Source: Thermoleptolyngbya sichuanensis A183 (GTDB lineage Bacteria; Cyanobacteriota; Cyanobacteriia; Elainellales; Elainellaceae). Taken from it: DNA of 64,000 nt. Every line of letters begins with the position of its first letter. The stretch's first letter is position 1. The notes under the pieces are model-generated. The model searched no databases and had not been told where the DNA came from. It saw nothing but the letters and a program-made list of their open reading frames with translations. Positions 1 through 64,000 of the stretch are shown here, piece by piece. A program made the position numbers and the translations under genes. The DNA lies in assembly GCF_013177315.1 (NCBI RefSeq), contig NZ_CP053661.1, positions 4,154,001 through 4,218,000 on the forward strand, given 5' to 3'.

Positions 1-11
1 TGAAGTCGAAC

Positions 12-27
12 AGGTGTTGTAACACCT
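12..27. repeat. Short inverted repeat at window edge
   Basis: AGGTGT and ACACCT flank a 4-base loop. No poly-T follows, so this is only a small hairpin, possibly part of the 3' region of a gene lying off the window. Confidence 0.4.
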
Positions 28-96
28 TGAATTAAAACCATAAAAAAATTCTGAAAATTTGCTACACCGCACCGATCCAGGTGTTGGTAGACTCTG

Positions 97-127
97 AGGC
101 AGGGACGATTCGGGTTCCCTGCCTTTT
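97..127 (+). terminator. Intrinsic terminator upstream of the GH57 gene
   Basis: A 9-bp perfect stem (AGGCAGGGA with TCCCTGCCT) with a 10-base loop is followed directly by TTTT. It ends transcription coming from a gene to the left of the window and isolates the GH57 gene. Confidence 0.75.
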
Positions 128-160
128 GCTTTCGCGCCGATTCGCCACCGCACATTACCG

Positions 161-190
161 AACGTTACTAAACGTTACTGAACGTTGATA
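161..190. repeat. Three in-phase 10-bp AACGTT repeats abutting the start codon
   Basis: AACGTTACTA, AACGTTACTG and AACGTTGATA follow one another without gaps, and the last runs into the ATG at 190. The 10-bp period equals about one helical turn. No Shine-Dalgarno sequence is visible. It could be an operator or simply one of the many short duplications in this genome. Confidence 0.6.
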
Positions 191-2424
191 TGCCCTACCC
201 TCTCTACGTCGCCTTTATCTGGCATCAGCATCAGCCGCTCTACAAAAGCCGCACTGCCGGACAATATCGTTTGCCCTGGGTGCGATTGCACGGCACAAAG
301 GATTACCTGGATTTGATCCTGATTTTGGAGCAATTTCCCAAGCTCCATCAAACGGTGAACCTGGTGCCTTCGCTGATGATGCAGATCGAAGACTATGTAG
401 CGGGAACGGCGTTTGACCCGTACCTGACGCTGGCGCTATCCCCCGAAGACACCCTCGATCAAGAGCAGAAGCAGTTTATTATCGAGCATTTCTTCGATGG
501 CAACCACCGCACGCTGATTGACCCGCATCCGCGCTACGCCGAACTGTATTATCAGCGGCAGGACAACGGGCGCGAGTGGTGCTTGGAACACTGGAGCTTG
601 CAGGACTATAGCGACCTGCTGGCGTGGCATAACCTGGCGTGGATTGATCCGCTGTTTTGGGGCGATCCAGACATTTCACAGTGGCTAGAGCAAGGGCGCG
701 GGTTTACCCTGAGCGATCGCCAGCGAATCTATTCCAAGCAAAAGGAAATCCTCAGCCACATTATTCCCCACCACCGCAAGATGCAGGAAACGGGGCAGCT
801 TGAGGTGATCACCACGCCCTACACGCATCCCATCCTGCCTTTGCTGGCGGATACCAATGCGGGTCGGGTGGCCGTGCCCGATATGACCTTGCCCAACTTT
901 CGCTTTCAGTGGCCTGAAGACATTCCCCGCCACCTGGCGCGGGCCAAGCAGATGTATTGGGAACGGTTTGGCTGCAAACCTCGCGGGCTGTGGCCGTCGG
1001 AGCAGTCGGTCAGTCCCGCAATTCTGCCGGAGGTGGCGGCGCAGGAGTTTGAATGGCTGGTGTCGGATGAAGCCGTGTTGGGCTGGACGCTGAAGCACTT
1101 TTTCCATCGCGACGGGCATGGCAACGTGCTGGAACCGGAAAAACTCTACCGCCCCTATCGCCTGGAAACGCCCAATGGGGATCTTTCGATTGTGTTCCGT
1201 GATCACCGTCTGTCTGACCTGATCGGCTTTACCTATGGCGTGATGGAGCCAGACGCGGCCGCAAACGACCTAGTGAGCCATCTAGAGGCGATCGCCCACA
1301 CGCTGAAATCCCACCAGTCCGACGGCACAACGACCCTCGAACAGCCCTGGCTTGTCACCATTGCCCTGGATGGCGAAAACTGCTGGGAATACTACCCGCT
1401 CGACGGCAAGCCCTTTTTGGAAGCGCTGTATCAAAAGCTGAGCGACCACAGCGAAATCGAACTCGTTACCGTCGCTGAATTTCTTGACCAATTCCCCACG
1501 ACAGAAACCCTGCCCGCCGATACACTACACAGCGGCTCCTGGGTAGACGGCAACTTCACGACCTGGATTGGCGACCCTGCCAAAAATCGCGCCTGGGATT
1601 TGCTGACTCAGGCTCGCGCTGTGCTGGCCGCCCATCCCGAAGCCACCGAAGAAACCAACCCTGAAGCCTGGGAAGCGCTCTACGCCGCCGAAGGATCTGA
1701 CTGGTTCTGGTGGTTTGGCGAGGGGCACTCCTCCAATCAGGATGCCATGTTTGACCAGTTGTTTCGCGAACACCTGACAGCGCTGTATGTCGCCCTGAAC
1801 GAACCCGTACCGCCAGACGTGCGCCGCCCTGTCGAAGACCACGCCCGCGCCCGCAGCCACGGCCCCGACAGCTTCATCAGCCCCATGATTGACGGCCGCG
1901 CCGACGAACAGGACTGGGACAAGGCGGGGCGCATCGAGGTCGGCGGCGCACGCGGCACCATGCACCGCAGCAGCAAGGTGCAACGCCTCTGGTATGGCGT
2001 AGATCATCTGAATTTTTACCTGCGGGTAGACTTTGCCAGCGGTACGCAGATCGGCGTGGACATTCCGCCAGAGCTACACCTGCTGTGGTTCTATCCCAAT
2101 CGCACGATGCACAATAGCCCTGCACCACTGGCTGATCTGCCCGACGAAGCGCCGATGAACTATCTGTTCCACCATCATTTGGGGATCAACCTGCGGACGG
2201 GCGATCGCTGGCTGCAAGAAGCCAGTGACCACTTCCAGTGGCACAACTGCCCCACCCAGGCCCAGGTTGCCCTCGACACCTGCCTGGAGGTCGCTGTGCC
2301 CTGGGCCGACTTGCGCGACGTAGAACCCGACTGGGCCCTGCGCGTGGTGGTGTTTCTAGCAGACGAGGGCCGGTTTGTGGCAAACCTGCCGGAGAATGCC
2401 TTGATTCCGGTGCAAGTGCCGTAG
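190..2424 (+). CDS. Glycoside hydrolase family 57 protein (alpha-amylase/glucanotransferase-like)
   Basis: This is a 744-residue cytoplasmic protein of the GH57 (COG1449) type, expected to act on alpha-glucans such as glycogen. The N-terminus carries the family signature HQHQP (residues 12-16). A G-L-W-P-S-E segment near residue 270 fits the GH57 catalytic-nucleophile region, and a D-G-E-N-C-W-E segment near residue 394 fits the acid/base Asp region. The last ~185 residues (from about 560, beginning around S-P-M-I-D-G) form a separate beta-rich, DOMON-like module often found at the end of these proteins. No signal peptide is seen. It is monocistronic, behind a terminator, and the next gene starts about 260 bp later. 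The exact substrate cannot be told from sequence. Confidence 0.85.
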   Translation: MPYPLYVAFIWHQHQPLYKSRTAGQYRLPWVRLHGTKDYLDLILILEQFPKLHQTVNLVPSLMMQIEDYVAGTAFDPYLTLALSPEDTLDQEQKQFIIEHFFDGNHRTLIDPHPRYAELYYQRQDNGREWCLEHWSLQDYSDLLAWHNLAWIDPLFWGDPDISQWLEQGRGFTLSDRQRIYSKQKEILSHIIPHHRKMQETGQLEVITTPYTHPILPLLADTNAGRVAVPDMTLPNFRFQWPEDIPRHLARAKQMYWERFGCKPRGLWPSEQSVSPAILPEVAAQEFEWLVSDEAVLGWTLKHFFHRDGHGNVLEPEKLYRPYRLETPNGDLSIVFRDHRLSDLIGFTYGVMEPDAAANDLVSHLEAIAHTLKSHQSDGTTTLEQPWLVTIALDGENCWEYYPLDGKPFLEALYQKLSDHSEIELVTVAEFLDQFPTTETLPADTLHSGSWVDGNFTTWIGDPAKNRAWDLLTQARAVLAAHPEATEETNPEAWEALYAAEGSDWFWWFGEGHSSNQDAMFDQLFREHLTALYVALNEPVPPDVRRPVEDHARARSHGPDSFISPMIDGRADEQDWDKAGRIEVGGARGTMHRSSKVQRLWYGVDHLNFYLRVDFASGTQIGVDIPPELHLLWFYPNRTMHNSPAPLADLPDEAPMNYLFHHHLGINLRTGDRWLQEASDHFQWHNCPTQAQVALDTCLEVAVPWADLRDVEPDWALRVVVFLADEGRFVANLPENALIPVQVP

Positions 2425-2454
2425 TGAGAATTGGACGTGATGGAGGACATAGAT

Positions 2455-2545
2455 AGGACTTACGCACTTGCGATTAAATCTTCTGGGTTTTGGACAATTT
2501 CTTGCGATCTGTGCCCGCGAGAAATCGTCCAACTGCGTAAGTCCT
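2455..2545 (-). mobile_element. MITE-like element family A, copy 1 (inverted, degenerate)
   Basis: A 91-bp element is bounded by AGGACTTACGCA and TGCGTAAGTCCT. In reverse orientation it aligns along its length with the copies at 12187, 33934, 53347 and 55658. Its central hairpin is partly decayed compared with the others. Confidence 0.85.
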
Positions 2546-2686
2546 CATAGAGTGACAAAGTGACAGTGTGATGGGGGAGCGGAGTAGCACGGTAAATTGG
2601 AGTAACACGGTAAATTCACGGTAAATTGAGGAAGCGACTCCAACACTCCCTCGCGCCATCGCTCCAGCAATTCATCCACTTCATCA

Positions 2687-3979
2687 ATGCCCAACACGAT
2701 CGCCCTCATTGCCCACGACTCCAAAAAAGACGACATCGTTCAGTTTGCTCAGCGGCATCAGGCTATGCTGAGTCGGCATCGGCTGGTTGCCACGGGTACG
2801 ACGGGGCAGCGCATTCAGGACGCAACGAGTCTGATGGTGGAGCGAATGCTGTCGGGGCCGCTAGGCGGCGACGCGCAGATCTCGGCGGAGGTATGTGAGG
2901 GCAAGGTGCTGGCGGTGATTTTTCTAGTCGATCCGCTCTATGCCCAGCCCCATGAGCCGGATATTCAGGCGCTCCTGCGGATTTGCAACGTTCACAATGT
3001 GCCGCTGGCGACGAATCTGGCAACGGCCGAGGCGATCGCCCTCCACCTCACCAAGATTCCCGTTGCTCATTTGGTCTTTAATCCCGCAGCAGGACGCGGC
3101 TCTCCAGACCAAGACCTGATGCTGATTCGCCAGTTGCTAGAGCCACACATGACGCTGCATGTGTACACCACATCGGAACAGGAAGACCCGGCGGACTATA
3201 TCGAAGCGGCGATCGCCAGCCATCCCGATGTCATCATTGCAGCGGGCGGCGATGGCACCGTGTCAGCGGTGGCCAAGGCGCTGATTGGCACAGGGATTCC
3301 CCTGGGCGTGATTCCCAAAGGCACAGCTAATGCCTTCGCCACAGCGCTGGGTTTGCCCGGAGTGTTTCCCATTCGGAGTGCCTGTCAGGCGATCGCAGGC
3401 GGATACACCCGCACGGTCGATGTCGCCCGCTGCAACGGGCTGCCAATGATTTTGCTAGCAGGCGTGGGCTACGAAGCGCTAACCATCGAGCGCTCCAGTC
3501 GTGAACTCAAAGACCAGTGGGGCGTGCTGGCCTATTTGATGGCGGGCTGGGAAGCGATGGATCAGCAATCCCTCTTCGATGCTGAACTGGAAGCTGATGG
3601 ACAGGTCTATTCTTTTCAGGCGCACGCCATTACCATCGCCAATGCAGCGCCGCCCACCTCCGTCTTGGCGCAGGGCGCAGGGCAAGTGGTATTCGATGAC
3701 GGGCTGCTAGACGTGACGATCGCCTCGGCGCAGAACAAGATCCAGGGCATTGCCACCATGCTGCAAATCTTTGGAACGGCACTGGTCGGCGGCACTCCGC
3801 AGCGCCCCAATGTGGTGCATGGGCGCGTGTCTCGCCTGAAAGTGACCACTAATCCGCCGCAAAAAGTGGTTCTCGATGGCGAAATCATTGGCACCACGCC
3901 GATTGAAGTCGAAACAATTCCAAACGGTCTAACGGTGTTGGTGCCCAAACCTGGCTTCTTGAATGCGCTGTCTGGCTAG
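2687..3979 (+). CDS. Methylglyoxal synthase / diacylglycerol-kinase-family fusion protein
   Basis: A 430-residue protein with two domains. Residues 1-~125 match methylglyoxal synthase (dihydroxyacetone phosphate to methylglyoxal), including the active-site segment G-P-L-G-G-D around residue 62. Residues ~126-430 match the YegS/LCB5-type lipid kinase family, with the nucleotide-binding G-G-D-G-T motif near residue 185, then P-K-G-T-A-N and a terminal beta-sandwich lobe. Separately encoded proteins are usual in enterobacteria, so the fusion is notable, although similar joined proteins are annotated in other cyanobacteria. The ATG at 2687 lacks a clear Shine-Dalgarno sequence. The MITE-like copy at 2455-2545 sits between it and the GH57 gene, so cotranscription is uncertain. 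Confidence 0.85.
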
Positions 3980-4038
3980 CAAACAGATTGTCTGGCTGGC
4001 AAGTAAGCTATTTGGCAAGCAAGGCGCGGACTTGAGCG

Positions 4039-4170
4039 GCGCTACATGGCGCTACATAGCGATATATGGCGATAGGCGATACATGGCGCTACGTGGCGCT
4101 ATGTGGCGATAGACGATACATGGCGATAGGCGATACATGTGGCCATGCATGTAGCAATACAGCGATACAT
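4039..4170. repeat. Degenerate 10-bp tandem repeat array (GCGMTAYRTG)
   Basis: About a dozen copies of a unit like GCGCTACATG or GCGATACATG fill most of the spacer between the MGS fusion gene and the DJ-1 gene. Some copies have lost 1-3 bases. There are no open reading frames of interest here. It resembles slipped-strand expansion. Confidence 0.8.
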
Positions 4171-4279
4171 TTTGTGAATTACGCTTTGTTGCCCTAGCGA
4201 CACAGAACCAGATCAACGTCGTAAGGTCAAAAATATGTCCATATCGAACAATATCGAACAGCTTTCAGGAGGACAGACC

Positions 4280-4876
4280 ATGGCCGCGCAGATTCTGATG
4301 CTGGTGGGAGACTTTGTAGAAGATTACGAAGTCATGGTGCCCTTTCAGGCGTTGCAAATGATTGGGCACACGGTTCATGCCGTCTGCCCCAACAAAAAAT
4401 CGGGGGAGTTTGTCCGCACGGCGGTTCACGATTTTGAAGGCGACCAAACCTATTCCGAAAAACCAGGACACCGCTTCACCCTCAATGCCACCTTTGCCGA
4501 GATAAATCCCGCCAGCTACGACGCGCTGGTGATTCCCGGCGGCCGCGCTCCAGAATACATCCGGCTGAATGCGGATGTCATCAACATCGTCCAGCATTTT
4601 GCCAATGCCAACAAACCCATTGCCGCCATCTGCCACGGGGCACAGCTTTTGGCTGCTGCTGGAGCCGTGCGTGGCAAACGCTGCTCGGCTTATCCTGCCT
4701 GCGGCCCAGAAGTGACTGCTGCGGGCGGTCAGTATGTTGACGTTCCCGTGACGGAGGCCGTCGTAGACGGCAATCTGGTAACGGCTCCTGCCTGGCCTGC
4801 CCATCCGCGCTGGCTGGCGGAGTTTCTCAAGGTGCTGGGCACTCGCATTGAACATGCAGAATTGCTGCGGGTGTAG
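4280..4876 (+). CDS. DJ-1/PfpI family protein (class I glutamine amidotransferase fold)
   Basis: A 198-residue single-domain protein of the DJ-1/PfpI superfamily, which includes PfpI-type proteases, glyoxalase III-like deglycases and chaperones. The nucleophile elbow reads A-I-C-H-G with Cys118 and His119, and a P-G-G-R-A-P-E-Y segment lies at 86-93. I chose the ATG at 4280 because a strong AGGAGG (4267-4272) precedes it by 7 bases; an upstream in-frame ATG at 4235 has no such site. It lies downstream of a methylglyoxal synthase fusion, and some DJ-1 proteins remove methylglyoxal, but linking the two is inference. Confidence 0.85.
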
Positions 4877-4928
4877 TGCTTTGCGGTATTGAGTCGCAGC
4901 ATTCTGATGAGATTTAGGAGATTTCACT

Positions 4929-4957
4929 GCTCAGGGGCGATCGCCTCTGAGCTATTT
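4929..4957. terminator. Palindromic terminator after the DJ-1 gene
   Basis: GCTCAGGGG and CCTCTGAGC flank a HIP1 core (4929-4952) and are followed by TATTTT. It lies about 50 bp past the stop codon. Confidence 0.7.
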
Positions 4958-5018
4958 TGTCTCAGCTATTTTGTTTGAGCTAAGTAGCTAGCACAGGAAA
5001 AGTTATAAGATCGGTCAG

Positions 5019-5690
5019 TTGATTTTGAGTGCATCTAGGCCTGCGGCTCATCACATTGAACTGAGTGCCGAAGAAGACCGCACCTTGTACGAGTTGAGCT
5101 TGGCTGATGGGATTGCCCGTCGGATTAAGCTTAGAGTTATCACCTTGCGACTCAATGCCAGTGGTTGGACAACGCTACAGATTGCTCAACACCTCCATCA
5201 GTGTGAGCATACGGTGCGCCAAACCCTTCAACGGTGGAGCAAGGGTGGCCTCGGTGGGCTGTGGGAAGCAGCAGGGCGTGGGGGCAAAACCAAGTGGCAA
5301 AACACGGATATCGAAGCGGTTGAAACTTGACTGCAAGACCGGCGTAGCTACACCAGTGTGCAGTTGTGTGAACGCTTGGCTGCCGAGCGAGGTGTAGTCC
5401 TCAGTAGCAAGCAACTCGGACGTATCTTGAAAAAAAGGACTATGTTTGGAAACGCCTGAGGTACTGCCCTCCTGAGCCAAAATCGCCTCAGTTCCAGCAA
5501 GCCAAGCAAGCCGACTGGCAATTACTCAAAGCATGGGCAGTTGCCGGTGCGATTTGCCTGAAGTATTTGGATGGAAGCGGGTTTGAAGGCTGTAGTCCAC
5601 TCAACTACTTAATCAAGTGCGGCAAGTTTCGCTTGCCCAGCCAACGGCAGTGGTACCAGCCTGGATGGGAATGGAAAGTGTTTATCGTAG
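5019..5690 (+). pseudogene. IS630-family transposase remnant (N-terminal part)
   Basis: The frame from the TTG at 5019 gives an IS630-type N-terminal helix-turn-helix region. It meets an in-frame TGA at 5328-5330, after which the same frame continues with recognisable sequence to a run of seven A (5430-5436). A -1 shift there opens a frame (from 5435) that continues with W-K-R-L-R-Y-C-P-P and Y-L-D-G-S-G-F, the first catalytic Asp region of IS630 DDE transposases. Many IS630 elements use a -1 slip on an A run between orfA and orfB, so the A7 may be original, but the TGA and the loss of the remainder of the DDE domain make it inactive. The join to IS5-type sequence lies around 5660-5690. Confidence 0.75.
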
Positions 5691-6163
5691 ACGCAGGTGA
5701 AGTTGAAATTGAACGTCAAAAAAAACAGAAACGTGACTACAGTGGCAAGCAGAAGAGCCATACCCTGAAGGCGCAACTGTTGGTGGATTTTGAGAACGGG
5801 CAGGTGATTGCGACTGCAATCGACAAAGGCAAGACGCATGACTTCAAGCTGCTCAAACGAAGTCGCCTGCCCTGGGTATCGTCGCAGTTATGTTTAGCTG
5901 ACCGCGGGTATCAAGGGTTTGCCAAGCGTCATGCTGGAGCTTGTACGCCCACCCAAAAGCCGCGCAACCAACCGTTAGCCGAGGACGAGAAGCAACACAA
6001 TCGGGCATTAGCGAGACTGCGGGTGAAAGTAGAGCATGTGATTCGTCGCTTCAAGATCTTTCGCATCTTCTCAGGGCGCTATCGCAGCCGGAGACGACGC
6101 TTTGGCTTGCGCTTGAACTTGATTGCAGGGTTGCTCAACTACGAACTGGCACACGCTTCCTGA
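5690..6163 (+). pseudogene. IS5-family transposase remnant (C-terminal catalytic part)
   Basis: The open frame running from 5435 to 6163 changes character near V-D-A-G-E-V-E-I-E-R. From there it reads as the catalytic half of an IS5-type (ISL2/IS1031-like) transposase: first Asp in V-D-A, a S-G-K-Q-K-S-H-T-L-K block, D-K-G-K-T-H-D-F, second Asp in L-A-D-R-G-Y-Q-G, and a final V-E-H-V-I-R-R-F-K with the Glu. The N-terminal DNA-binding half of IS5 is missing, replaced in frame by IS630 sequence. It is a remnant, not a working element. I could not define its terminal inverted repeats. Confidence 0.75.
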
Positions 6164-6291
6164 TTCATGCAGGAGGTCTACTGTAACCCATCCGCTCGTC
6201 CGCTCGGCGCGTCATCACCCTAAAACCGCCGCGAAGATGATACGCTATCTCCGATTAATGGATTCTGCAAGTTTCAAACGAGGGCAGGGCA

Positions 6292-7401
<1,110 letters not shown>

Positions 7402-7431
7402 GGAGCCAGTGGTCAGGTGGTTATGCTGGAG

Positions 7432-7995
7432 TCATTGCAATCCACCACCGATCACTCCGTCACCTGTTAACCCGATTAACCAACTTCTGGTCTCTTGGGG
7501 CGATCGCACTCTCACCACGCTAAGGTGGGCGTATTCTGGCTGAGAAAGCAGCAGCGGATACTCGCGTCGTCGCCGATGATAGGTTCGCAGCACCCACAGC
7601 AAAATGGAGTCGCGGCTGAAAAAGGTTTGCCGCCAAGTTTCGCGGTTACCGCTCCAGAGTTCTACGCCCGAAGCGCTGCGCCAAATTGCCCGCCGGAGCG
7701 ATCGCCACAGCACCAGCCCAAACGGATAGTCCAGCCACACGATAGTATCGGCCCGCCCCCAAACCAGATCGCGGACGCTACTGTAGTTGCCATCAGCCAC
7801 CCAGCGATCGCCCGCCAGTGCCTCAGCAACCCGCGCCCGAAACACCTCCAACGGTGCAGCGGTTTAATTAGGCTCCCAGTGCAGCGCATCTAGCTCGATA
7901 TGGGCGATGCCGAGTTGTCGTCCTACTTGCTGCGCCAGCGTGGTTTTGCCTGTTCCGCTCGTGCCAACAATCGCTATCCGCTGAAAGCGGTGCAT
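7432..7995 (-). pseudogene. P-loop adenylate-kinase-like (FlaR/topology-modulation type) gene with internal stop
   Basis: The ATG at 7995 lies 4 bp after the rnr stop codon. Its frame reads R-I-A-I-V-G-T-S-G-T-G-K-T-T, a Walker A motif, and then L-D-A-L-H-W-E-P-N. Codon 44 (7866-7864) is TAA, where related proteins usually have Trp. After it the same frame continues without interruption for about 143 codons with family features (D-R-W-V-A-D-G-N-Y near codon 65, and a basic C-terminal half). Full length would be 187 residues, normal for this small NTPase family. The nonsense codon splits the P-loop from the rest, so the product is probably inactive. Two base changes would be needed to restore Trp, which argues against a single sequencing error. 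Confidence 0.75.
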
Positions 7996-7999
7996 CGAC

Positions 8000-10393
8000 C
8001 TACTCTTCCTCCTCGGATAGATCTTCTGTTTCCAGCAGGTCGGCCTCGGTTTCTAGCAAGTCCTCGTCGTCGTCGGTGGCTTCGCTACCACCGCCGACCG
8101 CGACTAGATCAATCTGCTGACGGTAGTAATCCACACTCTTGACCTGCACCTCGACGCGATCGCCCAGTCGATACTGCTTGCGATTCTTGCGGCCTACCAG
8201 CTTTTGCTGACGCGAGCGATATTCGTACCAGTCGTCTTTCAGGGAACTGACGTGAACCAGCCCTTCCACTAGCAGTTCCTCGATTTCCACAAAGAAACCA
8301 TAGGACTGCACCCCCGTAATCAGCCCGTGGAAGGTCTCACCGGTGCGCTCCTGCATATACTCGGCTTTTTTCAGCCCCTCTAGGTCAGATTCTGCCTCCT
8401 GCGCCAGCTTTTCGCGCTCGGTGAGGTGGTTGACGATGCTGTTGAAATATTCCTCTAGCTCGTCGTGAACCTCTGGCGGCAGCACCTTCCAGTCGATTGC
8501 GCCGTGACATTCGCTGCTAAACAGGTTCACCTTGTCCTTGGAGCGGGTAGATTTGCGATCGCGCCCATGCTCAAACACCGCGTGCAGCGCCCGATGCACC
8601 AGCAGGTCAGGATAGCGGCGCAGCGGCGAGGTGAAATGGGTATAGCCATTGTCCAGTGCAAGCCCAAAGTGAGTCCCCGGCGTGGTGCTATAGACCGCAG
8701 GCTTCAGCGTCTCCAGCAGCAGATAGGTCAGCACCCGCTCGGCATAGGACTCTGCAAATTGCTGTGTGAGTCGCTGATAATCGCGGGGATGGACGACCTC
8801 TTCGTCTTCAAGCTGGTATTCGATGTCCATGTTGTTGACCAGCTTTACCAATTCCTGCACGTCGGAGGGGTCGGGCGTGCGGTGAACCCGGTAGATGGCG
8901 GGAACCTGGAGGCATTGTAAATGCAGCGCCACCAGTTGATTCGCCAGCAGCATCAGTTCCGTTACGATCGTGCGGGCGGGTAGCAGCGACGACACCACCA
9001 TTGCGCCCAGTTCGCCTTCGTCGTCGTATTGGAAATTGGTCGAGAGGAACTTGCCTAGTTCGGGGTTGTGTTCGTCGGGAAAGATGCTCTCCGGCAGGTT
9101 CAGGTCAAACGCGCCCCGCGCCAACCGCTGCGCCGCCACAGCCTGGCTGATGGCAAACAGGTTGTCCACCAGTTCAAACACGGGTTCCAGGTGTTTTAGC
9201 TCCTTGGCAGAGGGCAGCGGGTAGCGGGCTTCGGCAGCGGCTTCTGGGTCGTCTCGCAGCAGCACCGCCTGGGCCTGCTGATAGTCGAGATGCTGATCTA
9301 CCCGCACCACGCTGGGCTGAATCTCGAAATCCTGCACTTCGCCTGCTGCGTTCAAGGTCACTAGCACCGAAATCGCCAGACGGTCTTCACCGGGCAGCAG
9401 CGAACAGCAGCGGTGCAGATGTTCCGGCAGCATAGGCACGACGAGTTCTCCCAAAAAGACCGAAGTGCCGCGCTTCTGAGCTTCCAGATCGACGGGCGAT
9501 CGCGCTGCAACGTAGTACGACACGTCGGCAATGTGAATCCCCAAGCGCCACTCATCGTCGCCCACTTTTTCCACACTCAGGGCATCGTCGATGGCTGGGC
9601 TATGGGGATGATCGGGCCCGTCGATTGTGACAGTCAACTGTTCCCGCAGATCCAGCCGCTTTTTCAAGTCCGTTTTGCGGAGCTTGGTCGGGAGTGCTTT
9701 GGCTGCCTCCAGCACCGCTTCCGAAAACCCGCGCGGCAGGTCATGCTTGCAGCACACAATGTCGATATCCGAGGCCGCCTGGGCATCGCTGCCCAAAATC
9801 TGAGCCACTCGACCAATGGGCGGATGCTGACCCAGGGGATAGCGGGCAATTTCTACATGCACCAGTTGATCGACGGATTCCTCTAATGGTTCGCCATCGG
9901 GCGTTAGCTCTAGCTCAAACAAGAGGCGATCGTCCAGCGGCAGGGCGCGATACTGCCCGTCCTCGGTTTTTTTCACCCGCGCCAGCACGGAGGAATTGGA
10001 GCGTTCTAAAATCAGCCGGACTTCGCCCTCTGGACTGCGGCGGCGGCTGCCCTCTTTGGTCACGCGCACCAAGACGCGATCGCCATTCCAGGCAGTATTC
10101 AATTGGCTCTCGCGGATGTAGATATCCTCCGACCCTTCAATATCCTGAATTGCAAAGCAAAAGCCCTTGCTAGAGCAGCGCAACTTCCCTTCCACCACGT
10201 CATCCTCAAAGACGCGGCGATATTTGCCCCGCTCCTTAACCAAAATGCCGATTTTCTCTAGGGCATCCAGCGCAATTTGCAAGCGGCGGAGGCTGGCATC
10301 ATCTTCACAGTTCAGCTTTTTCTCCAGGGCCTTGGGAGCGACCAGCTTGTCGTCTGGGAAGTTGGAGAGCAGTGAGGCGATCGAAAAGTCCAT
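8000..10393 (-). CDS. rnr: RNase R/RNase II-family 3'-5' exoribonuclease
   Basis: A 797-residue cytoplasmic exoribonuclease that degrades RNA from the 3' end. An N-terminal winged-helix/cold-shock region covers about residues 1-150. The RNB catalytic domain follows, with the metal-binding Asp cluster in the segment around D-G-P-D-H-P-H-S-P-A-I-D-D-A-L near residue 260. An S1 domain (about residues 680-760; G-L-I-T-G-V-Q-S-Y-G-F-F-V) and an acidic Glu/Asp tail complete the protein. The domain order fits RNase R better than RNase II, although cyanobacterial members are often annotated as either. The kinase pseudogene begins 4 bp downstream, so they formed a two-gene unit. Confidence 0.88.
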   Translation of the reverse strand: MDFSIASLLSNFPDDKLVAPKALEKKLNCEDDASLRRLQIALDALEKIGILVKERGKYRRVFEDDVVEGKLRCSSKGFCFAIQDIEGSEDIYIRESQLNTAWNGDRVLVRVTKEGSRRRSPEGEVRLILERSNSSVLARVKKTEDGQYRALPLDDRLLFELELTPDGEPLEESVDQLVHVEIARYPLGQHPPIGRVAQILGSDAQAASDIDIVCCKHDLPRGFSEAVLEAAKALPTKLRKTDLKKRLDLREQLTVTIDGPDHPHSPAIDDALSVEKVGDDEWRLGIHIADVSYYVAARSPVDLEAQKRGTSVFLGELVVPMLPEHLHRCCSLLPGEDRLAISVLVTLNAAGEVQDFEIQPSVVRVDQHLDYQQAQAVLLRDDPEAAAEARYPLPSAKELKHLEPVFELVDNLFAISQAVAAQRLARGAFDLNLPESIFPDEHNPELGKFLSTNFQYDDEGELGAMVVSSLLPARTIVTELMLLANQLVALHLQCLQVPAIYRVHRTPDPSDVQELVKLVNNMDIEYQLEDEEVVHPRDYQRLTQQFAESYAERVLTYLLLETLKPAVYSTTPGTHFGLALDNGYTHFTSPLRRYPDLLVHRALHAVFEHGRDRKSTRSKDKVNLFSSECHGAIDWKVLPPEVHDELEEYFNSIVNHLTEREKLAQEAESDLEGLKKAEYMQERTGETFHGLITGVQSYGFFVEIEELLVEGLVHVSSLKDDWYEYRSRQQKLVGRKNRKQYRLGDRVEVQVKSVDYYRQQIDLVAVGGGSEATDDDEDLLETEADLLETEDLSEEEE

Positions 10394-11162
10394 GTAGCGT
10401 CTTAATCCTTGCGTCTAGTCCTGGGAGGGGTAGGGTGCAACGTTGCCCGGTCGAAGCCCGCTTCGGCGTTCCAAGCAAAACGCCCGGTTGCGGCGGCAAA
10501 CACGACCGAACGCTGTTAATGATAGTCCTCAAGCCTGATTAGCGGTCATTTCGTTCTGCATCTTGCGTCAACCGCATCGTGAAACGGGTTTGCAGTTTAG
10601 GAACCTGCTCATGACCCGGAGACGGCATCCGCAGTATAGCGCTGGCGATGGCTACAGCCTATACAAGCCCTGAAGCAACTCTGATTCGAACCCATACGAT
10701 GGATACGCAACTGCTGACGGGCGATCGCTGCGGCTGCGGCTGCGACCTATGCAACGGCTTGCCAATCCAGTCCGGTTGCCAGTCCACTCAGGCTGCCCAC
10801 GCTGCTCTAGAGATTCCAGACATTTTATTCCAGCTATTCCAGACATTTTGCAGACTGGGTGCAAAACGGGCCGTCAGACTAAGAGCGCAACCTTAAGAGC
10901 GCAACCCTAAAAGCGCGATCGCCCCTGACATAAAACGTTCACTTGATAGCCGCCAGAATAGCCCAAGCCTAACAATCCCAGGCGTTCACCCAAGATGCTC
11001 AGCGCCAACATCACCCAACGCAGGGCGAGGAAAGCGTTGGCGCTTCAAACATACGCTCGCTCAGGTAGAGAACAGATGCAAACGTGGAAACTCCGTTGTT
11101 TTCCACATTCCACCTATTGTATTTATACTTTCCTATCAAGTCGCATGTGTCAAACAAATTTC
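10394..11162. other. Long spacer between rnr and phoU
   Basis: About 770 bp without a credible gene. It holds the upstream region of rnr, a partial repeat AAGAGCGCAACC twice at 10881-10906, HIP1 sites, and scattered GC-rich inverted sequences. Small open frames here lack ribosome sites and look like noise. Confidence 0.5.
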
Positions 11163-11253
11163 GGGTGCTGGTTTTGGGCGCTGGTTTTGGGTGCTGGTCT
11201 TGGGTACTGGTTCTGGGCGCTAATCTTGGGCGCTAGTCTTGGGCGCTGCTCGA
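11163..11253. repeat. Seven tandem 13-bp repeats
   Basis: The unit GGGYGCTGGTTTT is repeated seven times in exact 13-bp register with a few substitutions, ending about 25 bp beyond the stop of phoU. The unit is not a multiple of three, so it is not a protein repeat. It may be slippage product, or may affect 3' ends of phoU mRNA. Confidence 0.85.
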
Positions 11254-11278
11254 TCCAGCAATCCTGCGGTTTGGGCAT

Positions 11279-11932
11279 TCAGCGTTTTCCCGTCACCACA
11301 TAGGCGACCCGCTTGCCAATATTGGTCGCATGATCCGCCATTCGCTCCAGATAGCGGATCGCCAGCACCATTAGTACGTAGGGTTCAATCACGCCCTGCA
11401 CATTGGTTTGGTGCGCCAGCAGGTCGTACACCTCTTCATAGTCAGAATCCACCGCATCATCTCGATGCTTTACATCCAGCCCAGATTCAGCATCCAGGTT
11501 CGACAACGCCGCCAGACTCATGGCCAGCATGGCTCGCGCCCGGTCGGACATGATCTGGATTTGCCCCATACAGGGATGGGTTGGATAGGGAAATAGCTTG
11601 ACGGCCACCTCACCCAAATCTTTGGCATAGTCGCCGATGCGCTCTAAATCTCGCACCAACTGCATCAGCGCACTCAGCAACCGCAGGTCTTGCGTGACAG
11701 GCGACTGGAGCGCCATCAGCTTGACACAATCCTGCTCGATCTGTCGATAAAACTGGTCGATTTGCTTGTCTTGAATGGCGATCTGCCGAGCGGCGTCCAG
11801 ATCGCGCTCAAACATCGCCTTTCGGGCTAGCAGACAGGAATGCTCTACCAGTGCGCCCATGCGAAGTACGTCGCGCTGTAGCCCACGGATCTGCCGTTCA
11901 AAATTTGCTCGCGTTGTTCTTGAAACATCCAA
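11279..11932 (-). CDS. phoU: PhoU-type phosphate signalling regulator
   Basis: A 217-residue, all-helical cytoplasmic protein with two PhoU three-helix bundles (about 15-105 and 120-210). In the Pst/PhoR system PhoU couples phosphate transport status to the sensor kinase. Recognisable repeats include L-V-R-D-L-E-R-I-G-D-Y-A-K-D in the first half and R-Y-L-E-R-M-A-D-H-A-T-N-I in the second, which carry the metal-binding E/D-x-x-x-D pattern. The start is a TTG at 11932; a different start a few codons away is possible. No pst transporter genes lie beside it, and the only phosphate-binding-like protein in the window is 25 kb away. Confidence 0.9.
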   Translation of the reverse strand: MDVSRTTRANFERQIRGLQRDVLRMGALVEHSCLLARKAMFERDLDAARQIAIQDKQIDQFYRQIEQDCVKLMALQSPVTQDLRLLSALMQLVRDLERIGDYAKDLGEVAVKLFPYPTHPCMGQIQIMSDRARAMLAMSLAALSNLDAESGLDVKHRDDAVDSDYEEVYDLLAHQTNVQGVIEPYVLMVLAIRYLERMADHATNIGKRVAYVVTGKR

Positions 11933-11950
11933 GGGTGTAAACCAACCTTT

Positions 11951-12000
11951 AATCGGCGAATACTAATAATCGGCGAATACTAAGTAATCGGCGAGTACTA
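11951..12000. repeat. Three 15-bp direct repeats just upstream of phoU
   Basis: AATCGGCGAATACTA occurs at 11951-11965 and 11968-11982, and with one change at 11986-12000. The spacing is 17-18 bp. They sit directly before the phoU start and do not resemble the cyanobacterial Pho box (repeats of CTTAACCT). Regulatory role unproven. Confidence 0.75.
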
Positions 12001-12186
12001 AGCCAACCGCGCTTTCCCATATGGAGAGTCTGCTTGCAGTAGACTCAGTATAGCTATCTTTGCCAGTTCTGCCAGTTTAGTAGCGCACCAGCCCTGCGTT
12101 GCAGTTGCCCCCTGTTCACTGCTTGACCACTCCAGCCTTTATGGATTAAGGCTTTGAGGCAACTGTAAACAGCCTATTACACCTTT

Positions 12187-12276
12187 AGGACTTACGCAGT
12201 TGGACGATTTCTCGCGGGCGCAGCCCGCGAGAAATCGTCCAAAACCCAGAAAGTACATCACAAGTGCGTAAGTCCT
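12187..12276 (+). mobile_element. MITE-like element family A, copy 2 (best-preserved)
   Basis: A 90-bp element begins AGGACTTACGCAGTTG and ends CAAGTGCGTAAGTCCT (terminal inverted repeats with one mismatch). Inside, a 20-bp perfect stem (12200-12219 with 12223-12242) has a 3-base loop. It has no coding capacity. Confidence 0.9.
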
Positions 12277-12717
12277 GACCTTGCTACACGGCTACACGTT
12301 GTAGCTTGGAGAAACTGACCTGTTCGGCGGATGGGGGAGCGATAGAAGAGAAACAGGGGGCGATCGCCTCCGAAACTTCCTCCAACCTTCAGCCAACTGC
12401 CAAGTTACACCCAGCGTAACCCCTGTATCGGCTGTCATGCCAGCGGCAGCCCTTTCAGGCACTTTTTCGGGCAGCCCTTTCAGGCGATTTGGGCTTCTTT
12501 TTCTTGATCGCTTGGAAAACGCGAGGACTAGCAGGAGCCGACTCGCAGGGTCAGGGTCTATGTATTTCTATGTATTAATATGTACTAAATCAATACGTAT
12601 TAAGGAGTGCGATAGGCGGTTAACCTATGAATCAGATGAGCTAATTTCACAAAACTTCATTCTTGCGGCTAGGTGGCTTATACTACCGAAGGATACTTAT
12701 CGAGGAGTGAATGTATC
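12277..12717. other. Upstream region of crtR
   Basis: The spacer contains HIP1 sites, a direct repeat GCAGCCCTTTCAGGC (about 12447 and 12472), and an A+T-rich stretch 12559-12603 with the palindrome AATACGTATT (12592-12601), the likeliest promoter area. An ORF overlapping it (12437-12742) has no homology-like features. Confidence 0.4.
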
Positions 12718-13734
12718 ATGTCGGAGGCCGTTAAGCCCCTGACAATCGCGACCGTCCCGAGAGAGCTTCTCGGCCCACCCGGCAAATTCAACCCAACCCT
12801 GCTCATCTTTTTGCTTGCAGTGGCTTTGGCAACGCTTTCGGTTTGTGGGTATTGGCGCTGGCATTGGTTGGGGTGGGTGTGCTTTGTGCTTAATGTTGTA
12901 GCGCTGCACCTAGTGGGAACCGTGATTCACGATGCATCGCACAACGTCGCGCATCGAAATCGCGTGATGAATGCGGTGCTGGGTCATGGCAGTGCGCTCA
13001 TGCTGGGGTTCTCGTTCCCGGTTTTTACGCGAGTGCACATGCAGCATCACGCAAACGTGAATGACCCAGAGAATGACCCCGACCATTTCGTGTCTACGGG
13101 TGGACCACTGTGGCTGATTGCTGCACGATTCTTCTATCACGAGATTTTCTTCTTCAAGCGGAAGCTCTGGCGCAAGTACGAGCTTCTGGAATGGTTTCTA
13201 GCCCGCCTCACGGTTGCGCTGCTGATCTATTACGCGGTGCAGTATGGGTTTCTGAGCTACTTGATGAACTTCTGGTTTTCTCCGGCGCTGGTCGTGGGGC
13301 TTGCTCTGGGGCTGTTCTTTGACTATCTACCCCACCGTCCGTTCCAGGAGCGCAACCGCTGGAAAAATGCGCGGGTTTATCCTGGGGCGCTGCTGAACGT
13401 GCTGATCATGGGTCAGAACTATCACCTGATTCATCACCTCTGGCCATCTATCCCCTGGTATAATTACCAAGCGGCGTATTATGCGACCCGGCCGCTGCTG
13501 GATGCGAAGGGCTGTCACCAGTCCCTTGGGCTGCTCAAGGTGAAGGATTTTCTAAACTTTGTCTACGATCTGTTTCTGGGCATTCGCTTTCATCATGGGG
13601 CTGCCCATGCTAGCGAGGCTCCTAAGGCTCCTGAAAGCGGAGGAGCCATATTGGCCGACTCCGCTCAGGATCGGGGGCTAAGTGAAGGGGAGGATCTTTC
13701 GGAAAGTCTGCCCCTGGCCACAACGCCCCGCTAG
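12718..13734 (+). CDS. crtR: Beta-carotene hydroxylase, CrtR type
   Basis: A 338-residue integral membrane di-iron hydroxylase of the fatty-acid-desaturase superfamily. CrtR adds hydroxyl groups to beta-ionone rings to make zeaxanthin and related xanthophylls. The histidine clusters are all present: HDASH (71-75) with H79, HMQHH (107-111) and HLIHH (236-240). Hydrophobic helices lie at about 27-44, 51-70, 162-180 and 187-205. The ATG at 12718 is preceded by GAGGAG at 12702-12707; an upstream in-frame GTG at 12673 lacks a ribosome site. The last ~45 residues are Pro/Ser/Glu-rich and probably disordered. Confidence 0.9.
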   Translation: MSEAVKPLTIATVPRELLGPPGKFNPTLLIFLLAVALATLSVCGYWRWHWLGWVCFVLNVVALHLVGTVIHDASHNVAHRNRVMNAVLGHGSALMLGFSFPVFTRVHMQHHANVNDPENDPDHFVSTGGPLWLIAARFFYHEIFFFKRKLWRKYELLEWFLARLTVALLIYYAVQYGFLSYLMNFWFSPALVVGLALGLFFDYLPHRPFQERNRWKNARVYPGALLNVLIMGQNYHLIHHLWPSIPWYNYQAAYYATRPLLDAKGCHQSLGLLKVKDFLNFVYDLFLGIRFHHGAAHASEAPKAPESGGAILADSAQDRGLSEGEDLSESLPLATTPR

Positions 13735-13836
13735 CTTGTTGGATGTTGGCAAAGCTGGCAATGCTCGAAGGATAATTTGGGAATAGGGGCGGGTAGCGTG
13801 GTTCGCCGCCCATTCCTACGTTTTTAGGACGCTTTT

Positions 13837-14042
13837 AACGTGAGTTTCGGATAAGAAATTGCCGAAACCCTTGTTTTCTAATAGTTCTGTATATTGCAAC
13901 CGATCGAGGCTCTGTCAATAAGCGGCATAATTGAGAAAATTCTCAGCTATGAGCCTTATTGAGAAGATTGAAAACATAGGCAACGAGCTAAGGCTCCTTT
14001 CCAGTCAGGTTTGGGGCGTTTTCCTTAACCGAAACTCACGTT
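13837..14042. mobile_element. MITE-like element family C (206 bp, single copy)
   Basis: AACGTGAGTTTCGG at 13837-13850 is exactly inverted at 14029-14042. Extending inward gives 19-bp repeats with one mismatch. TTTT flanks both ends. A second, internal palindrome (TCAATAAG 13915-13922 with CTTATTGA 13955-13962) lies inside. There is no transposase gene. A non-autonomous insertion is the simplest reading. Confidence 0.75.
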
Positions 14043-14151
14043 TTTTAGGACTACCCTGAACTGTTAGGCAGAGCCGTAACGCACTGCTCCGTTGGGTTTT
14101 GATGCGCTACCTGGCGCTAACCCATTTCCGCTAGACTGCTTGCACGTTTGT

Positions 14152-15855
14152 CTAGAGGCGCGGGTTGGTTTGGAGCAACTGCTGGAGATCGCTGGCGGAG
14201 AGCGGTGGTCTGAAGCGATTTCCCTGGGCTGCGTAGCAGCCGATTTGCCGCAACAGGCTAAGCTGAGCGTCGGTTTCTACTCCTTCGGCGATCGCCCGCG
14301 TTTGGAGAGACTGGGCGATCGCCACAATCGCTTTTGCAATCGACAGCGCATCCTCGTCTTCTCCCAAATCGGCTACAAAGGTGCGGTCGATTTTCACGCA
14401 GTCGAGGGGCAGTTGTCGTAGATGGTAAAGCGAGGAATAGCCTGTGCCAAAGTCATCCAGGGCCAGTTGCACCCCTAGCTGCTGAAGCTGCTGCATGGTT
14501 TTTCCATCAACGCCCCGATTTTCGTGCAGCGTTGCCTCGGTGATGTCCAGCACCAAGAGATGCGGGTCGAACCCGGTTTGTGCCGTCGCCTGGGCGATCG
14601 CCTTTGGCAGGTCGAGCTTGCGAAACTGACGCGCCGACAGGTTGATCGACAGCTTCATGCCAGGATGCCCGGCCTCTTTCCACCGCACAGCGGACGCGCA
14701 GGCTGTCTTCAGCACCCACTCGCCAATTTTCACGATCCAGTCTGTTTCTTCTGCGACCGCCAAAAATTGGGCAGGATGCACCATGCCCACGTCGGGATGC
14801 TGCCAGCGTATCAGCGCCTCTGCCCCGATGATGCGCCCGCTAATCAAGTTGACCTGGGGCTGGTACAGCAGGCGCAGTTCGTCTTGCTCGATCGCCTGTT
14901 CAATATGCTGGAGTACCCAGATTCGCTGGCTGTTCCAGGCATCGACTTCCAGGCTATAGAACTGATAGCGGCCGGGCTGCCGATGGGCGGTTTGCAGGGC
15001 TTGGCGGGCATGTTCCATCACTTCGCTGGCGGTGGCTCCGTTGTCGGGGGCGAGGGCGATGCCAGCGCAAAGCTGGGGTTGCAAGGTGTCGTTGTCGATT
15101 AGGCAGGGTTCGTTCAGGCTGCTGAGCAGGGTTTGGGCTAGCGTGGCAGCATCGCGGCGGTGAGCAACAGCCTGAAACACGCCAAAGGTGTTGCTGTTGA
15201 GTCGGGCGATCGCCTCTTCTGGGGAAATCGCCTCACGCAGGCGGTCTGCTGTCGCTGCGGCCAGGGATTCTGTCATCGCTCCGTCCAGCGGTGTACCGTC
15301 GGGCATACTGGCGTTGAGTTTGAGCAGCAGCAGCGCCACCAGCCCATCCGCCGATTCCAGATGCTCCTGAAGATGATGGTGAAACAGGATGCGGTTGGCC
15401 AGTTGGGTGGTGGGGTCGCGGTAGGCAATTTGGTTGAGCCGATCAACAGCCTGCTTCATTTCCTGGATGTAGGGCTGAATGATGCTGGCGTGTTTGCTCA
15501 GCCGAGTGGCGATCGCCTCCATCAGTTCTTGCCGGGTAAAGGGCTTGGTGAGATAGTCGTCTGCGCCCATCGCCATGCCCTGGCGGATATCCTGACGGTC
15601 TGCCTTGGCCGTAAGAAAGATAAACGGAATGCCAGCCGTTGCTGGATTTTGCTGGAGCTGGGTCAGCACTTCATAGCCGTCGCAGCCGGGCATCATGATG
15701 TCACACAGGATTAGGTCTGGCCGGTGTCCTTGGGCGAGACTTAGCCCGGTTTGCCCTTCTGGAGCGGCGATCGCCTCGTAATTTTCTGCGCTCAGCATCT
15801 TTAGGAGCGCAGTGCGAATGGTTAAGTCATCCTCGATGACCAAAATCTTTGCCAT
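14152..15855 (-). CDS. Response regulator with degenerate GGDEF and EAL (c-di-GMP phosphodiesterase) domains
   Basis: A 567-residue cytoplasmic protein. Residues 1-120 are a CheY-like receiver with phospho-acceptor Asp52, acid pair E8/D9/D10 and K104. Residues ~145-300 are GGDEF-like, but the signature position reads N-S-N-T-F (221-225 region) so it should not make c-di-GMP. Residues ~315-567 form an EAL domain with E346-A347-L348, N405, E440, D467-D468, K488 and E524, the residues expected for metal binding and catalysis. It is therefore predicted to hydrolyse c-di-GMP under phosphorylation control. Loop 6-end Q-G-N-R-F-R-P-P departs slightly from the usual Q-G-Y-x-F. It is transcribed alone, toward family C element. 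Confidence 0.9.
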   Translation of the reverse strand: MAKILVIEDDLTIRTALLKMLSAENYEAIAAPEGQTGLSLAQGHRPDLILCDIMMPGCDGYEVLTQLQQNPATAGIPFIFLTAKADRQDIRQGMAMGADDYLTKPFTRQELMEAIATRLSKHASIIQPYIQEMKQAVDRLNQIAYRDPTTQLANRILFHHHLQEHLESADGLVALLLLKLNASMPDGTPLDGAMTESLAAATADRLREAISPEEAIARLNSNTFGVFQAVAHRRDAATLAQTLLSSLNEPCLIDNDTLQPQLCAGIALAPDNGATASEVMEHARQALQTAHRQPGRYQFYSLEVDAWNSQRIWVLQHIEQAIEQDELRLLYQPQVNLISGRIIGAEALIRWQHPDVGMVHPAQFLAVAEETDWIVKIGEWVLKTACASAVRWKEAGHPGMKLSINLSARQFRKLDLPKAIAQATAQTGFDPHLLVLDITEATLHENRGVDGKTMQQLQQLGVQLALDDFGTGYSSLYHLRQLPLDCVKIDRTFVADLGEDEDALSIAKAIVAIAQSLQTRAIAEGVETDAQLSLLRQIGCYAAQGNRFRPPLSASDLQQLLQTNPRL

Positions 15856-16238
15856 AACTGAACCGAAGGGCCTAAGTGAATGAGTGGGGTATGTTGTAGG
15901 TTGCTGCGAGTGGGTGACTGCGAGTGGATTCCTGCGAGTGGATTACTGGAGATGCACACTGGATGGGTTTGTGTCCAATCGGCTGCTGCCTGTGCCGAAA
16001 GCGGTGTCACAGCCTCGGCCCATGCAAAATGCTTGAACCGTGCAAGTGTTTTAGAGCAAATGTTCAGACCAACAGACTCGAACTAGAGCGATCGCCCGGT
16101 GATTGCCCCGGTGATTGCCCCGAATGATTGCCCCGGTGATTGCCCGATTTACCCCGATCGGCGATCGCCCCAGTTTGGAGATTCAGCCCTGCTGAGAACG
16201 GATTCATGGGTTACAGGCAGATTCAGATTTGCCCTTTA
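15856..16238. other. Spacer with short GATTGCCCC repeats
   Basis: Upstream region of the EAL regulator. It holds repeats of TGCGAGTGG (about 15905-15950) and four copies of GGTGATTGCCCC-like units at 16096-16146. No gene is supported. Confidence 0.5.
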
Positions 16239-16403
16239 AGAGGGTGTTTGAAAAGGTATCGCCTGTAATGTTAAGCACTCAGAGATTCCCCCTAGCCCCC
16301 CTTAAAAAGGGGAGAAACCGCCTTAAAGTCCCCCTTTTTAAGGGGGATTTAGGGGGATCTTGCACGCTTTGCTACAAACAGTAGGACTTTTCAAACATCC
16401 TCT
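16239..16403. mobile_element. MITE-like element family D (165 bp)
   Basis: AGAGGGTGTTTGAAAAG (16239-16255) is inverted as CTTTTCAAACATCCTCT (16387-16403), 16 of 17 matching. The centre (16283-16360) is a large imperfect palindrome of C-rich and G-rich arms around TTAAAAAGGGG. No coding capacity. It lies 130 bp past the 3' end of the histidine kinase gene. Confidence 0.85.
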
Positions 16404-16535
16404 AAGACTTCAATTCATGCTGAATGTTTAAGCATTCAGCGGTAGAAAACCAAATGTTAAATAAAGGTTAAAATTGTTAACCAAGTGTGGACTCAGACTC
16501 TCTCAGGATGCCCAAATTCCAGGCTTTTTAACGCT

Positions 16536-17708
16536 CTATCTGCTGGATTGCAGTGTTTTGTGAAAGGGCAGCGCGATCGCCACTCGAAGTCCTCCCTCAG
16601 GCAGATTTTCAAAGCTGATTTCGCCGCCGCACAAGTCCAGACATCGCTTGGCGATCGCCAGCCCCAGCCCAGTGCCAGGAGTCGTGCCGACGTTGCTGCC
16701 CCGATAGAACAGGTCACACAGTCGGGGTGGGTCTTGTGGGTCTAGCCCAATGCCCTCGTCCCGGACGGAAAACTGTATACCTCCGGGGCGATCGCGCATC
16801 TCTAGCGTAATCTGGCTATGGGCAGGAGAATATTTGACCGCGTTCGACAGCACATTGAGCAACACCTGTTGCAAGAGCGCCTGATCGAGATAAACCTTGT
16901 GCTGGGTCAGGTGATTGATCAGTTCCCAGCGATGGTTGCGGCCGCTGGTGGTTTGACATTCGTTCACCAGCGCCTCACAAAAAGCTACCGGATCAAACCA
17001 GGTGGGTGCAGGTTGCAGGTCGGTGGTATCCGCCCGATCTAGCAGCAGGATGTCGTCTAGCATTTGCGTCATCCGATGCACGGTTACCTGAATCAGCCGC
17101 AGTTGCTCTAGCCGATCGTCCTCCGTCCAGTGGCGACCGTAGTGTTCCAGCATTTCCGCCGCCGTCAGAATCGCCGTCAGCGGCGTGCGAAATTCGTGGG
17201 AGGTCATGGTGACAAAGTGCGATCGCAGTTCGCTGAGTTCTCGCTCTTTTTGCAGCGTTCTCAGCAGTTCGGTTTCCAGGCGTTTGCGATCGCTCGTCTC
17301 CCGCTGAATCGCAATCCAGTGGGTATACCAGCCATTGGCATTGGCCACAGGCACCAGACTCATTTCAACCCAAAATTCGCTGCCGTCTTTGCGATAGTTC
17401 AGCAGTTCCACCAAAGAGGGCTGCCATCGCCGCAGCGAGTCCTTTAAGCGATCAAGGGCAGCCCGATCGGTCTTGGGCCCCTGTAGAATACGCGGTGTTT
17501 TGCCAATCACCTCCTCAGGCCGATAGCCCGTCATGCGGCAAAAGGCATCGTTAACGAATATAATTTGCGGGCCGGGCGCATCCAGCGGTTCCGCGTTGGT
17601 AATCACGATCGAGTCGTTGGCATGAAGCACCACCGATTGCAGCAGGTTGCACTGCGTATCGGGATCTTGCAGCGTCTGCAAGAAAGCGTCTGGTAAATCA
17701 GTTTTCAC
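16536..17708 (-). CDS. Sensor histidine kinase with LOV-like PAS domain lacking the photoactive Cys
   Basis: A 390-residue soluble kinase. Residues ~20-145 form a PAS domain that follows the LOV pattern closely: V-N-D-A-F-C-R-M-T-G-Y, then G-K-T-P-R-I-L-Q-G where photoactive LOV domains have G-x-N-C-R-F-L-Q, then L-L-N-Y-R-K-D-G-S-E-F-W. The adduct-forming Cys is replaced by Pro. A HisKA domain with H171 in S-H-E-F-R-T-P-L and a HATPase domain (N-box near residue 288, D-E-G-I-G and G-T-G-L-G-L) follow, ending near 383. No transmembrane segment. The EAL response regulator lies 680 bp downstream on the same strand and could be its partner, but this is inference. Confidence 0.88.
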   Translation of the reverse strand: MKTDLPDAFLQTLQDPDTQCNLLQSVVLHANDSIVITNAEPLDAPGPQIIFVNDAFCRMTGYRPEEVIGKTPRILQGPKTDRAALDRLKDSLRRWQPSLVELLNYRKDGSEFWVEMSLVPVANANGWYTHWIAIQRETSDRKRLETELLRTLQKERELSELRSHFVTMTSHEFRTPLTAILTAAEMLEHYGRHWTEDDRLEQLRLIQVTVHRMTQMLDDILLLDRADTTDLQPAPTWFDPVAFCEALVNECQTTSGRNHRWELINHLTQHKVYLDQALLQQVLLNVLSNAVKYSPAHSQITLEMRDRPGGIQFSVRDEGIGLDPQDPPRLCDLFYRGSNVGTTPGTGLGLAIAKRCLDLCGGEISFENLPEGGLRVAIALPFHKTLQSSR

Positions 17709-17932
17709 AGGGAACCGTCCGAAAAATTAGGGTATGGCGCTAGCTACCTTGGGACATGGTTGTGGGATGGTCGTGCAGCCCAAAACAACACCTTGTCCTT
17801 ATAAAAGTGACTATGGCTATAACTATTAGCATTCCCCAGAGATTACCAAAATCAGTACTTGGCAACCAAATGAAAGATTTCGTTTAACAAGGTTTGCGAT
17901 CGCCCTGTTGAACTCGCTCAAACACTTGACGC

Positions 17933-18409
17933 TTAAACACTGGACATAGAAGACGAGTAGGGCTGTCCGTCTTTGTGGAAAAAGATCCAGCCCGCGTCCC
18001 CCGCAGCGGCGACCAAATCATCGTCGGGATAGGTAACCTGGTCATCTGGCGTGCGATCGCCCACTTCGAGATACGTTGCCAGGGCCGCCGAGCGGTTCAC
18101 CAGATGATGTCCGTTTGCCTCACCTGCGGGAAAACCCGCCGCCATTCCTGCCTTCAGCACTTGTTCGCCTGCATTGGTAATCAGCACCACTTCGCCTGTC
18201 AGCACGTAGATAAACTCATCCTGGCGCTGATGCCAGTGGCGCAACGCCGACATTGCTCCTGGCTCCAGTGCTACCCAGTTCACCCCAAAGTTCTTTAGCC
18301 CCGCCGCATCTCCCAGGCGACGCTTGCTGCGGCCTGCCAACCGCGCCTTAAATGGTTCTGGATAGACGGTTCCAGTTTTTGCAGGAACCTGCTCAGGGTC
18401 GATGTGCAT
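17933..18409 (-). CDS. Cupin-domain protein
   Basis: A 158-residue protein when started at the ATG 18409; an upstream in-frame ATG (18484) would add a low-complexity Asn/Ala/Ser extension and is less likely. The cupin barrel covers about residues 35-125, with R-H-W-H-Q-R-Q-D-E-F-I-Y-V-L-x-G giving the His/His/Glu metal ligands and P-A-G-E-A-N-G-H-H the second motif. Similar small cupins are annotated as sugar-binding or transcription-linked proteins, but substrate cannot be told. It is a single gene next to the iron cluster. Confidence 0.75.
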   Translation of the reverse strand: MHIDPEQVPAKTGTVYPEPFKARLAGRSKRRLGDAAGLKNFGVNWVALEPGAMSALRHWHQRQDEFIYVLTGEVVLITNAGEQVLKAGMAAGFPAGEANGHHLVNRSAALATYLEVGDRTPDDQVTYPDDDLVAAAGDAGWIFFHKDGQPYSSSMSSV

Positions 18410-18610
18410 AGATGCAGAGTTAGACGCAGGGTTAGATGCAGGGTTGAGTTGAGGTGATGTGGAAAGATTGGAAAGCCCAGACACTCCTCAGGCAAGGACT
18501 GAAAAGTATCTGGGGATGTGGAGCATGAGTAGCAAGGCTCATGCAAGAGAGGAAGGTGCCCTTATACTGCCTGTCTTGCGACAAAGGTGGAATCACCCGA
18601 AGGGAGGATT

Positions 18611-19537
18611 TCAGTTGGATGGGGGCAGCGGCGCATCGGGCGATTCGGGGGCAGGGGCGCGACCCTCTCGCACGTCGGCAATTTCAGCAGCGGTCATGGG
18701 TTCATCCGTCAGCAGATAGACCGTGCCCTGGTTAAACGTCGAAATGACGTTGACATAGTAGGGCGGCTCGTCGGGAGGGGTTACTCGATACAGGCTAGAA
18801 CCCGTGTCGTCGGCTGGTTCTAGTCGCTGAGTTTGATAGCCCTGCTCTTGGAGCATGGCTTGTAGATCGCGGGCGATCGCCTGCACAGGTCGCCCATCTG
18901 CATCCGACAGCCGCCAGCAGCTCAGAAACCCATTGCAGTTGTTGCTTGCCCCTGCTGGATGGGGAAAGTTTGCGTAGGGAACTGGGCTGGGCGGCTCCTG
19001 AAGCTGCGGTAACGCTTCGGGGTTGGGCGTGGGCAACGGAGTCGGGCTAGGGGTTGGGGGCAAGGCGGCAGTGGGTTCTGGTGAGGCGGCGGGTGCGGCA
19101 GGGCTAGCAGTTGGGGCTGTGGTCGGCTGGGACAACGGCGCAGGAACCGGGGCGGGGGCGGGCGATTCGCGCAGCGATTCCTGCGGGAATCTCGCTGTGG
19201 CAGGCGGACGCGGCACGGCAACCCGTTCGGGTCTGGGCACGGGGGCGGGCGTTGCGCTCGGCGAGGGAGACGGCGGGGCTACTGGCGGCGTGACCGAAGG
19301 ATTCATCACTGGCGTAGGCGATAGGGAAACTGAAAGCTCTGGCGGGTCAGGGGCTGAGTTGTCGGTTTCTAGAGATTGGGATGGATCGGCTCCGGAGCCA
19401 CCCGGCAGCAGCGGCAGCACCAGCAGCCCCGCGTGCAGCACTAGCGACATCAGCAGCCACGGGCGAAACAGAACCCGCATCAGTGCTGGCATATCGCGCT
19501 GGGTGCGGGTTTTAGGCATAGGAAGGGTGACAGACAC
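18611..19537 (-). CDS. Pro-rich membrane-anchored (TonB-like architecture) protein
   Basis: A 308-residue protein with a basic N-terminus, one membrane helix at about 25-46, a long Pro/Ala/Ser/Thr-rich periplasmic stretch (about 55-200), and a compact C-terminal domain (~205-295) with two Cys in a N-C-N-G-F-L-S-C-W pattern. This layout is that of TonB, but the C-terminal domain does not look like the TonB fold to me. The C-terminal domain looks like one conserved in cyanobacteria without assigned function. Its start is 137 bp from a Fur-box-like sequence, and it is divergent from futA, so a role in iron or outer-membrane transport is a reasonable guess only. Confidence 0.65.
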   Translation of the reverse strand: MSVTLPMPKTRTQRDMPALMRVLFRPWLLMSLVLHAGLLVLPLLPGGSGADPSQSLETDNSAPDPPELSVSLSPTPVMNPSVTPPVAPPSPSPSATPAPVPRPERVAVPRPPATARFPQESLRESPAPAPVPAPLSQPTTAPTASPAAPAASPEPTAALPPTPSPTPLPTPNPEALPQLQEPPSPVPYANFPHPAGASNNCNGFLSCWRLSDADGRPVQAIARDLQAMLQEQGYQTQRLEPADDTGSSLYRVTPPDEPPYYVNVISTFNQGTVYLLTDEPMTAAEIADVREGRAPAPESPDAPLPPSN

Positions 19538-19673
19538 AGGCAGCAGGTAGATACGACAAATCCGTTGCAGATATTTGTTTGCAGATATTCGTTGCAGATA
19601 CAGACACAGATACAGGTGCAGACTGAGAGGCGATCGCAGGTAAATCCGCAGACTGCCGTAAAACGGTCTGCCA

Positions 19674-19692
19674 GTTAATGATAATCTTTATG
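19674..19692. promoter_or_regulatory. Candidate Fur box
   Basis: The sequence GTTAATGATAATCTTTATG matches 16 of 19 positions of the classical Fur consensus (three blocks of GATAAT-like hexamers). It lies in the divergent spacer between the TonB-like gene (minus) and futA (plus), 160 bp before the futA promoter. Iron-dependent repression of one or both genes is expected if it is bound. Confidence 0.6.
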
Positions 19693-19851
19693 GCTTGCTG
19701 TAGTAACTAATCGATAAATATTAGAGGGTCATTTGGAAGGATGCGGGCTTGACTCTTCACAAGAAGGGCACAGTTAGGCAACTGCTTTCAACTTGCTGAA
19801 AAATCTGCTCTAGAATAAAGTGCATCTACTGAGCTTATTTTTAGAGATCAA

Positions 19852-19880
19852 TTGAGAACTGCTTGCATTAAGTGTACAAT
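19852..19880 (+). promoter_or_regulatory. Candidate sigma-70-type promoter for futA
   Basis: TTGAGA (19852-19857) and TACAAT (19875-19880) are separated by exactly 17 bp. Transcription would start near 19887, leaving a 5' leader of about 210 bases before the ATG at 20099. Confidence 0.55.
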
Positions 19881-20098
19881 ACAGTCTGTTTTTGGGGCAG
19901 GGCCCAGCGTTCTCGAAGGGCAATTTATCCAAGACAGACCTAAGAGAACGAGTCAGTTGAAAGACTAGGCAGGAAAAACCAGGCAGAGAGATTGTCCATT
20001 GGCTTGCCTGATTTCAGACCACAGATAAAAAAGCCCTGGTCCACAGCTTGATACAGCCATCATCAAACTCTGTTCATCTTTCAGGAGTAGAAGTTTCT

Positions 20099-21151
20099 AT
20101 GGGAAAAATGACTCGGCGAGTGTTTATCGCCACAGGTAGCGCCCTAGCCGCCGCCACTGTTGGGCAATTTGGCCGCCGTGCTAATGCTCAACAAAGCCGA
20201 GGGGTTGTCAATCTTTACTCGTCTCGCCACTATGACACTGACGACGCGCTCTACCAGAGCTTTGCCGAAGCTACAGGCTTTCGGGTCAACTTGGTAGAAG
20301 CCGAAGCAGATCAGCTTATTGAGCGGATTAAGAGTGAAGGGGCAAATAGTCCCGCGGATGTGCTGATCACGGTAGACGCTGGCCGTCTCTGGCGGGCTCA
20401 AGAAGAGGGTTTATTGCAGCCGATTCGGTCGAGTGTGCTAGATTCAGCGATTCCGGGCTACTTGCGGGAGCCAGATGGCCATTGGTTTGGGTTGACCAAG
20501 CGGGCACGGGTTTTGTTCTACAGCAAAGAGCGTGTAAATCCGGCTGATCTCTCTACTTACGAAGATTTGACCAACTCCAAGTGGCGCGGCAAGATTTTGA
20601 CGCGGACTTCGACCCATGTGTATAACCAATCGCTCACAGGGTCGATCCTGCACGCGCATGGGCCGCGGGAAACGGAAGCCTGGGTGCGGGGACTAGTGGC
20701 CAACTTTGCCCGACAGCCTGAGGGCAACGACACGGCTCAGATACGAGCAGTGGCAGCAGGGCAGGGCGATATTGCGATCGCCAACACTTACTATCTTGCC
20801 CGTCTGGTTAAATCCAGCGAGCCTGCGGATCAGGACGTGGTGAACAAGGTGGGCATTTTCTTCCCTAATCAGCGCGATCGCGGTGTTCACATCAACATCA
20901 GCGGCGCGGGTGTGCTGAGAACTGCCAAGAATCGGGAAGGCGCAATCCGGTTCATCGAACACCTAGCCAGCCCCCAGGCTCAGGAAGTGTTTGCTAAGGG
21001 CAACAATGAATATCCCGTGCTGTCGGGCGTGGCGCTGGATTCAGTAGTCGCGGGTTTTGGCAGTTTCAGGGAGGATAACTTGAACGCAGCTATCTATGGA
21101 CGCAACAACGCCGAAGCGCTGCGGATCATGGATCGGGGCGGCTGGAAATAG
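20099..21151 (+). CDS. futA: Periplasmic ferric iron-binding protein of ABC transporter (FutA type)
   Basis: A 350-residue solute-binding protein. The start ATG at 20099 is preceded by AGGAG (20083-20087). The N-terminus has a twin-arginine motif (T-R-R-V-F) and a hydrophobic stretch ending around A-N-A-Q, so Tat export is expected, as known for Synechocystis FutA proteins. The mature part follows the ferric-binding family: N-L-Y-S-S-R-H-Y near the N-terminus, and I-A-N-T-Y-Y-L-A with the paired Tyr iron ligands. It should hand Fe(III) to a FutB/FutC transporter, which is not in this window. Clustered with PiuC, imelysin and a diheme protein, it forms an iron-handling region. Confidence 0.9.
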   Translation: MGKMTRRVFIATGSALAAATVGQFGRRANAQQSRGVVNLYSSRHYDTDDALYQSFAEATGFRVNLVEAEADQLIERIKSEGANSPADVLITVDAGRLWRAQEEGLLQPIRSSVLDSAIPGYLREPDGHWFGLTKRARVLFYSKERVNPADLSTYEDLTNSKWRGKILTRTSTHVYNQSLTGSILHAHGPRETEAWVRGLVANFARQPEGNDTAQIRAVAAGQGDIAIANTYYLARLVKSSEPADQDVVNKVGIFFPNQRDRGVHINISGAGVLRTAKNREGAIRFIEHLASPQAQEVFAKGNNEYPVLSGVALDSVVAGFGSFREDNLNAAIYGRNNAEALRIMDRGGWK

Positions 21152-21200
21152 GGGTTTTTGAACTCTAAGCAGGCAGTTTGCAGGTTGTGCTAGCTGTCTG

Positions 21201-21899
21201 CTATGGCTCAGCCCAGCGGCGCAGCAGGTTGGCGTGGCATTTCGTAATCTGGTCAAATTCTGGCGTTTTGCCGTGCTGCCGAAATAGGGAGTGGCGGGCG
21301 GTATCTAGCTCAAACAGCAGCTCGCGATCGCCCGCATTCCTGACCAGGCTTTGCACCCAGGTTACCGCAACCAGCCGCGTGCCCCGTGTCACGGGTTCTA
21401 CCCGATGCAGTGTTGTGGCGGGATACAGCACCATTGCTCCCGCTGCCAGCTTAAAGGGGTGATGTCCCAGCGTGTCTTCGATGACCAGTTCTCCACCCTC
21501 ATAGTCGTCTGGCGAGTTGAGAAATAGCGTGAGCGACAGATCCGTTCGCATCAGGTCTGTTTGTTGAGAATCACCAGAGAAAAGGGCGCTCCTACCCATC
21601 AGGGCATTGTCTACGTGTGTGCCGTAGCCCATGCCGACCTCGTAGCGGCTGATTAGCGGCGGACGAATGACTTTCGGATAGGCGGACATTTGAAACAGGG
21701 CGTTGCGCCGTAGTGCCCCCAGAACGAGCGATCGCACGGTTTCTGCGATTTCTCCAGCTTCGAGTTGAGTATTGTGTTTGACCTGTTTGGCATACCAGCC
21801 AGCAGTCATTTTGCCATCTACAAATGAAGCTGCCTTTAATGCAGTGGCGATGGTTTCTAGCTCTTCATCGGTCAATATGGCATCAATGCAAAGGATCAT
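21201..21899 (-). CDS. PiuC/YbiX-type Fe(II)/2-oxoglutarate-dependent hydroxylase
   Basis: A 232-residue member of the PKHD-type hydroxylase family. Iron ligands H95 and D97 (in G-T-H-V-D-N) and H165 (T-L-H-R-V-E-P-V) and the 2-oxoglutarate-binding R175 are in place. In proteobacteria piuC genes lie beside TonB-dependent siderophore receptors and are iron-repressed; here it is convergent with futA (50 bp between stops) and divergent from the imelysin gene. Its substrate is not known for certain in any family member. Length is normal. The ATG at 21899 gives M-I-L-C-I-D, matching the usual start of the family. Confidence 0.9.
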   Translation of the reverse strand: MILCIDAILTDEELETIATALKAASFVDGKMTAGWYAKQVKHNTQLEAGEIAETVRSLVLGALRRNALFQMSAYPKVIRPPLISRYEVGMGYGTHVDNALMGRSALFSGDSQQTDLMRTDLSLTLFLNSPDDYEGGELVIEDTLGHHPFKLAAGAMVLYPATTLHRVEPVTRGTRLVAVTWVQSLVRNAGDRELLFELDTARHSLFRQHGKTPEFDQITKCHANLLRRWAEP

Positions 21900-22041
21900 G
21901 GCGGTGCAGCAGATAGGTCAAGGTGGGGTCAAGGTTGGGCAAGCGAGCGCGATTGCAGTTTGAGCATTGGAGCATAAACCCAGAAGAACGATTTCAGGAT
22001 ATCTTTGCTCCTTTTCTGAAGATGACATAGGAGTTACTCAG

Positions 22042-23382
22042 TTGAAAGCCCTTACGAATCGATACATGAACGGACGGATGAAGCTTTGGGTCGGCGTTGG
22101 TGCATTTGTCATCACACAGGCTAGCACTCAGGCGATTGCCGACCCCACCCCAGAGTCAGCTAGCACGGGCGATCGCCCGATCGCTACGCAGCCTCATCCT
22201 GTTGCCCCGGCTCCCTTGAGTGTGGCTCAGGCGGGCGGTGAAGGGGGCGAAGGCGGTGAGGGAATCGCGCCCCAGTCGGTCGGCTTTTGCGCTGCAATTG
22301 CTGTGGAGGGCGGCGGCGAGGGGGGCGAATCGGGAGCGGCACAGCCTGTAAGCAGCCCTGTGCGGGTGTATGACGCGGCAACGGTGCCAGCCTTGCCCTT
22401 TGGCGATCGCCAGGTACTTACCAGTTTCGTGGATACTGTGCTGCTGCCCACCTATGGCGAGTTGAACCGTGCAGCACAACGGCTACATCGGGCGATCGCC
22501 CAGTTTGCTGCCCGCCCCACCCAGGCAAACTTGCAGGCTACCCGACAGGCCTGGCTGGCGGCTCGTTTGCCCTGGGAAAGCAGCGAAGCGTTTGCCTTTG
22601 GCCCGGCGGCATCGCTGGGTTATGACGCTGGACTGGATGACTGGCCGGTAAATGAAGTGGACGTACTGGCCATTTTGCAAAGCCAGGATGCCCTCACGCC
22701 TGAGTATTTGGAAACGCTGCAAACGTCTCAAAAAGGCTTTCATACCATCGAGTTTTTGCTGTTTGGGCGGAATAACGACAAGCGGCTGACAGATTTCACG
22801 CCCCGCGAGTTGGAATATTTGCAGTTGATCGGGGCAGATTTTGCAGCCACAGCCGAGAACTTGCTGGCAAGCTGGGCTGAGGGCGTGGAGGGCTATCCGG
22901 CCTATCGCAAAGAGTTTGTGGAGGCGGGCGATCGCAGCACTGCATATCCCACGCCCCAAGCAGCGGCGACCGAACTGGTGCAGGGCATCATCGACATTCT
23001 GGACGAGCTGGGCGCGGTCAAAATTGGCGAAGCCCTGGATGCTCAGAATCCTTTCTTGCTGGAAAGCCGCTTTAGCCACAGTTCGCTTCAGGATTTTTAT
23101 CAAAACCTCCGCAGCGTGGAGTTGACTTATTTTGCAGGCAGCGCCAGCCGCCCCGGCCGCCACAGCCTCAGCCGCTATGTCGCCAGCATTGATCCCAGCC
23201 TGGATACTCAGGTGCGGCAATATCTGCTGGCTGCGGAATCTGCAGTCAAGGCCATTCCGGGCCCCATCGAGACGACTCTTTGTGACCCGGCCGCAAAGCC
23301 CCAGATCGCGGCGGCGCGAGATTCGCTGCTGACGCTGCGAGGCGTGTTCGAGCAGTGGATCATGCCGCTGGTGCAGGAGTGA
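22042..23382 (+). CDS. Imelysin-family (M75/EfeO-like) iron-associated lipoprotein or periplasmic protein
   Basis: The likely start is the TTG at 22042 (AGGAG at 22029-22033), giving 446 residues; ATG codons at 22066 and 22078 are alternatives. A signal peptide precedes A-I-A-D near residue 30. A Gly/Glu repeat (G-G-E-G-G-E-G-G-E-G, about 65-74) and a second G-G-G-E-G-G-E near 95 precede the imelysin fold. The family motif G-x-H-x-x-E is present as G232-F-H234-T-I-E237. This type, called IrpA in cyanobacteria, is linked to iron acquisition; the M75 peptidase label is historical. It is followed after 8 bp by the diheme gene, a pairing seen in other bacteria. Confidence 0.85.
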   Translation: MKALTNRYMNGRMKLWVGVGAFVITQASTQAIADPTPESASTGDRPIATQPHPVAPAPLSVAQAGGEGGEGGEGIAPQSVGFCAAIAVEGGGEGGESGAAQPVSSPVRVYDAATVPALPFGDRQVLTSFVDTVLLPTYGELNRAAQRLHRAIAQFAARPTQANLQATRQAWLAARLPWESSEAFAFGPAASLGYDAGLDDWPVNEVDVLAILQSQDALTPEYLETLQTSQKGFHTIEFLLFGRNNDKRLTDFTPRELEYLQLIGADFAATAENLLASWAEGVEGYPAYRKEFVEAGDRSTAYPTPQAAATELVQGIIDILDELGAVKIGEALDAQNPFLLESRFSHSSLQDFYQNLRSVELTYFAGSASRPGRHSLSRYVASIDPSLDTQVRQYLLAAESAVKAIPGPIETTLCDPAAKPQIAAARDSLLTLRGVFEQWIMPLVQE

Positions 23383-23390
23383 TTTGAGTG

Positions 23391-24845
23391 ATGGCTCGTT
23401 TGATGGCTTGTATTGCTGGGTTGCGTCGTGCTAGGGGGCGATTTGGGGCGATCGCCCTCCTTTCTGTCATTGCAGGCGTACTGGCCTCGCTGCTGCTGCA
23501 TGGCGCTGGCTGGGCCCAGTCGCCGCTGCTGCTGGCGGGGGGCGACACCACGGTTCAAAACCGCACCTCTCAGGGCTATTCGCAACCTGCGCCCAACCTC
23601 AGCCCCGAATGGCTGGCGTTACATCAAGTGGGCGATCGCCATTTTGAGGCCGCCTTTGTCACGCCGCCCGCCCCGGTCAATGGTGGACTGGGGCCATTGT
23701 TCAACAACACGTCCTGCACCGGGTGCCACATTCGAGATGGGCGGGGAATGCCTATTCCCGGACAGCTTTTGCTGCGGGTCAGCCTGCCTCGCCAGGGATT
23801 GCCCAATTCGCCGGACCCTGTGCTGCCTGCCCCGACCGAGGCTGCGCCGGTGCTACGTGCCAACGCTCATCTGGAGGCTTCCGTCAGCCTGGGCAACGCG
23901 CCGCCTGTTCCGGGCATTGGCACGCAGATTCAGGATCAGGCAGTGTATGGTTACGTGCCCGAAGCGCGGGTCAAGCTGCGCTGGCAGGAGCAACCCGGAA
24001 CCTATGCCGACGGAACGCCCTACTCGTTGCGATCGCCCCAGTTTGAGATCACGCTGCCCAGCGGCGATCCCCTGCCGTCGCACATCCTTGTGTCGCCCCG
24101 CATCCCGTCGCCCGTATTTGGATTGGGCTTGCTAGAAGCCGTTCCCGAAGCAGAAATTCTGGCGCTAGCCGATCCCGACGACAGAGATGGGGACGGCATT
24201 TCGGGTCGTCCGAATGCTGTTTGGGATGTGGAACAACACGCTGAGGTGCTAGGACGCTTTGGCTGGAAAGCCAATAATCCAACCCTGCTTCAGCAAGGGG
24301 CCTCTGCCTATATCAACGATATGGGCGTGACCAATCCCCTGTTTCCGGAACCCGACGGCTCCTACGAAATTGATGCCCACACGCTGAAGGCCAATACAGT
24401 CTACGTGCAAACGCTGGCAGTGCCCGCACCCACGCAGCGACAAGATCCCCAAGTGCTGCGAGGAGAGCGCCTATTTAATGCAGCGAATTGTGCGGGTTGC
24501 CATGTGCCAACGCTGCGCACCGGGACGCACCAAGTTCCGGCGCTGGCAAACCAGACCATCCATCCCTACACCGATCTGTTGCTGCATGATCTGGGCGAAG
24601 GGCTGGCCGACCATCGTCCCGATTTTCGGGCCACGGGGCAGGAGTGGCGCACGCCGCCCTTGTGGGGGCTTGGGCTGGTGCAAACAGTTTTGCCCTATTC
24701 TGGCTATTTGCACGATGGTCGCGCCCGCACGCTAGCAGAAGCCATCCTGTGGCACGGGGGCGAGGCAGCATCCGCTCGTGAGGCATTTAGAACTATGCCA
24801 GAGGGCGATCGCGCTGCACTATTAAAGTTCCTCAATTCGCGCTAA
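23391..24845 (+). CDS. Diheme c-type oxidoreductase (DUF1111, thiol-oxidoreductase-like)
   Basis: A 484-residue exported protein with an N-terminal signal (hydrophobic residues about 18-40, cleavage near G-W-A-Q). Two covalent-heme motifs are present, C-T-G-C-H (109-113) and C-A-G-C-H (367-371), as in the DUF1111/COG3488 group related to MauG-like cytochrome peroxidases. G-L-G-L-L-E-A-V-P and D-x-D-G-D-G-I-S-G-R-P stretches in between fit the family, the latter a possible Ca site. The start (GTG 23388 or ATG 23391) is 5-8 bp after the imelysin stop, so they are translationally coupled. Redox processing of iron for the imelysin partner is a plausible but untested role. Confidence 0.87.
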   Translation: MARLMACIAGLRRARGRFGAIALLSVIAGVLASLLLHGAGWAQSPLLLAGGDTTVQNRTSQGYSQPAPNLSPEWLALHQVGDRHFEAAFVTPPAPVNGGLGPLFNNTSCTGCHIRDGRGMPIPGQLLLRVSLPRQGLPNSPDPVLPAPTEAAPVLRANAHLEASVSLGNAPPVPGIGTQIQDQAVYGYVPEARVKLRWQEQPGTYADGTPYSLRSPQFEITLPSGDPLPSHILVSPRIPSPVFGLGLLEAVPEAEILALADPDDRDGDGISGRPNAVWDVEQHAEVLGRFGWKANNPTLLQQGASAYINDMGVTNPLFPEPDGSYEIDAHTLKANTVYVQTLAVPAPTQRQDPQVLRGERLFNAANCAGCHVPTLRTGTHQVPALANQTIHPYTDLLLHDLGEGLADHRPDFRATGQEWRTPPLWGLGLVQTVLPYSGYLHDGRARTLAEAILWHGGEAASAREAFRTMPEGDRAALLKFLNSR

Positions 24846-25006
24846 GGCCGTTAAACTACTGGTACGGGAATGTTTGTGCGGGAATCTCTTTACGAGAATC
24901 TTTTTACGAGAACGCCCGCCTGTCACCAGCCTGGGTTCAGGCTTAGTCTTGGAATCTAGCAAAGAAATTTGGCAAAGAACTTTGGCGATTGAGGGAGGAA
25001 GTTGGC

Positions 25007-25681
25007 GTGAGTGAAGCCTCAAGTCAGGCATCAGGTCAGACACTGGTGCAGGTTTTGATCGTAGAAGATGATCCCATGATGCAACTGGGGCTGGAACAGT
25101 CTTTGAGCAACCAGCCAGGCATCCAGGTCGTGGGGCGAGCGGATGATGGCTACTTTGCGGTAGAGGAGGCGCTAAAACTTAAGCCTGACATTGTGGTGAT
25201 GGACATCGGGCTGCCCCGTCTGGACGGCATCGCCGCGACGCAGAAGATTAAGGAATCCCTGCCCGACGTGCGGATCGTCATGCTCACGTCGCACACCACC
25301 GAAAACGAGGTAATCGCGGCGCTGTCAGCCGGAGCCGATGCCTACTGCGTCAAAGGAACGACCGTCGAGCGACTGCTGGCGGCCATTGAGGCAGCACGGG
25401 AAGGTGCCAGCTATCTCGACCCGCTGGTGGCCCGACTGGTGATGGATCATCTCAAATCGCCCACCAGTGCCGCAGATGCGATCGCCGTTGGCCAGCTTTC
25501 TCAGCGGGAGCTAGAAGTTCTAAAGCTGATGGTCGAAGGGCGGAGCAATCCTGAAATCGCCACTGCGCTATACCTTAGCCCTAACACAGTGAAAACCCAT
25601 GTACGCGGCATTATGAACAAGCTGGCGGTGGATGATCGCGTGCAGGCCGCAGTTGTGGCCCTTAGGGCCGGCCTGGTGTAG
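25007..25681 (+). CDS. NarL/FixJ-family response regulator (Rre1/Ycf29-like)
   Basis: A 224-residue transcription regulator. I start it at the GTG 25007 because GGGAGGAAG (24993-25001) sits 5 bp upstream; a longer TTG start at 24989 is possible. Residues ~15-130 are a receiver with acidic E20/D21/D22 and phospho-acceptor D66. The C-terminal LuxR-type helix-turn-helix (about 155-215) contains L-S-Q-R-E-L-E-V-L-K-L and N-T-V-K-T-H-V. The M-M-Q-L-G-L-E-Q-S-L and A-Y-C-V-K-G segments resemble cyanobacterial Rre1, a stress regulator partnered with Hik2 and Hik34, but I cannot confirm orthology. No kinase gene lies adjacent. Confidence 0.85.
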   Translation: MSEASSQASGQTLVQVLIVEDDPMMQLGLEQSLSNQPGIQVVGRADDGYFAVEEALKLKPDIVVMDIGLPRLDGIAATQKIKESLPDVRIVMLTSHTTENEVIAALSAGADAYCVKGTTVERLLAAIEAAREGASYLDPLVARLVMDHLKSPTSAADAIAVGQLSQRELEVLKLMVEGRSNPEIATALYLSPNTVKTHVRGIMNKLAVDDRVQAAVVALRAGLV

Positions 25682-26289
25682 CAAATTTGATACTTAAGAT
25701 TTCTGAAATCACCCAATTGTAGGATGTCATCTTATGATATTAAGATTCAATATCCAGATACTTGCTCTTGAGAGCAAATACCTCCGGAGAATGAGGGCCA
25801 ATTTTTGTCTGGCTGGCTAGAATCATCAGTATGCACACCTCGTAATCTGCCTGTAATAAAACGGCTTCACACTTTATTAGCGAGGGGTGTACAAGCGAGG
25901 TCTGTATTTTTGTTCTACTCGATGATTGGGGTCGCAGATGAGATTGTACTGAGTCACTTTAAGCACAGCCGCCCTGCGGATATTGCCGATAAACTTGTGA
26001 CACTAAAGCGGTTTTTTTGGAACTGTCTGAGGATTAAACGCTGTCTACTTAAACGTTGGCTACAACAATGGGCAAACTGCGATCGCCCTCATCTGTCTTC
26101 CCTCCTGTGGTCTTTGTCTATGCCTGTAGTTTTGGCAGGCGACGTGCTTTTAGTTCCTAGAGCGCATTGGCAAAGGCGAGCGTACTCCCACTGGTCTCTT
26201 TTAGCGAGACTTCACTCTTCCGACGTATCTTTAGGCTCTCTCAGGAGAGTCATCCACAACCCTAGTTTTGCGTGATTGGGCTGAGCCTT
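25682..26289. other. Spacer between the response regulator and the PadR gene
   Basis: About 600 bp. A weak promoter (TTGTAG 25717-25722, 18-bp gap, TAAGAT 25741-25746) is followed by a hairpin TTGCTC/GAGCAA at 25762-25777. An open frame spans 25805-26275 but has Cys/Trp/Arg/His-rich composition unlike proteins, and no ribosome site, so I do not call it a gene. Confidence 0.4.
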
Positions 26290-26664
26290 ATGACAACCAC
26301 ACTCGACGAAATCTACAAGTTTTTCAAGAATCCGCCACCGTTCTACCTAAATAAGGAATTGGCGGTGTGCTACGTGCTGTCTGTGCTGCTCAAGCAGGAC
26401 TCCTACGGCACGGAACTCATTAGCCTGCTAGAGACGGAATATCCGGCCTATCGGCTGTCGGATACAGTCCTCTACAGCGCCCTCAAGTTTCTGGAAGATG
26501 GAGCCGCTGTGATCGGCTACTGGAAAAAGGTAGAAGGTCGGGGTCGCCCTCGCCGGATGTATCAAATTACCCCAGAATGGCGCGATCGCGCTGAGGAACT
26601 GTCCCGCCTGTGGGAAAGCTACACCCAGAACAACGCTACCGTTCCTGTGGGCGTATCCGACTAG
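26290..26664 (+). CDS. PadR-family transcriptional regulator (Pex-like)
   Basis: A 124-residue winged-helix protein. The segment N-K-E-L-A-V-C-Y-V-L-S-V-L-L-K-Q-D-S-Y-G-T-E-L (approx. 22-44) is the PadR recognition region, and G-R-G-R-P-R-R-M-Y-Q-I-T (approx. 84-95) the wing. It resembles Pex of Synechococcus elongatus, a small PadR protein that lengthens the circadian period by repressing kaiA; here no kai gene is nearby. The start ATG 26290 is preferred over 26272 because the shorter protein begins M-T-T-T-L-D-E-I-Y-K-F-F. Pex identity is a judgement from memory of the family. Confidence 0.8.
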   Translation: MTTTLDEIYKFFKNPPPFYLNKELAVCYVLSVLLKQDSYGTELISLLETEYPAYRLSDTVLYSALKFLEDGAAVIGYWKKVEGRGRPRRMYQITPEWRDRAEELSRLWESYTQNNATVPVGVSD

Positions 26665-26699
26665 TTCAGCAGAGCATCCCGTCGCTGTGTAGGGGTCTG

Positions 26700-26740
26700 G
26701 CGGGTTGACTGATGATGAATTGATTGATGATGAATTGATT
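26700..26740. repeat. Short tandem duplication
   Basis: The unit TGATGATGAATTGAT is duplicated just after the PadR gene. It is one of many short duplications in spacers of this window. Confidence 0.6.
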
Positions 26741-26810
26741 GCTCTTATTCAGCTTATGTCTTAGTTAGGCAATCATCATTACCCCTGCGATTTTTACTTG
26801 AGATCTCTTA

Positions 26811-26948
26811 GAGCTAATTTATGAAGCAAATCTTAAGAAGCCTGAAACTCTTGGCATGTGTGGCTTTGAGGTCATGTTTGCCTAGGAAAAGCGGTTTCTC
26901 GGAAATCCTTGATTAACAAGGCTTTCAGGCTCCTTTACAAATTAGCTC
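26811..26948 (+). mobile_element. MITE-like element family B, copy 1
   Basis: A 138-bp element starts GAGCTAATTT and ends AAATTAGCTC, with TTA on both outer sides. It differs from the copy at 52213-52350 at one position only (CCTAGG here, CCCAGG there). Internal inverted arms AGCCTGAAA and TTTCAGGCT add to the fold. It lies about 200 bp upstream of the CCB-like gene. Confidence 0.92.
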
Positions 26949-27154
26949 TTACACATTCCGCCTGGTTGCGAGAATGCTTGCAGAGTGGCTGCACAGACGG
27001 CTACTCTGCATTTTGCATTTGTTTTGACTCCTGCCACGTCAACCCGACTGCGAGCTGTGGCCAGATCACCCATCGAGGCACAATCTTTCGTACATTAAAG
27101 GGGGTGGATCTAATCCCCACAGCAATGTCCCTAGAGAGAACCTGGCTAAGGTGT

Positions 27155-27697
27155 ATGGAACTTCCGGTCTTGTCGTCTACCGCGCTGCTGACCGTATTAC
27201 TCGCAATAGGTTTATTTTTCTTTATTCGAGCTTCTACCAAAGATCGGATTGAGGTGGCGAGGCTGGTGGGCGATCGCCCAGAGGAAGACCTACTCGAAGC
27301 GATCCAGCAATACTTCACCCAGCGGGCCTATCGCATCGCCGCCGTAGATGCTGCTCAAAATCAGGTGACCTATGAGGGGCTGGTTCGCGCCAGCACATTT
27401 CTCGCCATTTTCCTCTCGGCGCTTGCGGCTGTAGGGCTGCTGTGCCTGTCCCTCGTCCTCTCGTTTCTGTTTCCCACGGTCGGCAACCTGTTTTTAGGAT
27501 TGGTGCTGCTGGCTCCACTCGCTGGGGTATTCTACTGGAAAAAGTCCACCCGCTCTGAGCAAGTATCCCTGAGAATTACTGAACCGGGCCCGGAGGTCGA
27601 TCTCGAAATTCGTGGGCCGCTGCTGGTGGTGACTGGGCATCGTGACGAACTAGCTGAATTTCAGCAAGCCCTGCGGCTGATGCCACTGAGCGAATAA
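27155..27697 (+). CDS. CCB2/CCB4-like cofactor assembly protein (cytochrome b6f heme c_n attachment)
   Basis: A 180-residue membrane protein with a helix at about 7-24 (ending F-F-F-I-R-A-S) and two more helices at ~87-108 and ~112-132, followed by a hydrophilic C-terminal domain. This pattern and the conserved start resemble the 'cofactor assembly of complex C subunit B' family, whose plant members CCB2/CCB4 help attach heme to cytochrome b6. The start is uncertain: ATG 27155 gives M-E-L-P-V-L-S-S, while ATG 27125 in frame adds 10 residues. The longer open frame from 26909 reads through the family B element and is not real. Confidence 0.65.
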   Translation: MELPVLSSTALLTVLLAIGLFFFIRASTKDRIEVARLVGDRPEEDLLEAIQQYFTQRAYRIAAVDAAQNQVTYEGLVRASTFLAIFLSALAAVGLLCLSLVLSFLFPTVGNLFLGLVLLAPLAGVFYWKKSTRSEQVSLRITEPGPEVDLEIRGPLLVVTGHRDELAEFQQALRLMPLSE

Positions 27698-27746
27698 CTC
27701 AAGCGAATTCCTCATCCAAACCGAATTGGGATCAGCATTTACAGTT

Positions 27747-27848
27747 AAGCGTCTGTAGATTTAAGCGTCTGTGATTTAAGCGTCTATGATTTGGCCGCCC
27801 ACCTACTGCCAATACTCATCTGCCAATACTCATCTGCCAATACTCATT
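27747..27848. repeat. Two adjoining sets of short direct repeats
   Basis: TTAAGCGTCTGT-like units appear three times (27747-27795), then CTGCCAATACTCAT units three times (about 27806-27848). They fill the spacer before the adenylate cyclase gene. Confidence 0.7.
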
Positions 27849-27901
27849 AAGTTTTTGTTGAGTCTCCGTCCCCCGAACCTCCCCTCCCCCAGCCGCGTTC
27901 T

Positions 27902-29200
27902 GTGAACCTTTCGTCGCTGACTCAACGCCTCCACCAACTGCCCAGCGTATTTCGGGAAGCCCTCTTTCCCTCAGACCTTGGCAATGAAGATCCTGCCTAT
28001 CTGGAATGGCAGCAGGGCTTTATGCGGCGACGGCTGAGTTTGTCGCTGCGAATTGGGATTCTGGCTTATCTCACGTTTATTCTGCTGCGGGTGCTTTTGG
28101 TTTTGGTCAATCGCAGCACGGTTCCGCCAAGCTGGTTTGCGATGGCGGGTGCATCCTTATTAGGGCTGGTGCTGTGCCTGATTCTCCATCGGGGCAAGAT
28201 TGGGCGGCGCTATCCGGCGCTGATTTTTTTGGGCTGTTCCTGGTCGATTACGCTGATCGAGCAGATTTGGGCAACGCTGCGAGGCGTGGCGTTTCCCGGT
28301 GTGTTTGCCTGGACGCTAGTGTTTTTGGTGCAGGCGACGCTGTTGCCCGTACGCTGGCCGCTGCATTTGATAACTCAAGTCGGCTTGCTGGGCTACTACC
28401 TGATTGTGAACTCGCTGTTGGGGCTGGGTGAGACCGCCGGGTCAATGTGGGACGCAACGCTGTGGCTCTATTTGCTCTGGTTTTGCGGGATTTGTAACCT
28501 GTCGGTGTTTCTCTATGAGCAGTTGCAGCGGGCGGAGTTTCGGGCGCGGCGGGCGCTGGAGGCAGAGCAAGAAAAGTCGGAGCGATTGCTGCTGAATATT
28601 TTGCCGGAGTCGGTCGCGCGGCAGTTAAAACAAGACCAGCGCACGATCGCCGAGCATTTTCCCGAAGTGACGGTGCTGTTTGCCGATATTGTCGGGTTTA
28701 CGGAACTGTCGGCGGGCGTGCCGCCGGAGGAGATGGTGTGGCTGCTGAATCAGGTGTTTTCCAAATTTGACCTGCTGGCAGAGCAGCATGGGCTGGAGAA
28801 AATCAAAACCATTGGTGATTCTTATATGGTGGTTGGCGGGTTGCCCGTAGAGCGGGCCGACCATCTGGAGGCGATCGCCAATATGGCGCTGGACATGCAG
28901 CGGGCGATCGCCCAGTTCAAAACGCCAAACAACACGCCGTTTAACATGCGGATTGGCATTAACACGGGCCCCGTCGTGGCGGGCGTAATCGGCGTGAAAA
29001 AATTTATCTACGATCTCTGGGGCGACACGGTAAACACCGCCAGCCGCATGGAGTCGCAGGGGCTTCCGGGCATGATCCAGGTAACAGAGGCGGTGTATGT
29101 CCGGCTGTGCGATCGCTACGAATTCAAAGAACGCGGCACGATTTACGTGAAGGGCAAAGGGCAAATGAAAACTTACCTGCTCCTGCGCCATGCGGATTAG
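27902..29200 (+). CDS. Membrane-bound class III adenylate cyclase
   Basis: A 432-residue protein with a GTG start. About six hydrophobic helices fill residues 47-205, followed by a short coiled linker (205-232) and the catalytic domain (~255-430). Metal ligands D262 (F-A-D-I-V-G-F-T) and D306 (K-T-I-G-D-S-Y-M), the purine-recognition pair K302 and D371 (typical of ATP rather than GTP), and transition-state residues N378 and R382 are all present. It should make cAMP in response to a membrane-borne signal. The N-terminal region is not a CHASE2 or HAMP domain that I recognise. It is monocistronic. Confidence 0.9.
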   Translation: MNLSSLTQRLHQLPSVFREALFPSDLGNEDPAYLEWQQGFMRRRLSLSLRIGILAYLTFILLRVLLVLVNRSTVPPSWFAMAGASLLGLVLCLILHRGKIGRRYPALIFLGCSWSITLIEQIWATLRGVAFPGVFAWTLVFLVQATLLPVRWPLHLITQVGLLGYYLIVNSLLGLGETAGSMWDATLWLYLLWFCGICNLSVFLYEQLQRAEFRARRALEAEQEKSERLLLNILPESVARQLKQDQRTIAEHFPEVTVLFADIVGFTELSAGVPPEEMVWLLNQVFSKFDLLAEQHGLEKIKTIGDSYMVVGGLPVERADHLEAIANMALDMQRAIAQFKTPNNTPFNMRIGINTGPVVAGVIGVKKFIYDLWGDTVNTASRMESQGLPGMIQVTEAVYVRLCDRYEFKERGTIYVKGKGQMKTYLLLRHAD

Positions 29201-29205
29201 GCTGG

Positions 29206-29260
29206 CTGAACGATTCAATCTGGATCGTCTCAATCTGAATCGTCTCAATCTGGCTTGTCC
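29206..29260. repeat. ATCGTCTCAATCTG repeats
   Basis: Three imperfect copies of a 14-16 bp unit follow the cyclase stop codon. CCAAAATC-type heptamers follow at 29275-29300. Confidence 0.6.
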
Positions 29261-29308
29261 AGTTTGCCCAGTCATCCAAAATCGCCAATCCAAAATCTAA
29301 AACCGCCC

Positions 29309-30871
29309 TCATCGCAATTCATGCAGCACCCGCAGCAGCAGCGCTGTTTCCTCCTCTGGGGCACGAGACACCAGCCTGCGGCGCGAATAGAGGAAAAAAT
29401 AAGCCAGCAGGATGGCGATTACCACTAGCACCCCCCGAATCCCGGGGCGATAGTTTGGATCGGCCAGGCTGGCCACCAGCGCCACGATGGAGAGAATCAG
29501 CCCTACCCAAGCGCCTGCCGACCCCAGGGGGCTGAGGTAGGGACGATAGAGCTCTGGGCGATCGCGCTTGAGCTTGAGGTAGCTGGCGAACACCAGAATG
29601 TAAGACAGCACCGCGCCAAAGACGACCATATTCAATAGTGCCGGGCCGATGGCCTGACCCGCCAGTTCAATCAGCCCGATGCAGAGTAGCCCCACTGCCG
29701 CCCCCACCAGCAGGGCGATCGCCGGAGTCCGATATTGGCTAGTGACGGAAATCCAGCGCGGCAGATAGCCCGCCCGCGACAGGGCAAACAGAGAGCGGCT
29801 GTAGGCGTAGATGACGGCGTGGAAACTGGCAATTAGCCCCGTCAGCGCTAGAAATGTGAGCGTGCGCGTGGCCACCGTGCCTTCGCCAAACACGGCTCGC
29901 AGTCCGTCAGCCAGGGGGGCGGTGGTGCGGGCAATCGCCGCTGCGCCGACAAAGGTTTCGTTGGTATCCGCCGTCACCAGGGTCGCGGGCACGCCAGAAT
30001 TCAGCACCAGCGTCAGCAGCGAAAAGACCAGCAGCGTCGCAATGCCCAATAGCAGGGCGCGGGGAATGTCGCGGCGAGAGTCGGTCGCTTCCTCCGCCGA
30101 CAGGGGCAACTGCTCGATTGCCAAAAAGAACCAGATGGCGTAGGGAATTGCGCCAAAAATGCCGCCGACCCCGTTGGGCAACCAGGCGGGATTTCCCTCA
30201 GTAGGGGCAATATTCAGCAGCAGCCCCGGCTGAAACTTGCCGCTCAGCACTGCTCCCAGGTAGAAATCTACCAGCACCGCCAGGGCGATCACCGTGAACA
30301 CCAGCCCCACCTTCAGGCTGGGTTCAACACCCAGGATATTAATGCCGACAAAGATGGCGTAAAACAGCAGCCACCAGATGGGCGGCGGCGCGGCGGGAAA
30401 CAGGCTGTTTAAATACGCGCCGATGAAAAATGCAATCAGCGCTGGCGTAATCAGGTACTCGATCAAATCGGTGATGCCGGAAAGGAAGCCGCCCAGCGGC
30501 CCAAAGGCGTGGCGCACAAAGGAATAGAAACCGCCCGCGTGGGGCAGCGCCGCAGATAACTCCGAAATCGTGTAGACCAGGCAGATGTAGAGAACTGCCG
30601 TGAGCAGGGTGGCGATCGCCATGCCGCCAAAGCCGCCAGCCGCCAGCCCAAAATTCCATCCCGAAAAATTGCCCGAAATGACCGCGCCCACCCCCAGCGC
30701 CCACAGCAGCCCCCAGCCCACGCTGCGGCGGAGCTGTCGCTTCTGAAAATAGGCCGCCTCGACGGGTTCATAGCTCACCCAGGCCTCCAGCGCTCCCTCG
30801 TCTGCGGGATGTCCTGGATTTCGATCGGTTGGAATTTGACCTGCCATCCCTGCCTCACAAAACGTGTCCAC
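29309..30871 (-). CDS. APC-family amino acid/amine permease, ethanolamine-permease type
   Basis: A 520-residue inner-membrane transporter with about 12 hydrophobic helices from residue ~52 to ~500. The first helix segment V-G-W-G-L-L-W-A-L-G-V-G-A-V-I-S-G and the following W-N-F-G-L-A-A-G-G-F-G-G resemble ethanolamine permeases (APC superfamily), as does the A-L-P-H-A-G-G-F-Y-S-F-V segment. No ethanolamine-lyase genes are near, so the substrate could be another amine or amino acid. The N-terminal 45 residues are hydrophilic; an internal ATG at residue 9 is an alternative start. Confidence 0.8.
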   Translation of the reverse strand: MDTFCEAGMAGQIPTDRNPGHPADEGALEAWVSYEPVEAAYFQKRQLRRSVGWGLLWALGVGAVISGNFSGWNFGLAAGGFGGMAIATLLTAVLYICLVYTISELSAALPHAGGFYSFVRHAFGPLGGFLSGITDLIEYLITPALIAFFIGAYLNSLFPAAPPPIWWLLFYAIFVGINILGVEPSLKVGLVFTVIALAVLVDFYLGAVLSGKFQPGLLLNIAPTEGNPAWLPNGVGGIFGAIPYAIWFFLAIEQLPLSAEEATDSRRDIPRALLLGIATLLVFSLLTLVLNSGVPATLVTADTNETFVGAAAIARTTAPLADGLRAVFGEGTVATRTLTFLALTGLIASFHAVIYAYSRSLFALSRAGYLPRWISVTSQYRTPAIALLVGAAVGLLCIGLIELAGQAIGPALLNMVVFGAVLSYILVFASYLKLKRDRPELYRPYLSPLGSAGAWVGLILSIVALVASLADPNYRPGIRGVLVVIAILLAYFFLYSRRRLVSRAPEEETALLLRVLHELR

Positions 30872-31074
30872 AGCGATTTAATACCACACAAGCAGGGACG
30901 GCGCGAGTTCGTAGCGATCTTGCATCGCATTCCGACTTGCGCCGCATTCCGAAAAGGTAAGGTCGGTGCAACGGCACTCTTGCAGCAAAAGGGTTTCCTG
31001 GAATTCTTCAGCGCTGGAATTCTTTAATAATTTAGGCGATCGCCCCAGAGAAATCGGCGCTATGCTTTGGAGTT

Positions 31075-31971
31075 GTGAATCTGCAAGCAGGCAGGGCAAT
31101 GGTGAGGAGTGATTCGGCAATGAGCAATTCGGCGAGCAACGTTTCTTCAGACAGGGGTTCTCCGCACAGCACAGTTCAAGGCATAGTTCAGCATGGATTT
31201 CGACCAGGGCGCGTTGCCTGGGCGATCGCAGGCAGTGTAGGACTGCTGATGGCAAGCTGCGGCAGAGGCTCTGCGCCTGAGGCAGCCAACCCAGACCCTG
31301 CAGCAGGCCTCGTTGCCGAATCGCCCATCGCCGAGGGTTCCGCAGACACAACACCCACGGCAACCCCATCTGAAATGTTTGCCTCGCCCACTGTGCCCGT
31401 TGCCCCCAGCGCCGCTGCCACTAAGCCCCTACCGCCAGGACAGCTGGCCACCGGGCTGATTTCCTCGACCACTGTGCCCAGCCGCCTACCCCAGGTCAGC
31501 GCGGGGCGTAGCGACCCGTTTGCGTCGCTAGGCGAAACGCCCGTGGTGATTCGGCAGCCCGCCATTCCGCCCGTGCCGCCGGAGGATCGCCCGATCGCGG
31601 CGGAGCTACCCCAGCCCCAGGTTATCCCTGAACTGCCTGCGCTGGTGCCTGTGCCTGCCGTACCGCCTGCGATCGCCGTTGCTGCTGCCCCGCCTGCCGT
31701 TCTGCCCGTGCCCGCCGCGCCCCCCGTCAGCATTCCCCAGAGCATCCAGATCAGGGGCGCGATGGAAATGGGCGGTCGATACAGCATTATCGTCGAAGTG
31801 CCGGGAGAGGGGAGCCGCTATGCGTCGGTGGGCGATCGCCTCGCGGGTGGCACAGTGCTAATTAAGCGGGTAGAAATGAATGGCCAAGAACCCCGCGTGA
31901 TTTTGGAACACAATGGACAAGAGATTGTCCGCACGGTGGGCGATCGCACGGCGCTGTTGAGCTATCGTTAA
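31075..31971 (+). CDS. Pro-rich lipoprotein-like protein with PilP/GspC-like C-terminus
   Basis: A 298-residue protein of unknown function. A hydrophobic stretch about 46-61 ends in L-L-M-A-S-C-G, resembling a lipobox, although the preceding 45 residues are long for a lipoprotein signal (later starts at 31099 or 31120 shorten it). Residues ~65-225 are Pro/Ala/Val-rich and include R-S-D-P-F-A-S-L, a motif typical of PilP- and GspC-like pilus/secretion proteins. The final ~75 residues (I-Q-I-R-G, then S-V-G-D-R-L) look like the small beta domain of that group. A link to type IV pili is inference. Confidence 0.55.
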   Translation: MNLQAGRAMVRSDSAMSNSASNVSSDRGSPHSTVQGIVQHGFRPGRVAWAIAGSVGLLMASCGRGSAPEAANPDPAAGLVAESPIAEGSADTTPTATPSEMFASPTVPVAPSAAATKPLPPGQLATGLISSTTVPSRLPQVSAGRSDPFASLGETPVVIRQPAIPPVPPEDRPIAAELPQPQVIPELPALVPVPAVPPAIAVAAAPPAVLPVPAAPPVSIPQSIQIRGAMEMGGRYSIIVEVPGEGSRYASVGDRLAGGTVLIKRVEMNGQEPRVILEHNGQEIVRTVGDRTALLSYR

Positions 31972-32125
31972 AGTATCCAGAAAGTATCTAGCAAGCATCC
32001 AGTCATCACGAGCGCCAGTCATCACAGGCGTTTGGGTTTCGACGTTTAGCGTTCAAGCATTCAGCATTCAAGCATCACGTTCCAGCATCACGTTCCAGCC
32101 TTCAACCCTGCACCTGTCGCCCGGA

Positions 32126-32680
32126 GTGTCGCCCATGATGCCAGGTCTAAATTCGCCGGATAGCGGGCATTCCAAGCGATCGCCCATGAGTTCCCAGAAG
32201 GCTGGCCCACGCACCCGATCGCTCGATTTTGGCGATCGCTACACCTGTCCTGTCTGTCGGCATGGCGAAATCACTGGGCTAGCGCTGATGGATGCCTTCG
32301 CCTGCAACTTTTGTCGGCATATTTTTACGGCGAATCTGGCGGATCAGTCGGTGCAGGTAGCAGACAGCGTACAGCCCATGACCTGGCGCTGGACGGGCTG
32401 GAACTGGCAATCTGCTTATCAAACGGACCCCAACCTCACTGCCTTTGTCTGGCTGGTGGCGGTGGTGCTGGTGGTGTTGCCCACAGGAATTGTCTGGCTG
32501 TCGTCTTATACCTTTCCACCGCTGCCCGGTAGCCCCTGGGCATGGTTTCCGGTGGTCTGGGTCAGCATTACGTTTACCGCCCACCTGCTGATGGTGGCCT
32601 GGCTGCTAGCAGAGCATTACCAGTTTCCGCCCTATGTCTCTAGCAAGGTGCGGATGCGGCATTTTCTCAATCGGTTTTAG
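32126..32680 (+). CDS. Zinc-ribbon membrane protein of unknown function
   Basis: A 184-residue protein with two CxxC pairs, C-P-V-C (around 41-44) and C-N-F-C (around 60-63), a probable zinc ribbon, followed by a Trp-rich segment and two membrane helices at about 105-127 and 138-162. The helices are separated by a Pro-rich loop. I believe it to be a conserved cyanobacterial hypothetical but cannot assign a job. The GTG at 32126 or the ATG at 32135 may be the start. Repeats of CATCACGTTCCAG precede it. Confidence 0.65.
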   Translation: MSPMMPGLNSPDSGHSKRSPMSSQKAGPRTRSLDFGDRYTCPVCRHGEITGLALMDAFACNFCRHIFTANLADQSVQVADSVQPMTWRWTGWNWQSAYQTDPNLTAFVWLVAVVLVVLPTGIVWLSSYTFPPLPGSPWAWFPVVWVSITFTAHLLMVAWLLAEHYQFPPYVSSKVRMRHFLNRF

Positions 32681-33015
32681 GTTGGTTCTAGAGAAAGCTG
32701 AAGGGCAGCAGGTTAATAGATGCCTGAAATCCTGGCCTAGGCTGGCTGGCGGGGAATCAGGGCGATCGCCCTCCGCCAAGCTGCCGAAGAAAGTTCAGCC
32801 AAAGTTCGGCCAAGGTTTAGCCACTGCGGGGCGTGGAGTCACCCGGTCGGGGGAATTTGGGGTATTTGAAGATTTGAGAAGCTAGAGGCAGTGACCCGCT
32901 GGGCAGCATAGGGTTATGATCGAAGAAAAGTTCTGTATCTATAGCTACAGATCGTCCTGCGGATACAGGTATAGAACTTTCCGCTTTGGTAATTTCATTT
33001 AACATCGCTACCGCT

Positions 33016-33021
33016 GGAGAG
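33016..33021 (+). promoter_or_regulatory. Ribosome-binding site deciding the small ORF start
   Basis: GGAGAG lies 6 bp before the ATG at 33028, and argues for translation of the 49-residue frame from there and not from the upstream in-frame ATG at 32986. Confidence 0.6.
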
Positions 33022-33027
33022 ATCCTT

Positions 33028-33177
33028 ATGGCCCGCCAAAACCTCAAAGACACAAAGCAACCGCTGTCTCCAAAAGTGCCTGCAACCCCTCCGGCTGAAG
33101 AGTTTAACTTTGACGAGTGGGCGGGTGCTGTCAAGCAGCAGATGATTGCCTCCCTGAAGCGACGGGGTTCTGCTTGA
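33028..33177 (+). CDS. Small hypothetical protein (49 residues)
   Basis: The short frame has a good ribosome site and protein-like composition: a basic/Pro N-terminal half and a helical C-terminal half, F-N-F-D-E-W-A-G-A-V-K-Q-Q-M-I-A-S-L-K-R, which is amphipathic. No domain is recognised. I vaguely associate this C-terminal motif with small conserved cyanobacterial proteins. A direct repeat of CAGCAAGACCGATAG and of CGTTGGAATCAATT follows (33190-33260). Confidence 0.55.
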   Translation: MARQNLKDTKQPLSPKVPATPPAEEFNFDEWAGAVKQQMIASLKRRGSA

Positions 33178-33617
33178 TTCGTCGAGCCGTTCGTTGGAAT
33201 CAATTCGTTGGAATCAATTTTTGGGTCAGCAAGACCGATAGGTTTTCAGCAAGACCGATAGATTTCCTAAATCTACAAGTCCGAATCAAGCATCTTGAAT
33301 ATACCGTCTCAATCGGGTTCTGGGCTGGGTCGTAGATGCGACGCTCTCGGAACCCGATTTTGGTCTGCAAGGGCGCGGATTGAGTCGCGGCGGATGGATG
33401 CCAGCTTGGCGGATGTCCGCTAATCCAAAATCGCCAATCCAAAATCTCATACTACCCGATCGGGGGATAGACCTGCCCAATCTTGTAGCATACTGTAGTT
33501 TAAGTAGTATTGAAGCACCCATGAATTTTACAGGCTAAGAGAGCGCGGTGAACCCTTGAGTTGCACTGCGCGGTTTTCTCGCGATTTCACGCCATTTCCA
33601 CAGAATTTCTAAAAACC
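33178..33617. other. Spacer between the two small ORFs
   Basis: About 440 bp with short duplications (33190-33260), CCAATCCAAAATC heptamer-like sequence (33423-33447), and an A+T-rich part at 33485-33530 that may hold a promoter for the following small gene. No gene seen. Confidence 0.4.
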
Positions 33618-33630
33618 GGAGGTGCAACCG

Positions 33631-33843
33631 ATGTTTCTTGACTCTCAACCTTTACCCATTTCGGCGGCGATGCCCGATGTCGCTGCGCCGCCTCCAGACA
33701 AGGCTCTACCAGAGCGATCGCCCGCTGCCCCTGCTCGACCTGACGCAGCCCCCGATTCGCTAGAGCATCAGCAACACATTCAAACCAGAGAGCTAGTTAA
33801 CCGGCCCAGAGCCATTCACTATCAGCAGCGAAGACTGTTCTAG
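33631..33843 (+). CDS. Small hypothetical protein (70 residues)
   Basis: ATG 33631 is preceded by GGAGGTG (33618-33624), one of the best ribosome sites in the window, so translation is likely. The protein is Pro/Ala-rich in its first 50 residues and ends with a basic, Arg/Gln-rich tail (R-A-I-H-Y-Q-Q-R-R-L-F). No membrane segment or domain is recognised. Confidence 0.5.
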   Translation: MFLDSQPLPISAAMPDVAAPPPDKALPERSPAAPARPDAAPDSLEHQQHIQTRELVNRPRAIHYQQRRLF

Positions 33844-33933
33844 AGCCTGCATTTTAGCGTGATGCCTAACGTACCAGATGCGTGCGTTGATCAGGCTCTC
33901 AGGCATTCCTAATGCCCACCTTTTGGCTGAACT

Positions 33934-34023
33934 AGAACGGGCGCAGTTGGACGATTTCTTGTGGGCGCAGTCCGCGAGAAATCGTCCAAAATCCAGAAAA
34001 CTGATCGCAAGTGCGTCAGTCCT
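33934..34023 (+). mobile_element. MITE-like element family A, copy 3 (left end degenerate)
   Basis: A 90-bp copy whose left terminus has decayed (AGAACGGGCGCA in place of AGGACTTACGCA), while the right end TGCGTCAGTCCT and the central hairpin remain. Two stem pairs are G-T wobbles. It ends 59 bp before the GNAT gene start. Confidence 0.8.
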
Positions 34024-34081
34024 GTGAAAAAAGCCTGCTGGATGGATGGCGTTTTGTTTACCATCACCCGGAGTTTTTGAC

Positions 34082-35047
34082 ATGATGACTTTGACGGAGC
34101 GCTCGGTCAGCGGCCAGGCCGACTATCAGCGCTTAGCGGATTTCCTTAATCTTTGCGAAGCCGCCACCTATTGCGAGTATTTCTTTACCGCCGAGGAGCT
34201 GGCCCACGATGCTACCCATCCCAGCTTTGACCCAGTGGGCGATCGCCGCCTGTGGGAAGACACAACGGGTCAGTTGGTGGGTGTGGCTTCGCTTTGGGGC
34301 GCGAAGGAACCCATTGACGGCTTTCTGGAGCGGCATTTGTCACTGCGGGTGCATCCCGACTGGCACAGCCGACTGGAACCCGAAATGCTGCGCTGGGGCG
34401 AAAGCCGCTTGCTGCAAATCGGCCAGGCCCGCAACCTGCCCACCAAGCTCTATGTCCACAGCCGCGATACGGAGGGCGATCGCCTCGCTCTAGTTGAACG
34501 CAGCGGCTTTGAATACGAGCGTCGCTTTCTCACCGAAGCGCGATCGCTCCTCGACCCTATTCCCCTCGCGCAACTGCCCGCCGGGTTTCAGATCATCGAC
34601 AATACCCGCCGCGTGCCTGCCCAAGACTGGGTGGATCTGTACAACCAGACCTTTATCGATCACTGGGGCTTTCACCCGCTGACGGTGGAGCAGCATGAAC
34701 ATCGGTTGGGCGAGGCGGACTATCGACCCGATCTGGATCTGATCGCCGTGTCGCCCGATGGCACGCTGGCCGGCTTTTGCAGATGCTGCATCAGCATCCC
34801 CACCAACGCCCACTTTGGCCGTCGCGAAGGCTGGATCAGCTCGCTGGGAACTCGTCGCGGCTTTCGACGGCGGGGCCTGGGGCGATCGCTCTTGCTTGCT
34901 GGTCTGCATCGGCTCAAAGCCGAAGGCATGGACACAGCACTGCTGGGCGTAGATACCCAAAACCCCAACGCTGCCTACGACCTTTACCACTCAGTCGGAT
35001 TTGTGCCCCAGTTTGCATGGTTGAGCTACGCGAAGGTGATGGGGTGA
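34082..35047 (+). CDS. Tandem GNAT acetyltransferase-like protein
   Basis: A 321-residue protein with two GNAT-type halves. The N-terminal half (~1-155) is divergent. The C-terminal half (~165-318) has a recognisable acetyl-CoA loop, R-R-G-F-R-R-R-G-L-G-R-S-L-L, and the family ending N-A-A-Y-D-L-Y-H-S-V-G-F. This double arrangement occurs in mycothiol synthase and related enzymes, but the substrate here is unknown. The ATG at 34082 is preferred; the upstream frame from 34046 runs close to the MITE-like copy. Confidence 0.8.
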   Translation: MMTLTERSVSGQADYQRLADFLNLCEAATYCEYFFTAEELAHDATHPSFDPVGDRRLWEDTTGQLVGVASLWGAKEPIDGFLERHLSLRVHPDWHSRLEPEMLRWGESRLLQIGQARNLPTKLYVHSRDTEGDRLALVERSGFEYERRFLTEARSLLDPIPLAQLPAGFQIIDNTRRVPAQDWVDLYNQTFIDHWGFHPLTVEQHEHRLGEADYRPDLDLIAVSPDGTLAGFCRCCISIPTNAHFGRREGWISSLGTRRGFRRRGLGRSLLLAGLHRLKAEGMDTALLGVDTQNPNAAYDLYHSVGFVPQFAWLSYAKVMG

Positions 35048-35166
35048 CGGAGTGAGGAGGCGAGAAACGGAGAAAGAAAAACGAAGAACGAAAACCGGAA
35101 CCTCTTCTCTCTTCGTTCTTCGTTCTTCCCTCTTCCCTCTTCCCTCTTCCTCCCTCCACCGCTCCC
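35048..35166. repeat. Purine/pyrimidine palindromic element, copy 1 (after the GNAT gene)
   Basis: A purine-rich arm (GAAGAACGAA at 35083-35092) pairs with a pyrimidine-rich arm (TTCGTTCTTC at 35112-35121), followed by C/T-rich sequence. It begins at the stop codon of the preceding gene. In reverse it resembles the element at 45500-45640, including GGAGCGGTGGAGGGAGGAA at one end. Confidence 0.75.
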
Positions 35167-35209
35167 GAACAGTGCTACCATCACACTGCTCCGCACTCTA
35201 CCGCTCCAA

Positions 35210-35713
35210 ATGCTGTCTTTATCTGAACTCAACGCTATGTCCCAGGAGGCGTTTGTAGCCGCGCTGGGGGCAATTTTTGAAAACACTCCGGCGATCGCCG
35301 CCAAAGCGTGGCATCAGCGCCCCTTCGACACCGTGGACGACCTGCATCAGGCAATGGTCGCAGTCGTGCAGGCAGACAGCACCGAGGCGCAACTGGCGCT
35401 GCTGCGGGCGCATCCTGACCTGGGCAGCCGCACCGCTATGGCCGAAGCCTCGGTGCAAGAGCAGGCAAGCGCAGGGCTGGATCGCCTTTCGCCGGAGGAA
35501 TACAGCCGCTTTCACCGGCTCAATCGAGCCTACGCTGAGCAGTTTGGCTTTCCGTTTATCATTGCCGTGCGATCGCACACCAAAGCCAGCATTCTCGCGG
35601 CCTTTGAGGAACGGCTGCAAAACTCCCGCGCAGCCGAACTGCAAACTGCCCTCCAGGAAGTGTTCAAAATCGCCCGCTTTCGCCTCGATGCGATGGTTGG
35701 TGCAGAAGCGTGA
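35210..35713 (+). CDS. uraD: 2-oxo-4-hydroxy-4-carboxy-5-ureidoimidazoline decarboxylase
   Basis: A 167-residue helical enzyme of the OHCU decarboxylase family, which completes conversion of urate oxidation products to S-allantoin in purine breakdown. The catalytic H68-P69-D-L-G motif, the F-G-F-P-F-I-I-A-V-R segment and the terminal A-A-F-E-E-R-L-Q-N-S with a following I-A-R-F-R-L are all diagnostic. Other urate-pathway genes (urate oxidase, HIU hydrolase) are not in the window. Length is normal. No strong ribosome site is visible. Confidence 0.9.
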   Translation: MLSLSELNAMSQEAFVAALGAIFENTPAIAAKAWHQRPFDTVDDLHQAMVAVVQADSTEAQLALLRAHPDLGSRTAMAEASVQEQASAGLDRLSPEEYSRFHRLNRAYAEQFGFPFIIAVRSHTKASILAAFEERLQNSRAAELQTALQEVFKIARFRLDAMVGAEA

Positions 35714-35813
35714 ACTGGGTTTTGGCGTTTTGGCAACGCTGACCAGTTCCAGTTGCGCTGTCTTGCGGTCGCAAAGCGGTTAGGCTGGAGATAAAGCGTT
35801 CAGGAAACTTGCG

Positions 35814-36161
35814 ATGTCTGATTCTGGGAAGACTGAGACCGCTACAAAGACCCCTCCGGAGCCGCTGCACTCAGGTGAGCCGCTGATTAATGAACCGATG
35901 ATCTCTCCTGCAACTCGCGACCTAGCTCAGTTTAGCGATCTGGATCTGGCGCAGGCGCTTTTGCAGCGAATGGCGATCGCCCCCAATGACTGGCATCGCC
36001 TCAAGGCAAACCGCAAGGCCCGCGCCCTAGAGCAGGCTTCTACCGCGCTGGTATATCTACTGAAGGATCAGCCGGAAGAAGCGCTGGCGAGGTTGCAGCA
36101 GGCGGCGGGCTGGCTAGATCGGTCGATTTCTGCACCGCCTTGTCCGACGCATGGACGGTAG
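35814..36161 (+). CDS. Small conserved hypothetical protein (DUF6439-like)
   Basis: A 115-residue soluble protein. The first 35 residues are low complexity; the rest is helical, with L-A-Q-A-L-L-Q-R-M-A-I-A-P-N-D-W-H-R-L-K-A (roughly 45-65) and L-L-K-D-Q-P-E-E-A-L-A-R-L-Q-Q-A (82-97), like a TPR-type hairpin. It ends S-A-P-P-C-P. I associate it with a small cyanobacterial family (I believe DUF6439) of unknown function. It lies 100 bp after uraD and could be cotranscribed. Confidence 0.6.
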   Translation: MSDSGKTETATKTPPEPLHSGEPLINEPMISPATRDLAQFSDLDLAQALLQRMAIAPNDWHRLKANRKARALEQASTALVYLLKDQPEEALARLQQAAGWLDRSISAPPCPTHGR

Positions 36162-36199
36162 AGGAGGGCAGGGGTGACTAGGGACGCGGAGCATTCCAG

Positions 36200-36276
36200 A
36201 ATTGGGGTGCAGGGGATTGTAGGTAGCTGTAGTCTGTCGCTGTGATCTGCTGCTATACCATGTCGCGTAATGTGTC
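36200..36276. repeat. TGTCGCTGTAGT-type repeats interrupted by element E
   Basis: Units like TGTCGCTGTAG and TAATGTGTCG lie on both sides of the family E element (also 36416-36450). The repeat array may be the target into which the element was inserted. Confidence 0.55.
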
Positions 36277-36415
36277 GGGCGTATCCCAGTTCTGTAAGTT
36301 GCCCTCATTCCCCAGCCCCTTCTCCCTTTTTGGGAGAAGAGGAGCCGGATTGGAAGTCCCCCTCCCGCTTTGGGAGAGGGATTTAGGGTGAGGGTTACAA
36401 AAGTGGGATACACCC
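36277..36415. mobile_element. MITE-like element family E (139 bp)
   Basis: GGGCGTATCCCAGTTCTGTAA at the left is inverted at the right as far as TTACAAAAGTGGGATACACCC with a few mismatches. A second nested pair, CCTTCTCCC and GGGAGAGGG, extends the fold through the middle. No open frame of note. Confidence 0.8.
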
Positions 36416-36623
36416 TAATATGTCGCTGTAATGTGTCGCTGTAGTCTATTGACGTGTTCAGTTGTGGAATTCGTTGAGTAGACTAGAGGCGATTCCCTTA
36501 GGGATCGCTTCGCGAATCGCCATTTCTAGATTCCATAACCTGGACTCTAAGCATCTAGAAAGCTCGGCATTCCTCTCCCAGCCTTAATCGCAACGTCCCC
36601 CTCATCCCTGATCCCCGCAATCT

Positions 36624-37619
36624 ATGTCTCAAGGGAAAAACGATATTGCTGCACTTCTCGTCGCCCTGATGGTTACCGTTGGGCTGATCGGCGGCGGACT
36701 CTGGTTCTTTGGCAGGCAGTTTTTGAACGGCAATGGTGGCGGCAACTCGCCCATAGCCACTAGCCCTGATGCACCCGATCCCGCCTCACTGAACCCCGCT
36801 TCTCCGCCGCCCGCTGCGGGCGGTGCAACAAATCTCGAGACTTCCGTCCCAGATCCGGCAGTGCTGACGATTGACGGCAGCGTGACAATGGTGTCGCTGA
36901 TGAAACGGCTCCAGCTTGCCTATACCCAGACCAATCCGGGCTTGCCGACGACCTACGGCGTACCCGACGGCCGCCCCAACGGAACGAATGCGGGAATTCA
37001 GAATCTCGCTAATGGCACCGTTGTCCTGGCGGCCAGCTCTCGCCCGTTGAACGCGGCGGAAGCCCAGTCTGGGCTGGTTGGCGTGCCGATTGCTCGTGAT
37101 GCGCTGGCGGTGGTGGTGGGCAGAGACAACCCCTACACCGGCGGGCTAACGCTGGACCAGCTAAAGCGGATTTATCAGGGGCAGATTACCAACTGGTCGG
37201 AAGTGGGCGGCCCCAATGCGCCGATTAAAGTAATCAATCGCGCCAACGACAGCGGCACCCAGAGCTTCTTTAAGGACGTGGTGCTGCTGGGCGGCGACTT
37301 TGCGCCAGAGGGACCCAATTTCACCACGCTGCCTCGCGACGAAACCACGCCAATGCTGCGGGCGCTGGGCAATAACGGCATTGGCTATAGCACTGTGCAG
37401 CAGGTGGTGAATCAGCAAACGGTGCGAATTGTGCCGATTGACGGCGTGCAGCCGACAGACATTGCCGCTGTGAAAAACGGCACCTATCCCATCAGTCGGA
37501 TTGTCTTTCTGGTCGCTCGGCGGCAAACCAGCCCCGCAGTGAAGCAGTTTATCGACATGGCGCTGTCGTCTTCGGGGCAGCAAATCGTGCAGCAGAGCGG
37601 CTTTATCCCATTGCAATAA
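36624..37619 (+). CDS. PstS-like periplasmic substrate-binding protein
   Basis: A 331-residue protein with an N-terminal membrane helix (about 8-30), a Pro/Asn/Gly-rich linker to ~75, then a phosphate-binding-protein-like fold: I-D-G-S-V-T-M (the phosphate-loop-like start), L-T-L-D-Q-L-K-R-I-Y-Q-G-Q-I-T-N-W, and N-D-S-G-T-Q-S-F-F. This is the PBP-like group (COG0226). The helix looks uncleaved, so it may be a membrane-anchored sensor or binding protein and not a classical PstS. It is followed 14 bp later by a phosphoesterase lipoprotein gene, suggesting a two-gene phosphate-related operon. Confidence 0.8.
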   Translation: MSQGKNDIAALLVALMVTVGLIGGGLWFFGRQFLNGNGGGNSPIATSPDAPDPASLNPASPPPAAGGATNLETSVPDPAVLTIDGSVTMVSLMKRLQLAYTQTNPGLPTTYGVPDGRPNGTNAGIQNLANGTVVLAASSRPLNAAEAQSGLVGVPIARDALAVVVGRDNPYTGGLTLDQLKRIYQGQITNWSEVGGPNAPIKVINRANDSGTQSFFKDVVLLGGDFAPEGPNFTTLPRDETTPMLRALGNNGIGYSTVQQVVNQQTVRIVPIDGVQPTDIAAVKNGTYPISRIVFLVARRQTSPAVKQFIDMALSSSGQQIVQQSGFIPLQ

Positions 37620-37633
37620 TCTCCAACTACGAG

Positions 37634-38899
37634 ATGAACATGAGATTTTGGCGCGGCGCAAGCTGGAGAACCCTGCCCTTCCGCTGGGGGCTATTGGCTC
37701 TGTTGGGATTGGGGGTGGCGCTGGGGCTGTATGCCTGTCAGCCTAGGTCGCTCCAGGCCACGCAGTCCCCAACGACGCAAGTTCCTAGTGCGCTGCGGGT
37801 TTCGCCACCTGTCCGCTCGACCGTGCCATCCGACTCGCCGGATCTGCCTGTAGAAACTCAGGCGGTGCTGGATGGGCTGCCGGATTTGCCCAACCCGCCG
37901 AGGGGCGATGTGCGGCTGGTGGTGATCAGCGATTTGAACGAGGCCTACGGCTCGACGCATTACTCCAAGGAAGTGGATCGGGCGATCGCCCTCGTTCCCT
38001 TCTGGCAGCCCGATTTGGTGCTGTGCGGCGGCGACATGATCGCCGGGCAAAAAGCGACCCTGCCCGACGAAGCCTTTCCTGCCATGTGGCAGGCGTTTGA
38101 TCAACATGTGGCGGCTCCGCTGCGGCGGTTTGGCGTTCCCTTCGGCTTCACCCTGGGCAACCATGATGCGTCAAACGCGCAGGGTGCGGGCGGGTTTCGG
38201 TTTCAGCGGGAGCGCGATGCGGCAGCAAAGTATTGGAAAAACCCGGCCCACAGTCCGGGCTTAAAATTTGGCGATCGCGCTGACTATCCCTTCTCCTACA
38301 GCTTTACCACTCGTAGCGAGAAGGGCGACGTGTTTTTCCTGGTGTGGGACGGCTCTGGCAGCAAAATTCTGCCCGAAACTCTGCAATGGGCCGAGCAGGC
38401 ACTCTCCAGCGAAGCGGCTCAGTCTGCCCAGTTAAGAATCGTATTGGGACATCTGCCGCTGTATGGCATTGCCCAGGGCCGCGACAAACCCGGTGAAGTG
38501 CTGGATAACGCCGACCAACTGCGATCGCTCCTAGAGAAATACAACGTCCACACCTACATCAGCGGCCACCACCACGCCTACTATCCCGCCCACCGGGGCA
38601 AGCTGCAACTGCTCTACTCCGGCTTGTTGGGGTCGGGTGGCCGCGTATACATCGACCACAACCTGCCACCCCGCAAAACCCTGACCGTTGTAGACATCAA
38701 CTTTAACAACGCCGAAAAGACAACCTACACCACCTACGACATGGAGGCCTTTCAGGTCTTAAAACCGGAAAGCCTGCCCCGATTTTTGGTGGGTCATAAT
38801 GGGCTACTACTGCGGCGCGACGTGAAATTGCAGGAGCTAACGGCCGCCGAAAAAGCGCTCTGCATCAATCGACTGGGTGAGCAAGCTTGTGCGGCGTAG
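37634..38899 (+). CDS. Lipoprotein metallophosphoesterase
   Basis: A 421-residue calcineurin-like phosphoesterase. Signal sequence plus lipobox (G-L-Y-A-C, Cys about residue 35) predicts lipid anchoring in the periplasm. Metal-binding motifs appear in order: V-I-S-D-L-N, C-G-G-D-M, L-G-N-H-D, L-G-H-L-P and S-G-H-H-H. The ATG at 37634 is followed by another at 37640; either may start. Close spacing to the PstS-like gene suggests cotranscription. The substrate is unknown; a phosphate-scavenging role fits the neighbour but is inferred. Confidence 0.85.
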   Translation: MNMRFWRGASWRTLPFRWGLLALLGLGVALGLYACQPRSLQATQSPTTQVPSALRVSPPVRSTVPSDSPDLPVETQAVLDGLPDLPNPPRGDVRLVVISDLNEAYGSTHYSKEVDRAIALVPFWQPDLVLCGGDMIAGQKATLPDEAFPAMWQAFDQHVAAPLRRFGVPFGFTLGNHDASNAQGAGGFRFQRERDAAAKYWKNPAHSPGLKFGDRADYPFSYSFTTRSEKGDVFFLVWDGSGSKILPETLQWAEQALSSEAAQSAQLRIVLGHLPLYGIAQGRDKPGEVLDNADQLRSLLEKYNVHTYISGHHHAYYPAHRGKLQLLYSGLLGSGGRVYIDHNLPPRKTLTVVDINFNNAEKTTYTTYDMEAFQVLKPESLPRFLVGHNGLLLRRDVKLQELTAAEKALCINRLGEQACAA

Positions 38900-38963
38900 T
38901 AATCCCGCGTGGGGCAAGGACTTTGCGCTAGGTAACGAAGTCTGCCGCCAATTTCTGAATTGC

Positions 38964-38969
38964 GCTACA
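38964..38969 (+). promoter_or_regulatory. Candidate -10 box before the leader hairpin
   Basis: TACACT, a common cyanobacterial -10, lies 19 bp before the hairpin at 38988. No good -35 is visible. Confidence 0.35.
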
Positions 38970-38987
38970 CTAGCAGCATGATGAAGG

Positions 38988-39053
38988 CGTTACGTCCTGC
39001 ATCATCTTCAGGACGCAACGTTGTCAGAAGTGGGTTCCGCACCCGCTTTTTTT
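38988..39053 (+). terminator. Hairpin plus intrinsic terminator ahead of rimP (attenuator or small RNA)
   Basis: First hairpin: CGTT and GTCCTG (38988-38999) pair with CAGGAC and AACG (39009-39020). Directly after it, GTGGGT (39030-39035) pairs with ACCCGC (39041-39046, one wobble), followed by seven T. The pair could end the upstream phosphoesterase message, act as an attenuator for rimP-nusA, or be a ~90-nt independent RNA transcribed from the TACACT box. Confidence 0.6.
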
Positions 39054-39095
39054 ATGTTCGTTTTGAGTTCCCCGGGAATTCAAACACCAAGAACC

Positions 39096-39150
39096 AAGGT
39101 TCAAAGTCCAAAACCCAAAACCTAAAATCCAAAATCCAAAATCCCAATTC
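39096..39150. repeat. CCAAAAT/CCAAAAC heptamer run
   Basis: A run of short A/C-rich units (AAAATCCAAAATCC and variants) lies before rimP. Like sequence is seen at 29275, 33423, 42972-43040 and 57830, as is common in cyanobacterial spacers. Confidence 0.65.
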
Positions 39151-39164
39151 CCCTACTCCTTCCT

Positions 39165-39629
39165 ATGGCACACCCACTCATCCCCGACATTCTCGCCCTG
39201 GCCTCGCCAGTCGCAGAACCGCTAGGGCTGGAAGTGGTCGGAGCCGTGTTTCACACCAACCAAAACCCGCCCGTGCTGCGGATCGATATCCGCAACCTGG
39301 AGCAAGACACGGGGCTGGAGGACTGCGAACGCATGAGCCATGCGCTGGAGGTGGCGCTGGATGAGGCAAATCTGATTCCCGATGCCTACGTGCTGGAGGT
39401 GTCGAGTCCGGGCATCTCGCGATCGCTCACCACCGACCGGGAGTTTATCTCTTTCAAAGGTTTTGCGGTGATTGTGTCTACCAGTGCCCCCTACGAGGGA
39501 CGTACTACCTGGAACGGTCAACTGATCAAGCGAGACGACGACGCAATTCACCTGAGCCAGAAGGGACGGGCGATCGCCATTCCTCGCGATCTGGTCAGCA
39601 AGGTGCAGCTAGATGAGAAGCGAGGATAA
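39165..39629 (+). CDS. rimP: Ribosome maturation factor RimP
   Basis: A 154-residue cytoplasmic protein needed for 30S subunit assembly. The N-terminal alpha/beta domain (1-~85) contains L-E-D-C-E-R-M-S, and E-V-S-S-P-G-I-S-R-S-L (about 78-88) is the family signature. The C-terminal SH3-like domain follows. As in most bacteria it precedes nusA, here after a 150-bp gap. Confidence 0.95.
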   Translation: MAHPLIPDILALASPVAEPLGLEVVGAVFHTNQNPPVLRIDIRNLEQDTGLEDCERMSHALEVALDEANLIPDAYVLEVSSPGISRSLTTDREFISFKGFAVIVSTSAPYEGRTTWNGQLIKRDDDAIHLSQKGRAIAIPRDLVSKVQLDEKRG

Positions 39630-39779
39630 CGTCTGTTCTGTATGCATCTACCATTTGTGCGATGGATTCTTTTGGTACTTGACACACAAGAACACTCAGC
39701 CGCCGGTCTCCTCCTCAAATACTCAAACTTCCCAAAATACTCAAACTTCCAAAACTTAATACCCACGGAGAACTGAATC

Positions 39780-41324
39780 ATGTCCATGGTTACCCTGCCC
39801 GGTTTACAAGAAATGATTGACGGCATCAGCCGCGAGCGCAACCTGCCGAAACACGCAGTGCAGGCGGCGCTGCGGGAGGCGCTGCTGAAGGGCTATGAGC
39901 GCTATCGCCGGACGCACCGACCCGATACGTCGATTTTTGACGAAGAATATTTCAACAACTTTGAGGTGGAGCTAGACATCGAAGACGAAGGGTTTCGAGT
40001 GCTGGCCACCAAGGCGATCGTGGAAACCGTGGACAACCCCGACCACCAGATTGCCCTGGAAGAAGTGCAGGAAGTGGCTCCAGAAGCGCAACTGGGCGAT
40101 ACGGTGGTGCTGGACGTAACGCCGGATCAGAACGAGTTTGGGCGGATGGCGGCGATCCAGACCAAGCAAGTCCTGGCACAAAAACTGCGCGATCAGCAGC
40201 GCAAGCTGGTGCAGGAAGAATTCCAAGACCTGGAAGGAACCGTGCTGCCCCAGGCGCGGGTGCTGCGGTTTGAGCGACAGTCGGTGATTATGGCAGTGAG
40301 CAGCGGGTTTGGACAGCCGGAGGTGGAGGCGGAACTGCTGAAGCGCGACCAGCTTCCCAACGACAACTATCGCGCCAATGCTGTGTTTAAGGTGCTGCTG
40401 AAGCGCGTGTCGGAAGGGTCCCATCGCGGGCCGCAACTGTTGGTATCGCGGGCCGACGCAGGGCTGGTGGTAGACCTGTTTGCCAACGAAGTGCCGGAGA
40501 TTGAGGACGAGATCGTGCGAATCGTGGCGGTGGCGCGGGAAGCCAATCCGCCCTCGCGTTCCGTCGGCCCGCGCACCAAAATTGCTGTGGATACCCTGGA
40601 GCGCGACGTAGACCCAGTGGGAGCCTGTATTGGCGCACGCGGCTCTCGGATTCAGGCGGTGGTGAACGAGCTGCGCGGCGAAAAGATTGATGTGATTCGC
40701 TGGTCGCCCGACCCTGCAACGTACATTGCCAATGCGCTGAGTCCGGCGCGGGTGGATGAGGTGCGCTTGGTCGATCCCGAAAGCCGTCAGGCCCATGTGC
40801 TAGTGCCGGAAGATCAGCTCAGTCTGGCAATCGGCAAAGAAGGGCAGAACGTGCGGCTGGCGGCGCGGCTGACGGGCTGGAAGATCGACATCAAGGACAC
40901 GGCGAAGTATGACTATGAAGCCGAAAACCAGAAGATTGCTGAACTGGCAGAACAGCGCCGTTTAGCAGAGGAAGCCGCCGCAGCCAAACGGGCAGAAGAG
41001 GAAGCGCTAGAGGAAGAGTATGACGAAGAAGACGATGACGAAGCGCTAGAGGTCGAAGAGGCTGTGGAGACGGAAGCGGCGATCGCCCCCGCAGCAGACC
41101 CAGAAACCGATGCCCCCGCAGATGAGGACGCAGTAGACGAGCTAGCCGACGACGAACCCGCTGCTCTAGCCGAAGATGAGCTAGAAGACGAGCTAGAAGA
41201 TGATTCGGTGGCAGAAGATGAAGCTGACCTTGCAGCAGAACTAGACGAAGAAGACTTAGACGACGACCTGGATGAAGAGGACTTGGATGAAGACGACTTG
41301 GATGAAGAGGACGACAAGGCCTGA
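39780..41324 (+). CDS. nusA: Transcription termination/antitermination factor NusA with long acidic tail
   Basis: A 514-residue protein that binds RNA polymerase and nascent RNA. Residues 1-~130 are the polymerase-binding domain, ~135-200 the S1 domain, and two KH domains follow ([11 protein letters not shown] near 280; [10 protein letters not shown] near 348). The C-terminal ~125 residues are a low-complexity Glu/Asp/Ala tail, unlike the AR domains of E. coli. The start ATG 39780 follows GGAG at 39766. The genes that normally follow, ylxR and infB, are not here; instead a convergent phospholipase D gene starts 44 bp on. Confidence 0.93.
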
Positions 41325-41368
41325 TCGGGTCTAACGCCTGTCTCTGAGAGATTGCTTTGATTCCGCTT

Positions 41369-42844
41369 CTATTCCGCATCTAAATCTTCTTCAGAGCGAT
41401 GTCTGGCACTCGCAGGAGCAAGCCCACAGCGGGTCTGCTCCTGTTGTGCTTTTTGCCGAAGCCATCCAGGAATACCGAGTTCCGCCATAGCGTACAGCCG
41501 CTCAAACTCGCGCTGAAAGTGGGCTGCGACGGTGGCGTTGTCGATCACCAGCAGGTTTTCGTCGTTGTTGTGGTTGGCGGCGGCGCTCCAGTTTTGGGAG
41601 CCAGTGATGACGCGCTGCTGGTCGATCACGGCGAACTTGTGGTGCAGCAGGTCGCCCTCCGGCAGGGTGGGAATGCCCACGGTGGCGATCGCCCTCTCCC
41701 AAGTTTTATTCCCCTTCTCAATCCGACACTGGGAATCAGGCAGCACCACGCCCATCATGTCTAGCGCCTCGCTGTAATAGCGGAAGGCAAAGCCGGGGTC
41801 GATCAGCGCCCGCACCTGAACGCCCTTTTGATGCTGTGCTTCCAGCGTGCTGCCCAGGTTTTGGTCAGAAAACACAAACAGCGCCAGATCCACCTGTCGC
41901 CGCGAAGCTGACAGGGCCCGCCCAATTAACCCGTTAACGCTGATCTGCCAGGGCTGGGTGGGCGAGGTGGGCGAAAACTGTACTGTCACCCGCGAGGTCG
42001 GCGCAAGCAACGCTGAACGGGGCGATCGCGCGGGTTTCTGTAGCCCAAAGCGACTATCGGGGCGGCCGCCGGGCCCATCGCCCCACATCAGGTTAAATTC
42101 GTCGGTGAAAATCTGCGCCAGCGCGATGTTCTGAATCCGCAGCAAATGGTTGGGATTGCCCCGGCTGTCTGGTGCGCCAAAGTCGCCGTGAATGTCCGAG
42201 GTCGTGAAGTTTGCCGACCCGACGATTACTACCTGACCATCCACCACGACAAACTTGTGGTGCATCAGCCCGCTGCCCTTGGAGCCATCCGCCGTGTCGT
42301 CGATCAGCGGTACGCCGGCCGTTTCCAGCATCACTAGGGCATCGCGCCGCGCTGCCTCCTGGGGCGAAACGCGACCGTCGCCGTTTTCGTCCATCAGCCG
42401 CAGCGCCTCTTGATACCGAGTGCGATCGCGCTCCGACATCCGCCCCGTTTCTGCCCCCGACACCTGGCTCAGCGGCCGCCGATAGTTGTTTTCCACAATC
42501 ACCCGTACCCGCACCCCCGCCCGATGCTGCTGCACCAGAGCTTCGGCAATGCGCGGCAGCCGCAATTCCTGCACTGCCACATCGAGCGATCGCCGCGCCG
42601 ACAGAATGCCGTCCACGATCACCTGCTCCAGATCGTCCCCCAGCCGCTCCACGCCCCGATAGGGTTCTCGATAACGCGCCGCCTGCGACTGGTTGAAATA
42701 GGCCTGAATCAGCGGATCTTGCGGCAACGGCTCCAGCAGCGGGGCCTGCGCCACGCCTCGCCGCCACAGGCTCAGCCCCGCCACTAGCAGCAGCCCCGCC
42801 GGAAGCAGCAGCAGCCAGCGCTTGCGTCTTTTGGATCGTGTCAT
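41369..42844 (-). CDS. Phospholipase D-family protein with an EF-hand calcium loop insertion
   Basis: A 491-residue exported or membrane-anchored protein (basic N-terminus, hydrophobic 11-26). Two HxK(x)4D(x)6GSxN motifs are present: H195/K197/D202 with G209-S-A-N, and H-H-K-F-A-V-I-D with G-S-Q-N near residue 420. Both halves are therefore intact, as required for PLD-type phosphodiesterase or cardiolipin-synthase-like catalysis. Between strands of the first half, residues 152-163 read D-E-N-G-D-G-R-V-S-P-Q-E, a perfect EF-hand loop. Calcium dependence is thus suggested. Substrate could be phospholipid or nucleic acid. Monocistronic, convergent with nusA. Confidence 0.87.
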   Translation of the reverse strand: MTRSKRRKRWLLLLPAGLLLVAGLSLWRRGVAQAPLLEPLPQDPLIQAYFNQSQAARYREPYRGVERLGDDLEQVIVDGILSARRSLDVAVQELRLPRIAEALVQQHRAGVRVRVIVENNYRRPLSQVSGAETGRMSERDRTRYQEALRLMDENGDGRVSPQEAARRDALVMLETAGVPLIDDTADGSKGSGLMHHKFVVVDGQVVIVGSANFTTSDIHGDFGAPDSRGNPNHLLRIQNIALAQIFTDEFNLMWGDGPGGRPDSRFGLQKPARSPRSALLAPTSRVTVQFSPTSPTQPWQISVNGLIGRALSASRRQVDLALFVFSDQNLGSTLEAQHQKGVQVRALIDPGFAFRYYSEALDMMGVVLPDSQCRIEKGNKTWERAIATVGIPTLPEGDLLHHKFAVIDQQRVITGSQNWSAAANHNNDENLLVIDNATVAAHFQREFERLYAMAELGIPGWLRQKAQQEQTRCGLAPASARHRSEEDLDAE

Positions 42845-43109
42845 CGAAATGCCCCTGAACGGTGTCAGGGATCAGGGATGCAGGACTCCTATCAATTCTC
42901 CGAAGTGGCGCTGCGAAAGTGGGGCTGCGAATGCAATTGCTGGAAGCCCTGCCGACGCTTGACCAGCCCTCCAAAATCGCAATCGCAAGTCAAAATTGCA
43001 GACCCAAAATCGCAACTCTAAAATCCCAACTCCGAAATCGAGAATAGATATGCCCCATACCCTAACCCCCTGAACCCTAAGTTTCCCGACAGCCAGCAGG
43101 TGCTAACGC

Positions 43110-44297
43110 CTACCAATGCACCGTCTTGCGTTCGCGGACGACGCGGCGATAGACGGCTTCTGTTTGGGCGGCCAGGTCTTCCCAGCGAAAGCGCTGCACC
43201 AGGTCGATGTAGGCATTTTCCACCAGCACTTTGGATTCTTCGGGGTGGCGCAACACTTCCAAAATGCCCCAGGCAAGGGAATCAGGGTTGTTGGTCTGGG
43301 TGACGATGCCCGTTTTGCGGTGCTGCACCACTTCCGGCAAGCCACCCGTGTCGGACACCACGACGGGCACGCGAGCGGCGAAACTCTCCAGCACCACAAT
43401 GCCGAAGGGTTCGTAGAGGCTGGGAAATACGGCACAGTCGGCGATCGCCTGAAACTGGTTTAGGTCGGCATCGGACATAAACCCAGTGAAATAGCACTTG
43501 TGCCAGATGCCCAAATCCCACGCCTGCCGCTTCAGATGGTCGGTATAGCCCGTGCCGATGAGGATAATCTTGGCATTGCCGCCCATCTCCCAAATCACCT
43601 TGGGTGCAGCACTGAGCAGATTGTGAACCCCCTTTTCGTGGGTCATGCGCCCGACGTAGTAGACGATGCGTTCGTCATCGGTGGCATAGCGGCGGCGAAA
43701 GGTTTGCCAGTCAAACTCATCACGGGCGGGCTTTTTCTCTGGGCGAATGCCGTTGAACACGACATCGGTTTTGTCCCAGGGGCAATGCAGCACACGCTCC
43801 ACTTCCCGCTGCATATATTGCGTACAGACAATCAGCCGCCAGGCCTCGTGGGCCAGCAGCTTTTCCTTGCCTGCGATGTAGTGGTGAGTGGGGTTGTGCA
43901 GCCCGTTGTGGCGACCGGCTTCGGTGGCGTGGATGGTGGCGATCAGGGGAATGCGGAAGGCGTGTTTGAGGGCGATCGCCGCATCGCCCACCAGCCAGTC
44001 GTGGGCGTGGATCAGGTCGAAGGGGCCATCTTCTGAGAGCAGTTTCCCGCCGTGGCGGCCCATGCTCTCGTTCATGTTCACCACCCAATGAAAAAAGTCG
44101 TGTCCACCCGTCACCGGGACGCGATGAACCCGCACCCCTTCCACTACCTCATAGTGGGGCGCTTGCCCAAACTCCACCGTCAGCAGGTGAACCTCATGCC
44201 CCAGCTTCACAATTTCGGGAAACAGTTCCGAGACATGGCGAGCGATTCCTCCCACGATGCGCGGCGGAAACTCCCATGCCAGAACCAGGATCTTCAT
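43110..44297 (-). CDS. GT4-family glycosyltransferase (glycogen-synthase-like)
   Basis: A 395-residue (from ATG 44297) cytoplasmic retaining glycosyltransferase with GT-B fold. The N-terminal domain begins M-K-I-L-V-L-A-W-E-F-P-P-R-I-V-G-G-I, typical of the glycogen/starch synthase-like branch. The C-terminal domain has Y-V-G-R-M-T-H-E-K-G-V and F-P-S-L-Y-E-P-F-G-I-V-V-L-E (E-x7-E motif) for nucleotide-sugar binding. It may use UDP- or ADP-glucose; the acceptor is unknown. An upstream in-frame ATG at 44309 adds four residues. The GH57 gene in the same window could act on related glucans, but they are not adjacent. Confidence 0.85.
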   Translation of the reverse strand: MKILVLAWEFPPRIVGGIARHVSELFPEIVKLGHEVHLLTVEFGQAPHYEVVEGVRVHRVPVTGGHDFFHWVVNMNESMGRHGGKLLSEDGPFDLIHAHDWLVGDAAIALKHAFRIPLIATIHATEAGRHNGLHNPTHHYIAGKEKLLAHEAWRLIVCTQYMQREVERVLHCPWDKTDVVFNGIRPEKKPARDEFDWQTFRRRYATDDERIVYYVGRMTHEKGVHNLLSAAPKVIWEMGGNAKIILIGTGYTDHLKRQAWDLGIWHKCYFTGFMSDADLNQFQAIADCAVFPSLYEPFGIVVLESFAARVPVVVSDTGGLPEVVQHRKTGIVTQTNNPDSLAWGILEVLRHPEESKVLVENAYIDLVQRFRWEDLAAQTEAVYRRVVRERKTVHW

Positions 44298-44463
44298 TGC
44301 CCCATCCATTCACATCGCCTAAGTTCCACCAATTTTACACAGCTTAACCCCGCTCAATAGTTCAAACGTTAAGTCCATTTACAAATGCTCGACTCTATTC
44401 AAATCCCACTGCCCCGAAGTTGCGAAATGTAACGATACACTCAAGATAACGGGCTGGCAGAAT

Positions 44464-44510
44464 TCCCCCGAATCTTGCCCCCGAATCTTGCCCCCGAATC
44501 TTGCCTCCAG
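44464..44510. repeat. CCCCCGAATCTTG repeats upstream of the aldo/keto reductase
   Basis: Three near-identical 14-bp units lie about 40 bp before the ATG. Confidence 0.7.
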
Positions 44511-44546
44511 TCCACGCCTGCAACCAGCCTAAAACGACCTGAACCC

Positions 44547-45497
44547 ATGACTGATGCAATGCAAACCCTCACCCTCGGCCCCAGCGGCCCCACGGTTCCT
44601 GCCCTTGGTATTGGCACCTGGGCCTGGGGAGACAAGCTCTATTGGGGATATGGCGGCGACTACGACGAAGCCGCATTGCGCGATGCCTTTAAAGCTGCGA
44701 TCGAGGCTGGTGTGAACTTCTTCGATACGGCGGAAATTTACGGGTTTGGCGAATCCGAGCGGCTGATTGGGCGCTTTGCAAAGGAACTCCAGCAGCCCGT
44801 GGTTTTAGCGACAAAATACTTTCCCCTGCCCTGGCGGATTTGGGGAAGTGCAGTAGCCGATGCTCTAACTGCCAGCCTCAAGCGGCTCCAAGTGCCCACG
44901 GTGGACTTGTATCAGGTTCACTGGCCCTTCGACTTTTTGATGGGACAGCCAACGCTGATGAATGCCCTGGCTGATGAGGTGCAGCAGGGTCGCATCAAGT
45001 CTGTCGGCGTGAGCAACTACTCCGCTGAGCAGATGCAGCGGGCGTATGACCTGCTGGCGCAGCGCGGCGTGCCCCTAGCGGTGAACCAGGTGCAATATTC
45101 CCTGCTAGCGCGGCAGATCGAGCGCAACGGTGTGATGGATGCGGCTCGGCGACTCGGCGTGACGATTCTGGCCTACAGTCCGCTGGCGCAGGGGTTGCTG
45201 ACGGGTAAATACACACCCGAAACCGACACGCCACCCCAGGGGGCCCGCAGGCTCGACCCGCGTTTTAGCCGGGAGGGTCTGGAAAAACTCGCGCCAAAGG
45301 TGGGCTTGCTCAAAGAGATTGGGCAGAAATATGACCGCACTCCGGCGCAGGTGGCGCTCAACTGGCTAATTGCTCAGGGCAATGTGGTGCCGATTCCGGG
45401 TGCAAAGAACGCCAGCCAAGCCGCCCAAAATGCCGGAGCGCTGGGCTGGATGCTGAGTGAGGAAGAAAAAGGGGCGATCGCCCAGGCTTGGCAGTAA
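44547..45497 (+). CDS. Aldo/keto reductase
   Basis: A 316-residue NADPH-dependent carbonyl reductase. The catalytic tetrad is complete: D60, Y65, K90 and H125. Later segments V-G-V-S-N-Y-S, Q-V-Q-Y-S-L-L and V-V-P-I-P-G-A-K-N fit the family's cofactor-binding part. I start at the ATG 44547 (M-T-D-A-M-Q); a longer frame from 44475 covers the direct repeats and is unlikely. The physiological aldehyde is unknown. Confidence 0.88.
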   Translation: MTDAMQTLTLGPSGPTVPALGIGTWAWGDKLYWGYGGDYDEAALRDAFKAAIEAGVNFFDTAEIYGFGESERLIGRFAKELQQPVVLATKYFPLPWRIWGSAVADALTASLKRLQVPTVDLYQVHWPFDFLMGQPTLMNALADEVQQGRIKSVGVSNYSAEQMQRAYDLLAQRGVPLAVNQVQYSLLARQIERNGVMDAARRLGVTILAYSPLAQGLLTGKYTPETDTPPQGARRLDPRFSREGLEKLAPKVGLLKEIGQKYDRTPAQVALNWLIAQGNVVPIPGAKNASQAAQNAGALGWMLSEEEKGAIAQAWQ

Positions 45498-45499
45498 CG

Positions 45500-45640
45500 G
45501 AGCGGTGGAGGGAGGAAAGAGAGAAGAGAGAACAATGAAGACAGAAGAACGAAGAACGAAGAGATACCGTTTTTCTCTCTTCGTTTTTCGTTCTTCTGTC
45601 TTCATTTTTCGTTTTTTCTTTCTCCGCTTCTCGCCTCACC
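45500..45640. terminator. Purine/pyrimidine palindromic element, copy 2 (after the aldo/keto reductase, before fur)
   Basis: A 17-bp perfect stem pairs 45537-45553 (GAAGACAGAAGAACGAA) with 45587-45603, followed by ATTTTTCG and T-rich sequence. It begins immediately after the stop codon, and lies between convergent genes, so a bidirectional terminator role is likely. It shares both its ends and its arms with the inverted copy at 35048-35166. Confidence 0.75.
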
Positions 45641-45658
45641 ACCCCAACACCCCGACAC

Positions 45659-46105
45659 TCAAGACTCTTGGGGCTGCTTGTAGCCAAAAAAGTCGATGGA
45701 ATAGCCTGTGATCTTCACGCCCGTTTGCTGCTCAATTTGTTCGATCAGCTCAGCGGGTAGCTCGATATGGACATCCAAGATTTGGTTGGTATCCAGGCAG
45801 TTGACGTGGCTATGGGGATCGCTGATGTTGCCGTAGAGCCGTCCGTCGGAGCGCTCGACGCATTCGATAATACCCTGCTCAGACAGCGCCTCCAGGTTTT
45901 GATAAACAGAAGTGTGGCCAATGTCTTTGCCCTGCTGGTTGAGGCGATCATAAATCTCGCGGGCCGAGAGGTGTTCCTGCTGCTGCCAGAGCAACTCCAA
46001 AATGAAGCGGCGCTGCTTGCTGAGGCGCATTCCCAAAAGCTGACAGCGATTGAGAGCGTCTTCTAGCGAGCGAATGGGCTTGCGATCAGCAGTTTCAGGA
46101 TTCAT
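45659..46105 (-). CDS. Fur-family metalloregulator, PerR-like
   Basis: A 148-residue DNA-binding repressor. A winged helix (about 20-85) includes S-A-R-E-I-Y-D-R-L and H-T-S-V-Y-Q-N-L-E-A-L. The dimerisation part has S-D-P-H-S-H-V-N-C with metal-binding His. The paired CxxC zinc motifs usual in many Fur/PerR proteins are absent: only two Cys exist (C21-like and C in H-V-N-C). The S-I-D-F-F-G-Y ending resembles cyanobacterial PerR-type proteins. It may sense peroxide or metal. It could be one regulator of the iron cluster, but the main FurA is not shown here. Confidence 0.82.
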   Translation of the reverse strand: MNPETADRKPIRSLEDALNRCQLLGMRLSKQRRFILELLWQQQEHLSAREIYDRLNQQGKDIGHTSVYQNLEALSEQGIIECVERSDGRLYGNISDPHSHVNCLDTNQILDVHIELPAELIEQIEQQTGVKITGYSIDFFGYKQPQES

Positions 46106-46730
46106 AGTCTCGACGTGGCAGCTTTAACCAGCGGGTTATCAAGATGGCGTTAGATGGCGTTAACGGATGATGAATGGATAATTTGAGATGATTTGATCTG
46201 GCTTTTTTGATCCGGCTTTATTTAATTCTAGTCCAGAGGTTCGAGTCGCTGTTGATACATCTCATACTGGGAGGCTGATCAGGAACCTGAGCGGAGAACT
46301 GGCTGATAAATTTACTGGTAAATCTACTGGTAAATCTACTGGGGAACGTACCCTATGAGGGCAGCCGCCCTGCGATTCTCATTAACCTGGGCTGACTTGC
46401 TGAGCAAGGAACGTCTGGGCAGTGAGGCTTTCAGCAGGCTCCCACCTCTTATGCAAACTCACTACAACTTTAACTTAAAACTGTCAAGACTGTCCATAGG
46501 GGCAGAATTTCGAGGGAAAAGGGCGATCGCCGCGACTATCCCAAGTCAGAGTTTCCTCAATGCTGCTTCTGCCAGGATTGCAGGACTGGGGCCGCCAACA
46601 TCCGATTTGGGACTGGCGATTTCGGATTTTGGTCGGGCTAAGCTGGGGCTTGCCGAACCTGTGATTTTTGAGCATCTGTACTTGCGATCGCCCGTACTGC
46701 TACACTGGGATCAGGGCTGGGCGTGGGTTC
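46106..46730. other. Divergent spacer between fur/perR and sbcC
   Basis: It holds GATGGCGTTA twice (about 46143-46162), TAAATCTACTGG three times (46302-46342), HIP1 sites, and near its end a TACACT box (46701-46706) that would give a very short 5' leader for sbcC. The ORF overlapping 46355-46900 is not credible. Confidence 0.5.
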
Positions 46731-49700
46731 ATGATTCCGCTGCAATTAAAACTCAAGAATTTCCTCAGCTATCGGCAGGCGGCGCTCGACTTTCGAGGGC
46801 TGCATGTAGCGTGCGTGTGTGGGCAAAATGGAGCGGGCAAGTCGTCGCTGCTGGAGGCGATCGCCTGGGCAATCTGGGGCGAAAGCCGCGCAACTCATGA
46901 AGACGACGTAATTCACCAGGGCGAAACCGAAGCCCAGGTGGAGTTTACCTTTAGCTGTCGCCAGCAGACCTATCGCGTGCTGCGGACGCGGGTGCGCGGG
47001 CAGACCAGCAGCCTGGAGCTTCAGATCGAAACGCCGACGGGGTTCCGGCCGCTGACGGAGCGGGGAATGCGGGCAACGCAGCAGTTGATTTTGCAACACC
47101 TGCGGCTGGATTATGAAACCTTTGTCAACTCGGCCTATTTGCGACAGGGGCGAGCAGACGAGTTCATGCTCAAACGGCCAGGCGAGCGCAAGCAGATTCT
47201 TGCCGACTTGCTGAAGCTGGATCAGTATGACGAGGCGGCGGAAACGGCCCGAGAGCGATCGCGCCTGGCCAAAGCAGAGCTAGACGTGCTGGAGCGATCG
47301 CTAGAAACCCTGGCACAGCAGCTAGAGGCGGGCGCGTCTCTATCGGCAGAGTGCGAAGCGCTGAGGGCGACTATCGACACCTGGCAGCGAGATCAAGCCA
47401 GCGACACCGATGCACTACACCAACTGCAAGCTGTGCAACAGCAGCGCCGCACTTGGACTCAGCAGTTGCACCTGCATCAGCAGCAAGAGCAGCGGTTGCG
47501 GCAAGACGGCCAGCGGCTCCAACAAGACTTGGCAGCGGCGCAGCAGCAGTTGCGATCGCTCGAAGCGACCCTCTCCAAGGCAGACGAAATTACCGCAGGC
47601 TATACCGAGTTTCACAGCCTGCAAACCGAGGAAGAGATCCAGTCCGCCAAGTTTCATGCTCACCAAGCGGCGATCGCCCAGCGCGACCAACTCCAGCAGC
47701 AACTGAATACCCAGCTTGCCGCATTGCAAGATCAGCACTTGCGCCTCCAGGCTCAGCGCGACACCCTCCAGCAGCAGATCCAGGAGTTGCAGCACACTCT
47801 GGCAAAAGCGCCTGACCTCGACACTGCTCTAGAAAACTTACGAATGGCGCGAAAGCGGCTGGCGCAGCTAGACCAGCTTCAGTCCCAGGCTGCCCCCCTG
47901 ATGCAGCGCCAGCAGCAGATTCGTGCCACATTGGATCGCGCCCAGGCACGGCTCCAGGCCCGTTTAGAAGAATATCAAACGACACGGCAACAGCTTCTTC
48001 AGCAGCAGGGTCAGCAGGCTCAGGCTTGTCAGGCGCTAACCGCGATCATGGAACGGAGCGCGTATTTGGAAAATCGCCGTCGCTATCAGCAGGAATTGCG
48101 CGAGAAAGGCATGGAGCGGCGTACCTTTATGGAACGGCTCCAGGAACGTCAGCGCGAACTAGAGGCGCAGGTGGCGGGGCTGGACAATAAAATGGCGTTG
48201 CTTCAGCAGCAGATGCCTGGTGCGATCGCCCAGCCTGGCTCTTCTCTAGAGCCGCAGCGGACTTCTGCGGAACGAGCCTCTGAACGAGCCTCTGAACGAG
48301 CCTCTGAACGATCTTCAGAACTCTCTTCTGTCCCCCTGGAGTCGGAGCGTTCTGATTCGGCGGGAATCCGAAAACGTCGCGGAAAGCCAAAGCGAACGAC
48401 GCTCAAGGCGCTGCCGGATGCAGCGTTAGTGGTTCATAGCCAGGAGCAGCCAAGTTCCCAGGGCTGTTTTCCGCTATGTCCCCTGTGCGATCGCCCGCTG
48501 GATGAGCATCACTGGGCGGTGGTGATGGAGCGGCATCACGCCGAAAAGCAGGAGCTTTATGACCAGCTTTGGGTGATTCGAGAACAGCTTGCCGTTTCGG
48601 AGCGCGAAATTCAGGTGTTGCGTCAGGAATATCGTGATCTAGAAAAGGAACTGGCGGACTATAGCGATGTTTTGCAACTGCAAGGCCAGCTTCAGCAGCA
48701 GGTGCAGGACAGGGCGGCTGTTGAGGCGCGGCTGCAACAGTTGGCGCAGGAGGAGGCGGATCTGGGGCGATCGCTGCAAACGGGCGACTATGCTCCTGAC
48801 CTGCACGAAGAGCTGCGCCTGCTGGATGAAACCCTGGCGCAGCTTCAATATGATGATCGCGACCATGCCCTGGCGCGGGGCGAGGTCGATCGCTGGCGCT
48901 GGGCAGAGATCAAACACGCGGAGCTAAAGCAGGCGCAAAAGCGACTCCAGCAGCTACTCGCTCATCAGCCAGAGTTGGAGGCGCAACTGGCAACCGTAGA
49001 ACAGCAGCGGGCGGAATTGCTGAACCAGTCGGTGTTGCAGCGGCAGATTCGCGACTTGGAGCAGCAAATCGAGGCGATCGCCTATAACCTGAAGCGCCAC
49101 ACCACGTTGCGAAACGCGCTGCGGCTGGCGCAGGTGTGGCAGTTGCGCCATCAGGAGCTTCAGCAGGCGCAGCAGCAATATCCCCAGGTGCAGCAGCAGG
49201 TGAAGGATCTGGCGGCGCGGCTGACAGAGCGATCGCACTTGTTAGACACGCTCTCCGCAGACATCCGGGCGCTGGTGCAGCAAATCGAGGCCACGCCCGA
49301 CCCCGCAAGGGCGATCGCCACCCTAGAACAGCAGATCCAGCAGCGGCGCACCCAGCTTGATGCGGGGCTGGCCAATTTGGGACGGCTGGAACAGCAGATT
49401 CAGCAACTTGCAGCCCTAGAGCAGCAGCAGGCAGATTTGCTGATTCAGCAGCGCAACCTCCAGCGCCAGCGCCAGGTCTATCACGAGCTAGCCCAAGCCT
49501 TTGGAAAAAACGGCATTCAGGCGCTGATGATCGAAAATGTGCTGCCGCAGCTAGAGGCAGAGGCAAACCAGATTCTAGGACGGCTGAGCAATCATCAACT
49601 GCATATTCGGTTTGTGACGCAGCGGGCCCGCCGGAAGGGGAAATCCAGCAGTCCCCAAGGCCTGATCGACACGCTGGATATCCTGATTGCCGATGCCAAC

Positions 49701-50009
49701 GGCACGCGCCCCTACGAAACCTATTCCGGCGGCGAAGCCTTCCGGGTGAATTTCTCGATCCGGCTGGCGCTGGCGCGGCTGTTGTCGCAGCGGTCGGGCA
49801 CGGCGATGCAAATGCTGATTGTGGATGAAGGCTTTGGCACGCAGGACGACGCAGGCTGCGATCGCCTGATTGCCGCGATTCAGGCGATCGCCCCCGATTT
49901 TGCCTGCATCCTCACCGTCACCCACATGCCCCGGTTCAAGGAAGCCTTCCAAACCCACATCGAGGTAACAAAGACAGACCAGGGATCGGCTCTGAGTCTG
50001 GCGTTTTAG
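46731..50009 (+). CDS. sbcC: SbcC/Rad50-type SMC-like exonuclease subunit
   Basis: A 1092-residue protein, starting at ATG 46731. N-terminal Walker A G-Q-N-G-A-G-K-S-S (about 33-41), two long Gln/Arg/Leu-rich coiled coils (~180-500 and ~600-900), a central zinc hook C583-P-L-C586, the ABC signature Y-S-G-G-E-A (about 1000), and Walker B M-L-I-V-D-E-G-F-G are in order. It pairs with the SbcD nuclease to process DNA ends and hairpins; sbcD is not adjacent. Near residues 510-530 a repeat of S-E-R-A, from 12-bp tandem DNA repeats (48275-48315), lengthens the arm before the hook. Confidence 0.92.
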   Translation: MIPLQLKLKNFLSYRQAALDFRGLHVACVCGQNGAGKSSLLEAIAWAIWGESRATHEDDVIHQGETEAQVEFTFSCRQQTYRVLRTRVRGQTSSLELQIETPTGFRPLTERGMRATQQLILQHLRLDYETFVNSAYLRQGRADEFMLKRPGERKQILADLLKLDQYDEAAETARERSRLAKAELDVLERSLETLAQQLEAGASLSAECEALRATIDTWQRDQASDTDALHQLQAVQQQRRTWTQQLHLHQQQEQRLRQDGQRLQQDLAAAQQQLRSLEATLSKADEITAGYTEFHSLQTEEEIQSAKFHAHQAAIAQRDQLQQQLNTQLAALQDQHLRLQAQRDTLQQQIQELQHTLAKAPDLDTALENLRMARKRLAQLDQLQSQAAPLMQRQQQIRATLDRAQARLQARLEEYQTTRQQLLQQQGQQAQACQALTAIMERSAYLENRRRYQQELREKGMERRTFMERLQERQRELEAQVAGLDNKMALLQQQMPGAIAQPGSSLEPQRTSAERASERASERASERSSELSSVPLESERSDSAGIRKRRGKPKRTTLKALPDAALVVHSQEQPSSQGCFPLCPLCDRPLDEHHWAVVMERHHAEKQELYDQLWVIREQLAVSEREIQVLRQEYRDLEKELADYSDVLQLQGQLQQQVQDRAAVEARLQQLAQEEADLGRSLQTGDYAPDLHEELRLLDETLAQLQYDDRDHALARGEVDRWRWAEIKHAELKQAQKRLQQLLAHQPELEAQLATVEQQRAELLNQSVLQRQIRDLEQQIEAIAYNLKRHTTLRNALRLAQVWQLRHQELQQAQQQYPQVQQQVKDLAARLTERSHLLDTLSADIRALVQQIEATPDPARAIATLEQQIQQRRTQLDAGLANLGRLEQQIQQLAALEQQQADLLIQQRNLQRQRQVYHELAQAFGKNGIQALMIENVLPQLEAEANQILGRLSNHQLHIRFVTQRARRKGKSSSPQGLIDTLDILIADANGTRPYETYSGGEAFRVNFSIRLALARLLSQRSGTAMQMLIVDEGFGTQDDAGCDRLIAAIQAIAPDFACILTVTHMPRFKEAFQTHIEVTKTDQGSALSLAF
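48263..48320 (+). repeat. 12-bp tandem repeat inside sbcC
   Basis: GAACGAGCCTCT-type units occur about four times, giving in-frame Ser-Glu-Arg-Ala repeats close to the zinc hook. Confidence 0.8.
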
Positions 50010-50118
50010 GTGGAAGTGTTTTAAGGGAAGTGTTTTAAGTGCGTTTTAGGTGCAACTTTTGGTGCAGCGTTTTAGGTGCAACTTAGATGCAACTTAGATG
50101 CAGCTTAGGTGCAACAAT
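50005..50118. repeat. Imperfect repeats GTTTTAGGTGCAACTT after sbcC
   Basis: Units built on TTTTAGGTGCAACTT and AAGTGTTTTA follow the sbcC stop codon almost to the end of aspS. No stable terminator is obvious. Confidence 0.65.
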
Positions 50119-50140
50119 CCAGCCAGATGCGCCCAAAGTT

Positions 50141-51928
50141 CTAACTTTTGGGCTTGTGGGTACTCGCAATCGACAGTTCCTTGAGCTGCTTGTCGTCCAC
50201 GGGCGAAGGCGCATTGGTCATCAGGCAGCGGGCCTGCTGGGTTTTGGGGAAGGCCATCGCATCGCGGATCGACTCTTCGCCCGACAGCAGCATGGCCCAG
50301 CGGTCAATCCCGTAGGCGATGCCCCCGTGCGGCGGCGTGCCGTATTCAAAGGCTTCTAGCAAAAAGCCAAACTTTTCGCGGGCTTCGTCGGGCCCAATGC
50401 CGATCAGCTCAAACACCTGCTGCTGCACATCGGGCTGATAAATCCGCAGGCTGCCGCCGGCCACCTCAAAGCCGTTGTAAACCAGGTCATAGGCCTGAGC
50501 GCGGGCGGTTTTCAGATCGTCCAGATCCTCAGGGTGGGGCGCAGTGAAGGGATGGTGCAGCGGTTCGAGGCGCTTTTCCTCGGCGTTCCACTCAAACATC
50601 GGAAAATCCACGACCCACAGCAGATTAATCCTGTCCGGGTCAATCAGCCCCAGTTCTTTGCCCACTACTTGCCGCAGGCGATCGAGCGTTTTGTTTACGG
50701 TATCGGTGTCGCCTGCGCCAAACAGCAGCAGGTGTCCAGGTTTCGCGTTTGTCCGCTGGAGAATTTCCGTTTTTTTCTCGTCGGTGAGGTTGTCTTTGAT
50801 CGCGCCGATCGTTGTAATTTCGCCATCTTCACCAACGCGGATAAAGGCTAAGCCCTTCGCGCCCATTGTCGTCGCTTCGTTAAACAAATCCCCACCAGGC
50901 TTGATGCGGACGTTGGAAATCGCATCATTGCCACCGGGAATCGGCAAGATTTTCACAATGCCGCCCTTGCTCACCGCATCGGCAAAGACTTTGAAGCCCA
51001 TATCCTGCACCACGTCCGACACGTCTACCAGCTCCAGCCCAAAGCGGGTGTCGGGCTTGTCGCTGCCGTAGCGGCCCATTGCTTCGGCGTAGGTGAGGCG
51101 CGGGAAGGGGCGCGGCAGGTCAATGCCCTTCAGGGTTTTGAACACCTGGCAGACCATTTCTTCGTTCAGCGACAGAATTTCGTCCTGGGTCATGAAGCTC
51201 ATTTCCATGTCCAGTTGGGTGAATTCGGGCTGGCGGTCAGCGCGGAGGTCTTCGTCGCGAAAGCAGCGGGCGATTTGATAGTAGCGATCGCACCCTGCCA
51301 CCATCAGGATTTGCTTAAACAACTGCGGCGACTGGGGCAGCGCAAAAAACTCGCCCGGATTGACGCGGCTAGGCACGAGGTAGTCCCTCGCTCCCTCCGG
51401 GGTAGAGCGGGTCAGCACGGGTGTTTCCACTTCCATAAAGTGGGCTTCGTCTTCCAAAAAGCGGCGGAAGGTTTTGATGAGTTCATGGCGCAGTTGCAGG
51501 TTGCGGCTCATCCGCTCGCGCCGCAGATCCAGATAGCGATATTTCAACCGCAGGTCTTCGCGCACGGGTTCTTGCTCAGCAGTAGACACCTGGAAGGGCA
51601 ACTGCTTTCGCACCGCGCTGAGGACTTCAATTTGGTCGGCATAGATTTCGACTTCGCCTGTGGCCAGCTTGGGGTTGAGCGATTCTGGCGGGCGCTGGGT
51701 GACGCGGCCCGTGATCTTCACCACATACTCGTTTCGCAGGCTGTCGGCTAATTTGTAGGATTCGGGCGTGCGTTCTGGATCGCTGACAATCTGGGCAATG
51801 CCCGTGCGATCGCGCAAATCGACAAAAATCACGCCGCCATGATCTCGTCTGCGATCCACCCAGCCACAAAGGGTAACAGTGTCTCCAACGTGAGTTGCTC
51901 GCAGGTGACCGCAGTAATGAGTACGCAT
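50141..51928 (-). CDS. aspS: Aspartyl-tRNA synthetase
   Basis: A 595-residue class IIb enzyme that charges tRNA-Asp (or tRNA-Asp/Asn in a non-discriminating form). An OB-fold anticodon-binding domain (~1-105; [12 protein letters not shown]), class II motif 2 ([16 protein letters not shown]), a GAD insertion (~280-420), and motif 3 (G-I-D-R-W-A-M-L-L) are present. The ATG at 51928 begins [10 protein letters not shown], a typical start. Transcribed alone and convergent with sbcC. Confidence 0.96.
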
Positions 51929-52212
51929 GGAAGTCAGGATTTAGAGGAATAGATGAATCAGGGTTGCAGCATTGTCGGGCAGACCGGGAAAGATCGTGCG
52001 GAATGCCCCAACTAAAACCTATTCATTATCCTGCATTCGGGCCGCTATTGACGATGGTTTTGAAATGCCCTCATGCCCAGTCTTGCGCGGGAGGGATAAG
52101 GGCAGTACGGGTTCTAAACCTCGCCTAAGTTGAAACTTGTCGCTTTTATTCTTCAGGGTCTAGGTGATTTTTCATCTAGAGATGGTCAGCCAGTGCCGCG
52201 GGATTGGCATTA
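51929..52212. other. aspS upstream region
   Basis: About 280 bp with no gene seen. It borders the family B element. Confidence 0.4.
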
Positions 52213-52350
52213 GAGCTAATTTATGAAGCAAATCTTAAGAAGCCTGAAACTCTTGGCATGTGTGGCTTTGAGGTCATGTTTGCCCAGGAAAAGCGGTTTC
52301 TCGGAAATCCTTGATTAACAAGGCTTTCAGGCTCCTTTACAAATTAGCTC
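52213..52350 (+). mobile_element. MITE-like element family B, copy 2
   Basis: This copy matches 26811-26948 at 137 of 138 positions and is also flanked by TTA on both sides. The near identity indicates recent movement or gene conversion. It is in the spacer between aspS and the hydrolase gene. Confidence 0.92.
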
Positions 52351-52515
52351 TTAATTTGTTTCTGAAATTGCTCAACTCGTTGAAGGGTTGAGGGGATAAA
52401 CAAGCAGGCACAGTAGAGCGATCTCCAGAGCGATCGCCCAACCAATGCACAATGGCGGTGAGGCAGTGTCTTCCAGCGCAAACGTATGCTATTGCAAATG
52501 TATGTTAGCGCGAAC

Positions 52516-53232
52516 TTATGCCAGGGCAAGCAAGTGTTCAGCAAGCGTCTGGGGGGCAGACAGGTAAGGATTGTGGCTAGTGTCCATCGAGATCACCTTT
52601 TTACAGGGAAGCGCTGTATAGAGCCGCTTCTGGGTGGACGGGCCGATCGTATAGTCTTGCAGACATTCAATATAAACACGGGGCACCTGCCCAAACCGTT
52701 CAGGCGTGGTGGATATCGGTATGGTCATGGGAGCCGCTGCCTGAGGAATTAGCAGCGCCTGAACCAGCGCCATATCTTCGTCGGAGCAATCGCCATAGCC
52801 GACCTGTTTCAGCGCCTCTGGACGAAACGACACCGCAAGCTGATCTTCTGAAAAGACGGCATTTGCCAGAAGCAGCGTTTCAGTATCTTCCTGGCTAATA
52901 CCCAGCATAGTCTGCCCATTCTCTGGCAAGTAGCCCGCCAGATATACCAGCGTGCGAATCCGGTCGGGACAATATTCTGCTGCCTGAGTAATAATCCCGC
53001 CGCCCATGCTGTGCCCTCCCAGCACCACGGGTTCTGGCTGTTCGTTCAGGATCTGGCAAACTCGCTCCACGTAGGCGGCTAGCGTCACGTCAGCAAGGGG
53101 CGTTTTATCTTTGCCATGTCCCGGCAGATCGGGTGCAATCACCGTGTGGCTGTGCTGCTCCAGCAACGGCTTTACCTTGTACCACACCCACGCGCCAGAT
53201 CCGGCCCCGTGAACTAATACAAATACACTCAT
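52516..53232 (-). CDS. Alpha/beta hydrolase (methyl-esterase/hydroxynitrile-lyase-like)
   Basis: A 238-residue cytoplasmic hydrolase. The oxyanion H-G-A-G-S-G-A-W segment (7-14), nucleophile S75 in G-G-H-S-M-G-G, an Asp near residue 190 (L-Q-D-Y) and His in T-S-H-N-P-Y-L-S complete the triad. The layout recalls the plant salicylate/methyl-jasmonate esterase and hydroxynitrile-lyase group that also occurs in bacteria. The start ATG 53232 has GGGAG 9 bp upstream. Substrate unknown. Confidence 0.85.
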   Translation of the reverse strand: MSVFVLVHGAGSGAWVWYKVKPLLEQHSHTVIAPDLPGHGKDKTPLADVTLAAYVERVCQILNEQPEPVVLGGHSMGGGIITQAAEYCPDRIRTLVYLAGYLPENGQTMLGISQEDTETLLLANAVFSEDQLAVSFRPEALKQVGYGDCSDEDMALVQALLIPQAAAPMTIPISTTPERFGQVPRVYIECLQDYTIGPSTQKRLYTALPCKKVISMDTSHNPYLSAPQTLAEHLLALA

Positions 53233-53257
53233 AAAGGCTTCTCCCAAAGCATATCAA

Positions 53258-53292
53258 TGTATCTTGAAGCGTATCTTGAAGCGTATAAGACC
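53258..53292. repeat. GTATCTTGAAGC repeats
   Basis: Three imperfect copies of a 13-bp unit lie upstream of the hydrolase start. Confidence 0.6.
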
Positions 53293-53346
53293 CAGCAAAG
53301 TCTTGCCAGAATCACAGCGCCAGGAATTTTTACTTTTGTGAACTGT

Positions 53347-53436
53347 AGGACTTACGCAGTTGGATGATTTCTCGCGGGCGGTGCCCGCGAGAAATCATCC
53401 AAACCCCAGAAAACTCATTGCAAGTGCGTAAGTCCT
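53347..53436 (+). mobile_element. MITE-like element family A, copy 4
   Basis: A 90-bp copy with complete termini. Its central stem differs from copy 2 by a C-to-T in one arm and the matching G-to-A in the other (GGATGATT with AATCATCC), so pairing is kept. Direct repeats of TTATTTTGAACT follow (53440-53470). Confidence 0.9.
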
Positions 53437-53662
53437 GAACTAGTTATTTTGAACTGGTTATTTTGAACTTGCCATAAGTGCCATAAGTGTAAGACAAGCC
53501 ACTATGTGGAAACTGTTCTCTCAAGGTTGAGCTTCCTTATATTGGGTCTACATCGCGAAGCTGCGGTATTGCGAAGCTGCACCACAAATTAGCCGCGATC
53601 GCCCCTGGGATGACGGTGTAAAGTAATCTAGTTTGCACAAGGACAACCGCCGAACGATACTT

Positions 53663-54781
53663 ATGAGCAACGCTGCATCCCCCTCCTCAACCAGCACGAC
53701 CGATGCTTCCTCTAGTCCCTTGGCCACAGACCGCGACTGGTCGCCCCTGCTGCAACAACTGCTCGACGGGCGATCGCTCGATGCAGACCAGGCCGCAGAC
53801 CTGATGGAGGGCTGGCTATCGGAGTCGATTGCGCCCGCGCTGTCCGGAGCGATTCTGGCGGCAATCCAGGCGAAGGGCGTGTCGGCAGGCGAACTGGCCG
53901 GCATGGCGCGGGTGCTTCAGGCGCAGTCCCTCGGCAAGACGGTGGATGGAGGCTTGCCCGCGCCATTGATCGACACCTGCGGCACCGGGGGCGATGGTGC
54001 ATCTACGTTTAATATCTCAACCTGCGTGGCCTTTGTGGCGGCGGCGGCAGGGGTGGCCGTGGCTAAGCATGGCAACCGGGCGGCCTCCAGTCGTGTCGGG
54101 TCGGCGGATGTGTTGGAAGGGCTGGGCGTGAACCTGGGCGCACCGCCAGAGCGAATTCGGGCGGCCTTGCGGGAAGTCGGCATTACGTTCCTCTTTGCCC
54201 CCGGCTGGCATCCGGCGATGAAGGCCGTCGCGCCCATCCGCAAGACGCTGAAGGTACGAACCGTGTTCAACCTGCTGGGGCCGCTGGTAAACCCGCTCCA
54301 GCCGACGGGGCAGGTGATGGGTGTGTTCAGCCCGCAGTTGGTGGAAACGGCGGCACAGGCGTTGCAGCAGCTTGGACGGGAAGAGGCGATCGTGCTGCAC
54401 GGGCGCGAAAAGCTAGACGAGGCAGGGCTGGCAGACTGGACGGACATGGCGGTGCTGTCGGGTGGAACCGTGCGATCGCACGCCGTTAATCCCGAAGCGC
54501 TGGGCCTTACATCTGCGCCCACCAGTGCCCTGCGCGGCGGCGAAGTGGCGGAGAATCTAGAAATTTTGCGGAACGTGCTTCAGGGCAAAGGCACTGCGGC
54601 ACAGCAGGATGTGGTGGCGCTAAACGCAGCCTTGGCGCTGAAGGTAGGCAATGCGATCGCTGACGCAACCGACGACCTCGATCACACGCTGCGACTGGGT
54701 ATCGTGCAAGCAAAGGACATTCTCAGCAGCGGAGCCGCTTGGGCCAAGGTCGAGGCACTGGTGGACTTTTTGAAAGGGTAG
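53663..54781 (+). CDS. trpD: Anthranilate phosphoribosyltransferase
   Basis: A 372-residue enzyme that transfers phosphoribose to anthranilate in tryptophan synthesis. After a Ser/Thr-rich N-terminus (1-25), the helical domain and the phosphoribosyl-binding motif D-T-C-G-T-G-G-D-G (approx. 103-111) and K-H-G-N-R-A-A-S-S are present. [11 protein letters not shown]-x-N-P completes the signature. The ATG at 53663 is chosen; an upstream frame to 53633 adds no homology. It is separate from other trp genes, as usual in cyanobacteria. Confidence 0.94.
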
Positions 54782-55189
54782 TGAAAGGGCAGAGATTTCG
54801 CGGTCTGGAGCCACGTCTCTATACCTCTGGCATAACCCCCAGTGCGCTCTGGATTGTAGACCTTCTGCATTCGTTTTTCGTTCTTCGTTCTTCGTTTTTC
54901 CATTTTTCTGAACCCCTAGCGCGATCGCGCTGGGAACTCCGCTATGAGCAGGAATCGGGGCAAATCGATGAGCGCAGGCGGGAAGGGCGATCGCTTCTTT
55001 ACAGATTCTTAATTATTTTGTTGCGATTTGATGGCGATCGCCCGTTTCCCCGCAATAATACGGAGAGATCTAGCAGAATATTAAAGATATAGCCCCTGCA
55101 TTTTTCCGCAACGGTTCTCCGGCGCTCTTCAGGGACATCTACGATGCAGTTGATCTTCAGCCCATCCTTGACCTTTTTGAGCCTCCTCC
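54782..55189. other. Spacer after trpD with half of a purine/pyrimidine element
   Basis: At 54866-54911 one pyrimidine arm (TTCGTTCTTCGTTCTTCG and T-rich ends) of the element found at 35048 and 45500 is present without its partner arm. An A+T-rich part at 55060-55090 may hold a promoter for the DUF4279 gene. Nothing else seen. Confidence 0.5.
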
Positions 55190-55621
55190 ATGTATGCTGC
55201 TCCCCCTACCCCCTGTAAGCGAACCTACGCAATTCTACGGATTTATCCCGGCGATCTAGACCCTACCGAAGTCACGGAACGTTTGGGCATTCAGCCGACG
55301 CTGTGCCAGTGGCAGGGCAAACTGCGTCACCCCGGCAAGCCGGCCCACATTGCTTCGCTCAACGGCTGGTTTCTGTCGTCCAAAGATGCGGTCGATTCCA
55401 ACGATTCGCGCCATCACATCGACTGGATTTTGCAGCAGTTGGCACCCCGGTCTGAGGCGCTAAGAGAGCTACAGAAGATGGGCGCACGGACAGATCTATT
55501 TTGTTTTTGGGAATCGGTAGATGGGCACAGCGGCCCGGTCATGTCGCCCCAGCAGATGCAGAAAATTGCCGATCTGGAATTGGACTGTGGCTATGAAGTG
55601 CTGGTTCGCAGCGGTCGCTGA
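55190..55621 (+). CDS. DUF4279-family protein
   Basis: A 143-residue soluble alpha/beta protein of the DUF4279 family, judged by L-R-I-Y-P-G-D-L-D-P-T-E-V-T-E-R-L-G-I (about 16-34), a W-x-L-S-S segment and a terminal I-A-D-L-E-L-D-C-G-Y-E. The function of this family is not known; some members occur near toxin-immunity loci. No such neighbours here. Immediately downstream lies the mobile-element pile. Confidence 0.75.
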   Translation: MYAAPPTPCKRTYAILRIYPGDLDPTEVTERLGIQPTLCQWQGKLRHPGKPAHIASLNGWFLSSKDAVDSNDSRHHIDWILQQLAPRSEALRELQKMGARTDLFCFWESVDGHSGPVMSPQQMQKIADLELDCGYEVLVRSGR

Positions 55622-55657
55622 GGAAAGACCGGGTTAGGCAACACATCTATCAACATT

Positions 55658-55742
55658 AGGACTTACGCAGTTGAACGATTTCTCGCGGGCTGCGCCCGCG
55701 AGAAATCGTTCAAAGCCCAAAAAGCTTATCGCAAGTGCGTAA
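55658..55742 (+). mobile_element. MITE-like element family A, copy 5, cut at its right end
   Basis: The left end and central hairpin are intact; the stem carries a compensated G-to-A/C-to-T pair (TTGAACGATT with AATCGTTCAA). The right end stops at TGCGTAA, where AGTCCT should follow, and IS630 sequence begins. The break is at a TA, the target of IS630 insertion. Confidence 0.85.
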
Positions 55743-56147
55743 TATCAATTCTCTAAATACCCACTACACATAGAGCATCGACAATCCAATCCCACTGAGT
55801 CAGCGATCGCAGCGACTCCGCCGAAAGGCGACAAACCCACTGGCTGATGGCGTGCTGGAGTTGGCAAACATCATCAAAGTGAACCCAAGCTAGCTCCCGC
55901 TTGAGTTCCCGCCAGACCCGCTCAATGGGATTGACCTCAGGGCAATAAGGCGGCTGAAACACCAAGATGACATTGTCCGGTATCGTCAGGGTCTGAGCCG
56001 TATGGGCTGCGGCATTATCCACCTGAATCAGATGTAAATCATCGGGGAACTGAGCCGCAAAGCTGTGCAAAAACGCCTCAAAACAGGAACTGTCGAGATG
56101 AGAAAACTCGACTATCCACGATGCACCGCTCAGCGGTTCCACTAGAC
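55743..56147 (-). pseudogene. IS630-family transposase remnant (C-terminal half)
   Basis: The minus-strand frame 55753-56142 (129 residues) holds the C-terminal half of a DDE domain: Q-V-D-N-A-A-A-H with the second Asp, and P-E-V-N-P-I-E-R-V-W-R-E-L-K with the Glu. The N-terminal half is missing; the frame can be followed upstream only as far as the end of the next IS at 56148. No N-terminal counterpart is seen beyond that IS, so a deletion accompanied or followed its insertion. Confidence 0.8.
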
Positions 56148-57664
56148 CTTTAGTTTGGACTAACTGGCATCACAATAATGCTCAACAGGATGCCATAAAG
56201 AATCTGCTCAACCGTTCATAACAGTTGAACTTAAGGAATTGGATACAATCCTGCTCGCAGTTAAGCTGCTGTTGCAACCGGACTGTTCAGGGATTGTTCG
56301 GATGTCTTGCGTTTCGAGGCTCGTTTTTTGACCATCGGATAGCAGGGACGAGGAGTTGGCTTGTGCCCCTTGCCTCGTCCTGGCGATTTACCACGAGGTT
56401 TAGGCGCAGGAGCAGGGGTGCCAATCGCTGCCAAAATGCCTGCAAACGCTTGTGCGACCCGACCCGGAGTCAACGTTTCTTGCGGTGCCTGCCAGGGCAA
56501 GGGGTGGTCAGTACAGTCCTTTCGCGCTAACCACAACTGCCAACTGAGCAACGGCATCAGGCTGCTCCACTGTTCGGTTGCCGATACAGAACTGAACTGG
56601 GGATGTGTCCAATATAGCCTCTGCTTGGCAAAGCGATACCAGTGTTCAATGGCAAAGCGACGGAGGTAGTGCAACCACAGGGTTTCTAACGGAGGCATCT
56701 GCTCACCCAGCCAAACTAACCACAAAGGAGCCAAGCGTCGCGTGCTGCTCTGTGTCTCCAGCACCTCCACGCGCAACACTTCCATTGCCCGTTTGGGGGA
56801 TTTGCGGAAATGGTATGCACTCCAACGACTGACCCGCACTCGTCCCCAGTTGGGATCATCGACTTCAACGGTTTCGACCGGGACACTCCAAGTGTCAGGG
56901 TCATTGAGTTTCATCTTATGTCCATGCTTGGCAGGTGCGCCTCGCCCTCGATACGCTGGGGGCGCGCCATAGACACATCGATTGGATGTAACCCGCAGCA
57001 GCAAGTCTGCCTCAATCCCTGCCGTTTGGTTGACAAAACTGGCATTGCCGTACCCTCGGTCGTAGATCGCCAACGGACGCACCGCTAACTGCCGAGTCAC
57101 TTGTTTGAGTTGGAATGCCGCTTTACTGGCGGGTGTTTCAAAGCTGGTGATGCGCTCATGCCGCAATGGTAATGCCCAACTGCCCCTGTCTTCAGCAATC
57201 CAGGCTAAGGTACTGTAGTTTTGTCCGGCTATCGGGGCATGTCCTGTTCTGCCTGATAAGGTGCGGTCTTTCAAACGCCTGGCAGCAGGACGGTTCCACC
57301 GACTCGCATCACCTGCCAACAACGGTTGCTGCTGAGTCGGTATCTGCTGCACCAACAGCTTCAGCACCTTTGATCGGGGTAGGCGGCTATCGCGCAACGC
57401 TTCATAGGTGCTCGACCACTGGCGACGAAAGACAGGACTCTGCGATAGCCTCACAAACGACACGATGCACGCACTCACTAACACGGCATCCATCAGATCA
57501 AACAGGGCATCTCTGGCGTTTCCCAAGCTGGCATACAACGTTTGGCGAAATTGCTGAAGTTCGTTGAAAATCATGGGGTCAATGTTGGTTGTACTTCATT
57601 GACCTTACGGCAGTCGGTGCTTCTCATTGACTGCCTTCCTCTTCACCATTAGTCCAAACTAAAG
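56148..57664 (-). mobile_element. Insertion sequence with IS4-superfamily (IS701-like) transposase
   Basis: The 16-bp terminal repeat CTTTAGTTTGGACTAA (56148-56163) is exactly inverted at 57649-57664. The element is 1517 bp and holds one intact transposase gene. No target duplication is visible (GACC on the left, TAGG on the right), consistent with loss of flanking sequence after insertion. Confidence 0.85.
56261..57574 (-). CDS. IS4-superfamily transposase (IS701-like)
   Basis: A 437-residue DDE transposase without frameshifts. The likely catalytic residues are D89 (L-A-G-D-A-S-R-W), D172 (A-I-Y-D-R-G-Y-G) and E310 (F-A-I-E-H-W-Y-R-F, the Y-x-x-x-K/R-type box of the IS4 group). The C-terminus is Pro/Lys/Arg-rich (about 395-430). 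All parts are present so the element may be active. The group assignment (IS701-like) is from memory of related cyanobacterial transposases. Confidence 0.85.
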   Translation of the reverse strand: MIFNELQQFRQTLYASLGNARDALFDLMDAVLVSACIVSFVRLSQSPVFRRQWSSTYEALRDSRLPRSKVLKLLVQQIPTQQQPLLAGDASRWNRPAARRLKDRTLSGRTGHAPIAGQNYSTLAWIAEDRGSWALPLRHERITSFETPASKAAFQLKQVTRQLAVRPLAIYDRGYGNASFVNQTAGIEADLLLRVTSNRCVYGAPPAYRGRGAPAKHGHKMKLNDPDTWSVPVETVEVDDPNWGRVRVSRWSAYHFRKSPKRAMEVLRVEVLETQSSTRRLAPLWLVWLGEQMPPLETLWLHYLRRFAIEHWYRFAKQRLYWTHPQFSSVSATEQWSSLMPLLSWQLWLARKDCTDHPLPWQAPQETLTPGRVAQAFAGILAAIGTPAPAPKPRGKSPGRGKGHKPTPRPCYPMVKKRASKRKTSEQSLNSPVATAA

Positions 57665-57692
57665 TAGGTTCTGACAGGCACAAAAACAGGCA

Positions 57693-57735
57693 CAAAAAAT
57701 AGACGGCTGATGCAGCAAAGCCTCGCATCAAGCCG
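57693..57735 (-). terminator. Intrinsic terminator of the cellulase gene
   Basis: Read on the minus strand, CGGCTTGATGC pairs with GCATCAGCCG (one bulged T), followed by TCTATTTTTT. It lies 120 bp past the GH5 stop codon and just outside the IS end. Confidence 0.75.
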
Positions 57736-57851
57736 CCCAAAGAGAGTCGATTTTAGAAGGCTGATTTTTGATTTTGGAAGCGGCTAATTTCCCGACCAAT
57801 CAAGGCTTTTCAGCTCAGAGCTTCAATCCAAAATCTAAAATCCAAAATCGC

Positions 57852-59654
57852 CTAAATCGCAGTGGCGATCGCATTTCTCGGTCGATAATCCGATCCCTGC
57901 TTGTTTGCACAGAATCCCAAATCAACCGACTGTCCCGGCTGCAACCGCTGTCCCCAACTGGGTGGCACAACGGTATACCGCGAACCCTGGCGGCTAAAGG
58001 TGCCGTTCCAACTCTGGTTGATCGTTGCCTGATTCATGTCAAACGTCAGTCGCCAGTTGTTCACTGCGCTGCGTCCCTGGTTTGCCACCCGAATGGCAGT
58101 ACAGAAACCAGTTTGCCAGTCTGACTGCATCGTCAAGCTAGTGCTGAGTCCAGATGAGGGACTGGGACTTGGCGACGGACTTGGCGACGGACTGGGTGAC
58201 GGACTGGGACTCGGTGACGGACTGGGACTCGGCGACGGACTGGGACTCGGCGACGGACTGGGTGACGGACTGGGACTCGGCGACGGACTGGGTGACGGAC
58301 TCGGCTTCGGAGTCGGGCTGGGGCTGGGACTAGGCGACGGACTCGTCCCCGGCGCAACCCCCGGCACAGGCAGCAATTGGTTCAAGAGTTGCTGCTTGTC
58401 TGCATGAATCGTCTGCCAGTTGTCTTGCAAGATGCCGCCTGTGTCGCCGCTATTTGGGTTCCAACTCCAATAGGCGAAATGAAGCTGATTTTGCCCAATG
58501 AAATTGACAAACTGGCGCTGCCAGATCCCTTCTTTGGAACGAGTATCGACCTGTCTGCCGCCGAATTCGCCCACAAAAATCGGCGCGATACCTTCGCGGG
58601 CAATATAGTTGAACCCGATCTCCCAGCGCTCATACAGATTTTGGGGAAAGCTGGGTTCATTGAACCAGCTCTGGTTGTAAACCCCTGCCCCGTACTCATG
58701 GGGAGAATACACCAACTTATTGGGACGGGTCAGGCGCACAGGAAAGTTTCGCACGCCCTCCAGGTTGCCGCCCCACCAGTGAACTGCAAGCCGCTGACCT
58801 GGCACGTTGTTCTCCACGCCTTCGACCACAATCAGCCAGTTGGGGTTCACGTTCAAGATGCTGTTTCCGGCTCGCTCAGCGGCCAATCGCCAGTCAGTTG
58901 CCAGGTCACCTGTACCCCAGCTTGCTCGACCGTGTGGTTCGTTCTTGAGGTCGGCTCCGATGACGTTCGCTTGGTTTCGATAACGGTTGGCCAGCATTGT
59001 CCAGGTGCTAATCCAGTCCTGCTCTGTAAAGCCATCGCCATACCACAGTTCAGGAATGCGCTGGTCGTTTAGGCGGTGGCAATCCAATACGATCATCAGG
59101 CCCTGGCGCTGGGCTTCTTGAATCACCAGATCCATAACTTCAAGGGGCGTTTTGCCCTGCAATTCGCGGTTGCTGCCGATAGAAAAATCCACACCGCTGA
59201 TGGTTTGCGATCGCAGCGATTGAATCGAGAATGGCAGGCGAATCACGTTGTAGCCCAGGCTGCGAATCTGCGCCAGCATTTGCTTATAGTCGCGGGCCCA
59301 AAGTCCATGCGGCGCGTGTGTTTCTGTCTCGATGCCAAACCAGTTCACCCCGCGCAGCAGGAGCGTTTTGCCCGAAGCGTCGAGAATCTGTGAGCCACGG
59401 GTCGAGAGCGGAGTTTGCACGACTGTAGAGGCGATCGCCACGGGTGAACCCGACAACCCCGACGGCAACAGGCGGAGCGTGAAGCCAACGGTGAGCAACA
59501 GTGACAAACCAAACAGCAGGAAGCCTTTCAGGCCTTTGCCGAGTCTCCATTGCCGTTTGGTCAAAAAACCGTCTGCGTCTTGATGTCCCCTCTGGCGTCG
59601 TCCTCCCCGATCGATAAACCCACCTCGAAAGATCTGCGTGAGTTTTCTGCTCAT
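57852..59654 (-). CDS. Secreted GH5 endoglucanase with Pro-Ser linker and CBM2 cellulose-binding module
   Basis: A 600-residue protein started at ATG 59654, with GGAGG 10 bp upstream. A basic N-terminus (1-43) and one hydrophobic stretch (44-63) give export or anchoring. The GH5 domain covers about 80-428, with acid/base E239 (L-K-N-E-P-H-G) and nucleophile E363 (V-G-E-F-G-G); H320 in S-P-H-E-Y is also typical. A (Pro-Ser)n linker (~438-500) joins a CBM2-type module (~505-600) with conserved Trp and a Cys pair (G-F-C and L-G-F-C). It should cleave beta-1,4-glucan outside the cell. Monocistronic with its own terminator. Confidence 0.92.
58158..58340 (-). repeat. Repeat DNA encoding the Pro-Ser linker
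   Basis: Units such as GGACTGGGACTCGGCGAC repeat with 12- and 18-bp periods. They are coding repeats and not a CRISPR array. Confidence 0.85.
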
Positions 59655-60627
59655 GGTTGTTAAGTCCTCCATCGAAAGACGTATTGGAGAGTGCAAGACA
59701 CTCAGAAGATGTACCACCTGATTCAAAAATGACCTCTTTCCTCTACATAGGTTTCCGCAAAACTCCGGGAAGCTTGAATTCTTCCTAAAGCAAGATTCAA
59801 GTTTTGATAAAGAAACCTAATTCGGTGATTTTTCGGATGGTTTCATCACAGAAAATACTTTGGAAGAATCTCGGAGAATTCTCTGTGCGGCATGTATTTA
59901 TCCAGAAATCTCAATTGCTTTGAAGGCTGATGTGGAGATTGAAGGTGAGCCGAATAATTCTCTGAAAATTAGTGCTTCATGCCTGCTTTATTTTTCATGT
60001 ATTTGATAAAGCTTTGGAAAAGTATTGGAAAAGAATCCGAAAAGCCTCCAGCAAATTGAAGCGTTAATATTCAAGAGATGGGATTTTCGATTCTGGTATT
60101 GTTCCAGCATTTATTGATGGACGATCGCCCCTCTTGCCAGGAAATTGAAAGTTCTTCAAAACCGTATTTTGTCCAATCTTATACAGTTTTTCTCGAAATG
60201 ATCAGGTTTACAGTCACTCTATGGATAGCTACGTATAGTTAGCTCTCTATATCAGTTAAGGATCTGTTCCATAGAAACCTCTGCCTCTAGCAAAAGACGT
60301 ACGGATATAAGTTAACTAAAGCGCCTGTTCTTTGCTCTAGATCATTTCTGTCTCAGGTGGCGAAATGAGTGTTTATATAGAGCGCGATATGAAAGTTTAC
60401 TTGAGCTTTAAACGCAAGACTGTGCTCTTTACGAAAGGCATACCCAAGCCCCTTGGTCTACGGGTTAGTTTTGTAAGTAAGCAGATGTCTTCCCAAACTC
60501 TAGCCACCAGGGTATCGTTACGCAGCACGGGTTGTACCACGACTTGAAAGTGGGCATGTCTAACAGGGATGACGATTTCACGTAGTTAGCCGCTTCTATA
60601 TTTCTGTTGTTTTTTGGTTCCTGAACT
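59655..60627. other. A+T-rich divergent spacer, about 970 bp
   Basis: This is the least GC-rich part of the window, between the cellulase and the coiled-coil protein gene. It holds many short GAATTCT/TTGAAG words and a TATAGT box (60234-60239), but I see no gene, tRNA or clear palindrome. The short ORF 60365-60547 has no ribosome site. It may hold long 5' leaders or small RNAs that cannot be recognised by eye. Confidence 0.5.
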
Positions 60628-61362
60628 ATGAGCTTTCCACGTACTTTACTGTCCTCGTCACTGCTCGCAGGTGTTGTGTTTTCGGCAGCTACGCTTCCTA
60701 TGGCTGCAATGGGTTCTCAGCCCCTAACGGTTCATTTAGAGAACCAGCCCATTTTCGCAGGGCAACTTAAGGAGCTATCGGGGCCCTACCTGGGGCTTGC
60801 AACGGCAGTCAGTCTGGGTGCTGGTGTGACGGCTCTGGCGCTGATGAGCTGGAGCAATTCTTCTCGGAAGCTAAGCAAGGCAGAGGATGAAGTGTCTGAC
60901 CTACGTCAGCAGCTAAAAGATAAGGAAAACGAATTGGAAAGCCTGCGATTTTCGGAGACGCGGCTGGCTTCGGCAGGTCTGGAGTCTTTCCTGGATGAGG
61001 TGGAGACTGTTTCTCCTGCGGCTGAACTACTTCAGCACTCGCTGGCGCAGGTCGAAGTGGAACAGCGAGCCACGGTTGCGGTTAGCAAGCAAGCAGAATT
61101 AGTCAGCCTTGAGCCAATCAAGCGCCATGCGATTTCTGCCGAAGCGGCTCAGCCTGCTTCTCTCGAAGCGACGGTCGAAAGTGTGTCTCAGGCGCTAAAG
61201 GGTGCGGACAGCCCCGCTCAGATCGACGACTTGCTGAATCATCTGAAGCAAATGATGGCTCAGATGGAAAACCTGAAAGCAGAGCAGCCCGCGCAAAAGC
61301 AGCAGACCCGCTTTACTCGTGTGCCCAACACGGTATGGCAACAGCAGCGCCTTGCATCCTAA
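60628..61362 (+). CDS. Hypothetical exported coiled-coil membrane protein
   Basis: A 244-residue protein with a signal-like N-terminus (6-30), a periplasmic-like stretch, a membrane helix at about 53-74 (G-L-A-T-A-V-S-L-G-A-G-V-T-A-L-A), and a charged coiled coil (~78-110; L-R-Q-Q-L-K-D-K-E-N-E-L-E). The rest is Ala/Glu/Gln-rich and helical, with a basic end. I know of similar proteins only as cyanobacterial hypotheticals. A good terminator follows. Confidence 0.65.
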   Translation: MSFPRTLLSSSLLAGVVFSAATLPMAAMGSQPLTVHLENQPIFAGQLKELSGPYLGLATAVSLGAGVTALALMSWSNSSRKLSKAEDEVSDLRQQLKDKENELESLRFSETRLASAGLESFLDEVETVSPAAELLQHSLAQVEVEQRATVAVSKQAELVSLEPIKRHAISAEAAQPASLEATVESVSQALKGADSPAQIDDLLNHLKQMMAQMENLKAEQPAQKQQTRFTRVPNTVWQQQRLAS

Positions 61363-61408
61363 TCTGTCTGTAAGCCAGGTTCGTCTCTCATCTTTGTCTC
61401 TGATTTAG

Positions 61409-61447
61409 AATCCCTGCTGGGTAAAACCTTGCGGGGATTCACACTTT
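61409..61447 (+). terminator. Intrinsic terminator after the coiled-coil protein gene
   Basis: GAATCCC pairs with GGGATTC around an 18-base loop, followed by ACACTTTTT. Confidence 0.6.
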
Positions 61448-61475
61448 TTAGTGCATTGCCCCCATAGAAACCGGA

Positions 61476-62015
61476 CTAGGGCTTCAGCAGCGTGGCTGAC
61501 CACAAGCGGGAAAGGGGTAGACCGACTTGGCGATGGGCCGCCTCGATGAGTGCCGGATCGGGCGCATTGAGTTCCGACAGGATCAGGGTTTGGTCTGGCG
61601 AAACGTGCGATCGCACCCATTCCACGCCCCGCTCTGCATAACAAGGCAGCAAGCGCTGGGTGATAACTTGCCACTGCGCCTGCTGCTCTGGCTCCGAAAG
61701 TCCCGCTGGATAGGCGATCTCAGCCACCACCAGCGCAGACTCGTTCCCCACAGGCGGAATACCCTCCGGTTCGCGGAGATGGTCAACCCACATCTTTTCA
61801 AAGGGAAGATAAGCCGTGCGGTAGGACATGCGGACGGCTTCGGCATCAGGAGCCTCAAAGCTGCAAATCATGCGGCGGCGATCGCCTGACAGCAGGGAAT
61901 ATCGCCAGGTTGCCTTTCGCGCTGCCAAACAGGGAAACACTCGATTTCCTTCGTCTGCCAGAACCTCTGGCGTGATGGGAGCGGGGCGATCGGTTTCAAC
62001 AATAATGAGGGTCAT
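61476..62015 (-). CDS. DUF4242-type (nickel-binding-like) protein
   Basis: A 179-residue soluble protein with two ferredoxin-like repeats. Each begins with an acidic/hydrophobic strand (M-T-L-I-I-V-E-T and A-L-V-V-A-E-I-A), and the first ends C-S-F-E-A-P-D-A-E-A-V-R, as in DUF4242 proteins, some of which bind nickel. The ATG at 62015 overlaps the upstream stop as ATGA, so it is translated together with the STAND-like ATPase. An upstream in-frame ATG (62234) would lie inside that gene and is rejected. Confidence 0.7.
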   Translation of the reverse strand: MTLIIVETDRPAPITPEVLADEGNRVFPCLAARKATWRYSLLSGDRRRMICSFEAPDAEAVRMSYRTAYLPFEKMWVDHLREPEGIPPVGNESALVVAEIAYPAGLSEPEQQAQWQVITQRLLPCYAERGVEWVRSHVSPDQTLILSELNAPDPALIEAAHRQVGLPLSRLWSATLLKP

Positions 62016-64000
62016 GGCGCTTTTTTCAGAGCAACGGCATGGGGATGCATCAGGGACATCTGGTGTCGGGTTTGGGCAACGGCGGCGCGGGCGCGGCGGC
62101 TGAGATCGGCGACGCTGATTTGCGGATAGAACTGCTGGAACAGATCCATTGCCTGCTGCTGAGCCGCGCCGACGGCGTTGGGGTCGGGGGCAATTTCGGC
62201 AACTCGCAGCCAGCCCTGCACCAGCAGCGCCCACGCCAGTGCCAAATCGACTGGTTGATCAATTGCCTGGGCTTCGGACAGCGCCACGGCTGCTCTCTCA
62301 ATGGCTTGGGCGGGGCGATCGCCCGCTAGATCCACTTCGGCGGCGCTGCTCAGCAGATAAGACAGCGTTCGTCGGTTGTCTAGCTGTCGCAGGGCGATGA
62401 TCGCCCGCTCGATTGCAGCTTCGGCATTCGGTTCCTGCAAATGATATTGGGCTAGCGCGGTAAGCGCATCTGCCACGGCGGACTCGCTGCCCTGCCCCTG
62501 GATCTGCGAAGCAACGGAGGCGATCGCCTGACTGTAGGCCAGGGCTGCCGCTGGGTCTCCCGCTTCCAGTTCGGTGATGGCCAGATAGCTCAGCACCCAG
62601 CATTCGCGCCAATGATCCTGCTCCTGCTGCGCGATCTCGTAGGCCCGTTGCAGCAGTTCCCGCCCTTCGTCATAGCTGCCCGTGTGCAGCCGCACGCGCC
62701 CCAGCCCGCCGTACAAATCCGCCGACTCCTGCCCCACTCGCGCCGCCAGCGATCGCGCCTCTTCCAGCAGCGCCTCTGCCCGCGCCATCTCCCGCCCCAC
62801 TTCCGCCAAACAGGAACCGCTGGATGCCAGGGCGCGGGCCGTCATCAGGGGACTGGCCAACCGCCCAATTTCTACGACTCGCTCAGAATGCTGCTGCACA
62901 TGGGCAAAATTGCTGTACTGAAAGTTCAGAATCATAAGCACTTCCAGCCCCGCCATCTCCGCTTCCGAGAGGCCCAGCCGATGGGCTTCTTGCACCAGTT
63001 CTTGAACTTCTGCCTCCAGGGGCGCTACCCGATCAGCGGGAACTCCAGCAAACATCAGCACTTGCAGCAGTTCGATATGCAGCCGAACGCGGGTGCGCTG
63101 ATCTAGCACCTGACAATGCTGAATTCCGCGTAGAGCAAGTTCTGCGGCTTCGGCATAGGCAAACAGCTTGAGCGAATAATTGGCCGCCGCCAAACAGGCC
63201 GCCGCCGCCAAAGCGCGATCGCCCCCCAATGCGGCGTGATGTGCGATTTCTGCCGCCAGAGCCGGGTCTTGACCTGCCCGCTGGTGCAGCTTTTGGGAAA
63301 TCTGGAGATGCAGCAAGCGACGACGGGGCTCCGACAGTTGCCGATAGGCCACCTGCCGCACGATGTCATGGGCAAAGTCGTATCGCATTTCCTTCCCGTG
63401 GGACGCGCTAGCTCGAATCAGGCTTTCCCGCTCTAGCTGCTCGATACCCGTCAGCAGCTTAGACAGCGGCGCATCGGCAATCTCAGACAGCGTGGTGGGG
63501 TCAAAGGTTCTGCCCAGTGCGGCCGCCCAGGGAATCAGTTCGCGAGCATAGTCGTCCAGCCGTTGCAGGCGATCGCCAATCAGCAGTTCCAAACTATCGG
63601 CGTGGGTCGCCTCGCCCACAGACAGCGCCCGCGCAATTTCCAGCGCAAACAGCGGATTGCCGCCGCTGTCGATAAACACCTGCTGCATTTTCTCTGGCGA
63701 CCAGTCCAGATCTGGAAGCGCGTAAACACTGCGAATCAGCGCCGCCGTTTGCTTTGGCTCTAGCGGTTGCAGCGCCAACGTCAGCAGGCGCCGTTCTCGC
63801 CGCAGCGCCTGCAATCCCCGAAGTACGACTGCATTGTCGTCTAGCTCTTTAGAGCGGGCGGTGCAGGCAAAAAAGACAGAATGCTGACTCAGCAGCCGAA
63901 TGGCATAGTGCAACAACGATGACGATGCTTCATCGATCCATTGAATATCGTCCAAAACAATCAGAACGGAACGCTGGCTGGAACAGAGCGTGGAAATAAA
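62012..64000 (-). CDS. AAA/STAND-type ATPase with TPR-like C-terminal half (5' part off window)
   Basis: The frame is open from the right edge of the window; at least 662 residues are visible. It starts inside the NTPase: V-L-I-V-L-D-D-I-Q-W-I-D-E-A-S is a Walker B segment of the AAA_16/guanylate-cyclase-associated ATPase type. A winged-helix-like region follows (about 120-220 from the edge; G-R-T-F-D-P, Y-D-F-A-H-D-I-V-R-Q-V-A-Y), then about 400 residues of Ala/Leu-rich TPR-like helical hairpins. In cyanobacteria such segments often follow an N-terminal Ser/Thr kinase or cyclase domain, which would lie beyond 64000. It overlaps the DUF4242 gene by 4 bp. Confidence 0.82.
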   Translation of the reverse strand, partial: FISTLCSSQRSVLIVLDDIQWIDEASSSLLHYAIRLLSQHSVFFACTARSKELDDNAVVLRGLQALRRERRLLTLALQPLEPKQTAALIRSVYALPDLDWSPEKMQQVFIDSGGNPLFALEIARALSVGEATHADSLELLIGDRLQRLDDYARELIPWAAALGRTFDPTTLSEIADAPLSKLLTGIEQLERESLIRASASHGKEMRYDFAHDIVRQVAYRQLSEPRRRLLHLQISQKLHQRAGQDPALAAEIAHHAALGGDRALAAAACLAAANYSLKLFAYAEAAELALRGIQHCQVLDQRTRVRLHIELLQVLMFAGVPADRVAPLEAEVQELVQEAHRLGLSEAEMAGLEVLMILNFQYSNFAHVQQHSERVVEIGRLASPLMTARALASSGSCLAEVGREMARAEALLEEARSLAARVGQESADLYGGLGRVRLHTGSYDEGRELLQRAYEIAQQEQDHWRECWVLSYLAITELEAGDPAAALAYSQAIASVASQIQGQGSESAVADALTALAQYHLQEPNAEAAIERAIIALRQLDNRRTLSYLLSSAAEVDLAGDRPAQAIERAAVALSEAQAIDQPVDLALAWALLVQGWLRVAEIAPDPNAVGAAQQQAMDLFQQFYPQISVADLSRRARAAVAQTRHQMSLMHPHAVALKKAP

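Follow-up and report, generated by a model that had tools for sequence, protein, structure and literature searches.

A mobile palindromic element of Thermoleptolyngbya sichuanensis A183 whose matched hairpin arms and inverting loops point to template switching

The palindromic element of about 90 bp described here is a MITE, that is, a non-autonomous transposon, and the covariation in its hairpin stem is real. In our judgement it was probably moved by an IS of the IS701_2 type that has the same ends, and the paired changes in its arms come mainly from the DNA level, via template switching (probability about 0.7 for this reading as a whole). Covariation is commonly held to be the best proof of a functional RNA. 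Strong covariation in selfish DNA, with no sign of selection on an RNA and with repeatedly inverted loops, looks like a clean counter-example.

Structure, copy number and mobility of the element

The window, the whole stretch of 64,000 nucleotides that was analysed, comprises bases 4,154,001-4,218,000 of the single-contig genome (5,525,100 bp) of T. sichuanensis A183, a hot-spring cyanobacterium. The element is built of 12-bp ends (AGGACTTACGCA), a 20-bp hairpin stem, a 3-base loop and a spacer of about 22 nt, the latter being its least conserved part (13% departures from the consensus in 106 copies). The five copies reported in an earlier note on this DNA were all found where it had placed them (Table 1), and the paired arm changes of copies 2, 4 and 5 are present as it had written them. 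Copy 3 was said to keep its pairing through G-T wobbles, and all three of its stem departures are indeed G·T. The claim of shared ends holds for most copies, the exceptions being copy 3, in which the left end is degraded (AGAACGGGCGCA) and the right end carries one mismatch, and copy 5, in which the last bases of the right end are missing. The arms are matched in copies 2, 4 and 5, while the stem of copy 1 has two non-wobble mismatches, C·A and G·A, which had gone unmentioned. The DNA fold of copy 2 gave z = -11.96, and no ORF of 100 aa or more overlapped any of the five window copies.

Table 1. Positions of the five copies in the window and of the parts of copy 2
Feature	Position	Strand	Remarks
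Copy 1	2455..2545	-	91 bp; TCTAT duplication on both sides; nhmmer E 4e-25
Copy 2	12187..12276	+	90 bp; 92 bp including the Y and R outside the ends; stem perfect
Copy 2, left target duplication ACCTT	12181..12185	.	right one at 12278-12282
Copy 2, left terminal inverted repeat	12187..12198	+	AGGACTTACGCA
Copy 2, inner hairpin, 5' arm	12200..12219	+	
Copy 2, loop	12220..12222	+	3 bases, GCA
Copy 2, inner hairpin, 3' arm	12223..12242	+	
Copy 2, asymmetric spacer	12243..12264	+	
Copy 2, right terminal inverted repeat	12265..12276	+	TGCGTAAGTCCT
Copy 3	33934..34023	+	left end degraded; duplication TGAAC/TGAAA (4/5)
Copy 4	53347..53436	+	compensated stem GGATGATT/AATCATCC; duplication AACTG/AACTA (4/5)
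Copy 5	55658..55742	+	right end truncated; compensated stem GAACGATT/AATCGTTC

With up to 2 mismatches the 12-mer end was matched 9 times in the window, against 3.43 expected, and 0 of 100 shuffles reached 9. Genome-wide, the 11-mer end occurred 255 times (132 forward, 123 reverse) and its reversed control 5 times (3 and 2). At least 150 copies are present in A183 (3467 candidates noted, 150 scored): all 150 scored candidates matched a covariance model built mostly on A183 copies, each with E <= 3.1e-20. The search for further copies proposed in the earlier note, which would have given up its reading had there been none, yielded well over a hundred. The working sample covered 984,663 bp of the genome, chosen around the listed matches and hence not random, and held 120 distinct copies, 107 of them full length; after leaving out the 13 that were not full length and one more by length, 106 were aligned. 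A stricter subset, restricted to full-length copies with at most 7 stem mismatches, kept 100 of the 120 A183 copies and 87 of the 96 copies from J069, a MAG of the same genus (RFIF01 contigs). A derivative of about 45 bp, in which both ends are kept and most of the hairpin and spacer are gone, was seen at genome position 253556 (locus L051, 1500-1544).

In the 107 full-length copies the flanking positions -6..-2 and +2..+6 agreed in 78-83% of the cases per position, where 26-33% is expected from composition, and none of the other registers tested stood out. The target duplication is therefore 5 bp long. The base preceding the left end was mostly a pyrimidine (T 92, C 10) and the one following the right end mostly a purine (G 78, A 26). 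Exact 5-bp duplications flanked 59 of 100 A183 copies and 69 of the 87 usable J069 copies, many of which are identical to one another. One J069 insertion corresponds to an empty site in A183, where the two flanks adjoin with an overlap of 5 bp. These duplications, the empty site in a relative and the IS with the same ends in relatives (see below) confirm the MITE reading, which the earlier note had offered as the minimum one; the element has terminal inverted repeats and many copies of about 90 bp that contain no transposase gene, and its ends are shared with an autonomous element in relatives, not in A183 itself. Both flanks could be placed in the A183 sample for 7 of the 96 J069 copies, and none of these insertions was shared. 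The copies at L204 and 1279803 lie close by, yet belong to different subfamilies. A looser genome scan returned 106 stretches, and O-77 (ANI 89.97%, PMC8461337), the strain best suited for finding orthologous copies, was not represented among them; a scan with 56 bases gave no matches.

A probable partner IS in related genomes

The partner was located by a pattern of the ends from which the MITE interior was excluded. It identified, in a genome of the same family (G018), an IS of 1140 bp bounded by the same 12-bp ends as the MITE. The transposase of this IS (347 aa) carries DDE domains (Pfam) and scored 415.5 bits with NF049921 (IS701_2), where the cut-off is 250, as against 91.4 bits with the classic NF033540, below the cut-off of 150. 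Matches to it occurred in 12 of 36 genomes, among which it was absent from A183 and from J069 (G001, 85% complete). The exact 12-bp ends flanked a transposase match on both sides at eight distinct loci in seven genomes, namely G018 (twice), G006, G017, G011, G002, G020 and G010. In the seven of these loci that had both flanks, an exact 5-bp duplication was found in four (L152, L154, L155, L156) and not in the other three (L153, L158, L164), while the eighth, L167, ends at a contig edge. Loci with worse ends matched in 5 of 5 (L161), 3 of 5 (L157), 2 of 5 (L159) and 1 of 5 (L172) positions of the duplication. The IS measured 1053-1140 bp.

According to the accessible part of PMC2266710, members of the published IS701 family make 4-bp duplications and are 1400-1550 bp long. 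The partner resembles this family in that its transposase exceeds the NF049921 cut-off; it differs in its 5-bp duplication and in its length. In view of these two differences we refer to the partner as IS701_2-type.

The earlier note had supposed a mobilising transposase elsewhere in the genome. Such a source was found in the relatives, as the IS with the same ends, and not in A183, where nothing scored above the NF049921 or NF033540 cut-offs. In the 984,663-bp sample of A183, no transposase element lay between end pairs at distances of 0.4-4 kb, and a search of plasmid records found nothing. We infer that a transposase of the IS701_2 type moved the MITE: the same-ended IS would have acted in trans, and A183 would since have lost it.

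Another candidate, an IS with a 444-aa frame, was rejected as partner, its ends being different (CTTTAGTTTGGACTAA, 8 copies compared). This frame makes up 77 of the 91 weak NF033540 matches in A183, and one copy of the IS, 1.5 kb long and weakly IS701/IS4-like, lies in the window at about 56261-57574 on the minus strand.

Matched arms and inverted loops

In the 20 stem pairs of the 106 aligned A183 copies, 1857 cells were consensus, 83 compensated, 70 G·U, 66 A·C and 40 other; in the 12 pairs of the end repeats of the same copies the corresponding numbers were 1153, 3, 44, 29 and 39. Cells changed on both sides numbered 51, against 10.5 in shuffles, and fell on 10 of the 20 stem pairs (39 copies from five genomes). 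The stem was perfect in 40 of the 106 A183 copies, with 14 different arm sequences.

The earlier note would have counted uncompensated arm substitutions against its reading, and these are in part what was found, as 176 of the 259 stem departures in the 106 A183 copies are uncompensated; we ascribe them to the decay of resident copies. The mismatch per pair was about equal in the stem (176/2116, 8.3%) and in the end repeats (112/1268, 8.8%). Thus resident copies give no general indication that correction is still going on, and the matching of the arms would have arisen mainly in active lineages. Mismatches were found in 60 of 1377 cells (4.4%) in the outer 13 stem pairs and in 116 of 739 (15.7%) in the 7 pairs on the loop side, an excess that may reflect a higher mutation rate at CGCG or where the hairpin tip is exposed. 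Compensated stem alleles were weakly linked to the adjacent spacer in A183 (r = 0.20, p = 0.001), which indicates that many of them are inherited markers and not fresh events.

The covariation could in principle come from an element that encodes a folded RNA, selection on which keeps the pairing. By the usual counts the covariation is strong, and the RNA fold is very stable (z = -11.14). A C-to-T change in a single arm keeps a G·U pair in the RNA, while a G-to-A change gives A·C, so that selection on the RNA of one strand should favour one of these departure classes. The ratio of G·U to A·C was 70:66 in the 106 A183 copies, 60:60 in the 100-copy subset, 17:29 in J069 with the outermost pair left out (p = 0.10) and 7:11 over G004, G022 and G018, a comparison that loses power if different copies are transcribed from different strands. 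Moreover, the window contains no Rfam match at gathering thresholds, and the loop bases invert freely. With no wobble excess on either strand, the selection on a folded RNA considered in the earlier note is unsupported, and we regard it as highly improbable.

The loops of the A183 copies (n=106) were GCA in 51, TGC in 38, ACA in 5 and TGT in 3, the others occurring singly; in J069 (n=87) they were TGC in 48, GCA in 27, TAC in 4 and TGT in 3, again with the others singly. GCA and TGC are reverse complements and differ at all three bases. Five groups of J069 copies agree in all 87 bases outside the loop and have a stem perfect apart from a T·G outer pair, and every one of them contained both orientations. 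The loop is here inverted amid otherwise identical sequence, as in a template-switch hairpin. The J069 groups with a further stem mismatch had a single orientation (TGC in 6/6 and in 2/2), which is suggestive only. At least three loop sequences occurred in both orientations in J069 (GCA/TGC, TGT/ACA, TAC/GTA). The outermost stem pair of J069 was T·G in 84 and T·A in 3 of the 87 copies, and since the flipped C·A never occurred, the inverted tract lies inside the stem.

From these observations we infer a mainly DNA-level origin of the paired changes in the arms. When the palindrome of an active copy is replicated, the new strand would switch template onto the opposite arm, and one arm would be copied onto the other; a switch between strands would flip the loop. 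Matched stems would then spread as the copies multiply. Resident copies later decay in either arm regardless of pairing, as the equality of the G·U and A·C classes shows. Of the two origins of covariation weighed in the earlier note, selection on the fold and arm-templated correction, the second is favoured because loop inversion recurs. Arm homogenisation and spacer inversion are given as the two products, and the signature, of template switching in the available portion of PMC8604942, and in that of PMC8794818 template switching is proposed as the origin of changes in RNA hairpins. As far as these texts go, their cases resemble ours in that compensatory changes and loop inversion follow from one DNA-level event; they concern rRNA genes and yeast coding DNA, whereas here the hairpin belongs to a mobile repeat and was inverted many times over.

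Ectopic gene conversion could also flip the loop, if hairpins were swapped between copies as units and the palindrome aligned either way. In line with such exchange, the orientation of the loop was not associated with the spacer in A183 (r = -0.02 and -0.014), a result that also counts for template switching, and the two spacer parts were mutually unlinked (r = -0.03). Nor was loop orientation associated with stem alleles (r = -0.012). However, the recombination would have to take place on 13-35 bp of flanking element, stem alleles show partial linkage to the spacer, and the presence of at least three J069 loop sequences in both orientations means that new inversions are needed anyway. We therefore hold gene conversion to be a decidedly unlikely source of the pattern. 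The flat relation between the outside difference and the compensated stem difference was dropped as a proof of hairpin exchange, because the two spacer parts are also unlinked.

Distribution in other genomes and related repeats

Of 194 genomes of the class, 33 contained the two ends at a spacing of 48-78 bases, A183 being one of them; no genome contained the reversed control. Outside A183, 62 of the 68 elements among those listed measured 83-91 bp between GG and CC ends, when 70-100 bp was allowed. At one locus from each of 30 genomes a long inner hairpin was present in 14, a shorter one in 2 and none in 14, so the size of the element is more constant than its hairpin. Elements with the same ends and about 89 bp (L336-L365) have quite different interiors across the class, several with a loopless palindrome like GTAGGGGCAATTCATGAATTGCCCCTAC.

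Elements that share the ends and layout but have stems other than those of A183 were found in G004 (30 elements, 23 perfect stems, 20 of them different; loops GAA 10, TTC 8) and in G022 (30 elements, 25 perfect stems, 17 different; loops T 13, A 7, ATC 1, GAT 1). All stems were perfect in the 10 elements of G025 (7 different; loops GCA 5, TGC 4, TAC 1), which include one trio identical except for the loop (GCA 2, TGC 1), and in the 7 elements of Kaiparowitsia (G016). In G004, G022 and G025 the loop thus again comes in both orientations. As loci without an end pair or without a hairpin were dropped, these counts favour hairpins. Perfect stems that differ between copies are what arm homogenisation predicts, a picture which the hairpin-based selection of loci itself favours.

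It could also be argued that the DNA hairpin is required, either for the transposition reaction or by a host factor, and that only matched stems are copied on. The recurrence of the same layout with quite different stems in G004, G022 and G025, and the long inner hairpin at 14 of the 30 loci, are in line with this. Yet the other 14 loci have no long hairpin while their ends and size are unchanged, a C·A-mismatched stem is present in 6 identical J069 copies and so has spread, and the inversion of the loop is left unexplained. As the main cause such selection seems rather unlikely to us, although hairpin selection during movement may act together with template switching, the two being compatible.

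A wider reading of the template switching model, to which we give somewhat less than an even chance, is that in the widespread cyanobacterial elements of about 90 bp the hairpins evolve mainly in this way, with inversion outpacing all point mutation and perhaps coupled to transposition. If so, these elements would display the covariation of a textbook RNA while having no function as RNA, and template-switch events would be naturally recorded in every copy. The element provides a natural, many times replicated system in which arm homogenisation and loop inversion can be measured.

KLAP109, a MAG labelled as Myxococcota, has two contigs (L190 and L230) in which the end is followed by a TTGGATGATTT start. 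These contigs contained no HIP1 site and matched neither the A183 sample nor the J069 loci over more than 200 bp, and their elements represent either a transfer or mis-binning.

The element resembles known cyanobacterial MITEs (those of Anabaena sp. 90, and Nezha) in being short, gene-free and present in many copies with terminal repeats, as far as the partial descriptions go. In the available part of PMC3542288 the MITEs of Anabaena sp. 90 have lengths of 77-541 bp, 132 of 147 lie between genes, and they were classed as type II, with no IS to match them; in the case of the A183 element the type of the partner is identified in relatives, and the arms and loop carry template-switch signatures. 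REP and REPIN sequences are likewise short, extragenic, palindromic and of high copy number, REPs being palindromes of 20-40 bp in the portion of PMC3733652 at hand; the A183 element differs by its terminal repeats and 5-bp duplication. At the level of listings and abstracts, literature searches on IS701 and MITEs in cyanobacteria, on Nezha, on MITEs with Microcystis and IS701 and on the end sequences gave no description of the element.

Two further repeats were noted in the window. One, at 26808-26951 and 52210-52353, is a young 144-bp repeat bounded by the inverted ends TTAGAGCTAATTT/AAATTAGCTCTTA; its copies are 97.9-100% identical, the 0.98-Mb sample gave 17 matches, among them the two window copies, and it is probably another MITE family. 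An array of short GACGGACTGGGACTCGG-like repeats occupies 58138-58371.
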